DNA from: a virus | DNA length: 34,094 nucleotides | Virus record (IMG/VR): IMGVR_UViG_3300025122_000080 | Coordinates: 1 to 34,094 of that record | Strand: one strand, 5' to 3' | In this document: piece by piece, positions 1 to 34,094 of the stretch | Numbering within the stretch: position 1 is the stretch's first letter | Layout of the letters: each line of letters opens with the position of its first letter | The notes under the pieces: model-generated | The model's input: the letters and a program-made list of their open reading frames with translations, nothing else | Told to the model about the DNA's origin: nothing | Database searches by the model: none | Position numbers and translations under genes: made by a program

Positions 1-280
1 CTGCCGCACCACCATAAATGAACTTGAACCACACTCCCGCCGTAGGCGACGGAAGGGTGAGTGTACGGTTTGAAGTGATCGCCGGAACGACATTGGTCCT
101 GCCAGCGTTAGCGGTAGCAGTCAGAGTGGTATCTTCGTCACCCAATGTAATCGGGGTAACCTGCAACCCCGATCCATCCAAGCTGAATTCAGTTGTAAAT
201 GCACCAGTTGTTGAGCTTTTCGATACTACATCGAATCCGTCTTCGGATCTGACTGGTCCTGAAAAAGTTGTGTTAGCCAT
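1..280 (-). CDS. Virion structural protein, N-terminal part (runs off left edge)
   Basis: The gene starts at an ATG at 280, 9 bases after an AGGAG ribosome-binding site, and stays open to the window edge (about 93 residues visible). It begins MANTTFSGPVRSEDGF and is rich in Thr, Ser and Gly with short beta-like segments, which is typical of phage head or fibre proteins. It lies immediately downstream of the probable major capsid gene, behind a possible terminator. No catalytic motif is visible. A decoration or head-fibre protein is the likeliest role, by position only. Confidence 0.6.
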   Translation of the reverse strand, partial: MANTTFSGPVRSEDGFDVVSKSSTTGAFTTEFSLDGSGLQVTPITLGDEDTTLTATANAGRTNVVPAITSNRTLTLPSPTAGVWFKFIYGGAA

Positions 281-326
281 GAGTTTCTCCTGTCTTGGCT
301 AGTGTCTGCCGATTACTCGACAGTCA

Positions 327-379
327 GGAAAAAAGAATTACACCCTATATGGGGCAGGGGCCGAAGCCCCCACCCCACT
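327..379 (-). terminator. Possible rho-independent terminator after the capsid gene
   Basis: On the minus strand a GGGGC-TTCG-GCCCC hairpin with a UUCG tetraloop, extended by an outer G4/C4 pairing, follows the stop at 387. A run of six T comes about 17 bases later. The gap between stem and T-run is longer than ideal, so this may be a partial terminator that reduces expression of the next gene relative to the capsid protein. Confidence 0.45.
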
Positions 380-386
380 AAGGTCA

Positions 387-1322
387 TTACGCTCCGGGTG
401 ATCCCCAGATCCCAAGGGGATCGGAGACACCAAAGCTGTACCGCTCGCGAGCCTTGTAGCGAACGTTTCCGGTATCGAAATCACCGTCCATGCTCGTTTC
501 CAGAGACACACGATTGAAGTGCTTCATCCCATCAGGAATGTCGGTAAGAAGGAACCACGCATCCGTATCCGTCAGGAAGTGATTCACAACCGTACCGTTC
601 GGAACAACACCCATGCTTCTTACGGCATTGATGTCGTTGTCCGCAGTACCGGGACGAAGATCAGATTTCATCACCCGTGTCGCCACGAACTGCAAATCGG
701 GCGGGATGACAAGCGTCTGGGGACGAGCAGCGATCAACAGGCCACGCTCATCGGTCCATTTGCCAATCTGAATTACAGCGGCCTCAAGAGAAGTCTCGTT
801 GAGGTCAACGGCAGTCGCTGGACGGTTGGAGTTCTTGCCACCTGAAACAAGCGGGTGACCGTCACCACCAGTTACGCCATCACTTGACGCCGTGAAAAGA
901 TTTACACCGTCGCCGCCTTGGTAGGCATTGGTGAACCCGTTGTTAAGCGGGAATACAGCTTTCACCTGCTTGGTGTGAGCCATGGCGCGAGCCAAGGACT
1001 TGGTGTAACGAGCCGACAGGGAATCGTAGAGATTGTCCTCCATAGCCTCTTCCGTAATGGCAAAGCCCATGGCGATTGTCTCGTGATTGTAACGAGCCGT
1101 AAAGCTCTCCTGTGCGGCGTCATACGAAATCGCGTCACCCTCATCCTTCACGGGTGCAGCGTCGAAGCCCGAAAGCTTCACTTCCTCCTCAAAAGACCTA
1201 CTGGAGCTTTCCGTCTCATAGATTTCGGTATGCTCGTCATCATAACGTGCATACTCCATTCCGAAGAGCGCGTTCAAGCCCGGAAGCAGTTCCTTGAGAA
1301 GTTGTGCGCGTGAAATAGCCAT
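387..1322 (-). CDS. Probable major capsid protein
   Basis: This 311-aa protein begins MAISRAQLLKELLPGLNALF and has the pattern of a widespread family of aquatic-phage major capsid proteins. An N-terminal segment leads into an acidic, aromatic stretch, then HETIAMGFAITEEAMEDN near residues 79-96, KSLARAMAHTKQVKA, and a C-terminal GDFDTGNVRYKARERYSFG motif. An HK97-type fold is expected but cannot be shown here. It is the last gene of the run terL, portal, scaffold, decoration-like protein, where a major capsid gene normally sits. An AGGAG site lies 8 bases upstream of the ATG, and a hairpin follows the stop. The assignment rests on family recollection, length and gene order. Confidence 0.8.
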   Translation of the reverse strand: MAISRAQLLKELLPGLNALFGMEYARYDDEHTEIYETESSSRSFEEEVKLSGFDAAPVKDEGDAISYDAAQESFTARYNHETIAMGFAITEEAMEDNLYDSLSARYTKSLARAMAHTKQVKAVFPLNNGFTNAYQGGDGVNLFTASSDGVTGGDGHPLVSGGKNSNRPATAVDLNETSLEAAVIQIGKWTDERGLLIAARPQTLVIPPDLQFVATRVMKSDLRPGTADNDINAVRSMGVVPNGTVVNHFLTDTDAWFLLTDIPDGMKHFNRVSLETSMDGDFDTGNVRYKARERYSFGVSDPLGIWGSPGA

Positions 1323-1333
1323 TGGTCAGTCTC

Positions 1334-1951
1334 CTATACGCCTGTGGCGTTTAAATAGGAATGATTAGAAGCTGACCCGCTAGACGCAGCGTTGAACTTC
1401 ACGATAACATCTGGATAGGTATCACTCGCCGTCGTCCCCTTCGGGGGCAGGCTGCTAGGCCCGTCAACGAAATCGATAATGCGAAGGGGCAGCGTGTTCG
1501 TTGTTGCTGGAGTGCTACCATCAAGTGCGTTCTTGGACTTGCCGAAAGTGGTATTACCAGCAGTCACAACAACGGATGCATTGAGTCCACGATCCGTGGT
1601 GTTCAACGCTTCGTCGGATTGCATCTGGAAAACGACGAAAGGATCGTCTAGCACATACGCCATCGCATCAGTGGCCGCATTCGATGCAGGCCAATAATTT
1701 GAAAACGTCTTCTGGCTAGTAGTCGGGTCCGTATAGGAGCAACCCAAGAAAATTCCAACTGCGGTCAAGGCAGTAGTACCAGTATCCTTCGCTATGGTAC
1801 CGTCAGCCGCGACTTTTACGAAATCACCATTAGAAATCTGTGTGCCGTAGGTCGTGATAATCGGCAGATTCCTAGTCTTGCTGGTGAATGAACCCGAAGC
1901 ACTAAGAGTGCCAATGGGTCTGGCCCCGTATGGGGCTGCTGTAGTAGCCAT
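1334..1951 (-). CDS. Capsid decoration-like / minor head protein
   Basis: This 205-aa protein starts MATTAAPYGARPIGTLSASG and is rich in Thr, Ser, Ala and Gly with almost no charged clusters. It contains alternating beta-like segments such as GDFVKVAADGTI. It sits between the small 1982-2452 gene and the capsid gene. Proteins of this size and composition directly before a major capsid gene are often head-stabilising or decoration proteins. No enzymatic motif is seen. The role is inferred from place and composition. Confidence 0.6.
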   Translation of the reverse strand: MATTAAPYGARPIGTLSASGSFTSKTRNLPIITTYGTQISNGDFVKVAADGTIAKDTGTTALTAVGIFLGCSYTDPTTSQKTFSNYWPASNAATDAMAYVLDDPFVVFQMQSDEALNTTDRGLNASVVVTAGNTTFGKSKNALDGSTPATTNTLPLRIIDFVDGPSSLPPKGTTASDTYPDVIVKFNAASSGSASNHSYLNATGV

Positions 1952-1981
1952 AAGTACCTCTAAATGTCAGTCGCGCAACAT

Positions 1982-2452
1982 TTAGCGAGTTCCCTTGCCA
2001 AACGCTACACGGGTTTTACGATCAGGCGTGAGAACAGGCATCCTAGGATCGCTCTCACGCATATAGGCATTATCGACGGCTTGCATCTGTGATTCAGCGT
2101 GATTCCTATAATAAGTACGCCTTTTCTCCACCGTTTCCTCCGGTGCCTTACAGAGCAATAGTCCACCGACTTCGATCCCGCCCTTCTGTGCCCAATCCGA
2201 TTTATGATCGCTCATAATTTGTAGTTCCGGGTGATCTTCGGCACGAACTGGTTCCCACCCTTCACGAAAACGCTTTGACACGTTCGTGTTGTCAAGAGTG
2301 CCAACCATTGAAGTTCGTATCCATCTGAACACCCATCCGTCTTGCGGCTCTGGGTCTGGAAGTATGGATGCGGGTTCCCAAGGCATATCACGAGCCTCGT
2401 CTTCACGAGTCTCCAACGCCCTAGGTTTTTTCGGAGCGCGTTCGTCAGCCAT
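1982..2452 (-). CDS. Conserved phage protein in the capsid operon, function unknown
   Basis: This 156-aa, highly charged protein has a basic, Pro-containing N terminus (MADERAPKKPRALETREDEA) and a central WVFRWIRTSMVGTLDNTNVSKR segment. It ends in a basic tail of Arg, Lys and Gly. Its start codon overlaps the end of the scaffold-like gene by one base, so translational coupling is likely. Small proteins of this kind occur between scaffold and capsid genes in related phages, but no function is assigned here. Confidence 0.6.
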   Translation of the reverse strand: MADERAPKKPRALETREDEARDMPWEPASILPDPEPQDGWVFRWIRTSMVGTLDNTNVSKRFREGWEPVRAEDHPELQIMSDHKSDWAQKGGIEVGGLLLCKAPEETVEKRRTYYRNHAESQMQAVDNAYMRESDPRMPVLTPDRKTRVAFGKGTR

Positions 2453-3453
2453 CAGGCCATCTCCTTGATAAGCTGTGCAGCATACTGCTGTGGCGTTATC
2501 CCCAAGCGGTTCGCGAGTGCGACTTGGGTCGAAGTCAATGTGACTTTGCGTGGCACCGCACCGTTGTTTCTCATAGCTGGTGCAACCACGGGGCTCGCCT
2601 TGCGACGAGTTGCGGGCTCAACGACCATGGACCCCGAAGAGCCTCTGCCGCTGACGCCGAAGTACTCAGGAAACTTCTCCCTCATACGTTTGTCTATTAA
2701 TTCATAGTACTCTTGAGTTTCTGGGTCAATACCTTCTTTCTTGACTAACTTCTCATGCACACCATATGCAAGGCTCGTCATCTCCTCATCATCACCAAAC
2801 CAAGGATTGCTTTGTTGCCATTCCACGGCGGCAGGGTCCGCTGGTGGCGCTTCTGGAGAAGCCTCTGGCCGTTGCTGGGCCTGCTGGCGTTGTTCGGCCA
2901 ATACATTCTGCTTCCACTGCTCTGTGACCCTATTTGACACCGCAGGAGCAGAAGCTTCCGCCAACTGTGCATTGGTCAGAGCCTTTTGTGCCTGAGCAAT
3001 CTGATCCGATTCTCCAGATTCGTGTGCGTGTTTGAAATTAGCTTCGGCTATGGCAACCGCAGCCTGAGCCCCATATGTACTGTGCTGGTTAAGAGCAGAC
3101 TGCGAGTCTTGGACGAGCTTGAGTAGCCGTTGATTTTCGACTTGGAGATTCTGTGTATAGTTCACAGCCTCGCTTGCGAGCCTATCAGACGCTTCTTTTG
3201 CCCTTCGCTCTTCGTGATACTCCCATTTCAGCTTCTTGATGCGTTTCTGGGCACGACTCCCATAGTTTGAGATCTCTTCGTCCGTCGCCATGTCATCATC
3301 TGATGACGTAGCCTCTCCAGCAGGACGCTGATCATCTTCGGGGCGATCATCTACGACCTCGACGTTCACTTCTTCCGATTCGGGAACTTCAATAGTATGT
3401 CTGACACCCAAAAACTTGTCTTCTTCGCTCATTCTTCCGATTTCATCGCTCAT
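2452..3453 (-). CDS. Scaffold-like capsid assembly protein
   Basis: This 333-aa protein has an acidic N-terminal third (about residues 15-60, rich in Glu and Asp). A long helical coiled-coil segment follows (about 65-165), then an Ala/Gln/Pro-rich stretch, a YELIDKRMREKFPEYFGV segment and a basic C-terminal end with KVTLTSTQVALANRLGI. This charged, helical architecture just upstream of the decoration-like and capsid genes is what internal scaffolds look like. The C-terminal basic segment could be the capsid-binding hook, which is inference. It is separated by one base from the GroES-like gene. Confidence 0.7.
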   Translation of the reverse strand: MSDEIGRMSEEDKFLGVRHTIEVPESEEVNVEVVDDRPEDDQRPAGEATSSDDDMATDEEISNYGSRAQKRIKKLKWEYHEERRAKEASDRLASEAVNYTQNLQVENQRLLKLVQDSQSALNQHSTYGAQAAVAIAEANFKHAHESGESDQIAQAQKALTNAQLAEASAPAVSNRVTEQWKQNVLAEQRQQAQQRPEASPEAPPADPAAVEWQQSNPWFGDDEEMTSLAYGVHEKLVKKEGIDPETQEYYELIDKRMREKFPEYFGVSGRGSSGSMVVEPATRRKASPVVAPAMRNNGAVPRKVTLTSTQVALANRLGITPQQYAAQLIKEMA

Positions 3454-3454
3454 T

Positions 3455-3895
3455 TTATGCCCTCTCCACTCCTCTAGGGTCTTCTACAACCGCCTCTACG
3501 GTGTCATCATTGATTAAACGAAACTCTTTACCATGGATTTTTAATCTAGTACCACTAAATGCCCGGAAAACTACCCAATCACCGACCTGACAGTACGGTC
3601 CATTGGGGAACCTACCATAGTTAACGTAAGCATCTGGCCCCATCGACATGACCCATCCCACAACAGTGGAGATAGACTCTTCATGTTGAGACTGCACAGA
3701 CTTGATGATGCCGCCCTCAGTCTCCTCCTCAACATCAGGAAGGGCAATTAATAGTTTGTAGCCTTTCGGCTCAGGCAGTTGAGAAGCAAAGTTAACTCCT
3801 TCCTTACTCTCATCCCGATAAAAAGGCTCATATTCAGCGTCTTGCGGGGCGACTTCCTGTTCTTTTTCCGATGCTTCTGTTGCGAGTTCAGTCAT
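3455..3895 (-). CDS. GroES-like co-chaperonin (Cpn10)
   Basis: This 146-aa protein has an acidic N-terminal extension of about 42 residues and then a Cpn10-like domain. PKGYKLLIALPDVEEETEGG matches the first strands of GroES. GGII at 61-64 lies where the mobile loop carries its hydrophobic tripeptide (IVL in E. coli GroES). STVVGWVMSMGP matches the 'GEVLAVG' strand, and CQVGDWVVFRAFSGTRLKI the 'VGDIVIFNDGYGVKSEKI' region. No GroEL is present in the window, so it would work with the host chaperonin, as T4 gp31 does during capsid folding. Its place between portal and scaffold fits that role. Confidence 0.8.
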   Translation of the reverse strand: MTELATEASEKEQEVAPQDAEYEPFYRDESKEGVNFASQLPEPKGYKLLIALPDVEEETEGGIIKSVQSQHEESISTVVGWVMSMGPDAYVNYGRFPNGPYCQVGDWVVFRAFSGTRLKIHGKEFRLINDDTVEAVVEDPRGVERA

Positions 3896-3940
3896 TGCGA
3901 CCTCTCGTTGAATTGTTGCGCCATGACGGCGGGTTACCAG

Positions 3941-4135
3941 CTAAAAATCCCTCAACTTATCTTCCAAATCTATGATTTCACGTTCCGTCCAAGCCAATCC
4001 ATCTATCGTTCCGCATATCTTTCGATATTCCTCCATGTCCGTGGCGGCACCTACTGCAAGATGATCAGCCAGTACATTCATCTGATCCCTGATCTTCTTT
4101 TTGAGCAACGACAAGACATCTTCACTCACTGTCAT
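3941..4135 (-). CDS. Small head-region protein, unknown function
   Basis: This 64-aa, mostly helical and charged protein starts MTVSEDVLSLLKKKIRDQMN. The ATG at 4135 is chosen because AAAGGATA sits just upstream and it overlaps the portal 3' end by 14 bases; an in-frame ATG at 4174 would bury the start deeper in the portal gene. It contains IIDLEDKLRDF at its C terminus. The order portal, this gene, co-chaperonin, scaffold suggests a minor assembly factor, but nothing specific can be read. Confidence 0.6.
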   Translation of the reverse strand: MTVSEDVLSLLKKKIRDQMNVLADHLAVGAATDMEEYRKICGTIDGLAWTEREIIDLEDKLRDF

Positions 4136-6638
4136 TATCCTTTGCCATTTCTCTGCCAAGCTTGACGCCTTCAAGCTCCTGAGAAGCTGCCATTTTCTTT
4201 TCGTCGGCGTCCGTCTTTATTGCTAGTTCCTGTTCGTCCAATGCGAGCTTCTGTTGTTCCAACTGAAGTTCTGCCACATCGATTTGTTGTTCAGAAGCTA
4301 TCTTCTCCTCAAGCAGCCGTAGCTTCTGCTGGTCGAGTTGTTCCTTGCTGGCAACCTTCTGCTGCTCCAACTGCTGTTTCGCGGCATCGGCCTGCTGTTT
4401 GCGCTGGACTTCCTGCTCCTGTATCCCAAGCTCGCGTTCGCGCTGTTGGATGATCGGGTCTTGCTGTTGCGCGGCTTGCTGTGCAGCCTGCTGTTGTTGC
4501 TGCTTTTTGCCAGTCATCTGATCGGCGGCATCGGCAACGAGTTTGCTGAGTCTGCTTTCGATATCTTCCGGTAGCGGCTCACCCATCGGCGGCAGTTCCG
4601 TGCCAAGCTCTTCTTCGATCTGCTTGCGGAATACGAAGGCCAAGTGTTCGCGGAGATGGGAGTCGAGCGCACCGGATATCGATTGACCAGCAGGACTGTT
4701 CTGCATCTCCTGCGCGATCTGCGGATCATTCTTGATCGCCATATGGACACGCACATGTGCCTCGTGATCCTGATATTGATACGCTTTGACGGGAGCCTGT
4801 GTAAGCATATTCTGATTTTCGCTGACGGGATCGGTAGGTGGCACCTCGTCCGTGTCGGGTACGACCTTGTCGGCGTTCGGAATACCTATCAATTCCATCA
4901 TCTGTCTGTGCAGAAGCGGGAGGTCATACATATTCGGGGCTTGAGCCGCTAATTGCAGGGCAGCTTGATACTGCATGATGCGTTGTGCCATCGTAGACGC
5001 ATTCGGGTCCGAAACAGGCACTACATCAATGCGGTCATCGAAATCTTCAGCCTTGATGCCTTCGCCCGCATCCGTCTCGTAAGGATAGTCGGGGTCCGTG
5101 TAATCATGGATGATCTTGGCTAATATCTTGTATTCCTGCTTGAGACTGGCATGGATACGAGCCTGAATCGCGGACTGCACCTTCATCGCCCGCTCCATGA
5201 TCGCAAGAGTAGTTCCTACCGGAGCCTCTTGATTCATGTCTGCTACTTTGAGGTCAGCCATTGATGCAAATCGTCGGCCTTCCTCCACAATGTTACCCAG
5301 CAACTGATAAAGGACCGAAGAAGGTTCCTTATAAGGAAGGAAGGTGATGTTGTCACGGATCGTCCCTCCCGGCACATCAACGTCTCTGAATTCTCCCGGC
5401 ATAATCGGCGTATCATCGCCCTTGATTCTGAGTCCACGAGTCTTCAGTCCTCCCGGCAAATTGGAAAGAGTTCCTGCGTCCACAAGCTGACGCAACAGGC
5501 TAGTAGCGGATTTCGCGAGCCCACCGATCATATGGATCAAACCTAGGTTATAAAATCCAATGCCCGGAACGTATCCATAGTGAACGAAGTGCTGTTTCTT
5601 AATCTTATGCTCGTCACTCTCATCCCAATTCCGATAGATCGAAAGGATCGTGGAACTGGATTTGTCGATGGTGATCACATAAGGAAGAGCTACGCCGTCC
5701 GGGTCTTCAAAACCCGGAAGGTCGATATCAACGTGCATCTCTAGAAGCTGATGTCGTTCTTCGGCGTCATATGAAGGTTTGACCCCGCCGATCTCGTTGA
5801 ATTTATCCGTGATCGGGTTCTCTTCTATGTGTGAGGTCGTGAGTTCTACATCTCTATAGAACCCGCTGACCTGAAGCTTCTTCACCTGATTCGTACTGCG
5901 GTTCATTACATGGGTATAACGCTCCGCCTGATCCAGATCCGCCTCGTTGTATGACACGACGAAATCTTCCGCGGGCACAAACATCGAAGTCGGTCTGCCC
6001 AACGAAGGATCGAAATAGATTTTGCGGAACGCCGATCCGGCAAGCGGCAGGCTAAACAAAAGCTTTTCGGTTTCAGACCGATATTCGGTCATCACTTCGA
6101 TAAGCTGATAGTTCATGTAATCCTGCACACGCTTGGCCTGTCCCAGACGTTCTTTCGTAGACAGCCCCCATATCTGGGTTTTTACCGGACCTTTGGCTGG
6201 CATGATTTCTTGGATCGTCTGTGCTTGAAATCGCACGACGGCTTCGGAAAGCATCGGATGGAATACGCCACAAGCTCCAGCCCAAGGCGTGGTACGGTCT
6301 TCAATCTCCAGACCTAGATTGTCGAGTCCTTCTTTATACGTTTGCTCCCAATCCGACCTGCTTCTGTTGTCGGCATTGAACTTGGCAATGAGATCAACTG
6401 CGATTGTGCGGCTGTCCTTGTCTTCGATGACTTCAGCGAGGTTGCCATCGAACTCCGTATCGACACTACCTATGTCCGCGGACGGATCAAAATCTATCTC
6501 GACTCCGCCGTCTTCCAGTTCCGTGACCAAAGACTCACCCGGAATAACCTCCTCTTCCTCAATAACCATGAGCCCTTCTGGACCCATATCGAAATCATCC
6601 TGATTGAATAATCCTTCCAGAGACTTATCTATCGGCAT
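4122..6638 (-). CDS. Portal protein
   Basis: This 838-aa protein would form the dodecameric portal ring through which DNA is packaged. It follows the terminase block and has the features of long podovirus-type (P22-like) portals: DWEQTYKEGLDNLGLEIEDR near the N terminus, a PWAGACGVFHPMLSEAVVRF segment, and a central core with VPAEDFVVSYNEADLDQAER. From about residue 680 it carries an unusually long Gln-rich, heptad-like tail (QQQQQAAQQAAQQQ, then repeated QxxxE/K). This tail probably forms a coiled coil, like the long barrel helices of P22 portal. Its start overlaps the 6625-7083 gene by 14 bases. Confidence 0.85.
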   Translation of the reverse strand: MPIDKSLEGLFNQDDFDMGPEGLMVIEEEEVIPGESLVTELEDGGVEIDFDPSADIGSVDTEFDGNLAEVIEDKDSRTIAVDLIAKFNADNRSRSDWEQTYKEGLDNLGLEIEDRTTPWAGACGVFHPMLSEAVVRFQAQTIQEIMPAKGPVKTQIWGLSTKERLGQAKRVQDYMNYQLIEVMTEYRSETEKLLFSLPLAGSAFRKIYFDPSLGRPTSMFVPAEDFVVSYNEADLDQAERYTHVMNRSTNQVKKLQVSGFYRDVELTTSHIEENPITDKFNEIGGVKPSYDAEERHQLLEMHVDIDLPGFEDPDGVALPYVITIDKSSSTILSIYRNWDESDEHKIKKQHFVHYGYVPGIGFYNLGLIHMIGGLAKSATSLLRQLVDAGTLSNLPGGLKTRGLRIKGDDTPIMPGEFRDVDVPGGTIRDNITFLPYKEPSSVLYQLLGNIVEEGRRFASMADLKVADMNQEAPVGTTLAIMERAMKVQSAIQARIHASLKQEYKILAKIIHDYTDPDYPYETDAGEGIKAEDFDDRIDVVPVSDPNASTMAQRIMQYQAALQLAAQAPNMYDLPLLHRQMMELIGIPNADKVVPDTDEVPPTDPVSENQNMLTQAPVKAYQYQDHEAHVRVHMAIKNDPQIAQEMQNSPAGQSISGALDSHLREHLAFVFRKQIEEELGTELPPMGEPLPEDIESRLSKLVADAADQMTGKKQQQQQAAQQAAQQQDPIIQQRERELGIQEQEVQRKQQADAAKQQLEQQKVASKEQLDQQKLRLLEEKIASEQQIDVAELQLEQQKLALDEQELAIKTDADEKKMAASQELEGVKLGREMAKDNDSE

Positions 6639-7083
6639 AACATATATCCGGTTTCGTAGGGTTTTCGCAGCCGAGACAGGTTAGGGGATATCCCGCGTAC
6701 CGGACACTATCTCTGAAACTGAAGCGTCTCTCGTTTAGTTTCACTTGACACTCAGAACATAGCGAATCCACAAACTTCCTACGGTTTTTCTGCTGCAACA
6801 CATGGTATTGTTCCCACCGATCATAGGATTTATCCGCCAGCTTCATCCACTCTGCGTATGATATAGGGCCATCGGCACCAGAGATTGCGTCGAGGGCCAG
6901 CAGTATTACTTTCTTCGCACAAGCGTGGCTGCAAACAACAATAACCTCGTGCCCCGACCACAGGCCGCCGGTTTCTGTCTCCTCGCCACACACACTACAG
7001 ACAGGAGTCTCGCCTGCAAACGCTAGGGTGTCGTGCTGTAGATAGCTAATAGTAATCCGCCTTACGGTTAGGCACCAATTCAC
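6625..7083 (-). CDS. Zinc-ribbon protein with rearranged 5' end
   Basis: The frame gives 152 aa with two probable zinc sites: CSVCGEE with a later CSHAC, and LCSEC with a later CLGC. A short acidic-aromatic helix lies between them. No ATG exists near the start. The best start is GTG at 7083, three bases after the stop of the upstream gene and with a poor ribosome-binding site. The first dozen codons read through a diverged copy of the terL 3' end in another frame (7046-7081), so the native start may have been lost when the upstream gene arrived. Function unknown; zinc binding is inferred from the Cys pairs. Confidence 0.6.
   Translation of the reverse strand: MNWCLTVRRITISYLQHDTLAFAGETPVCSVCGEETETGGLWSGHEVIVVCSHACAKKVILLALDAISGADGPISYAEWMKLADKSYDRWEQYHVLQQKNRRKFVDSLCSECQVKLNERRFSFRDSVRYAGYPLTCLGCENPTKPDICYADR
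7046..7081 (-). other. Relic of a terL 3' end
   Basis: Read on the minus strand, this 36-base segment encodes ELVPNRKADYY followed by TAG. The real terL ends ELLPGRKADYY followed by TAG at 7722-7757. Twenty-seven of 36 bases match, and most differences are third-codon-position changes, as expected for two coding homologues rather than chance. The similarity fades upstream of the GAA codon. The segment lies just after the stop of the 7087-7710 gene, so that gene is bracketed by two terL tails. Confidence 0.75.
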
Positions 7084-7086
7084 CCA

Positions 7087-7710
7087 CTAAAAAATCTTGT
7101 CAAGATCGTCCGCGACCTTATGAAGAGTGGCAACAGTATGCGTGATCACTGGTGGTGCCTTGTCGGCAATGCCCAGCGTCAGGCCCTCGGTCAAGCCCTT
7201 GGAGAATGCCTTGTCGTCCGCCGTTGGCTTGCCTAAATCCTCGACAGTCTTCGGGTTGATGACCAATGACGTGCCGAACGCTAGATGCGGGATCACGCCA
7301 CAAGTCGAGAGCTTCACATGGATGTTGCCTTCCTTGTCGTACCAGACGCCCGCGTCCACACTCACCCCGTCGCCCGGACCACCCTCCGGCCCAGCCCAGA
7401 CCGTCGCTTGATTGCCGTCCGGGTTCACATAATGCCATTTCATCACGTCCGCCACGGTAACACCAATATGGGCGCTGACCTTCACCTCGAAACCCCTGCC
7501 GTCATGTGAATCCACGGAAGCAGATACGCCCTGCTCCTCGTTAACAGTCTCCACATCACAGATATGGTCGAAATTCCACTTGTCAGTGCGCGACCATTTC
7601 TTTCCAATTTCCTTCCTGAAATAGAAATTGCCGCTCTTGTCTGCGTAGAATACGTCCGCGTCAGAACTGTTGCTGACGTAATAACCGGGAGGAACTTGCT
7701 GACCTACCAT
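7087..7710 (-). CDS. Unknown protein, likely inserted between terL and the head genes
   Basis: This 207-aa protein starts MVGQQVPPGYYVSNSSDADV. It has beta-rich segments (FEVKVSAHIGVTVADVMKW, GVSVDAGVWYDKEGNIHVKL) and a helical C-terminal third, with no HNH, GIY-YIG or other nuclease motif. I do not recognise a family. The ATG lies 11 bases after the terL stop. A relic of a terL tail lies immediately after its own stop, which suggests it came in as a unit with a new terL end. It is a candidate cargo ('moron') gene; a structural role cannot be excluded. Confidence 0.6.
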   Translation of the reverse strand: MVGQQVPPGYYVSNSSDADVFYADKSGNFYFRKEIGKKWSRTDKWNFDHICDVETVNEEQGVSASVDSHDGRGFEVKVSAHIGVTVADVMKWHYVNPDGNQATVWAGPEGGPGDGVSVDAGVWYDKEGNIHVKLSTCGVIPHLAFGTSLVINPKTVEDLGKPTADDKAFSKGLTEGLTLGIADKAPPVITHTVATLHKVADDLDKIF

Positions 7711-7721
7711 TGATCGCTCAT

Positions 7722-9197
7722 CTAATAATAGTCCGCTTTACGTCCGGGCAACAACTCATCCCATGGGTCATCAGTCTCCATATTGATAAAACCACCCTGT
7801 CTAAATCTTAGCAACGCCTGGGTCGATGAGTCAACCAAGTCATCGTGGTCGCCGTGAGGAAATGCCGCGAACTCCTCAATAACCTCTTCAGCCCACCTCT
7901 TTTTGGGTGCCCAAACATGACCACTATGGAACAGATCGGATACCGCATTGACTCTGGCAATCTTGTCCTTGCCTCTGCCCGGCGTGTATTCCGAAACCGG
8001 GATACCGATCCTACGCAATTCAAAAATCAGTGGACTGCCAGCAGCCTTCGCTTCCACAATACACGCATCCGGTTCGTATTCCTTGTACATCTCGTAAGCG
8101 CGTTTCTTCAAATCAGGGAATTCCAACCGCTCCTGTAGAGCGTCCAACAAAATAATGTTCGCTTCCTTGTCTTCATTATAGAAGACACCCCATGTCGTGC
8201 AGGCACTATAATCCGCGGTTTGTTTCGCTAGAAACGCCGTGTCCCACGATTGGATCACAAACTCGCATTTCGGTGGATCTTTCTTCGTCCATTCCTTCCA
8301 CCATTCGCGCTTGATGATCGCGCCTTCCTCAGAAGTCGGGTCTTGCTGGTACTGGGCACTCCATTTACCCACCGGAAGCTCCGCTTTCAGAGCCTCTAGC
8401 TGTTCCAGCGGCCAGAACCCCGGCCACAATGGCTTGCCGCTAGGTAGAATCGCAGGTAGTTCGATGATCTCCCATTCGTCAGAACCGCCCCTCTCTATCG
8501 ACGCTTTGAGGATGCTGCCAGTCAGATCCTTCTTCGACCAACGAGTCATTACCAAACAAATAGCGCCCCCCGGCTGTAAACGCTGGCGTGGACCAGACGT
8601 ATACCACTCATAAGTCTTGTCGTAGACAGATGGATCGTTCTGTGCCGCTTCCTGCTCCGAATGGGGATCGTCAACAATAAGAATGTCCGCACCCTTACCC
8701 GTAACAGCACCACCTACTCCAATAGCAAAATAATCGCCGCCCACGTTCGTGTTCCAACGACCAGCCGCCTTGGAGTCCGCACTCAAATAAACACCGGGGA
8801 ATATCTTTGCGTAATCCTCAGAACCTACCAAGTTGCGAACCTTACGACCAAAACCCACAGCTAATTCCGCAGTATGTGCCGTCTGAATAACCTTCCGGTC
8901 AGGGAACCTGCCTAGATACCACGCAGGAAACAGATGCGATGCAAACTCAGACTTGGTATGCCTAGGCGGCATATTGATGATCAAACGCTTTAACGCGCCA
9001 CTAGCAATACGATTGAACGCGTCCGCCATCACACGATGATGGTTGCCCTCTATGAACGCAGGCCATACCTCCTTCACAAATTCTAGAAAATCCCCCTGAG
9101 AACCCTCCCGCATCCTAGCAGCATTTAATTCCTCAATAAGACCGAGAATCTCACGCTTCTCGTCAACAGGTAGAGTATCTAAAATTTTTGGGTTCAT
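7722..9197 (-). CDS. terL: Terminase large subunit (packaging ATPase and nuclease)
   Basis: This 491-aa, full-length protein is the motor that pumps DNA into proheads and cuts it at the end. The ATPase domain has a Walker A variant in INMPPRHTKSE (about 74-84), a Walker B in DILIVDDPHS (171-180), and the coupling motif LVMTRWS (215-221). The RNase H-like nuclease domain shows acidic residues in SWDTAF (Asp319), CIVEAKAAG (Glu382) and HGDHDDLVDS (Asp452-453). It is read from a good promoter at 9230-9258. The matching small subunit lies about 5.7 kb away on the same strand, which is unusual. Confidence 0.95.
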   Translation of the reverse strand: MNPKILDTLPVDEKREILGLIEELNAARMREGSQGDFLEFVKEVWPAFIEGNHHRVMADAFNRIASGALKRLIINMPPRHTKSEFASHLFPAWYLGRFPDRKVIQTAHTAELAVGFGRKVRNLVGSEDYAKIFPGVYLSADSKAAGRWNTNVGGDYFAIGVGGAVTGKGADILIVDDPHSEQEAAQNDPSVYDKTYEWYTSGPRQRLQPGGAICLVMTRWSKKDLTGSILKASIERGGSDEWEIIELPAILPSGKPLWPGFWPLEQLEALKAELPVGKWSAQYQQDPTSEEGAIIKREWWKEWTKKDPPKCEFVIQSWDTAFLAKQTADYSACTTWGVFYNEDKEANIILLDALQERLEFPDLKKRAYEMYKEYEPDACIVEAKAAGSPLIFELRRIGIPVSEYTPGRGKDKIARVNAVSDLFHSGHVWAPKKRWAEEVIEEFAAFPHGDHDDLVDSSTQALLRFRQGGFINMETDDPWDELLPGRKADYY

Positions 9198-9229
9198 TTC
9201 TATAATCCCTAGATGTCATTAATAAAATA

Positions 9230-9258
9230 GTTATGCGGGTTCTGTTCCAGTCTGTCAA
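9230..9258 (-). promoter_or_regulatory. Sigma70-type promoter for terL and the head operon
   Basis: On the minus strand TTGACA (9253-9258) is followed by 17 bases and CATAAC (9230-9235). The start of terL lies 33 bases beyond. It shares the -35 and spacing of the other minus-strand promoters in the window but lacks their GTG motif after the -35. Confidence 0.55.
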
Positions 9259-9500
9259 GTTGTTCCGTTATTGTGATGTCACGATAAGTTGAAATTTTTA
9301 TATAAAATTTTTAGGGGTAGGAGTCCCAGTGGGAAATCTGGTGATCTAACGAGCAAAATACTGTTTTGTTGTTTGGGGCGGCGGCGGGCCGAAAAAGGGG
9401 GGGTCGGGGGTACTGGGGCCTTGCGCCCCCCACCCTATTACCTTCTATTTATGTCACGGAGAGAGGGGGCCACGATGGCACTCTCAATAACTCTGTCATC

Positions 9501-9513
9501 CTCCATAAAGGAG
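9501..9513 (+). promoter_or_regulatory. Shine-Dalgarno mini-hairpin upstream of 9521
   Basis: CTCC-ATAAA-GGAG forms a 4-bp stem with a 5-base loop whose 3' arm is the ribosome-binding site, 7 bases before the ATG at 9521. The same design recurs before the plus-strand genes at 10025, 10690, 15466, 15824, 16148 and 24946. Confidence 0.5.
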
Positions 9514-9520
9514 AGACACC

Positions 9521-9967
9521 ATGCGCTACGTCACTATGGGATCGCTCGACACATTCGATAGGCTCACCCTGAGCATCGACGCGCTATGCGAGGCCAACGC
9601 GGACCATTTGGCCTACGCGGACACGGGAGAAGCTATCGACCTTCCGTTCTGCGAGTCCGACGCATGGGGCGGCGAGCAAGAAGATGTTCTCCTGCCTCTG
9701 GGATTCGTGAGCATCTATTACCAGAAGGTCCACAACCCCAACGCGGACGATTACAGGCCTCGCCAGTTAATGCCTATTGAGGTCTACGAATCGAAAGCGG
9801 GTGCGCTACTCATGAGGGCCTACGATCTCAACGCGGGATTCGTGAAGTCCTTCAGGCTCGACGCGGTACAGCGGGTCCTAATCCGCAATCAGAACCTGCC
9901 GGATGACGGATGGGGGTTGCAAGACATCACGTTTCATGGTCGGTCAGCCCTGAGCGAATCACTCTAA
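9521..9967 (+). CDS. Small protein with a WYL-like segment
   Basis: This 148-aa protein starts at the ATG after AAGGAGAGACACC. Residues about 85-127 read RPRQLMPIEVYESKAGALLM and then RAYDLNAGFVKSFRLDAVQR. This resembles the core of WYL domains (R..P..l...g.yl.AYd...g..R.FRLDri), which sense ligands in regulators and in some CRISPR-associated and phage proteins. No DNA-binding domain is present. The likeness is short and by eye, so the family is tentative. It is first in a series of plus-strand small genes and is followed by a perfect GC hairpin. Confidence 0.7.
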   Translation: MRYVTMGSLDTFDRLTLSIDALCEANADHLAYADTGEAIDLPFCESDAWGGEQEDVLLPLGFVSIYYQKVHNPNADDYRPRQLMPIEVYESKAGALLMRAYDLNAGFVKSFRLDAVQRVLIRNQNLPDDGWGLQDITFHGRSALSESL

Positions 9968-9975
9968 CCGAGCAA

Positions 9976-9998
9976 GGGGGGGGCATTCAGCCCCCCCC
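9976..9998 (+). promoter_or_regulatory. Intercistronic GC hairpin, loop ATTCA
   Basis: Eight G plus C pair perfectly with G plus eight C (9-bp stem, 5-base loop ATTCA), starting 9 bases after the stop at 9967. No T-run follows, so it is not a standard terminator. It may protect the 3' end of the message or attenuate transcription. Confidence 0.65.
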
Positions 9999-10002
9999 AT
10001 CA

Positions 10003-10015
10003 CTCCTAAACGGAG
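10003..10015 (+). promoter_or_regulatory. Shine-Dalgarno mini-hairpin upstream of 10025
   Basis: CTCC-TAAAC-GGAG pairs the ribosome-binding site of the gene at 10025 into a 4-bp stem with a 5-base loop, immediately after the strong GC hairpin. Confidence 0.5.
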
Positions 10016-10024
10016 ATAAGAACA

Positions 10025-10393
10025 ATGGAACATATCAGCACCATAATCAGCAGAATCTTAGGCGTCACGAATTGCCCAAGCTGCGACGGTAACGACAAGG
10101 AAGACGGCCCCGTGCCTAACGAGAAAGATCGAGAGATGTGGATCGATCTCGCGGGGTACTATGTCGAGTGTCCCATGTGTGAAGATGGCCGAGTCTACTG
10201 GGAGGATAATTGGCTCGCGGGTGGGGAGAACCATTGGAGGGCTCGCACTCAGGAATGCGAACATTGCAACGGCTCTGGCGAATTGAAGATCCATGACCGT
10301 TGCGGGACTTGCGGAAGGTTAGAGCAAGCCTATGGCACGGGACCGGAGAGGGTGGACGATGACGATAGGATTCGCAACCACCTAGAATATTAG
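10025..10393 (+). CDS. Four-CxxC zinc protein, copy 1 (DnaJ-like zinc centre)
   Basis: This 122-aa protein has four Cys pairs: CPSC (about 17), CPMC (about 49), CEHC (about 78, continuing as CEHCNGSGEL) and CGTC (about 93). The CxxCxGxG spacing resembles the DnaJ cysteine-rich domain, which uses two zinc ions. Acidic and aromatic residues dominate, and it ends DDDDRIRNHLEY. A second copy at 16148-16519 differs at about 15 of 122 residues. Many of the DNA differences are synonymous, so both copies appear to be under selection. Function unknown; protein or nucleic acid binding through zinc is plausible. Confidence 0.8.
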   Translation: MEHISTIISRILGVTNCPSCDGNDKEDGPVPNEKDREMWIDLAGYYVECPMCEDGRVYWEDNWLAGGENHWRARTQECEHCNGSGELKIHDRCGTCGRLEQAYGTGPERVDDDDRIRNHLEY

Positions 10394-10401
10394 GAAAGAC
10401 A

Positions 10402-10426
10402 GGGGCGGGGGATCTACCCCCGCCCC
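10402..10426 (+). promoter_or_regulatory. Intercistronic GC hairpin, loop ATCTA
   Basis: GGGGCGGGGG pairs perfectly with CCCCCGCCCC (10 bp) around the 5-base loop ATCTA, starting 9 bases after the stop at 10393. No T-run follows. The lead-in AAAGACAGGGG also precedes the hairpin at 16096. Confidence 0.65.
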
Positions 10427-10454
10427 ACCATGTAGGACAAAGGGGAGTAGTAAA

Positions 10455-10631
10455 ATGGAACGCAAAGACGTACCCATGGCGAGCCTTCACCATGCACAGG
10501 CGAGTCTAGAAACTTTAGACCGTCTTTTGCAAGACGGCCCTTCGCAGCGCGATATCCAGTTTATCCGCACTTGTCTTCTGGGCATCATGGCTAGGCTCGA
10601 CGCTGCCATCGTTGAGATTAACGAATCTTAA
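10455..10631 (+). CDS. Small helical protein, unknown function
   Basis: This 58-aa frame starts at ATG 10455 after AAGGGGAG. It begins MERKDVPMASLHHAQASLET and has a second amphipathic helix, RTCLLGIMARLDAAIVEINE. It is placed between two GC hairpins with conserved spacing, and its stop is followed 11 bases later by the next hairpin, which supports it as a real gene. No known family is recognised. Confidence 0.6.
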   Translation: MERKDVPMASLHHAQASLETLDRLLQDGPSQRDIQFIRTCLLGIMARLDAAIVEINES

Positions 10632-10642
10632 CCACACTAATC

Positions 10643-10665
10643 GGGGGAGGCACTCCGCCTCCCCC
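10643..10665 (+). promoter_or_regulatory. Intercistronic GC hairpin, loop ACTCC
   Basis: GGGGGAGGC pairs perfectly with GCCTCCCCC (9 bp) around ACTCC, 11 bases after the stop at 10631. No T-run follows. Confidence 0.65.
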
Positions 10666-10670
10666 ATTAC

Positions 10671-10683
10671 CCCCGGATAGGGG
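10671..10683 (+). promoter_or_regulatory. Shine-Dalgarno mini-hairpin upstream of 10690
   Basis: CCCC-GGATA-GGGG places the GGGGAG ribosome-binding site of the tiny membrane protein at 10690 in a 4-bp stem with a 5-base loop. It is the same layout as at 16126-16138. Confidence 0.5.
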
Positions 10684-10689
10684 AGCATC

Positions 10690-10794
10690 ATGTACGGACA
10701 AGACGAAGCTTTCGTGGCTGTGATCTTAGTAGTCGGGTTCACGATCCTGCTCGTGTGCTGGATCGCTGAGTACTTCCACAGAGAGGATAGATAG
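10690..10794 (+). CDS. Tiny single-span membrane protein
   Basis: This 34-aa frame starts MYGQDEAFVAVILVVGFTIL and ends FHREDR. Residues 8-25 form one hydrophobic segment, with an acidic N terminus and a charged C terminus. GGGGAG precedes the ATG by 6 bases. Its stop abuts the ATG of the next tiny membrane gene. Phages use such peptides as holin-like, superinfection-exclusion or antiholin factors; nothing selects among these. Confidence 0.6.
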   Translation: MYGQDEAFVAVILVVGFTILLVCWIAEYFHREDR

Positions 10795-10881
10795 ATGATA
10801 AACAACAACAATCCCATGCCTCTTATAGGCCTCACCATCTTTGCCATGTTCCTGTGGGTAATGATCACCTTCAACATCTAG
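10795..10881 (+). CDS. Tiny hydrophobic peptide, likely membrane
   Basis: This 28-aa frame (MINNNNPMPLIGLTIFAMFL...) starts on the base after the previous stop, so translation is probably coupled. Residues 9-27 are hydrophobic and could form one membrane span. It has no strong ribosome-binding site of its own beyond GAGAGGATAG in the previous gene. The tandem arrangement suggests the two membrane peptides work together, which is inference. Confidence 0.5.
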   Translation: MINNNNPMPLIGLTIFAMFLWVMITFNI

Positions 10882-10889
10882 GAGAGAGA

Positions 10890-11150
10890 ATGATGAAAGA
10901 CGGCGTAACGATAAGGGAGATCGCGATCTGGACCTTGACCAAACACCGGGATGCAGTCGGTGAATACTTGGACCTATCTGATGAAGAACTCCAGAACCTT
11001 TTTCGACGGCTATGTGCAGACGATCCTGTGCGATTTGAGGGGGTTCTAAAAGAGGAGGAGAGATACGGACACGCTCAGTTAACTGGACAAGAACTCTATG
11101 ACCATGAAAACCCTGCACCCTTAGAAAATCCAATGGACTGGGAGAAGTAA
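10890..11150 (+). CDS. Small acidic helical protein
   Basis: This 86-aa protein starts at ATG 10890 after GGAGAGAG; an in-frame upstream start at 10854 lies inside the previous gene and is less likely. It begins MMKDGVTIREIAIWTLTKHR and contains LSDEELQNLFRRLCADDP, a helix pair. The sequence is acidic throughout and ends NPMDWEK. Not recognised. It is the last gene before the strong terminator at 11167. Confidence 0.7.
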   Translation: MMKDGVTIREIAIWTLTKHRDAVGEYLDLSDEELQNLFRRLCADDPVRFEGVLKEEERYGHAQLTGQELYDHENPAPLENPMDWEK

Positions 11151-11166
11151 GTAGAGCAAGCAACAT

Positions 11167-11198
11167 GGGGGGGGCCGAAAGGCTCCCCCCTTTTTTTT
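11167..11198 (+). terminator. Rho-independent terminator
   Basis: A G-rich arm ending GGCC pairs with GGCTCCCCCC around a GAAA tetraloop (10 bp including one G-T pair) and is followed directly by eight T. This is the only hairpin of the plus-strand small-gene series with a T-run. Confidence 0.85.
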
Positions 11199-11256
11199 GT
11201 GCCTACTGTTCACCTAACTTGAGGCCACGATCCCATCCACCTAGTGAGGGTATGCG

Positions 11257-11424
11257 ATGAAGAACAAGAGACGAGACAGCAGCCACAGCAGGAAACACCG
11301 CCGTGATCGGAAGGCTAGTAACCTGAGACGAGGCAGACCCAAGCCGAACCAGACACCCAAGCACATAAGAGAACTCAACAAGATACTAAGGCGCACGGGT
11401 CAACCAATCTTCGACAAAGAGTAG
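11257..11424 (+). CDS. Small, very basic protein
   Basis: This 55-aa frame begins MKNKRRDSSHSRKHRRDRKA, preceded by GTGAGGG. About 40 percent of residues are Lys, Arg or His, with a C-terminal helix IRELNKILRRTG. It lies after the terminator, so it needs its own promoter, which is not evident. Nucleic-acid binding is plausible from charge alone. Confidence 0.5.
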   Translation: MKNKRRDSSHSRKHRRDRKASNLRRGRPKPNQTPKHIRELNKILRRTGQPIFDKE

Positions 11425-11460
11425 AGCAGCAAGGGGGGGGGAAGAAAAAAAATTAGAGAC

Positions 11461-11486
11461 AGGTACGGGCGTCGGGTACGGGCGCG
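11461..11486 (+). repeat. 13-bp repeat, tandem pair 1
   Basis: AGGTACGGGCGTC is followed directly by GGGTACGGGCGCG. A run of eight A lies a few bases upstream on the plus strand. Confidence 0.85.
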
Positions 11487-11515
11487 AGGCGCGGAAAATT
11501 TTTTAAATAAAAATT

Positions 11516-11541
11516 AGGTACGGGCGTCGGGTACGGGCGCG
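11516..11541 (+). repeat. 13-bp repeat, tandem pair 2
   Basis: The same two units as pair 1, 55 bp further on. The pair is preceded by an AT-only tract of about 20 bases (AATTTTTTAAATAAAAATT). Confidence 0.85.
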
Positions 11542-11553
11542 AAGGGTAGGCAC

Positions 11554-11587
11554 AAAAAAAAGAGGGCCACCCTTTCGGGTGACCCTC
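11554..11587 (-). terminator. Rho-independent terminator of the DUF932 gene
   Basis: On the minus strand GAGGGTCACCC pairs with GGGTGGCCCTC (11 bp with one T-G pair) around a GAAA tetraloop and is followed by eight T. It sits 21 bases after the stop at 11608. Confidence 0.85.
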
Positions 11588-11607
11588 TCCTCTATCCCCC
11601 CCTCCCC

Positions 11608-12423
11608 TTAGTTGAGTGACAGTGTTTCCTGATTCCGATCTACCCACGTTCCCTCTTGGGTGACTAGTTCCTTTCCTAGTCTGTGGAATCTGGACATCGA
11701 TGTCGGAAGCTCCACGATGTTGCGATCCTTGAGAACCTCAGTGGTGGCGTTATTGAATCCCCACATGGTCGGCTGCTCAAATTCCTCGTGGCTAGGATTC
11801 CGATACTCTTTCAGAATCTTAGGAGCGTATGCCCACGGGAATGCGCGAGCATCGCACAGCCTAACGAGTAGATCGTGGGCCACGTTATCCTCTAGGCTAG
11901 TCTTCTTATAAGACTCGACCAGTTGAGTGTGATCCGTATGTGCTTCGTCAATCTCTCCCGCCAATTGGTTAAGCCGTGACGGTAGAACCTGCCGCACGTT
12001 TACGCTGTGCTTGTGGCTCGCCTTGAATTCTCCCATGAAATCAAGGTTACTGCAAACCATGACAACGAGTCCCGCCACCATGCCCGCCGACATCGTTTTG
12101 TCGTGGCTGTTGCGGATGCCGATAGCTAACTCGTAATCCTGCCCGATGGCTACATCTTCTCTCTGGATTTTCAAGACACCGAATAGCCTTGTGCTATCGT
12201 ATCGGATGTCTTCCCCGCCAACCTCAACCTTCCCGCTTTCCAAAGCGTAACGCTGTTCGGTAATGTCCCAACCGAATCCACCAAGCGTTCGGTTGACCAT
12301 GTCGAGAAACTCACCATGTGGAAGCGGTATGTGGCTCCGCGTTTCCGGCGGTGTCTCTGTCGCTCGCACCTGCTCCTCTGTTACCGTCGTCCCGCCGATG
12401 AGTGTCGTTCTCACGTTCGCCAT
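11608..12423 (-). CDS. DUF932 family protein
   Basis: This 271-aa protein fits the DUF932 family, known from many phages and plasmids and of uncertain function. The central AIGIRNSHDKTMSAGMVAGL followed by VVMVCSNLDF is the recognisable core, and the C-terminal EEFEQPTMWGFNNATTEVLK matches the usual W..YNA.T ending. It has its own promoter (12470-12498), an AGGAGG site before ATG 12423, and a terminator right after it, so it is a single-gene unit. The ending resembles a segment of the protein at 17438-18175. Confidence 0.7.
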   Translation of the reverse strand: MANVRTTLIGGTTVTEEQVRATETPPETRSHIPLPHGEFLDMVNRTLGGFGWDITEQRYALESGKVEVGGEDIRYDSTRLFGVLKIQREDVAIGQDYELAIGIRNSHDKTMSAGMVAGLVVMVCSNLDFMGEFKASHKHSVNVRQVLPSRLNQLAGEIDEAHTDHTQLVESYKKTSLEDNVAHDLLVRLCDARAFPWAYAPKILKEYRNPSHEEFEQPTMWGFNNATTEVLKDRNIVELPTSMSRFHRLGKELVTQEGTWVDRNQETLSLN

Positions 12424-12469
12424 TTTGTTTTCCTCCTGTAGGTGAATGGCCGTTCAATTAACGTATACC

Positions 12470-12498
12470 AATCTACAGTGATCGAGTCACATTGTCAA
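12470..12498 (-). promoter_or_regulatory. Promoter for the DUF932 gene
   Basis: On the minus strand TTGACA (12493-12498), 17 bases, TAGATT (12470-12475). The spacer begins ATGTGAC, matching the NNGTGA motif seen after the -35 at other sites. The ATG lies 46 bases beyond. Confidence 0.7.
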
Positions 12499-12553
12499 CC
12501 ACCATCACCACATTATTTTACCACCATGACCCACACCTATGTTATATTTTTTT

Positions 12554-12579
12554 AGGTACGGGCGTCAGGTACGGGCGCG
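12554..12579 (+). repeat. 13-bp repeat, tandem pair 3, with hairpin
   Basis: AGGTACGGGCGTC is followed directly by AGGTACGGGCGCG, after a run of seven T. The second unit forms one arm of a perfect 9-bp hairpin (GGGCGCGGG at 12573-12581 with CCCGCGCCC at 12590-12598) just beyond the stop of the gene at 12606. Confidence 0.85.
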
Positions 12580-12605
12580 GGACATAAGCCCCGCGCCCTA
12601 TCCCC

Positions 12606-12815
12606 TCAAGTATGTGTGTGTCCATCTGGTTCGACCCCGATGAACATCCTCCCAGACATGACACCGACGTATCCGAACCCCGGTAGCACTTCCACCGGAT
12701 CGGGCAGGTTATGTCTCTGTTGTAATAGCTCCAAGCTATTCCACTGTTCGACCGTTACCTCGTTATCCTTTTCACCTATAAAGATAGGTTGTTTGTTCGG
12801 CCACCGAGCTTTCAT
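12606..12815 (-). CDS. Small unknown phage protein
   Basis: This 69-aa protein begins MKARWPNKQPIFIGEKDNEV and contains QWNSLELLQQRHNLPDPVEV and GFGYVGVMSGRMFIGVEPDG. Its ATG overlaps the stop of the upstream gene (ATGA), and GGGGGACAGC precedes it. It is the third gene of a coupled three-gene set. No family is recognised. Confidence 0.65.
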   Translation of the reverse strand: MKARWPNKQPIFIGEKDNEVTVEQWNSLELLQQRHNLPDPVEVLPGFGYVGVMSGRMFIGVEPDGHTHT

Positions 12816-13051
12816 GCTGTCCCCCTTTCGCTAGGGCGAATCTGATTCCCCCAAGCCCAATGCTCATTGTCTAGATCCACTAACACCTTCCGCTCTACAA
12901 CAGTGTCCCATCCCACAAGCTGTACATCTTCACCATACTTTGAACCATTGGACTCGTTAATCTGAATCCCCCTTACCTTGACTAGTTTCTCAGGATCACT
13001 GCCCCAACCACCACGCCACAAGACCGAGTCTCCTACTTTCAGGTTAGCCAT
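12812..13051 (-). CDS. Small beta-rich unknown protein
   Basis: This 79-aa protein begins MANLKVGDSVLWRGGWGSDP. KVGDSVLWRG...VKVRGIQ looks like an SH3-like or KOW-like beta barrel start. AAGGAGGTGACAGGTTA gives a strong ribosome-binding site, and the ATG shares one base with the upstream stop (TAATG). It is coupled to both neighbours. The function is unknown. Confidence 0.65.
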   Translation of the reverse strand: MANLKVGDSVLWRGGWGSDPEKLVKVRGIQINESNGSKYGEDVQLVGWDTVVERKVLVDLDNEHWAWGNQIRPSERGTA

Positions 13052-13230
13052 TAACCTGTCACCTCCTTGTGGCGATCTTCAAACGTGGTCATCCACTCCA
13101 CCAACAGATCACCCGCCTCTCTACGATCCAACCCAAACGTAGCCTCCACATACTGCCCCGCCCCAAACATATTCGTGACACCCGATTCGCGCAGGTTGTC
13201 CAGATACTCAAAGATCTTTTCCTTGTTCAT
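13051..13230 (-). CDS. Small conserved phage protein
   Basis: This 59-aa frame begins MNKEKIFEYLDNLRESGVTN. It has the pattern of a short phage protein family (EYLDxLRESGxxNMFGAxxY...FGLxRxEAxxLLxEWM) that I recall from many phage genomes without a known role. The ATG at 13230 lies 41 bases past the promoter at 13271-13299 and starts a three-gene coupled operon. Confidence 0.65.
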   Translation of the reverse strand: MNKEKIFEYLDNLRESGVTNMFGAGQYVEATFGLDRREAGDLLVEWMTTFEDRHKEVTG

Positions 13231-13270
13231 CTGACTAGCTCCTTATTGAAAGGGTTGTCTGTCGTACACC

Positions 13271-13299
13271 AATCTATAACAACACTATCACCGTGTCAA
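13271..13299 (-). promoter_or_regulatory. Promoter for the 13230-12606 operon
   Basis: On the minus strand TTGACA (13294-13299), 17 bases beginning CGGTGAT, then TAGATT (13271-13276). The -35 box overlaps the stop of the upstream gene at 13296. Confidence 0.7.
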
Positions 13300-13508
13300 G
13301 ACACTGGGCCTTTAAGACACTGCTGTTCTGGGTATCGGGAGCGAAGACCCTCATCGAATCGTCTAGGCATGACCACCTTCCAATTGCAATCGTCGCAACA
13401 CCGACCTTCTTTTATCGGTTCAGCGTTGTTGCCATGCTCCCACGCCACTTCTCCTGTTGTCGGATGAAGCAGGGGCTTGATCGGTTTCTCGCAGATGACA
13501 CAGTCCAT
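13296..13508 (-). CDS. Small zinc-binding phage protein
   Basis: This 70-aa protein begins MDCVICEKPIKPLLHPTTGE. CVIC near the N terminus and RCCDDC in the middle are probable zinc ligands. The layout CxxC...HP.TGE..W.HGNNA.P...GRCCD.CN...V.PRR is common in short phage proteins of unknown role. GAGAGGATTAAC precedes the ATG, and a near-consensus promoter lies 43 bases upstream. Confidence 0.75.
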   Translation of the reverse strand: MDCVICEKPIKPLLHPTTGEVAWEHGNNAEPIKEGRCCDDCNWKVVMPRRFDEGLRSRYPEQQCLKGPVS

Positions 13509-13550
13509 GTTAATCCTCTCTTGTGGTGGGCCAGTGAACTATCGAGCATT

Positions 13551-13579
13551 AATATAACATGATGATGTCACCATGTCAA
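13551..13579 (-). promoter_or_regulatory. Promoter for the 13508 gene (best match in the window)
   Basis: On the minus strand TTGACA (13574-13579), 17 bases beginning TGGTGAC, then TATATT (13551-13556). Confidence 0.75.
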
Positions 13580-13629
13580 GATGTGACTATGACTATGGCC
13601 ATGGCCTCACATTTTTTTTTAAAAAAATT

Positions 13630-13655
13630 AGGTACGGGCGTTAGGTACGGGCGTC
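13630..13655 (+). repeat. 13-bp repeat, tandem pair 4
   Basis: AGGTACGGGCGTT is followed directly by AGGTACGGGCGTC, after about 20 bases of T then A only. It lies just beyond the stop of the small membrane gene at 13660. Confidence 0.85.
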
Positions 13656-13659
13656 CACC

Positions 13660-13761
13660 CTATATGATATTTAATCCGAAGAGTAACAGCAGGGTTAGGA
13701 CGATCACATACACAACCTCCGAGATAACCTCACCTATTGTCTGTTTCTTTTTGTACGTCAC
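13660..13761 (-). CDS. Small membrane peptide, GTG start
   Basis: This 33-aa peptide has a basic N terminus (KKKQ) and one hydrophobic span near residues 12-31 (VISEVVYVIVLTLLLLFGLN). The GTG at 13761 is chosen because AAAGGAG lies 5 bases upstream and it follows the GP88-family stop by 10 bases. In-frame ATGs at 13794 or 13848 lie inside the upstream gene. Function unknown. Confidence 0.5.
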   Translation of the reverse strand: MTYKKKQTIGEVISEVVYVIVLTLLLLFGLNII

Positions 13762-13771
13762 ACCTTCTCCT

Positions 13772-14392
13772 TTAATGCAGGGGATAGCTGACATTAGATA
13801 CTTCGTGATCCCAACAGGCCCGACAGTCTCCACAATATGGATCTCCATCCTCTACATAAGCGGGGCAAGTATGATCGCCCTTGCTAGTAACGGTAGATGT
13901 GTTCGGAAAGGTAGGCTCAGGTCCGTCAATCATTACAGCCGACAGCCTGACGCACACGTTGGATGGAAACTCTCCATGATCCCGCAAATATTTAAGAACT
14001 AATCCTGTTTCGTGGGTAGGTAGCCAATGCTGTGTGTTAGGCGTCCGTTCACATACTTCTACAATATTTTTTAGGTGCGTCATGTCTTGTACGTCACCGG
14101 AATCTTGCCAACGGAAATAATCTGCCCCGTTAATTCCGCGCACCATGTTGTCTACCCACTTAGGGTGGTACAAAGCATCTAGTCTACGCTGTAAAGCTTC
14201 CTGAACTACTGGCCTAGCGTAGTGACCACGCCCCGCATAGCACTTAGAACATATGGTGCCCGGAACTTCAGCTAATTTTGCGCCCACATTGCAATGCTCG
14301 ACAGATAAAGAGATCGCACGACAGGGCATCTTGCTGGGATTAGAGAATCCGCCGACCGATTCCCGAGCTTGCTTGACAGTTTGAAGTTTCAT
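13772..14392 (-). CDS. GP88-family phage protein
   Basis: This 206-aa protein resembles the phage 'gene product 88' family. Near residues 43-60 it has VPGTICSKCYAGRGHYARPV, followed by NMVRGINGADYFRWQDSGDV, NTQHWLPTHETGLVLKYL and SNVCVRLSAVMIDG. A C-terminal Cys cluster, CPAYVEDGDPYCGDCRACW, could hold zinc or an iron-sulphur site. The enzymatic activity of the family is not established to my knowledge. It is the first gene after promoter 14436-14464. Confidence 0.75.
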   Translation of the reverse strand: MKLQTVKQARESVGGFSNPSKMPCRAISLSVEHCNVGAKLAEVPGTICSKCYAGRGHYARPVVQEALQRRLDALYHPKWVDNMVRGINGADYFRWQDSGDVQDMTHLKNIVEVCERTPNTQHWLPTHETGLVLKYLRDHGEFPSNVCVRLSAVMIDGPEPTFPNTSTVTSKGDHTCPAYVEDGDPYCGDCRACWDHEVSNVSYPLH

Positions 14393-14435
14393 AGCGTCCC
14401 CGTCTATATCACGTTGTGATTATCGGAACTCATGT

Positions 14436-14464
14436 AACCTATATGATCAGTGCCACCCTGTCAA
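14436..14464 (-). promoter_or_regulatory. Promoter for the GP88-family gene
   Basis: On the minus strand TTGACA (14459-14464), 17 bases beginning GGGTGGC, then TAGGTT (14436-14441). The ATG at 14392 is 43 bases beyond. Confidence 0.7.
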
Positions 14465-14663
14465 GGCCCAACACAAAAGGATTTCTCTCTCTATATAGAG
14501 GGTGGGAGTCACTACTAGTAGTCTACTGTTTCTTTCTACCCGTTCGAGAAGACTACAACACACTCAAACTGATTTTTACTTACCAGTTAACCAGTTCGAA
14601 ACCCTGTCTAGATAGTCTAGGTAGTGTGGACCCTCTGTCAAGGGGTAAAATCTGCCTCCAAGC

Positions 14664-14678
14664 AGGTACGGGCGTCAG
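14664..14678 (+). repeat. 13-bp repeat, single copy a
   Basis: AGGTACGGGCGTC followed by AG. Confidence 0.85.
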
Positions 14679-14703
14679 ATATGAGTTTTTTTTATAAATT
14701 TTC

Positions 14704-14718
14704 AGGTACGGGCGTCAG
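14704..14718 (+). repeat. 13-bp repeat, single copy b
   Basis: AGGTACGGGCGTC followed by AG, 40 bp after copy a and preceded by an AT-rich tract. Confidence 0.85.
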
Positions 14719-14756
14719 ATCTCGACCAATTTGGGCTATCTGTTTAATAGTTTTTC

Positions 14757-14771
14757 AGGTACGGGCGTCAG
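14757..14771 (+). repeat. 13-bp repeat, single copy c
   Basis: AGGTACGGGCGTC followed by AG, 53 bp after copy b and preceded by TTTTTC. Confidence 0.85.
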
Positions 14772-14797
14772 ACTACTAGTAATCTTGTAACTATCCT

Positions 14798-14812
14798 AGG
14801 TACGGGCGTCAG
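14798..14812 (+). repeat. 13-bp repeat, single copy d
   Basis: AGGTACGGGCGTC followed by AG, 41 bp after copy c; the last copy seen in the window. Confidence 0.85.
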
Positions 14813-14896
14813 AATGGACAGCCTAGCCGAATCAGTGCCTCAGAAAGAGCCTCTGCGCTAGATATCTCTGGATAGCGACTACTCCCACAGGGTATA

Positions 14897-15334
14897 TCAA
14901 TTCATTGGGATGTTGAGGTCTTCCAATTTTTCTCTCAGTTCTTTTTCTACATCTTCTGCACTTCTGTGTACTACTGTGACGTTGGTACTATCGTCAAATA
15001 ATTTTTCAGTTTTGGCTAAGATTTCTAGGGCTCTCACTCGTACAGACGGATTATTCTCATCGCACGAGGCTTCAGCACGCAACTTATCTAGTATCCAATC
15101 TTTAGAGATTCCTTTGTGGGTTTCTTTAGCCTTTTCTTTTTGTTTTTTAATTTCGTCCACTCTACTTCTAATCTTCTCCATGGACATGAGTTTAGATCCT
15201 TCGGTTGACGCGGATCTACGCGACAATTTTTTCACATTATAGGCTTGGAGGTAGCTATCTGTCTGGCTATTGCCATCGGCCACGAACGCACAGAACGCCC
15301 TTTGTTTTTCTGATAGGGTGGTGCCCTGTTTCAT
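14897..15334 (-). CDS. terS: Terminase small subunit
   Basis: This 145-aa protein begins with a helix-turn-helix like that of Terminase_2 small subunits: LSEKQRAFCAFVADGNSQTD, then SYLQAYNVKK and a conserved Ser/Lys region. A helical oligomerisation segment follows (SRVDEIKKQKEKAKE and beyond), then ISKDWILDKLRAEA. It would recognise the packaging site and hand DNA to TerL. It has its own promoter (15361-15389) and lies about 5.7 kb from terL, which is separated from it by two other gene groups. Confidence 0.8.
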   Translation of the reverse strand: MKQGTTLSEKQRAFCAFVADGNSQTDSYLQAYNVKKLSRRSASTEGSKLMSMEKIRSRVDEIKKQKEKAKETHKGISKDWILDKLRAEASCDENNPSVRVRALEILAKTEKLFDDSTNVTVVHRSAEDVEKELREKLEDLNIPMN

Positions 15335-15360
15335 GTTACATCTCCGGTAGAGTGTAGCCC

Positions 15361-15389
15361 AATCTAAACGGGGTCAGCATCCACCTCAA
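15361..15389 (-). promoter_or_regulatory. Promoter for terS
   Basis: On the minus strand TTGAGG (15384-15389), 17 bases, TAGATT (15361-15366). It is back to back with the plus-strand promoter at 15401. Confidence 0.6.
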
Positions 15390-15400
15390 GGATGTGCCTA

Positions 15401-15428
15401 TTGACACAGTGACATAGTGTGTTAAGTT
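15401..15428 (+). promoter_or_regulatory. Promoter for the plus-strand genes from 15466
   Basis: TTGACA (15401-15406) followed by CAGTGAC, the same motif as the minus-strand promoters, and a weak -10 TAAGTT after 16 bases (or AAGTTA after 17). Confidence 0.6.
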
Positions 15429-15445
15429 AAGTCTCGAGCGGACAC

Positions 15446-15458
15446 CTTCTCAAGGAGG
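15446..15458 (+). promoter_or_regulatory. Shine-Dalgarno mini-hairpin upstream of 15466
   Basis: CTTC-TCAAG-GAGG pairs with one G-T pair around a 5-base loop; GGAGGAG is the ribosome-binding site. This is the weakest member of the set. Confidence 0.35.
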
Positions 15459-15465
15459 AGTTACC

Positions 15466-15798
15466 ATGTTCAACGAACCATCAGAGTACGACTACCGCGC
15501 CCCCACCCACAGGGAATTGGTAGACAACTACACCCGTTGTCATGGGGAGTTTGAGACTGAGCAAGCTTGGATACTCTCACCGTATGACACATGGGAGCCC
15601 AACCCTTTCTACAAGGGACGCCCGCAAAAGAGTCCAGACGAGCTTGAGTACGAGTACGGTCACTGCATCGAAGCGGGCGACGATCCTGATTCGATCTCCA
15701 TCTATGTGGACGGCCTACCTGCTGACCCACCCCGTAAAAGCGACGATGAACTTTGGGCCGAAGCGTGTGATGCGCGTGATCGCACCCCATTCTTTTAA
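15466..15798 (+). CDS. Acidic unknown protein
   Basis: This 110-aa protein begins MFNEPSEYDYRAPTHRELVD and is very acidic and aromatic (EYEYGHCIEAGDDPDSISIY). ATG follows AAGGAGGAGTTACC, a strong site. Small acidic phage proteins are often host-takeover or DNA-mimic factors, but nothing here proves that. It is the first gene of the plus-strand run reading from promoter 15401. Confidence 0.7.
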   Translation: MFNEPSEYDYRAPTHRELVDNYTRCHGEFETEQAWILSPYDTWEPNPFYKGRPQKSPDELEYEYGHCIEAGDDPDSISIYVDGLPADPPRKSDDELWAEACDARDRTPFF

Positions 15799-15802
15799 TC
15801 AC

Positions 15803-15815
15803 CCTCTAAAGGAGG
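15803..15815 (+). promoter_or_regulatory. Shine-Dalgarno mini-hairpin upstream of 15824
   Basis: CCTC-TAAAG-GAGG (4-bp stem, 5-base loop) contains the ribosome-binding site. The upstream ATCAC is shared with the copies at 10000, 16121 and 24921. Confidence 0.5.
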
Positions 15816-15823
15816 AATACACC

Positions 15824-16090
15824 ATGACCGACAAATATCCTGACGCGCCCGTCCACATACTCGACAGCATCAATCGGTACGTCGAGCATCGTCTTCAACC
15901 GGGAGGTTTCGTGACGGCGGTGCTTTCAAACGATTTGGTGGCAGCATTCAGGGCTGCCGACACGGATTCTGAGGCTGGCCTCCGCGACATTCTAAAATAC
16001 ATACGCTGGGAGATCCCTTCACCGTGTTGGGGATCGCGAGCGAAGGTCGAAGCATGGATCAACGATAGCAAGCCACAGCAAAACCATTAA
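15824..16090 (+). CDS. Conserved small phage protein
   Basis: This 88-aa protein starts at ATG 15824 after AAAGGAGGAATACACC. The pattern HILDSINRYVEHRLQPGGFV then TAVLSNDLVAAFRAAD and a C-terminal IPSPCWGSRAKVEAWI belongs to a small family I recall from many phages, with unknown role (P-G-x-F-x-x-A-V-L-x-N-D-L core). It is followed 6 bases later by a perfect GC hairpin. Confidence 0.75.
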   Translation: MTDKYPDAPVHILDSINRYVEHRLQPGGFVTAVLSNDLVAAFRAADTDSEAGLRDILKYIRWEIPSPCWGSRAKVEAWINDSKPQQNH

Positions 16091-16095
16091 AGACA

Positions 16096-16120
16096 GGGGG
16101 GAGGGACTCACCCTCCCCCC
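16096..16120 (+). promoter_or_regulatory. Intercistronic GC hairpin, loop ACTCA
   Basis: GGGGGGAGGG pairs perfectly with CCCTCCCCCC (10 bp) around ACTCA. No T-run follows. AAAGACAGGGG leads in, as at 10395. Confidence 0.65.
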
Positions 16121-16125
16121 ATCAC

Positions 16126-16138
16126 CCCCAGATAGGGG
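16126..16138 (+). promoter_or_regulatory. Shine-Dalgarno mini-hairpin upstream of 16148
   Basis: CCCC-AGATA-GGGG hides part of the GGGGAGG ribosome-binding site in a 4-bp stem. Confidence 0.5.
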
Positions 16139-16147
16139 AGGACGAAA

Positions 16148-16519
16148 ATGCTAGAACACATCAGCACCATAATCAGCCGAGTCTTGGGAGCCACAAGTTG
16201 CCCAGACTGTGACGGTAACGACAAGAACGACGGCCCCGTGCCGAACGAGAAAGATCGAGAGATGTGGATCGATCTCGCAGGGTACTATGTCGAGTGTCCC
16301 ATGTGCGAAGATGGTCGAGTCTACTGGGAAGACAATTGGCTTGCAGGTGGAGAGAATCGTTGGCGTGCTCATAACGCCGACTGCGAACACTGCAAGGGCT
16401 CCGGAGAATTGAGAATCCACGACCGATGTGGGACTTGCGGAAGGTTAGAGCAAGCCTATGGCAAGGGACCGGAAAGGGTGGACGATGATGATAGGATACG
16501 CGACCACCTAGAATATTAG
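16148..16519 (+). CDS. Four-CxxC zinc protein, copy 2
   Basis: This 123-aa protein is a paralogue of the one at 10025-10393. It has CPDC, CPMC, CEHC and CGTC at the same spacing and an identical 38-residue core running from DGPVPNEKDREMWIDLAG to the EDNWLAGGEN end, with about 88 percent identity overall. Differences cluster near the N terminus and around CEHC. The flanking hairpins have the same design but different sequence, so regulation was kept while the DNA drifted. The function is unknown. Confidence 0.8.
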   Translation: MLEHISTIISRVLGATSCPDCDGNDKNDGPVPNEKDREMWIDLAGYYVECPMCEDGRVYWEDNWLAGGENRWRAHNADCEHCKGSGELRIHDRCGTCGRLEQAYGKGPERVDDDDRIRDHLEY

Positions 16520-16551
16520 GTATGAAGCAGTGTCGCCAACAATGGAAGAGA

Positions 16552-16557
16552 TATAAT
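16552..16557 (+). promoter_or_regulatory. Consensus -10 box, possible promoter
   Basis: A perfect TATAAT lies inside the inverted repeat GAGAT-ATA-ATCTC (16549-16561), 23 bases before the ATG at 16580. No good -35 is visible, so it may need an activator or be chance. Confidence 0.35.
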
Positions 16558-16579
16558 CTCCTTACTGAGGAAAAATCAG

Positions 16580-16780
16580 ATGACTAAGGCAGCGATCCAA
16601 CACGAGCATAAAGAATTTATCGACACGATTCTGGACAAGGTGAGGAGGTACTCACGGCTAGTAGAGATCAAAGATCTATATACGCGTGATAAAGAACTAA
16701 TAAAAGAAAAGGAAGAGGTGATGGCAGACATAGAGAATTCTCTCTACCGCAGGCTAGATGAAGTCGGAGACTCAACGTGA
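16580..16780 (+). CDS. Small charged coiled-coil protein
   Basis: This 66-aa protein begins MTKAAIQHEHKEFIDTILDK. Most of it is one charged helix (RDKELIKEKEEVMADIENSL). GAGGAAAAATCAG precedes the ATG. It overlaps the next gene by four bases (GTGA), so the two are probably coupled. Not recognised. Confidence 0.65.
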   Translation: MTKAAIQHEHKEFIDTILDKVRRYSRLVEIKDLYTRDKELIKEKEEVMADIENSLYRRLDEVGDST

Positions 16781-17061
16781 CGATCACCAAGCAACACCTA
16801 ATAGATCTAGAAGATGTGTCAACTATTTTGTCAGACATGGACACGGAACTTGATAGCTCAATGCACAACTGCACCTCATGCGGGCGAGACTCGTGGATCG
16901 ATCTTCGGGAAGGAAGGTTCGCCACTGAGGTGGGCATCATGCTCCGCAAAACCCAGAAATGCATCGGCTTGGTCAGGGATGCACTAAAGCAGAAGGAAGT
17001 GGATACAAGATTTGGTCCTAGTACAGATCCGCGGAGAATGAGAACACATGAGAACCCGTAA
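16777..17061 (+). CDS. Small protein with a CxxC site
   Basis: This 94-aa protein starts at GTG 16777, overlapping the previous stop. It begins with a helical segment (KQHLIDLEDVSTILSDMDTE), then HNCTSCGRDSW with a single CxxC, then another helix. It overlaps the next gene by 14 bases. Function unknown; a single Cys pair with nearby His could bind one zinc, perhaps as a dimer. Confidence 0.6.
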   Translation: MTITKQHLIDLEDVSTILSDMDTELDSSMHNCTSCGRDSWIDLREGRFATEVGIMLRKTQKCIGLVRDALKQKEVDTRFGPSTDPRRMRTHENP

Positions 17062-17299
17062 AGCTAGACAGTTGCTAAGGAAAGGGTTGTGTGTCTCCAA
17101 TGTCCGCGGACACAGACCTGCTCTCATCTCCTACACGGGAGCCATCAAGCTATACGGGTGCAGGACATTAGGATGTGACGCCATCCTAGAATGCTGGGAC
17201 AACCCCGACAACGTGGCTGGCTCTATGGTACATACCAACTGCAACCACCAAGATCTAGGATGGCTACGAAGACAGCTACTAAAACTGATAGCCTTTTAG
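17048..17299 (+). CDS. Small basic Cys-containing protein
   Basis: This 83-aa protein begins MRTRKARQLLRKGLCVSNVR with a strongly basic N terminus. It has CRTLGCDAILECW and HTNCNHQDLGW, which might form one zinc site. ATG 17048 lies within the end of the previous gene. It is the last of the plus-strand run; no plus-strand terminator is evident, but the hairpin at 17316-17362 could pause transcription. Confidence 0.6.
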   Translation: MRTRKARQLLRKGLCVSNVRGHRPALISYTGAIKLYGCRTLGCDAILECWDNPDNVAGSMVHTNCNHQDLGWLRRQLLKLIAF

Positions 17300-17309
17300 A
17301 TCTGGGCAC

Positions 17310-17362
17310 AAAAAACCCCCGAGTTGTCTGTATGCCTGAGAACACACAGACAACTCAGGGGG
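17310..17362 (-). terminator. Long-stem terminator for the 19596-17438 operon
   Basis: On the minus strand a 16-bp stem with one bulged A (arms 17346-17362 and 17316-17331, outer part CCCCC, core GAGTTGTCTGT) with a 14-base loop is followed by six T. It lies 76 bases after the stop at 17438 and faces the plus-strand gene ending at 17299, so it insulates convergent transcription. Confidence 0.8.
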
Positions 17363-17437
17363 AGGGCATGATAAAGGAGGATGAACCATGCCGCTTTTGC
17401 CACTCACCAATATAACTTACCAACTACAGACCCAGAG

Positions 17438-18175
17438 TCAATCCTTAGCGGTATGGAACCTTTCGATGGCCGCAGAAACGTGAGGCAGAGCGGCGAGCCT
17501 ACTCGACTCCACCCGCACACTAGACTGATCCATTTTGGAGGCGTTGTAGGCCATCCGATACGCAACCACCAACTTTTCGCCTCCTGCCACCAACTCAGCG
17601 AAGTGAGTCTGTTTAGGCGTCAGGTTGCGCGTGAGCGAAGGGCCAGCATTCGGAGACATATTATGTGCGCGACTATCTGAATCCTCTTCCTCATCAGAGG
17701 TGTAACTAATGAGTGGCTGTATCATTACCCTGAACGCATCAAACCATCCAAACTTGTTACGCATAATAGATTGTTGACGTTCATTGTTTGCCCGTGCAAC
17801 ACCTGTTAGATAAGGCTTGTTGTAAGTCTTCCTGTAGTCTCTGACCTCTTTCTCACTCTGAGCTATGTAGATGCCGTGCGTACAGTGGAGGACGGGAAGT
17901 ACCAGTTCCTTGGCACAGTAAAAATTGAACCTTGGGTGATGGGAGTTGAACCAAGATCTAGTTGGCCTCTCAAACTCTTTAATCGTTGGGTCCCACAACC
18001 CTACTACGGTATCCCAAAGAAATTCTTTGGACTTAGCCCTAGCCTGACCCATACAATGTTCTCTCAGTAATTTCACAAGCACATCGTAATAAACAACTTC
18101 CTTCCTGCTCCACTCTGACAAGCCCTTCTCATCCGTTGGCTCGTCCGCCCTCGCCATCTCCATTCCGTTAGACAT
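17438..18175 (-). CDS. Two-part protein with terminase-small-subunit-like C terminus
   Basis: This 245-aa protein ends (about 183-240) with LTPKQTHFAELVAGGEKLVV, AYRMAYNASKM and SSRLAALPHVSAAIERF, the DNA-binding helix-turn-helix of Terminase_2 small subunits without the oligomerisation part. The N-terminal part contains LVKLL...DPTIKEFERPTRSWFNS, which resembles the C-terminal end of the DUF932 protein at 11608-12423 (LVRLC...NPSHEEFEQPTMWGFNN). An acidic linker (SDEEEDSDS) joins the halves. It may be a chimera acting as a DNA-binding regulator; a second small terminase is less likely because a complete terS exists. It overlaps the ParB-like gene by 8 bases. Confidence 0.65.
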   Translation of the reverse strand: MSNGMEMARADEPTDEKGLSEWSRKEVVYYDVLVKLLREHCMGQARAKSKEFLWDTVVGLWDPTIKEFERPTRSWFNSHHPRFNFYCAKELVLPVLHCTHGIYIAQSEKEVRDYRKTYNKPYLTGVARANNERQQSIMRNKFGWFDAFRVMIQPLISYTSDEEEDSDSRAHNMSPNAGPSLTRNLTPKQTHFAELVAGGEKLVVAYRMAYNASKMDQSSVRVESSRLAALPHVSAAIERFHTAKD

Positions 18176-19082
18176 TAGAGAGAACCTCGTCTAAGGCGAT
18201 AATTTCTTTTGTAATAATGCTGTGCCTACGGGCAGTAAAACGGATTGCCTCTGGAGAAAATCTGGCGGGAGATTCTGACGCCTCTTTAATTGCATCACGA
18301 TACGCAGTCATTGCGTCCATGTAATCCTTCACTATCGGCTCGTCTGTTATCTCCGCCGATCTACGTTTTTCAGCCTTGCGATCAGCAGCCATGCTTGTAG
18401 CCCTGAGTTCCTGCTCAAAGCTGAAATCTCTACGCTTCGGGTGGCGCACCTTAATCACCCTGCTCTTTTCCTTTGCGCCTGATGCGGCGTTGTAGGCCGC
18501 CAACACCTCTTCTGTTTGACCTAAATTCAATTCCTCCGAAGTAAATTTATCAGCGACCTTCCGCTTCGCTTTCCAGTCACCCTTTGCCGCCATGGCTTTG
18601 GCAGTTTTTCTTAAAGATATTTTTCCATCACTATTATATACTACGACTCCATGATCCAGTCCCTTCAATGCTAGCATTAATCTATTTATTGTAACTTGGG
18701 TACACCCTACCATCTGTGCCAATTCAGTTTGGCTACAGCCAAACTTCTCTAAAAGATTCGCATAGCCACGAGCTTTTTCGACAACACCAACATCCTCTCG
18801 ACATTCATTTTCCAATACCTGTTTCAGTAACGCTTCCGAATCATCAACATCCTCCACGATAGCCGCTATCGTTTCAAGTCCAGCCCTCCTCGACGCTTCA
18901 GTTCTACGATGACCGTAAACAATTTCATAGCCCTTGCCGTTTCGGCGTACCTTGATGGGCACCTCCTGCCCCTGCTCCTTGATAGATAAGGCCAGTGCAT
19001 CCAAACCTTCTTCGTCAAACGTGACACGAACCTGATCCTTCGATGGCCTCAGATCCTTGAGCGGTACATTCTCTACAATCAT
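18168..19082 (-). CDS. ParB-like protein with ParB/Sulfiredoxin domain
   Basis: This 304-aa protein starts at the ATG at 19082, because AAAGGGGG sits 6 bases upstream; the ATG at 19088 is too close to that site. The N-terminal domain has VPLKDLRPSKDQVRVTFDEE, KEQGQEVPIKVRR and YGHRRTEASRRAGL, in the arrangement of ParB boxes I and II (GHRR is the CTP-binding or catalytic site in the superfamily). CSQTELAQMVGCTQVTINRL follows, a helix-turn-helix. The C-terminal half is basic and helical. It could bind partition-type sites, regulate transcription or act as a nuclease. The 13-bp repeats are natural candidates for its targets, which is untested inference. Confidence 0.85.
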   Translation of the reverse strand: MIVENVPLKDLRPSKDQVRVTFDEEGLDALALSIKEQGQEVPIKVRRNGKGYEIVYGHRRTEASRRAGLETIAAIVEDVDDSEALLKQVLENECREDVGVVEKARGYANLLEKFGCSQTELAQMVGCTQVTINRLMLALKGLDHGVVVYNSDGKISLRKTAKAMAAKGDWKAKRKVADKFTSEELNLGQTEEVLAAYNAASGAKEKSRVIKVRHPKRRDFSFEQELRATSMAADRKAEKRRSAEITDEPIVKDYMDAMTAYRDAIKEASESPARFSPEAIRFTARRHSIITKEIIALDEVLSNV

Positions 19083-19104
19083 TTTCATCCCCCTTTTACA
19101 ATTT

Positions 19105-19596
19105 TTAGAGTGTCACCATGTCATGCAGTTCCGAGAACGGAACCCAGTAGCAGGGTCTGCCGCCCTTGCGGTCATCCCAAAACGATTCATCCATCATGTC
19201 CTCGCCCCGAATCCAGCCATGCACCTTGAACCTAAATTGCTCTGGCTTGGCAGTTACCATGACGTAGATCCTATCCGGTTGATCGTCTTTCTGGCCTAGC
19301 AGGTAGCGAGCGTTTGGGTTCGGGCTACCCCTCACCTCTATCGATTGACCATCGGGCATGACGAGATCACCCTTGTCACGACCGTCCCACGATAGCGTAT
19401 GCTCTTGCGGCCACGGTAAGTACAGCAGCTTCGCCGTCGCGACCTCGCTGAGATATCCGGCCAGTGTGTCATCAAGTCGCCTCTTTACGCCTTGGTTGTT
19501 CTTAGGCATGGCACCGAGAAGTACACAGCGCAGCGTATGAAATGTCGCGACCGATACAGCCCGAGACACATCATTCTGGGTGAGGGTGACTTGCAT
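19105..19596 (-). CDS. Restriction-endonuclease-fold (PD-(D/E)XK-like) protein
   Basis: This 163-aa protein has an early helix with Glu (YLSEVATAKLLYL), then KGDLVMPDGQSIEVRGSPNP, which matches the D-(x)n-E-x-(K/R) core of PD-(D/E)XK nucleases. ARYLLGQKDDQPDRIYVMVT and KVHGWIRGEDMM follow. I recall phage proteins with this same order and no assigned role. It may process DNA junctions or degrade host DNA. It lies between the ParB-like gene and an unknown gene, one base from the latter. Confidence 0.6.
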   Translation of the reverse strand: MQVTLTQNDVSRAVSVATFHTLRCVLLGAMPKNNQGVKRRLDDTLAGYLSEVATAKLLYLPWPQEHTLSWDGRDKGDLVMPDGQSIEVRGSPNPNARYLLGQKDDQPDRIYVMVTAKPEQFRFKVHGWIRGEDMMDESFWDDRKGGRPCYWVPFSELHDMVTL

Positions 19597-19597
19597 A

Positions 19598-20071
19598 TCA
19601 GTTGATGGTCACATCGGAAGGGTCAAGTGTTATGCCTAGGTTAGTGCCCACCCTCTTCATAAACACAGGCTTTAAGGTCTTCACCAAAGGACTGTCATCA
19701 CCTACTTCCTTAGCTTTATCTAGCATATCCTTAGTGATCTTATCGTCGCTCAACCACGGATGGAGATCCCTCATGTCACTCAACAGAAATGCAACAAGCA
19801 ACGACTCTCCGTCACCCTTCGTGAAAACCGCTTCTATGTTCGCATCACAATTACAAGAATAAAGGTGGGCAAGTGCCTCATCCGATGTGGCTCCATGCTC
19901 ACCAATCATATCTTTGCTATGTTTTTCTTTTCCTATGTACTGAAAGATGTGGCAACCATCTTCATGCAAAGTTTCGATAGTCACCATCGACTCATTGTCT
20001 CTGGCTAGACTATCTACTATCAACACGATGCAGGAGATCGCATCACCATTGTTGTCTTCTAATTCCACCAC
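19598..20071 (-). CDS. Unknown acidic protein of the DNA-metabolism operon
   Basis: This 157-aa protein begins MVELEDNNGDAISCIVLIVD. It is acidic, with an N-terminal alpha/beta region (VTIETLHEDGCHIFQYIG), a Cys pair in YSCNCDANIEAV, and a helical C terminus. Its start overlaps the ribbon-helix-helix gene by 13 bases. No family is recognised. Confidence 0.6.
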   Translation of the reverse strand: MVELEDNNGDAISCIVLIVDSLARDNESMVTIETLHEDGCHIFQYIGKEKHSKDMIGEHGATSDEALAHLYSCNCDANIEAVFTKGDGESLLVAFLLSDMRDLHPWLSDDKITKDMLDKAKEVGDDSPLVKTLKPVFMKRVGTNLGITLDPSDVTIN

Positions 20072-20277
20072 TGATCTCCCTTTTTTTTGACAGCCCGCGG
20101 AGATGATGGTGCCTCCGTCAACCTCTCGACGTACTCTCTGAGTATATCACGGAGCAACTGTGACGTACTCACACCCTTCCCTTTAGCTAACCCACGGAGG
20201 GTGGAGAGTATATCACCCTCCACCCTCAGTAGGAATTTGACCTTGCTAGAAGGGGAGTCCATCATCCTCTTCGTCAT
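20059..20277 (-). CDS. Ribbon-helix-helix DNA-binding protein
   Basis: About 72 aa. SSKVKFLLRVEGDILSTLRG forms the strand and first helix, and GVSTSQLLRDILREYVERL the second helix of an Arc/CopG-type fold. A basic tail ends KKKGDQWWN. Several ATGs are possible (20277, 20265, 20262). The first is preceded by TAGGTGGTG and is preferred; all overlap the end of the SSB-like gene. It probably represses a phage promoter, perhaps one of the TTGACA-NNGTGA set. Confidence 0.7.
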   Translation of the reverse strand: MTKRMMDSPSSKVKFLLRVEGDILSTLRGLAKGKGVSTSQLLRDILREYVERLTEAPSSPRAVKKKGDQWWN

Positions 20278-20539
20278 CACCACCTACCAGAACATTCTCT
20301 ATCGGAAGGATCTCTAGACGAGCGTTCTCATAATCGATGCCCTTCTTGGATGTCCTGTTCCAGATAGCTACCCGAACCGTAGGCATCTCGCCTTCCTTCG
20401 CGTGAGATACCATCTCCTTTAGAAACTCCCTAGTGAATTCAATTTTCCCCGACTTCACCGGAGCTTTAGAATTTTCTTTGAACTGATTCTTGAAGATTGC
20501 AAAATCAATCTTAACTACGTTTTCGTATTGACTAGCCAT
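20246..20539 (-). CDS. Single-stranded DNA-binding-like protein with SSB-type acidic tail
   Basis: This 97-aa protein ends GGDDEEDDGLPF, very like the DDDIPF tip through which SSB proteins recruit replication and repair partners. The body (VKIDFAIFKNQF, MPTVRVAIWNRTSKKGIDYE, ARLEILPIE) is beta-rich and could be a small OB-type fold. It sits directly after the DUF1071 annealing protein (8-base overlap), a common pairing in phage recombination modules. The body is not an obvious SSB by eye, so the name relies on tail and context. Confidence 0.6.
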   Translation of the reverse strand: MASQYENVVKIDFAIFKNQFKENSKAPVKSGKIEFTREFLKEMVSHAKEGEMPTVRVAIWNRTSKKGIDYENARLEILPIENVLVGGDDEEDDGLPF

Positions 20540-21284
20540 TGAGCAGTTCCCCCTGTTCGTCTCTGTTATCGTTGAGTTTTAATGCAGCTTTCGACAATTC
20601 GTTTACTGACTGTACGAGTTTCGCTATCGCCTTGGTGTCTTTGCTTTTCAGCGCGGCCTTGATCTCGCCTTGGGTCTTGGAGTCCGGTAGCCAACCCGCC
20701 TGAGCCGCCTCGTTGCAAGCTTCCCTCAATGCCATAGCCATCTCATCACCTGAGACGGCTCCATTCGATGTCGGCACCTCCACCTTCTCAGCTTCCTTAG
20801 CCTTCGCCTTTGCCTTGGCCTTCGCCTTCTGCTTAGGAGGCGTCACATCCGTCACAGCCGTCACATCTTCCGTGGGAAGCCCGTCCCCACTGTAGATGTA
20901 ATTAGCCAATCCATGAAGAGAGAAGCACTTGGTCAGGCATCTCATTTTCGCATCAGAAATATCCCGTGACGAGGGATGAGCGATACTCTTCATCCTGTAA
21001 TCCATAACAGGCAACCACATCTCCCTAACCACATCACCAATCGTTACCGAACAACTGACCGATGCGGTGCCACCTTCGTAGTAAGTAGCATCTCTAGTCA
21101 CGCCCTTCTCATCAGTGGTGCCATGCCATTTGATTGTCATCTCAGGATAGTTCTCCATCATAATCCTGTAAGCATGACTCCAACTCAGGTAGGTCAATCC
21201 ACCTTTCTCTTCCGTGAACTCATTCACGTTGATCTTCGACAGCGTCTTCCATATCGACGCCGCACCTAAGCTCTTAGCGACCAT
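20532..21284 (-). CDS. DUF1071 single-strand annealing protein (Sak3-like)
   Basis: The protein is 250 aa from ATG 21284, which follows GGGGGAAGAGCAA; upstream in-frame codons lie inside the exonuclease gene. IWKTLSKINVNEFTEEKGGL, TYLSWSHAYRIM and YPEMTIKW are the DUF1071 signature. Further on come YYEGGTASVSCSVTI and SRDISDAKMRCLTKCFSLHG. A KAKAKAKAK linker (about residues 157-167) leads to a helical C-terminal domain. DUF1071 proteins are annealing recombinases in phage recombination. It forms a module with the exonuclease upstream and the SSB-like gene downstream. Confidence 0.85.
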   Translation of the reverse strand: MVAKSLGAASIWKTLSKINVNEFTEEKGGLTYLSWSHAYRIMMENYPEMTIKWHGTTDEKGVTRDATYYEGGTASVSCSVTIGDVVREMWLPVMDYRMKSIAHPSSRDISDAKMRCLTKCFSLHGLANYIYSGDGLPTEDVTAVTDVTPPKQKAKAKAKAKAKEAEKVEVPTSNGAVSGDEMAMALREACNEAAQAGWLPDSKTQGEIKAALKSKDTKAIAKLVQSVNELSKAALKLNDNRDEQGELLNG

Positions 21285-22125
21285 TTGCTCTTCCCCCTTT
21301 CCATTGTGGGCAAAATTCCGCGACCTCGCACCAACTCTCGCATCGGACATACTTAGCATCACCATCCTTGATGGTGTACGAGCCAGTCTTTTGCTTGTTG
21401 ACGTAGTTGGTTGCGTCCTGCAGGCTATCGAAAGAACGAGGCTTGCCACCTCCACTGTGCGTGGGGTTAACCTGATAGGCTCCTCTGGCCCATCGCTCTT
21501 CCGGTGTGCATGGGATGGTGCTTTCCTGACTATGGACCCGGACCCGCTGATCCACATAATCATCCTGCCGCCCATCCCTCCATATCGGTACGGATAACAC
21601 AACAACTGGACTCTCCGGGTAGTCATATTTGCCTACCCTAGACTTCATCCAGTCACGGCAGATACATACGATGTTCAACTTGGTAGCAGTTATGTCATTC
21701 TGCCTAAGCAACCAAGCATAGAGATTCAACTGCTTCTCCCAATCTTCCTTCAACCCACGCTGTACTGAGTAGGTTGATGTCACCTTGTAATCAACGACAG
21801 AACCATCATCTCTTATGAGGTCGATGGCACCGCTAATCGTGACGCCATCATGTTCAGCGTGGAATCTCTTTTCCTTGGTGCCCTCACTATCTGCTCGTTC
21901 AATCGCAGCATGAACACCCGTGCCCAACAACTTCCAAATCTGTTCTCGCACATCAACACTGATATCATCCTCGTGCTTATTCCACAGGCGGCGAATCTGT
22001 GGGGGCTTGATCAACTCCGTAATGGAGAAGTCTGCCCCGTCCTTCGTGTATGGATCGCTGCGGATAGCATCCACAATCGAATCCGGTGCGCCATAGTTGT
22101 TGGTGAGTTTCAAGAAATCCTCCAC
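21274..22125 (-). CDS. PD-(D/E)XK exonuclease (RecB/Cas4-like)
   Basis: This 283-aa protein contains LLGTGVHAAIERA (the H of the RecB-type nuclease family), then GVTISGAIDLIRDDGSVVDY with KVTSTYS, giving the Asp and D-Y-K catalytic core, and KQLNLYAWLL (the QxxxY motif). The C terminus has CESWCEVAEFCPQW, three Cys as in iron-sulphur-containing Cas4/AddB-type nucleases, though the usual fourth N-terminal Cys is not obvious. The start is GTG at 22125 or TTG at 22113; the TTG has GGAGGA upstream and overlaps the preceding stop. It would make the 3' overhangs used by the annealing protein. Confidence 0.8.
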   Translation of the reverse strand: MEDFLKLTNNYGAPDSIVDAIRSDPYTKDGADFSITELIKPPQIRRLWNKHEDDISVDVREQIWKLLGTGVHAAIERADSEGTKEKRFHAEHDGVTISGAIDLIRDDGSVVDYKVTSTYSVQRGLKEDWEKQLNLYAWLLRQNDITATKLNIVCICRDWMKSRVGKYDYPESPVVVLSVPIWRDGRQDDYVDQRVRVHSQESTIPCTPEERWARGAYQVNPTHSGGGKPRSFDSLQDATNYVNKQKTGSYTIKDGDAKYVRCESWCEVAEFCPQWKGGRANGR

Positions 22126-22376
22126 ACGCCGACAGTTGATTCGGTATCTTCTATACGCCTCACGATATAGCGTTTCCCTTCGTCATTCTTATTCCAGCGA
22201 GTGGCAGATGAACGGACACTGCGTTCGTGCCTGATGTCTTCACATTCAACCATGAAGCACTGGTTCACATCCAGTTTTGCAAAAGGATATGTCCTTCGCT
22301 CTGCCCTGTGCGGAATTGGTACATCGTCAAGTATTAAAATATCACCCGACTCCGTTAATGCCGTCGTAACACTCAT
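22110..22376 (-). CDS. Small phage protein, paralogue of the next gene
   Basis: The protein is 88 aa from ATG 22376 after TTTGGAGAATTCA. The C-terminal half reads VRSSATRWNKNDEGKRYIVR and then GVWRIS, shared in pattern with the 22373-22636 protein (VRSYAGRL...GKKFSVR...GIWRIQ). Phage proteins with this ending are frequent near replication genes and have no known role. The ATG overlaps the upstream stop (ATGA). Confidence 0.65.
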   Translation of the reverse strand: MSVTTALTESGDILILDDVPIPHRAERRTYPFAKLDVNQCFMVECEDIRHERSVRSSATRWNKNDEGKRYIVRRIEDTESTVGVWRIS

Positions 22377-22636
22377 TGAATTCTCCAAATTCCTATCCCA
22401 TAGTCAGTAATGCGAACGCTAAACTTTTTGCCAGTTTTCCTAGCCAATCTACCTGCATAACTCCTCACTGCATTGATCTTGCCTTGCACCTCCTCGCCGT
22501 CCATGGTCATCTCAATCAAGTCGCCAACCTGCACCTCATCCAACGGCAGGTGCCCCCATTTAGTAGGAGGCCCTGAGTTGGGTGGAGGAGGTCCGACACC
22601 TTCGTAGACCCTGATTCTCTGCTTTGTATGCACCAA
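22373..22636 (-). CDS. Small phage protein, tandem paralogue
   Basis: This 87-aa protein has a Pro-rich N terminus (VGPPPPNSGPPTKWGHLPLD), then VGDLIEMTMDG and NAVRSYAGRLARKTGKKFSV ending GIWRIQ. There is no ATG: AAGGAG lies 5 bases before TTG 22636 and 8 bases before GTG 22633, and either may be used. It is the first gene of the minus-strand operon and is divergent from the RusA-like gene. Confidence 0.65.
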   Translation of the reverse strand: MVHTKQRIRVYEGVGPPPPNSGPPTKWGHLPLDEVQVGDLIEMTMDGEEVQGKINAVRSYAGRLARKTGKKFSVRITDYGIGIWRIQ

Positions 22637-22702
22637 GGGATCTCCTTAGTTGCCCCGCGAATCGGTTACCGTTATAGTCTCTGTCCCGCTGGAGACGAAT
22701 GG

Positions 22703-23173
22703 ATGATAACGAAACGACGGGAGCTACGCAAGGGCCTTGACAACAACCTGTGCGAGCTTAGACTAGTAGGAGAGCCTGCCTCGAAAGCCAATTCGCGGAG
22801 ACTCGTCTTGATAAAGGGTAGACCAGCTTTCATTAAATCAAAGAAAGCCATTGACTACTCAAAGAACTTTGCGCTTCAGTGCCCAACGTATGACACCTTA
22901 TATGAAGAAGACTTGGTCATTGCCCTAAAGATTTACTATCAATCTAAACGACCAGACCTTGATGAGTCTTTGATACTGGATCTTCTTCAAGGTAAGGTAT
23001 ATAAAAATGATAGGTCTATCAAACTAAAATATGTTGAGTGGGGTCTAGATAGACAGTTTCCTAGGATATTAGTAGTACTAGGACCAGTAGAAAGAAGAGA
23101 AGAGGTTATTAGTAGGTTTAGAGAACTAGTAGCAAAGGAGGAGGTGAATGCTTCAACGGTTAGTACCCAGTAA
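22703..23173 (+). CDS. RusA-type Holliday junction resolvase
   Basis: The protein is 156 aa from ATG 22703 (GGAG 8 bases upstream). VGEPASKANSRRLV matches the RusA 'P.PK.R.R' opening, and SKRPDLDESLILDLLQGKVY then KNDRSIKLKYVEW carries the conserved Asp residues of RusA (PDLDN...LDAL.G..Y.DD.Q). It cuts four-way junctions or branched DNA before packaging. The region 23000-23130 is AT-rich relative to its neighbours. It overlaps the primase-helicase gene by 26 bases. Confidence 0.85.
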   Translation: MITKRRELRKGLDNNLCELRLVGEPASKANSRRLVLIKGRPAFIKSKKAIDYSKNFALQCPTYDTLYEEDLVIALKIYYQSKRPDLDESLILDLLQGKVYKNDRSIKLKYVEWGLDRQFPRILVVLGPVERREEVISRFRELVAKEEVNASTVSTQ

Positions 23174-24872
23174 AATCAAGCTACTAGCCTCTAAGCTTTC
23201 CCTAGGGCAATACAAAAAGAGATGTCCTGAGTGCCACCACACCCGCTCTAAACATAAGCACGATAGATCTCTATCAATCAATATCGACTCAGATGGAGTC
23301 CGATACCACTGCCACCATTGTGATGAAACTGGAGGATGGATGCACGAAGAAACGCCCCCACTACCGATAACCCCTCCGACGGGTACAAACGATGTCGTAG
23401 AACAGTACCTCAAAAGTCGCAACATTGGCGAAGATGTAATCAAAAACCACACCGTTCAGGGCACCTATACCTTCAATGGCAGGAGCGTACCCGCGGTAGG
23501 TTTCCCGTATCGTGATGGCACCAACATTGTAGCAATCAAGTGGCGTAGTGCGGACAAGAAGAAGTTCTACAGCCAAGAGAATGTGTGTCAGGACTTTTTT
23601 AATCTGAATAGCTACGTCAAAGGCAATGACATCCTACTCGTAGAGGGGGAAATGGATGCGCTGTCATGGCTCTCCTGTGCTTTACCGGACAACCTTACGG
23701 TCATGTCCATACCGAATGGGGCACCCTCCCGTGTGAAGGATGGTAAGGTTGACCCGCGGGAAGACAGGAAATTTCAGTATGTCTGGAGGGCGAAGAAGCA
23801 GCTTGAGTCAGCATCAAGAATCATGTTGTGCTTTGATAACGATGAAGCTGGCTTCGCATTGCGTGATGAGATCGTGAGAAGGATAGGTACAGACAAAGTG
23901 TGGACGATGGATCTGGAAGATTACAAGGATACATCCGAAGCTCTAGCAGATAAGGGAGCAGGCTATCTCCTAGGACAACTGAGTGTCTGTGAACCTTATC
24001 CAACGGTGGGATTGCACAGGGCTAGAGAGTTCCGTAAAGAGTACGATCTGCTGTATGAGGAAGGGCAGATCCAAGGGGCATCGACTGGTATGAGATCAGT
24101 TGACAAGATGATCCAGATCGTACCGGGAATGGTCACAATAGTGACGGGGTTTCCAAGCTCAGGTAAGAGTGATTTGATCGATCAATTCTGCCTGAATTTA
24201 GCTAGGTCCGAAGGATGGAAGACAGCGTACTGTAGTTTCGAGAAGCCACCTGCTCTGCATATGGCACAGCTTGCACAGAAGCTGATGGATAGGCCGTTCT
24301 TTGAAGGCATCTCCACGCGAATGAAAGCAGAGGCCAAGGACTATGCCTACGAGTGGATTGACCAGCATTTTCTCTTTATGGATCACACCCGTGATGGACC
24401 CACAACCATTGATGGAATTCTAAAGGTTGCTTCGGCGTCGGTCATGCAAATGGGGTGCAGGATTCTGGTAATTGATCCGTACAACTTCATAGAGCTACCG
24501 CCTTCGGATAGAGAGACGGATGCAATCAGCAAGATGCTGACCAAGGTGCAGAAGTGGGCCAAGGCGCATGACGCCCACTGCTTCTTCATCGCTCACCCCA
24601 CCAAGCTTGCACCGGACAGGAGATCGGAGAAGAAGGTGGTGGTCACGGGGCATGACATCGCAGGTTCTGCGGCTTGGTTCGCAAAGGCTGACCTAGGCAT
24701 AACCGTCTGGCGGCATCCGCAGGACATGGAGCCCAGTGAGTTTCATTGCTGGAAGGTGAGGTGGGGATGGATCGGCACGAATGGTTACTGCCGACTCGAC
24801 TTTGATCGTGCTACCGGAAGATGGTCAGATCATATACGAGAACCATTCATTGATAGAGAGTGGGACTTCTAG
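23148..24872 (+). CDS. DNA primase-helicase (T7 gp4/Twinkle type)
   Basis: This 574-aa protein has a zinc finger CPEC (26-29) and CHHC (55-58). The TOPRIM primase core follows, with LLVEGEMDALSW (163-174) and FDNDEAG (229-235). The hexameric helicase has a Walker A GFPSSGKS (334-341) and a Walker B RILVIDPYN (438-446), and FIAHPTK is the conserved His/Lys motif. It unwinds the fork and lays down primers. AAGGAGGAGGTGA precedes the ATG. No DNA polymerase gene is in the window. Confidence 0.92.
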   Translation: MLQRLVPSKIKLLASKLSLGQYKKRCPECHHTRSKHKHDRSLSINIDSDGVRYHCHHCDETGGWMHEETPPLPITPPTGTNDVVEQYLKSRNIGEDVIKNHTVQGTYTFNGRSVPAVGFPYRDGTNIVAIKWRSADKKKFYSQENVCQDFFNLNSYVKGNDILLVEGEMDALSWLSCALPDNLTVMSIPNGAPSRVKDGKVDPREDRKFQYVWRAKKQLESASRIMLCFDNDEAGFALRDEIVRRIGTDKVWTMDLEDYKDTSEALADKGAGYLLGQLSVCEPYPTVGLHRAREFRKEYDLLYEEGQIQGASTGMRSVDKMIQIVPGMVTIVTGFPSSGKSDLIDQFCLNLARSEGWKTAYCSFEKPPALHMAQLAQKLMDRPFFEGISTRMKAEAKDYAYEWIDQHFLFMDHTRDGPTTIDGILKVASASVMQMGCRILVIDPYNFIELPPSDRETDAISKMLTKVQKWAKAHDAHCFFIAHPTKLAPDRRSEKKVVVTGHDIAGSAAWFAKADLGITVWRHPQDMEPSEFHCWKVRWGWIGTNGYCRLDFDRATGRWSDHIREPFIDREWDF

Positions 24873-24879
24873 GGGGGGG

Positions 24880-24908
24880 TTGACAAGATTGATACAGGGT
24901 GTTAGGTT
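24880..24908 (+). promoter_or_regulatory. Promoter for the small gene at 24946
   Basis: TTGACA (24880-24885), 17 bases, TAGGTT (24903-24908), the same -10 as the promoter at 14436. A perfect palindrome TTGAT-T-ATCAA (24907-24917) overlaps its edge and could be an operator. Confidence 0.65.
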
Positions 24909-24917
24909 GATTATCAA
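24907..24917. promoter_or_regulatory. Palindromic operator candidate
   Basis: TTGAT-T-ATCAA is an 11-base perfect inverted repeat next to the -10 box. A partial copy of its arm, GATTGATA, lies upstream in the spacer at 24887-24894. Confidence 0.35.
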
Positions 24918-24926
24918 TCAATCACC

Positions 24927-24938
24927 CCTCAAAGGAGG
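24927..24938 (+). promoter_or_regulatory. Shine-Dalgarno mini-hairpin upstream of 24946
   Basis: CCTC-AAAG-GAGG (4-bp stem, 4-base loop) includes the ribosome-binding site, preceded by ATCACC as in the other copies. Confidence 0.5.
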
Positions 24939-24945
24939 AGAGAGC

Positions 24946-25050
24946 ATGAAGGCCATTGTGGAGCAGATAAGAAAGGTGGAACAAATGACGGTGATAGCGG
25001 AAGAGGTTCTCGCGTCACTAAAAGTGAACAAGCAGTCAGCGAATGAGTAG
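24946..25050 (+). CDS. Small helical peptide
   Basis: This 34-aa frame begins MKAIVEQIRKVEQMTVIAEE and is predicted to be one amphipathic helix. It has a strong AAAGGAGGAG site, its own promoter and the shared mini-hairpin, which argue that it is expressed. Its end overlaps the convergent gene at 25036 by 15 bases. Role unknown. Confidence 0.6.
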   Translation: MKAIVEQIRKVEQMTVIAEEVLASLKVNKQSANE

Positions 25051-25650
25051 GGCGATCCCGGCACCTGCCAAGGCATACGGAGCCATGCTTCCAAGCTTAC
25101 CCAAGAAACTGATATTCGCGAGACGCTGCCATGCATCGGCCTCTTCATGGAGGGCACCGATCTCTGCTCTCAAGGATTCGTTGACGCCCTGCTCCAGTAC
25201 CCAGAGGGAGTCGAGGACGGTCACCCGCTGACCCAGCAAGACCTTGTCTGCCTCAAGTGTTTGGATCTGCACCTGATAGGCAGTGACCTCCTCTTGGTGA
25301 TCTGTCTGGGCCTGATCCAGAATCTCCACTAGACCGTCGTAAGACCCAAGGCTATCCCTTAGCACCTCGAAGCTGCGCTCAAAGCTCCTAGACGCCTCTG
25401 AGGCCGTCACAACGGCTTCTGCCCTAACCTCTGCTAGGGAGTCATGGGCCTGAGCAAGGCTGTCCACTAGCAGTTCGTAGCCTTCGGTGGCTTCCTCGAC
25501 TTGGCGCTCAAGCTCCATGCGCTCTGCCTCCAGCACATGGACACGCTCTTCTGCCGCGACAGCATCTGCCCTAGCACCACTCGCATAGCTGTACGCGAAA
25601 CCCAGTGCAACTAAGACACCAGCTACTGCGATAATCTCTTTAGCTTTCAT
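25036..25650 (-). CDS. Coiled-coil membrane protein, spanin-like or lysis accessory
   Basis: This 204-aa protein has an N-terminal membrane span (about 5-23, IIAVAGVLVALGFAYSYASG), a long coiled coil (about 30-180, rich in Glu, Ala and Leu heptads) and a C-terminal hydrophobic segment (about 189-203, APYALAGAGIALLIR). Two ends anchored by membrane segments with a coiled rod between fits a spanin-like bridge of the envelope. It lies at the end of the endolysin/holin operon, overlapping the upstream gene by 4 bases. A virion tail-tube or ejection role is an alternative. Confidence 0.6.
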   Translation of the reverse strand: MKAKEIIAVAGVLVALGFAYSYASGARADAVAAEERVHVLEAERMELERQVEEATEGYELLVDSLAQAHDSLAEVRAEAVVTASEASRSFERSFEVLRDSLGSYDGLVEILDQAQTDHQEEVTAYQVQIQTLEADKVLLGQRVTVLDSLWVLEQGVNESLRAEIGALHEEADAWQRLANISFLGKLGSMAPYALAGAGIALLIR

Positions 25651-26783
25651 CGCTCCCTCTCAACATAATTCCTACGAGCAGCCCCGGCAGCACCAATACC
25701 TAGCAGTGGTGCTATCCCGGCTAATGGATTCGGACTATGCCGTTCCCGTGGATCGAACGCTGCCCAACGAGAGCGTAAGTTTTTAGGGTCGAAGATTACT
25801 ATTTGTCGAGAATCTTTTGCATCAGGTAATTTAACCCATCGTCTGTTTATGTACTCCTCACGAGGCTCATAGAAGCCTTCCCATCCCCTCTCCGCCGCTA
25901 ATTTTCTTGCCCTCTCACTAGCCTCCGAATAACCCCAACCTCCCGGCTGAAAATATGGACCTGTTTTATCTCTGGTCTTAGGACCAAAGTAAGGATCGTT
26001 ATGTATCACATCATCTACCAATTCCTTAAACTCCGGGCTATCACTACTGAGAAGTTTTTTGCTACGCACCCTGAGTGGATGTATGGAACCAGTTGTAACA
26101 TTTGGATCAGAGGGGTGCAAAGACCGCGCATTAGTCGTATATCGTTCAACATCTTTTGGGTTGGGGGCAACATATACACCTGACCCTATTTCACCATAGC
26201 CAAGTTCAGGTGCAAAGCCTGATTCCCTAAATGGACCTTTAATATCTTCTGGTGTTCCATGATACACATCTAAATCAAATTCCATTTCTTCAGCCCGTGC
26301 CACCCGGCTCGCCTCGTCCATCGGGAGTTCGTCTGCCGCCTTCGCTACCCGTTGTGCAACTCTTCGCAAGGTTGAGCCAGCGACAAGCGGAAGAGCAAGC
26401 CCAGCCACACCCCATCCCATCCGGGGGATATCGCCTGTTCGCGCCCCAGCTATAATGTCAGCCATGTCGATACCCTCACCAACGCCGGGGACCATGGAAG
26501 CAGCAACCAGACCAGCAGTTTCCCCGGCTGTCTCCGGTTGCAAGGCTCTATCTATCCTGCGCGGGACGGACCTGAGTTGAGCAGCGACACGCTCTGCCCA
26601 TGATGGCCTTGGCCCGATGGTCGCATAGCCTTCTTCCCCAGCCATAGCACGGCGTCTGTTCTCTTCCTTCGTGTCTCCCCGCTCTGCCATTAGCTGCCAC
26701 AGCCGCCGTCTTCTTTTTTCCTCTGGGTCGAGAGACGTTATACCGCCCTGCTGGTAGCCACGCAGACTAGCTATGCCTTTCAT
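25647..26783 (-). CDS. ADP-ribosyltransferase-like (ART-PolyVal type) virion protein candidate
   Basis: This 378-aa protein has a basic N terminus and hydrophobic Gly/Ala segments around 88-137 that could insert in membranes. From about 158 an ADP-ribosyltransferase-like domain follows: DVYHGTPEDI (YHGT 164-167), GYGEIGSGVYVAPNPKDVER, and near the end RQIVIFDPKNLRSRWAAFDP. YHGT plus GxGxY plus a C-terminal 'IVIFDP..I' strand is the layout of ART domains in phage polyvalent proteins, which are injected with the DNA. Activity is unproven, and the catalytic Glu/Gln cannot be fixed by eye. It sits directly downstream of lysis genes. Confidence 0.65.
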   Translation of the reverse strand: MKGIASLRGYQQGGITSLDPEEKRRRRLWQLMAERGDTKEENRRRAMAGEEGYATIGPRPSWAERVAAQLRSVPRRIDRALQPETAGETAGLVAASMVPGVGEGIDMADIIAGARTGDIPRMGWGVAGLALPLVAGSTLRRVAQRVAKAADELPMDEASRVARAEEMEFDLDVYHGTPEDIKGPFRESGFAPELGYGEIGSGVYVAPNPKDVERYTTNARSLHPSDPNVTTGSIHPLRVRSKKLLSSDSPEFKELVDDVIHNDPYFGPKTRDKTGPYFQPGGWGYSEASERARKLAAERGWEGFYEPREEYINRRWVKLPDAKDSRQIVIFDPKNLRSRWAAFDPRERHSPNPLAGIAPLLGIGAAGAARRNYVERER

Positions 26784-27119
26784 TTAGGATGTGTCCGGTA
26801 GCCTGACGAGGAAGCCGGGAGTCATATCGCCATGCCATCCGCCTAGCTGGTTGTATTCGTAGAATTCAAGAGCCTCCTCGTAAGTGGGGATGCCCTCGTC
26901 CATGAGCTTGTCAATAACCTTCTCTTTGTCGTAGATCACAATGGACTCCATACCGTAGCGCTCTAAGATTCCTATGGCGCAATCATCGTAGCCGTCCATG
27001 GTCAGCGCACTCTCGACACCAAGGTCGAGCAGTTGCTCTGCCAATGTGACGGTGCTATCAACGAATCCCGTAGCGTCTGACATACCACCCCCGCCGTCGA
27101 GCAGTTTGAGGTCAGGCAT
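26784..27119 (-). CDS. Unknown small acidic protein
   Basis: This 111-aa protein begins MPDLKLLDGGGGMSDATGFV. It contains LAEQLLDLGVESALTMDGYD and GIPTYEEALEFYEYNQLGGW and is acidic throughout. It is translationally coupled on both sides: an 8-base overlap with the upstream gene and a stop adjoining the next ATG. Similar short acidic proteins occur near phage lysis genes. No function is recognised. Confidence 0.65.
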   Translation of the reverse strand: MPDLKLLDGGGGMSDATGFVDSTVTLAEQLLDLGVESALTMDGYDDCAIGILERYGMESIVIYDKEKVIDKLMDEGIPTYEEALEFYEYNQLGGWHGDMTPGFLVRLPDTS

Positions 27120-27366
27120 CGTTGTTCCCTCTGTGTGAGCGTTGAAAGTGTTTGAGCGTTGAGGTAAGCATCTTACTGGGAAGTGAGGATTCCTGATCGA
27201 TGTTTATCGCATCAAACCATTTGGTGCTACCCTTAGATCCCAAGAAACAGACCGCACCAACATGATCCGTGATGCCGGTTAATTTTTTGTGGCGCATATC
27301 CTTTATCGCATGACGCACCATGGCCGTGGCAAGTAATCTTTCGGGGTCATGTACATGATGCTTCAT
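27112..27366 (-). CDS. Unknown small basic protein
   Basis: The protein is 84 aa from ATG 27366, which overlaps the endolysin stop (ATGA) and follows a G-rich site. It begins MKHHVHDPERLLATAMVRHA and is rich in His and Lys, with GAVCFLGSKGSTKWFDAINI. The His-rich N terminus might bind metal. Not recognised. Confidence 0.6.
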   Translation of the reverse strand: MKHHVHDPERLLATAMVRHAIKDMRHKKLTGITDHVGAVCFLGSKGSTKWFDAINIDQESSLPSKMLTSTLKHFQRSHRGNNDA

Positions 27367-27818
27367 GCTTGCCCCCACCGTGCAGGTGACAGCCTATTAA
27401 TCATGCCCCTTACATCTATATGCGTAAACGTTTTATAGCGGCCAAGGCCAAAGAGCTTGGCGTGAGGATGCCTCTCCAATAGATCAGCTACTTCGGATGG
27501 GGTGCGTCCCATCTTCACCACATCCGCAGCCGCACAGGTTTTGTGCATGGAGTTCTTTACTCCGCCGATAGCCTTGTTGTACCAATCATCACGATACCAA
27601 CTGTTCACAAGTACACTAGCCGTGCCTCCCTCCGTTCGTAGCCACTCAAGAACGTCGATCAGCTTGTACGCATTATCCAGCAACTTCTGCGGAGGTGCGG
27701 ACAGTACAGCACCACCGCTTCTGCGCCCAACGTCACATATCTCCAGAGCAGAGAAGTTTTTGGTGCCGTGATCCGCTAGGCATTTGCCGCAGATTTCTAC
27801 CCAATCATCTTTCGTCAT
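27363..27818 (-). CDS. Endolysin, peptidase M15 (D-Ala-D-Ala type)
   Basis: This 151-aa protein has the M15 zinc-peptidase pattern: NSWYRDDWYN (62-71), SMHKTCAAADV (80-90, giving His82 and Asp89 as ligands) and THIDVRG (122-128, giving His123). It would cleave peptide crosslinks of peptidoglycan. No signal peptide is visible, so release likely depends on a holin; the gene just upstream has two membrane spans. Its start overlaps that gene by 14 bases. Confidence 0.85.
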   Translation of the reverse strand: MTKDDWVEICGKCLADHGTKNFSALEICDVGRRSGGAVLSAPPQKLLDNAYKLIDVLEWLRTEGGTASVLVNSWYRDDWYNKAIGGVKNSMHKTCAAADVVKMGRTPSEVADLLERHPHAKLFGLGRYKTFTHIDVRGMINRLSPARWGQA

Positions 27819-28125
27819 TTTCTTTGAAGTCCGGGCTGTTGTCTAATAGCTTGGGACGCCGTGGACTACGCACTGCCTTTGCTATCCCAGCCGCGACGGA
27901 GCCTATCTGCGGGGCTAAATACTGAGCCACCCGTGGACCGCCAGCCCATGCGACCAATCCCACGTTAAGACTACCTAGGAGGGTATACGCAATTTCTGGC
28001 ACTGCCAGTATGAGTGAATCCAGCACAATGATGGTGCCCGTGAACAGCAACACACCCAACAAGAAGGTGCGGGCGGCTGAAAACGTGCCACGTTCGTCTA
28101 CAAGTATTTCCTTGATACGCATCAT
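27805..28125 (-). CDS. Holin-like membrane protein
   Basis: This 106-aa protein has a charged N terminus (MRIKEILVDERGTFSAA), two hydrophobic spans (about 20-42 and 45-62) and a basic C-terminal tail (RSPRRPKLLDNSPDFKENDE). Size, topology and position next to the endolysin gene fit a class II holin. The spans include Gly and Pro, which is common in holins. It overlaps the giant upstream gene by 4 bases. Confidence 0.6.
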   Translation of the reverse strand: MMRIKEILVDERGTFSAARTFLLGVLLFTGTIIVLDSLILAVPEIAYTLLGSLNVGLVAWAGGPRVAQYLAPQIGSVAAGIAKAVRSPRRPKLLDNSPDFKENDER

Positions 28126-31100
28126 GGCCTCGTACCCAAGGCAGCTTCCATGACACCACGTTCTTCCCTTATATCGCCCATAATCTTAACCATCTCCGCG
28201 AGCATATCATCACGAATCTCAAACATTCGGAAGAGTTGTCTGCGCTTGTCGTCATCGGACAGATCGGTTCTCTCAAATAATCTGTCGCGTTCCGTCCGGT
28301 AATGCTTCATGCGGCGTTCAAAATACTGGAGCCGTCTCTTGGCATCGAACATCCCTTTATGTTCTTGCTCAAACTCTTTTGCCTCCTCATATCCCCGGCC
28401 TTCCTTGATCTGGCCCAGCGTGGTGACCAGTGTGTTCATGTCTTCGACGGCCTCATAGAAATCTTCTTGGAATCCTCCACCTTTCTGTGCATCATATAGG
28501 AGGTCACCAAGCATCGGCATACTAGCTACGGTGCGCCAATCAAATCCGAAGTCAGCCGATGTTCCTACCACATTTTCGTCCGTCGCTTCACGGGCAAGAC
28601 GATCAGCCGCAACAAAGAGGTAAGACCCTAGCGTACCCGTGTACTGCCTCATCATATACTCAAGCTTCATGGGCGAGTTCAAGAAGTCCACGTTCTTGAG
28701 GAACGGGATATCATTCAACTTGTCTCCGACCAATCTCGTGATCATGCTCGTGTACGGATTGTATTGCTCGCTCGCCATGACAGTGTCTTCCATCCACTGC
28801 GGCACAATCGCGTCTCTTTGGTAGGCATCCTTATTTGACCATGCGTCAATCATCGGACGTATGAATTGCGGCCTGAGATCCATCATCAGGGAGCCCTTAA
28901 GTTGTCGTGCCATTTCGTCCCTGACATCCCTGACATCATGTTCCTCTTCAAACATCATCCTCAGTATCTGCTCAGGGATAACCTTGTAGAGAGTGCCAAC
29001 CTCAAACGGTATCGGGATTTTGGCATGGAGGCCGTTGCCCATAGGTATCAGCCACCAATCGTTCTTCAAGTCTTCGCGGGTGTTCTTATACTCCTCGTCA
29101 TCCTTGACCATGAAGTAGTACATGGCGGTGGCCCCAATGAAGAGCGCACCCCTCGACACGGCAGTCAGTTGTCTTTGTGTCCGTAATGTTTTGCTATCTA
29201 CATCCGTGACTCCCTCTTCCCCGAACAATCCGGGTGCGTCCATTGAACCAGCGTGTGTCCTATAGGTTACATCCAGACCTTGGATACGACCGTTCAAGAA
29301 TGGGGACATCGCTGTCATTACAGCGAACATGGGACTCGCGCCACGGCGTCCATAGTTGATGATTTCTATCGCCTGATGGAGTGATTCGGCAGCGTTCCCG
29401 TCCGTCTTAGCCATGGTGTTGTCGTACACAGCCATCCGTGTCGCAACCTCAGATCGCTTGGACATATCACCCATAACATCCCACAGATTGACCGCCCAAT
29501 CCTTGGGATTCAGCCAAGCAGATGGTGACGACAGCTTACCCCTCTTCTGCTTCTTTAACTTCTTCCTAATATCTACTGCCGCCGGATCGTTGGGATCAGC
29601 CTGCCAGTCAACGGCAATCCCCAGCCCTCGCTCTTCAGCCCTTACCAGAATATCCGGTGTCGCAAAGTTCGCCATTGCCTTGAAGAACAAGGCTGGCCCA
29701 CCTCCGTAGTTGACGGAAGCTTGCCATGAATCCCTGATGATGTTCTTGATCACAAAGGGTGGTGAACGCACGACCGCTTCACGCAGGATTTTTGCAGGCC
29801 CCACGACAAGCTTGGTCAGCCCTTTCCTAAGCCGCTCGTTCTTGATGGCCTTTCCAAAGAAATCTTCAATCGCTTGCTTCGGGCTGAAGCCTACGCTCAT
29901 AATCGCACGGGACAATTCGGGATCTAAGACAAGGTAGCTTTTAGAAATTCCAGCTTCTTCGATACCAGTTGTTTGGTTTTCGTTATTTAAATCCGTCGAT
30001 ATACCCTTGGCCGTGACGATCATAGAGGAGAAACCACGCTTTTTTAAACGCTCCATCTGGTCACTTCTCTGTTCGTTTAGCTCTGTTATCGTTGCGTTCA
30101 GTTCAGTTAACTCCGTTGCCATGTCCTGTGGCATATCTTGCGTCTTCAGTTTCGCGTACTTCTCCTTTTGAATTTGCAGATACCTTTGACGGCTGAGTTG
30201 CTCGTCGGACGGTTCGATCAGTAATTCGGCAGTGCCGTTAGCAACCTCGTCGCGCATTGATCTGGTCGTGGCAATGTTGGTCATGCCATCTCTGATCATA
30301 GCTTGAACATTGCGCTGTAGGTTACCGAACAGATCGGTGCTAATTGGGAGCAAGCTTCCCCTGATCTGTTGGTCGATGAGAGGCCCTCCACGGGTAGCCA
30401 CCTCCTTCTCTGCTCCTTCTGATACCGCCTTATCTTTCTTTTTTCTAACATTTTCATTCTCGCTATTGGACATGGGATCATTATTTTCCCAGCCCATATC
30501 CCTATAGAACGGGATGAAGCTCAACTCCTGCATTATCTCACCGCGCTTAATGCTAACCAGCCCCGTGTCCATTCCAAATTGAATCACATGGTGGTTGAAG
30601 GTGGCATACTCTTTGCCAAACTGAACGATGGCGAGATCCATCTCCGCCTCACTTGATTCAATTCTCGCAATTTCTGCCTTTGCATCGGCAATGGGTATGT
30701 TTCTCTGGCGAGGAGTCTTGAGCGGATTGGCATCATCATATGCCTGCTCCCAACTCTCCTTATCTCTTCTCGCCGCTATGATGTCATCTACACTAGCCCC
30801 TGTCTGGATTAAAGCATCTAGTTCTTGTCTCGCCACTTCTCTCTTGGCCTGAAGGTCAACCACACGTTTCGCGGCCATATAGATAGTTGCACTAACTTCA
30901 GCGGCTTCACCCATCTCAACCAATGGCCCAATGATCTCATGCAGACCTTTGACATCACGCTGAAGCCTGAAGCCGCCATCTACATAGACGATCATACCAT
31001 GCGACATCACTCCGGGTATGAAGTTCATTGCATTGTCGGCAATTCTCCACGCAGCTACTGCTGAGTTCCCTGCCAGCCTGCTGAGAACTTCACCGTATTT

Positions 31101-34094
31101 CGCTATCTCCCTTTGCCACGCACGTTTTGAGGACTTCCAAGTGGCTAAACGCCTGTCAGCGAAATTCAACCTGAATTTCTCCCTTATGCTGTACTCCATC
31201 ATCTTTTCAAAATCTGCTCTAGTTCCTACAAACTTTGGCCTACCGTCCTCGTCTGTCCCAACTTGGTTGTGGTAGTCTGTCGCATTGACTATCTGCTCTC
31301 CCCCGGATACACCACTAGATCCTTCTACCCATCCCTCATCAATAAATCTCTGGTTAGATGCTTCCGTCTCACTAGGTGTGACCACATCGGTTTTACCAAA
31401 CCGGAAGAGACGAAGCTCTCGACTGTCGGTAGGCATACGATACGCTGGCTTCCGGCCATCCTTGAACCTGAAGTAGGCATTCAATGATTCAAGGTCGATG
31501 TCACCATCCTCTATCGCCTTCGCATTGAGCATGGGTGATATGAAATTAGGGGTGCCTTCAATCTGTCTTCGTGCGCTCAGTTCACTGATCAGAGATTCCT
31601 GCAACCGCTGGTGGGGGGTGAGGGTTGGATCAGAGAACTCAAAGGTAGAGTCCAGTATTATATCTATGGCTTCGTCTATTTTTGCGGGATCACCATCCTT
31701 GACGGCGTCCCTCAATCGCTTGGCATCCTCTGGTCTGGCCCGTTCAATGAGGTGCAGCGACATCACACCGTCCGGTGATTTCGCCTTTTCCCTTCTGCGC
31801 TTCATCGTATCCACGTTCTGGAGCTTCTCAAACACCTCCAACACAGGGAGTATGTCCGCCTCTTCGGCACTACTCGCTATGGCACCGAACACCGCCTTTA
31901 GCTGACGCTTGATCTTGCCGATTAGGCCAGAGGTTCTAGCCACTGGGATCTTGTCCTGAACAAGGGCGTCCAAAATATGGACAGACGTTTCTTCTGTTAG
32001 TGCCTCACCCTCAAGCCGGGGGATATTATTCTCATCCGTGTAGACTTCCCCAACATACTCTCGCCAAGTCAGCCCCCGCTCATGGGCATTTGAATCAACT
32101 TCTTTGGGCACTCTGGTGCGGCCATACCTATCCAATGCCTTGCGGTCGCCGTCGTTCAACCATTGTCTGACGAAATGAATATGCGCCCCTTCGTGGGCCA
32201 CGGCGTCCTTGATCAGGGTTTCGATGTCGGCCTCTTTATGCTTGCCGACAATCTGCGAGAGATTGAAAACTATCCGGTTACCATAGTTTTGCAGGGAAGC
32301 TACGGCCCCACCTTCATATGTGGGTCTGTATATGGGATTGTCATTGGCATCTTTTGCCAACTTCGGCTTGCCATCTTCTATGATGACCTTGCCATTCTCG
32401 TCCATCTCGACCACAAAGGCCCCATTGATTATGACATCCTTCACTTGGGCCATCATATCGTCCACGTTAGCCGTGAACTCAACAATGACATTCTCCAAGC
32501 CAAGCTTCTTGAGAGTCCTCGTTACGATATCCTTATATTTTTTAACCCTTTTACTCGCTTCTTCTATGCTTTTGGCATCACCAACTATTTGATCTTGAGG
32601 CTTAACATCAGCCATGATACCCTCACTAACTTCCCGCAGGGTCTTTGCTAACTGTTCTTTCTCTTTCTTGGCTTGTTTCGTCCTGTCTGGTATGGGTTCA
32701 GTACGCAAAACACGCTCAAAAACCATTTCTTGTTGACCACGACCCAAGTCACTCCAATCGACATCGGTGCCCAGTGTGTCACTGATTAGTTCTTTAAAGA
32801 ACTTTGACTGGAATAAGCTACCCGACCTCTTCCACTGCGATACTGAGAAATTCTTTATCCCTAACAGTTCCTTGAAAACATTTTCCGTGAGATCGTATCC
32901 ACTTTTCTGGAGTTTTTCGATTAACTTTTTAATCCTACCATCAGCCAACTTGCCCAGAGTAATACCAACCCAATCCTTGGGTGGTCTTTGATCCATGCCC
33001 TCTTCTTCAATTACGTCCGCTAGAGGATCTATCGCAGCTAATCCTAGGATAGCGTCCACGGCTCTCTTGGCTTGAGTTCTGCCATGTGCCCTGCCTTCTT
33101 GTGCGGTGCCCCTTGGCCCAGCGCGTGTACTTGGCTTGGCTTCTATCGGGGATACCATGGGCCTGCGAACGGCCTTGGCTGGCACTGTCTTGCGGTGGGG
33201 AGACGCTTGCCTGCCAGTCCTGCCCGACTGCGTCCATCTTAGACTTATCCCTTCACCACCAAGGATGCGTTCGACATAGCTAGTGGCCTCTGCGGGGGTC
33301 ATGCTTAGTTCTGCGTCTGCGTCCGCGGCTGCGGATAGGGCAGCTAATTCCCTGTAAGCCTCCCTTTGTTCTGGGCTGACCAAATATTCTTCAAGTTCAA
33401 AGTTGCCATCGGGGTCAGCGGGATCTGACAAGGTGTCGATAAGGACAGGACGAGATTCGATTTCACCATAAGCTTCATTTATTCTTCTGTTCTGATATTC
33501 TTCACTTTGCAGTTGTTTCAGTCCGCCAACTATGCGATCTCTACTGCTATTTCTAATCTGTTTTATGGCCTCTTCTTTGAATTCTGCAAGCGACAACTTT
33601 GTTATTGGCTTGCCCTTTTTTATGATGACGTTGCCATCCTTGTCCCTCTGCGGGGGATCAATGTCAGGGAATTCTTTACGCATCTTTTTTTCAGTAGCGA
33701 CATCAATCGCCTTCAGGCTCTTGGCTAATTCTTCCTTTGCCGTTTTCACACCATCGCTTGCAAGCTGATCAAGCGTTGACGGTTCAATAACGACATCGCC
33801 TTCATTGAGAGAATCCAGAAGGGCTTGGTCACGCTTTAGTCCCCTTTCAAGTCTTTTGACCTTATCTTCGGGGCTCGTCGCATTCTCCAACTGTGTTCGT
33901 AGCTCGTCCCTCCTTTTTATAGAACGATTGTACTCTCTCCTAGACCTTCTTTGGTTATCTATGTCCGCCTTCGTTGCGGGTAAAAGCGAAGCTGGATGAA
34001 TCGCATTCTTTCTTGGGGTGCCATCTTTCTTGGCGGGGATCGAAGGAATCTTTCCCGCCTCTGTAAGGTCATATTCAGCGTTGCCCTCTGCATC
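28122..34094 (-). CDS. Giant polyvalent / internal virion protein, C-terminal 1,990 residues (start outside window)
   Basis: The frame is open to the right edge, so the start is missing. The N-terminal part is charged and coiled-coil rich (IDNQRRSRREYNRSIKRR). DAVAHEGAHIHFVRQWL (HEGAH at 32181-32195) is a zincin-type HExxH motif, and VHILDAL follows about 80 residues later. From about residue 1440, VVRSPPFVIKNIIRDSW and SPFLNGRIQGLD mark an LPD38-like region, known from phage polyvalent proteins. A transmembrane-like segment lies after it (ALFIGATAMYYFMV). Such proteins are thought to be ejected with DNA and to act on the host envelope or defences. Helix-rich charged segments near the end (REERGVMEAALGTRP) close it. 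Confidence 0.8.
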   Translation of the reverse strand, partial: DAEGNAEYDLTEAGKIPSIPAKKDGTPRKNAIHPASLLPATKADIDNQRRSRREYNRSIKRRDELRTQLENATSPEDKVKRLERGLKRDQALLDSLNEGDVVIEPSTLDQLASDGVKTAKEELAKSLKAIDVATEKKMRKEFPDIDPPQRDKDGNVIIKKGKPITKLSLAEFKEEAIKQIRNSSRDRIVGGLKQLQSEEYQNRRINEAYGEIESRPVLIDTLSDPADPDGNFELEEYLVSPEQREAYRELAALSAAADADAELSMTPAEATSYVERILGGEGISLRWTQSGRTGRQASPHRKTVPAKAVRRPMVSPIEAKPSTRAGPRGTAQEGRAHGRTQAKRAVDAILGLAAIDPLADVIEEEGMDQRPPKDWVGITLGKLADGRIKKLIEKLQKSGYDLTENVFKELLGIKNFSVSQWKRSGSLFQSKFFKELISDTLGTDVDWSDLGRGQQEMVFERVLRTEPIPDRTKQAKKEKEQLAKTLREVSEGIMADVKPQDQIVGDAKSIEEASKRVKKYKDIVTRTLKKLGLENVIVEFTANVDDMMAQVKDVIINGAFVVEMDENGKVIIEDGKPKLAKDANDNPIYRPTYEGGAVASLQNYGNRIVFNLSQIVGKHKEADIETLIKDAVAHEGAHIHFVRQWLNDGDRKALDRYGRTRVPKEVDSNAHERGLTWREYVGEVYTDENNIPRLEGEALTEETSVHILDALVQDKIPVARTSGLIGKIKRQLKAVFGAIASSAEEADILPVLEVFEKLQNVDTMKRRREKAKSPDGVMSLHLIERARPEDAKRLRDAVKDGDPAKIDEAIDIILDSTFEFSDPTLTPHQRLQESLISELSARRQIEGTPNFISPMLNAKAIEDGDIDLESLNAYFRFKDGRKPAYRMPTDSRELRLFRFGKTDVVTPSETEASNQRFIDEGWVEGSSGVSGGEQIVNATDYHNQVGTDEDGRPKFVGTRADFEKMMEYSIREKFRLNFADRRLATWKSSKRAWQREIAKYGEVLSRLAGNSAVAAWRIADNAMNFIPGVMSHGMIVYVDGGFRLQRDVKGLHEIIGPLVEMGEAAEVSATIYMAAKRVVDLQAKREVARQELDALIQTGASVDDIIAARRDKESWEQAYDDANPLKTPRQRNIPIADAKAEIARIESSEAEMDLAIVQFGKEYATFNHHVIQFGMDTGLVSIKRGEIMQELSFIPFYRDMGWENNDPMSNSENENVRKKKDKAVSEGAEKEVATRGGPLIDQQIRGSLLPISTDLFGNLQRNVQAMIRDGMTNIATTRSMRDEVANGTAELLIEPSDEQLSRQRYLQIQKEKYAKLKTQDMPQDMATELTELNATITELNEQRSDQMERLKKRGFSSMIVTAKGISTDLNNENQTTGIEEAGISKSYLVLDPELSRAIMSVGFSPKQAIEDFFGKAIKNERLRKGLTKLVVGPAKILREAVVRSPPFVIKNIIRDSWQASVNYGGGPALFFKAMANFATPDILVRAEERGLGIAVDWQADPNDPAAVDIRKKLKKQKRGKLSSPSAWLNPKDWAVNLWDVMGDMSKRSEVATRMAVYDNTMAKTDGNAAESLHQAIEIINYGRRGASPMFAVMTAMSPFLNGRIQGLDVTYRTHAGSMDAPGLFGEEGVTDVDSKTLRTQRQLTAVSRGALFIGATAMYYFMVKDDEEYKNTREDLKNDWWLIPMGNGLHAKIPIPFEVGTLYKVIPEQILRMMFEEEHDVRDVRDEMARQLKGSLMMDLRPQFIRPMIDAWSNKDAYQRDAIVPQWMEDTVMASEQYNPYTSMITRLVGDKLNDIPFLKNVDFLNSPMKLEYMMRQYTGTLGSYLFVAADRLAREATDENVVGTSADFGFDWRTVASMPMLGDLLYDAQKGGGFQEDFYEAVEDMNTLVTTLGQIKEGRGYEEAKEFEQEHKGMFDAKRRLQYFERRMKHYRTERDRLFERTDLSDDDKRRQLFRMFEIRDDMLAEMVKIMGDIREERGVMEAALGTRP

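Follow-up and report, generated by a model that had tools for sequence, protein, structure and literature searches.

The analysed stretch of viral DNA (34,094 nucleotides, hereafter the window) carries a small accessory gene island in which all genes share one direction, running from the small-terminase gene to just past a DUF932 gene. Copies of a short repeat, grouped in arrays A to D, were found in this island only. The features of the island, and two genes beyond it, were as follows:

11461 to 11486, minus strand: outer tandem pair of array D (two copies of ACGYCCGTACC), between convergent genes; kept in the relatives G001 and G002
11487 to 11515: AT-rich tract separating the two D pairs (AT content 1.00 over the 16 bases before 11516)
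11516 to 11541, minus strand: inner tandem pair of array D, behind the DUF932 gene and its hairpin
11554 to 11588, minus strand: hairpin and 8-T run (GAGAGGGTCACCCGAAAGGGTGGCCCTCTTTTTTTT) behind DUF932, a likely intrinsic terminator
11608 to 12423, minus strand: DUF932 gene (Pfam PF06067, E 3.7e-6)
12470 to 12498, minus strand: predicted sigma70-type promoter of the DUF932 gene (TTGACA-17-TAGATT)
12554 to 12579, minus strand: array C, a tandem pair
13271 to 13299, minus strand: predicted sigma70-type promoter without an array, within the B-C segment (the gap 13231-13295 has no site)
13551 to 13579, minus strand: predicted sigma70-type promoter (TTGACA-17-TATATT)
13630 to 13655, minus strand: array B, a tandem pair; the stop codon of a small gene (13660-13848) lies 4 bp before it
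13772 to 14392, minus strand: GP88-family gene (PF17338, E 7e-24)
14614 to 14641, minus strand: predicted sigma70-type promoter (TTGACA-16-TAGACT), 23 bp behind the last single site of array A
14664 to 14676, minus strand: array A, single site 1
14704 to 14716, minus strand: array A, single site 2
14757 to 14769, minus strand: array A, single site 3
14798 to 14810, minus strand: array A, single site 4, behind terS
14897 to 15334, minus strand: small terminase subunit TerS (Terminase_2 Pfam, E 7.9e-9; similar to Pam5 TerS, PDB 21di, E 9e-4)
18168 to 19088, minus strand: ParB-like gene, rejected as general binder
20059 to 20283, minus strand: ribbon-helix-helix protein (RHH_1), candidate binder

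The hairpin at 11554 to 11588 was absent from the list of a simple scan and was read from the sequence; the first copy of array C (in sense order) doubles as the 3' arm of another hairpin (12573-12598).

The 9-mer GTACGGGCG was present in 12 exact copies between positions 11463 and 14808 (starts at 11463, 11476, 11518, 11531, 12556, 12569, 13632, 13645, 14666, 14706, 14759 and 14800, all on the plus strand), against a chance expectation of 0.15 ± 0.39 in dinucleotide shuffles (largest value 2). The first-pass annotation had counted a 13-mer 12 times; the exact 13-mer AGGTACGGGCGTC was found only 8 times, the other four copies differing at 1-3 positions (mostly GGGTACGGGCGCG), and the count of 12 is that of the 9-mer. 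The remainder of its description was borne out: all 12 copies lay on one strand and between genes (spread over four intergenic spacers), formed four tandem pairs with a 13-bp period and four singles 40, 53 and 41 bp apart, and had an AT-rich tract ahead of them at 6-7 of the eight loci (six had been claimed). Neither the adjacent spacers on either side nor the rest of the 34 kb contained a further exact copy. Both outcomes that the first-pass annotation had named as refuting it were absent: coding DNA did not carry the motif in scattered copies, and relatives had kept it. The motif had been read on the plus strand; the genes served are on the minus strand, and the arrays therefore come after gene 3' ends and ahead of promoters.

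Read along transcription (the minus strand in the window), the core was the 11-bp word ACGYCCGTACC, which is asymmetric and not palindromic according to column information from 167 non-redundant sites. In 22 distinct phage contigs there were 204 sense and 2 reverse copies, though, since the island genes are unidirectional, orientation to transcription is not fully separable from orientation to the genome. These contigs held 68 non-redundant arrays with 1-6 copies each, and site totals were 12 in the window, 8 in the 52.7-kb relative G001 and at most 16 in the other relatives. The spacing of sites within arrays ranged from 11 to 63 bp, which argues that each 11-bp unit is recognised singly; the 40(41)-53-41 spacing of array A was preserved in close relatives. 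The core was retained although identity dropped to 48% (DUF932) and 53% (TerS). TerS was found in 17 array-carrying contigs that cover the terS region, and the DUF932 gene had arrays on both flanks in the relatives covering that locus. Gene content between the arrays changed among relatives while the arrays remained. DUF932 kept its final position, and array B kept the small gene at 13660 as its neighbour.

Outside these contigs, a DNA search in named phages gave no match to the repeat motif, three of the best TerL relatives (DSL-LC04, 023Pt_psg01 and Pag-Yong1, 50 kb each searched) had no array, and an Rfam search gave no match at the arrays. Bacterial genomes contained 23 scattered matches to the tandem pattern, mainly in GC-rich actinobacteria, which were judged to be chance matches given the length of the pattern. 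The idea that arrays travel with DUF932 was rejected, as distant DUF932 homologues occur in otherwise unrelated phages without arrays.

A typical locus starts with a gene stop, in some cases followed by a hairpin terminator; then come the array, an AT-rich tract, a sigma70-type promoter and the next gene. Arrays came after the end of a sense gene in 38 of 44 scorable cases, terminators preceded 6 of 66 (0.8% at random positions), and AT content was 0.68 behind arrays vs. 0.47 before them. Sigma70 promoters (at least 10 of 12 consensus positions) were found within 100 bp behind 21 of the 68 arrays (1 of 68 on the other strand, 1% at random positions), but ahead of none of 67; a consensus scan placed a promoter behind only one third to two fifths of the arrays, the gap to its -35 box being about 23-58 bp. 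The distance from the last site to the next sense start was 16-483 bp, and certain short gene gaps consisted of sites and a ribosome-binding site with little else. The array at the island end faced convergent genes in the window and in several relatives, an arrangement that a promoter-only role fails to explain.

Two more specific readings of the surroundings were discarded. A site acting as a promoter element with a fixed -10 box (MotA-like) had no enrichment at offsets 8-9 when 104 terminal sites were compared with shuffles; the -10 box behind the site had looked striking by eye before that comparison. The idea that the conserved block found behind terS is a boxA/nut element was abandoned because three relatives (G006, L046 and L058) do not keep it. 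Helical phasing between site and promoter was also absent (R 0.11 at 10.5 bp, n=43).

Sequence, orientation, location and conservation of the sites, and the promoter that follows, were read directly from the contigs. A family of uncultured bacterial viruses thus shares an 11-letter word, uniformly oriented along the direction of reading, at gene borders within a single small cluster; most likely a protein binds it there and controls the reading of each gene. The reading we tentatively prefer (rough probability 0.42) is that the repeats are asymmetric sites for a sequence-specific, probably phage-coded protein, forming a polar block that bounds the transcription units of the accessory island; the protein, its coding by the phage and its effect on elongation are what we infer. 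Such a protein would bind the core at the one to six sites of each array, the arrays, uniformly oriented to transcription, would mark the borders of transcription units, and the protein, once bound, would affect host RNA polymerase in one direction. Transcription that comes in from the gene ahead of the array would be stopped or silenced, and the next unit, often with its own sigma70 promoter 23-58 bp behind the array, would thereby be insulated or switched off. The gaps made of little but sites and a ribosome-binding site fit an elongation block. Sites for a repressor or silencing protein, one of several roles proposed in the first-pass annotation, fit best among them. The promoter-bearing gap at 13231-13295 without a site, and promoters following a minority of arrays, count against this one-way block. 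It is rather doubtful that the arrays are instead a previously undescribed one-way transcription insulator, whose binder (for example a moonlighting TerS or an Arc-like ribbon-helix-helix protein) would have no known relative in this role, and with which a lytic phage would keep its accessory genes as separately switched units.

The strong enrichment of sense promoters directly behind arrays, and the 77-80 bp from array to -10 box of the DUF932 promoter in most lineages, would also suit upstream activator sites, at which a phage protein, sitting 23-58 bp ahead of the -35 box, would assist host RNA polymerase in initiating at island promoters. This seems unlikely, since the distances over all arrays start at 45 bp and extend to 81 bp and beyond, without helical phasing, one conserved array has only convergent genes behind it, and certain arrays abut a ribosome-binding site with no promoter behind. 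The strictly sense orientation, the tract 4-19 nt behind terminal sites, first T-rich and then A-rich, and the sites adjoining Shine-Dalgarno sequences in three contigs (L046, L058 and G010) are compatible with an RNA-level element, in which a protein bound to the transcript ACGYCCGUACC causes termination, antitermination or a translation block; it is quite unlikely, because the gap from site to T-rich tract is variable and certain arrays lie between a strong intrinsic terminator and a promoter, in DNA expected to see little transcription. Relatives that cover the locus have array A behind terS, and SPP1 offers a precedent, its pac having direct repeats alongside bendable, AT-rich DNA close to terS and its TerS complex repressing transcription (PMC4737164), so TerS might bind the repeats, with array A as a pac or cosB-like region. 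Such a packaging role is improbable: G017 and G018 keep terminase genes (TerL 86-87% and TerS 45-48% identical) without island or arrays, which weakens it, three to four extra arrays at 1-kb steps would serve no pac purpose, and the DNA-binding domain of SF6 TerS has little sequence specificity (PMC4737164).

Recombination anchors, short identical border repeats at which the phage's Sak-type annealing protein would swap accessory genes, draw on the changing gene content between persisting arrays and on the encoded annealing protein and exonuclease, but are very improbable: with DUF932 and the 13660 gene fixed in place little shuffling is visible, breaks in the alignment of the window with G001 do not fall on sites, and a core of 11 bp that is conserved between variable flanks indicates protein recognition. 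Replication iterons, proposed in the first-pass annotation, would account for direct repeats adjoining AT-rich tracts at an origin. They found no support and are highly improbable, given four to five separate arrays (four about 1 kb apart in the window) at successive gene borders rather than one cluster, promoters behind them far above chance, a cumulative GC skew of G001 that falls almost steadily with no origin signal, and no recognised initiator protein. The partition site, or another site for the ParB-like protein, also proposed there on a gene that the window does carry, is refuted as a general explanation and has next to no probability left. ParB was missing, in an iterated profile search, from four array-keeping contigs spanning the region (G007, G010, L099 and L105), which excludes it as general binder; a Pfam ParB_N search found none in G007, G010 and G006, all with full arrays, six contigs yielded no ParA-type ATPase, and the asymmetry of the site was also counted against a ParB site.

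The one-way block is best likened in function to the operators/stoperators of mycobacteriophage L5, membership of that family not being established by the likeness. L5 sites are 13-bp and asymmetric, lie in promoters and in the short gaps between genes, follow the direction of transcription and are inactive when reversed (PMC9283540, PMC6550527). Cluster A mycobacteriophage sites in general share with the present ones the length of about 13 bp, the asymmetry, the position in promoter regions and short gaps, and a core conserved throughout the lineage (PMC9283540, PMC6550527), as well as the orientation to transcription (here 204 vs. 2, confounded with genome strand). They differ in number and distribution: 20-30 sites genome-wide in cluster A, but 8-16 in one island here, mostly in tandem or spaced arrays. 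The restriction to one island, whereas L5 sites are genome-wide, counts against the preferred reading. Cluster A phages are temperate, with integrase or parABS, whereas the present phages are not mycobacteriophages and their incomplete genomes gave no sign of a lysogeny that would require silencing (no integrase, no ParA).

The 17-bp repeats of cluster O mycobacteriophages also occur in lytic-looking phages, in many intergenic copies and with a ParB-like gene lacking a partition system, but are symmetric and one third lie within genes (PMC4351075). Start Associated Sequences of cluster K are 13-bp, asymmetric, essentially in a single orientation and in the non-structural region, but have a Shine-Dalgarno core 3-7 bp before the start codon (PMC3203893), whereas the present sites come after gene ends and often before promoters. 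The pac repeats of SPP1/SF6 share direct repeats and flexible AT-rich DNA near terS; the SPP1 pac is a single locus (PMC4737164), whereas the present arrays lie at several gene borders and are missing in terminase-keeping relatives. In the literature searched, polar asymmetric intergenic sites are known from actinobacteriophages, as prophage silencers; to find this organisation again in an unrelated podovirus-type clade that lacks recognisable lysogeny genes would imply that phages use one-way sites for partitioning accessory genes.

As to the binding protein, among widespread candidates a known DNA-binding fold was seen only in TerS and the ribbon-helix-helix protein, and the array-free relative G018 has homologues of both. 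The ribbon-helix-helix protein is kept as a candidate binder despite that homologue. An HTH_3 search, with a single profile that is not the L5 repressor family's own, matched nothing except the ParB gene, and a PF00940 (RNA_pol) search was uninformative, since its controls gave no match. AlphaFold2 models of the DUF932 protein (pLDDT 64) and of a conserved protein at 19598-20071 (pLDDT 70) had no significant PDB match and did not support a DNA-binding fold. The short, highly conserved core could serve as bait for directly capturing the binding protein.

An uncultured tailed phage is the source of the window, a genome fragment in which major capsid, portal, large terminase (TerL), primase-helicase, exonuclease and Sak annealing proteins were recognised, together with a large polyvalent protein (domain detected in a relative's copy). 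The terminase was closest to those of HTVC027P, HTVC023P, DSL-LC04 and the Planktothrix/Synechococcus phages Pag-Yong1 and MinM2, and the primase-helicase likewise to Pag-Yong1 and MinM2; a DNA search against named phage records gave no match for the window. The repeats sit within an island of minus-strand genes:

11608-12423, minus strand, DUF932 gene
14897-15334, minus strand, small terminase gene (terS)
within the island, minus strand, GP88 family gene
within the island, minus strand, small genes

Either side of the island lies a closely similar copy of a cysteine-rich protein gene (10025-10393 and 16148-16519), the DNA of both matching one and the same segment of the 52.7-kb relative G001 (89-92%). 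Downstream of the major capsid gene, positions 278-329 (minus strand) matched the Rfam Mu-gpT-DE RNA (56.4 bits, gathering 49).

The 9-mer GTACGGGCG occurred in 12 exact copies between 11463 and 14808 (0.15 expected). The first-pass annotation had counted 12 copies of a 13-mer, AGGTACGGGCGTC; only eight were exact, the other four being variants with 1-3 mismatches, mostly reading GGGTACGGGCGCG. Its layout was recovered as described: four tandem pairs with a 13-bp period, plus four single copies 40, 53 and 41 bp apart, 12/12 copies of the 9-mer on the plus strand, and every copy outside genes, within four intergenic spacers. Neighbouring spacers of the flanking plus-strand operons and the other listed spacers of the 7.7-25.7 kb part held zero copies. 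Read in the direction of the island genes (sense), the site is ACGYCCGTACC.

Relatives were collected from IMG/VR by scans with the tandem pattern and with island proteins; the sequences (handles G and L for the contigs compared) are all metagenomic fragments of uncertain completeness. Several dozen contigs carried the motif; some other tandem-pattern matches, with no related genes, were put down to chance or to in-frame repeats. In G001 every copy lay inside the same island. Twenty-two distinct contigs held 204 sense and 2 antisense copies, orientation to transcription being confounded with orientation to the genome. They formed 74 arrays (68 non-redundant) of 1-6 copies, spaced by 11-63 bp, most commonly 13. 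Because the search pattern consisted of the ten core letters, these are invariant by construction; the flanks, left free, were weakly conserved, save an A before and a T behind. One-mismatch searches yielded little beyond GGTACGGACG and a few decayed copies. The unit was longer in some lineages, ACGTCCGTACC with CTTAAC or ATT behind it, at a spacing of 22-24 bp. L142 had a leader cassette, about 97 bp long and 74% alike between copies, that was repeated behind degenerate sites before several genes (2387-2483, 3114-3210, 3910-3946), as if site and promoter were duplicated as one unit.

Most lineages shared one arrangement upstream of DUF932: stop codon, often a hairpin with a T-run, array, AT-rich tract, TTGACA-17-TANATT promoter and start codon. 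Of 68 arrays, 21 had a sigma70-type promoter, called by consensus (at least 10/12), in the 100 bp behind them, against 1 on the opposite strand, 0 of 67 in front and 1% at random positions; AT content was 68% in the 20 bp behind arrays vs. 47% in front. The gene in front was sense-directed in 38 of 44 scorable cases, an approximate figure from open-frame calls without a gene finder, with 20 arrays overlapping a short open frame of uncertain reality. In several relatives, as in the window, the array behind DUF932 faced convergent genes. In L046, L058 and G010 sites lay immediately upstream of a Shine-Dalgarno sequence, and in L105, G007, L058, L099 and G010 the TTGACA box preceded the array behind terS instead of following it; thus, the sites have no fixed place relative to promoters and lie at the borders of units. 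The island promoters at 12498-12470, 13299-13271, 13579-13551 and 14464-14436 had additional letters in common, both in the spacer and close to the -10 (GGTGA...ATCA, TAGATTGGTRTACG), which suggests that they share an origin or answer to a second regulator.

We favour a reading in which the sites, conserved in sequence, direction and place and often followed by a promoter, would be direction-dependent binding sites for a protein, presumably phage-encoded, and once bound would halt or silence transcription as it runs into each unit, putatively by blocking elongation. The model is the mycobacteriophage L5 system, with asymmetric 13-bp sites in promoters and short gene gaps, pointing with transcription and inactive when reversed (PMC9283540; PMC6550527). 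Unlike L5 stoperators, the sites here are confined to one island, and no repressor, integrase or ParA was found; therefore, they may be said to work like stoperators, without being assigned to them. The Planktothrix phage Pag-Yong1 (L044) carried a different word, CAGGCTGAACCGGA, about 13-17 times (e.g. 14690, 15602, 20982, 21244), with one or more copies at a gene border; this may be an analogous family.

Activation, control at the RNA level, recombination anchors and iterons are weaker explanations than this transcriptional block, as is a pac function. The relatives G017 and G018 retained TerL (86-87%) and TerS (45-48%), and G018 also the ribbon-helix-helix protein (RHH), but had neither DUF932, nor a co-directional island, nor arrays, which ties the arrays to the island and not to packaging or RHH as such. 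TerS and RHH differed in presumed DNA-contact residues in these array-less relatives, so both stay candidate binders. TerS and DUF932 were present in array contigs wherever the region was covered; among the contigs searched for these proteins, RHH and the 19598-20071 and SSB-like 20246-20539 proteins were present in the eight that cover their operon. The ParB-like protein was rejected as a general binder, being missing from G007, G010, L099 and L105, all with arrays; a ParB_N search found none in G007, G010 and G006 (which ends before its place). Its gene (18168-19088, without ParA) overlaps that of a second protein resembling a small terminase subunit, extended at its N-terminus (17438-18175); the two behave as an optional cassette, seemingly gained and lost together. 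Searches for an integrase, sigma region 4 or an HTH_3 repressor gave nothing beyond the ParB gene.

Behind terS, a non-coding block (14393-14640, minus strand) comprised a TTGACA box followed by many ACTAGTT/ACTGGTT/CTAG-rich words, and could be an operator built from 7-bp repeats or else a structured leader; blocks of 100-250 nt occupied the same place in L105, G007, L058, L099, G010 and L053, position being kept and sequence not. A short conserved block after the terS stop codon (14811-14896; TGATATACCC...AGCGCAGAGGCTCTTTC) was present in most relatives. The site-less relatives L125 (8565-8615, 8739-8800) and L124 (4577-4700) had different tandem repeats behind terS: GTTACTA heptads, and GTTTAAAC and TACTTATAATAAGT, each every 14 bp.
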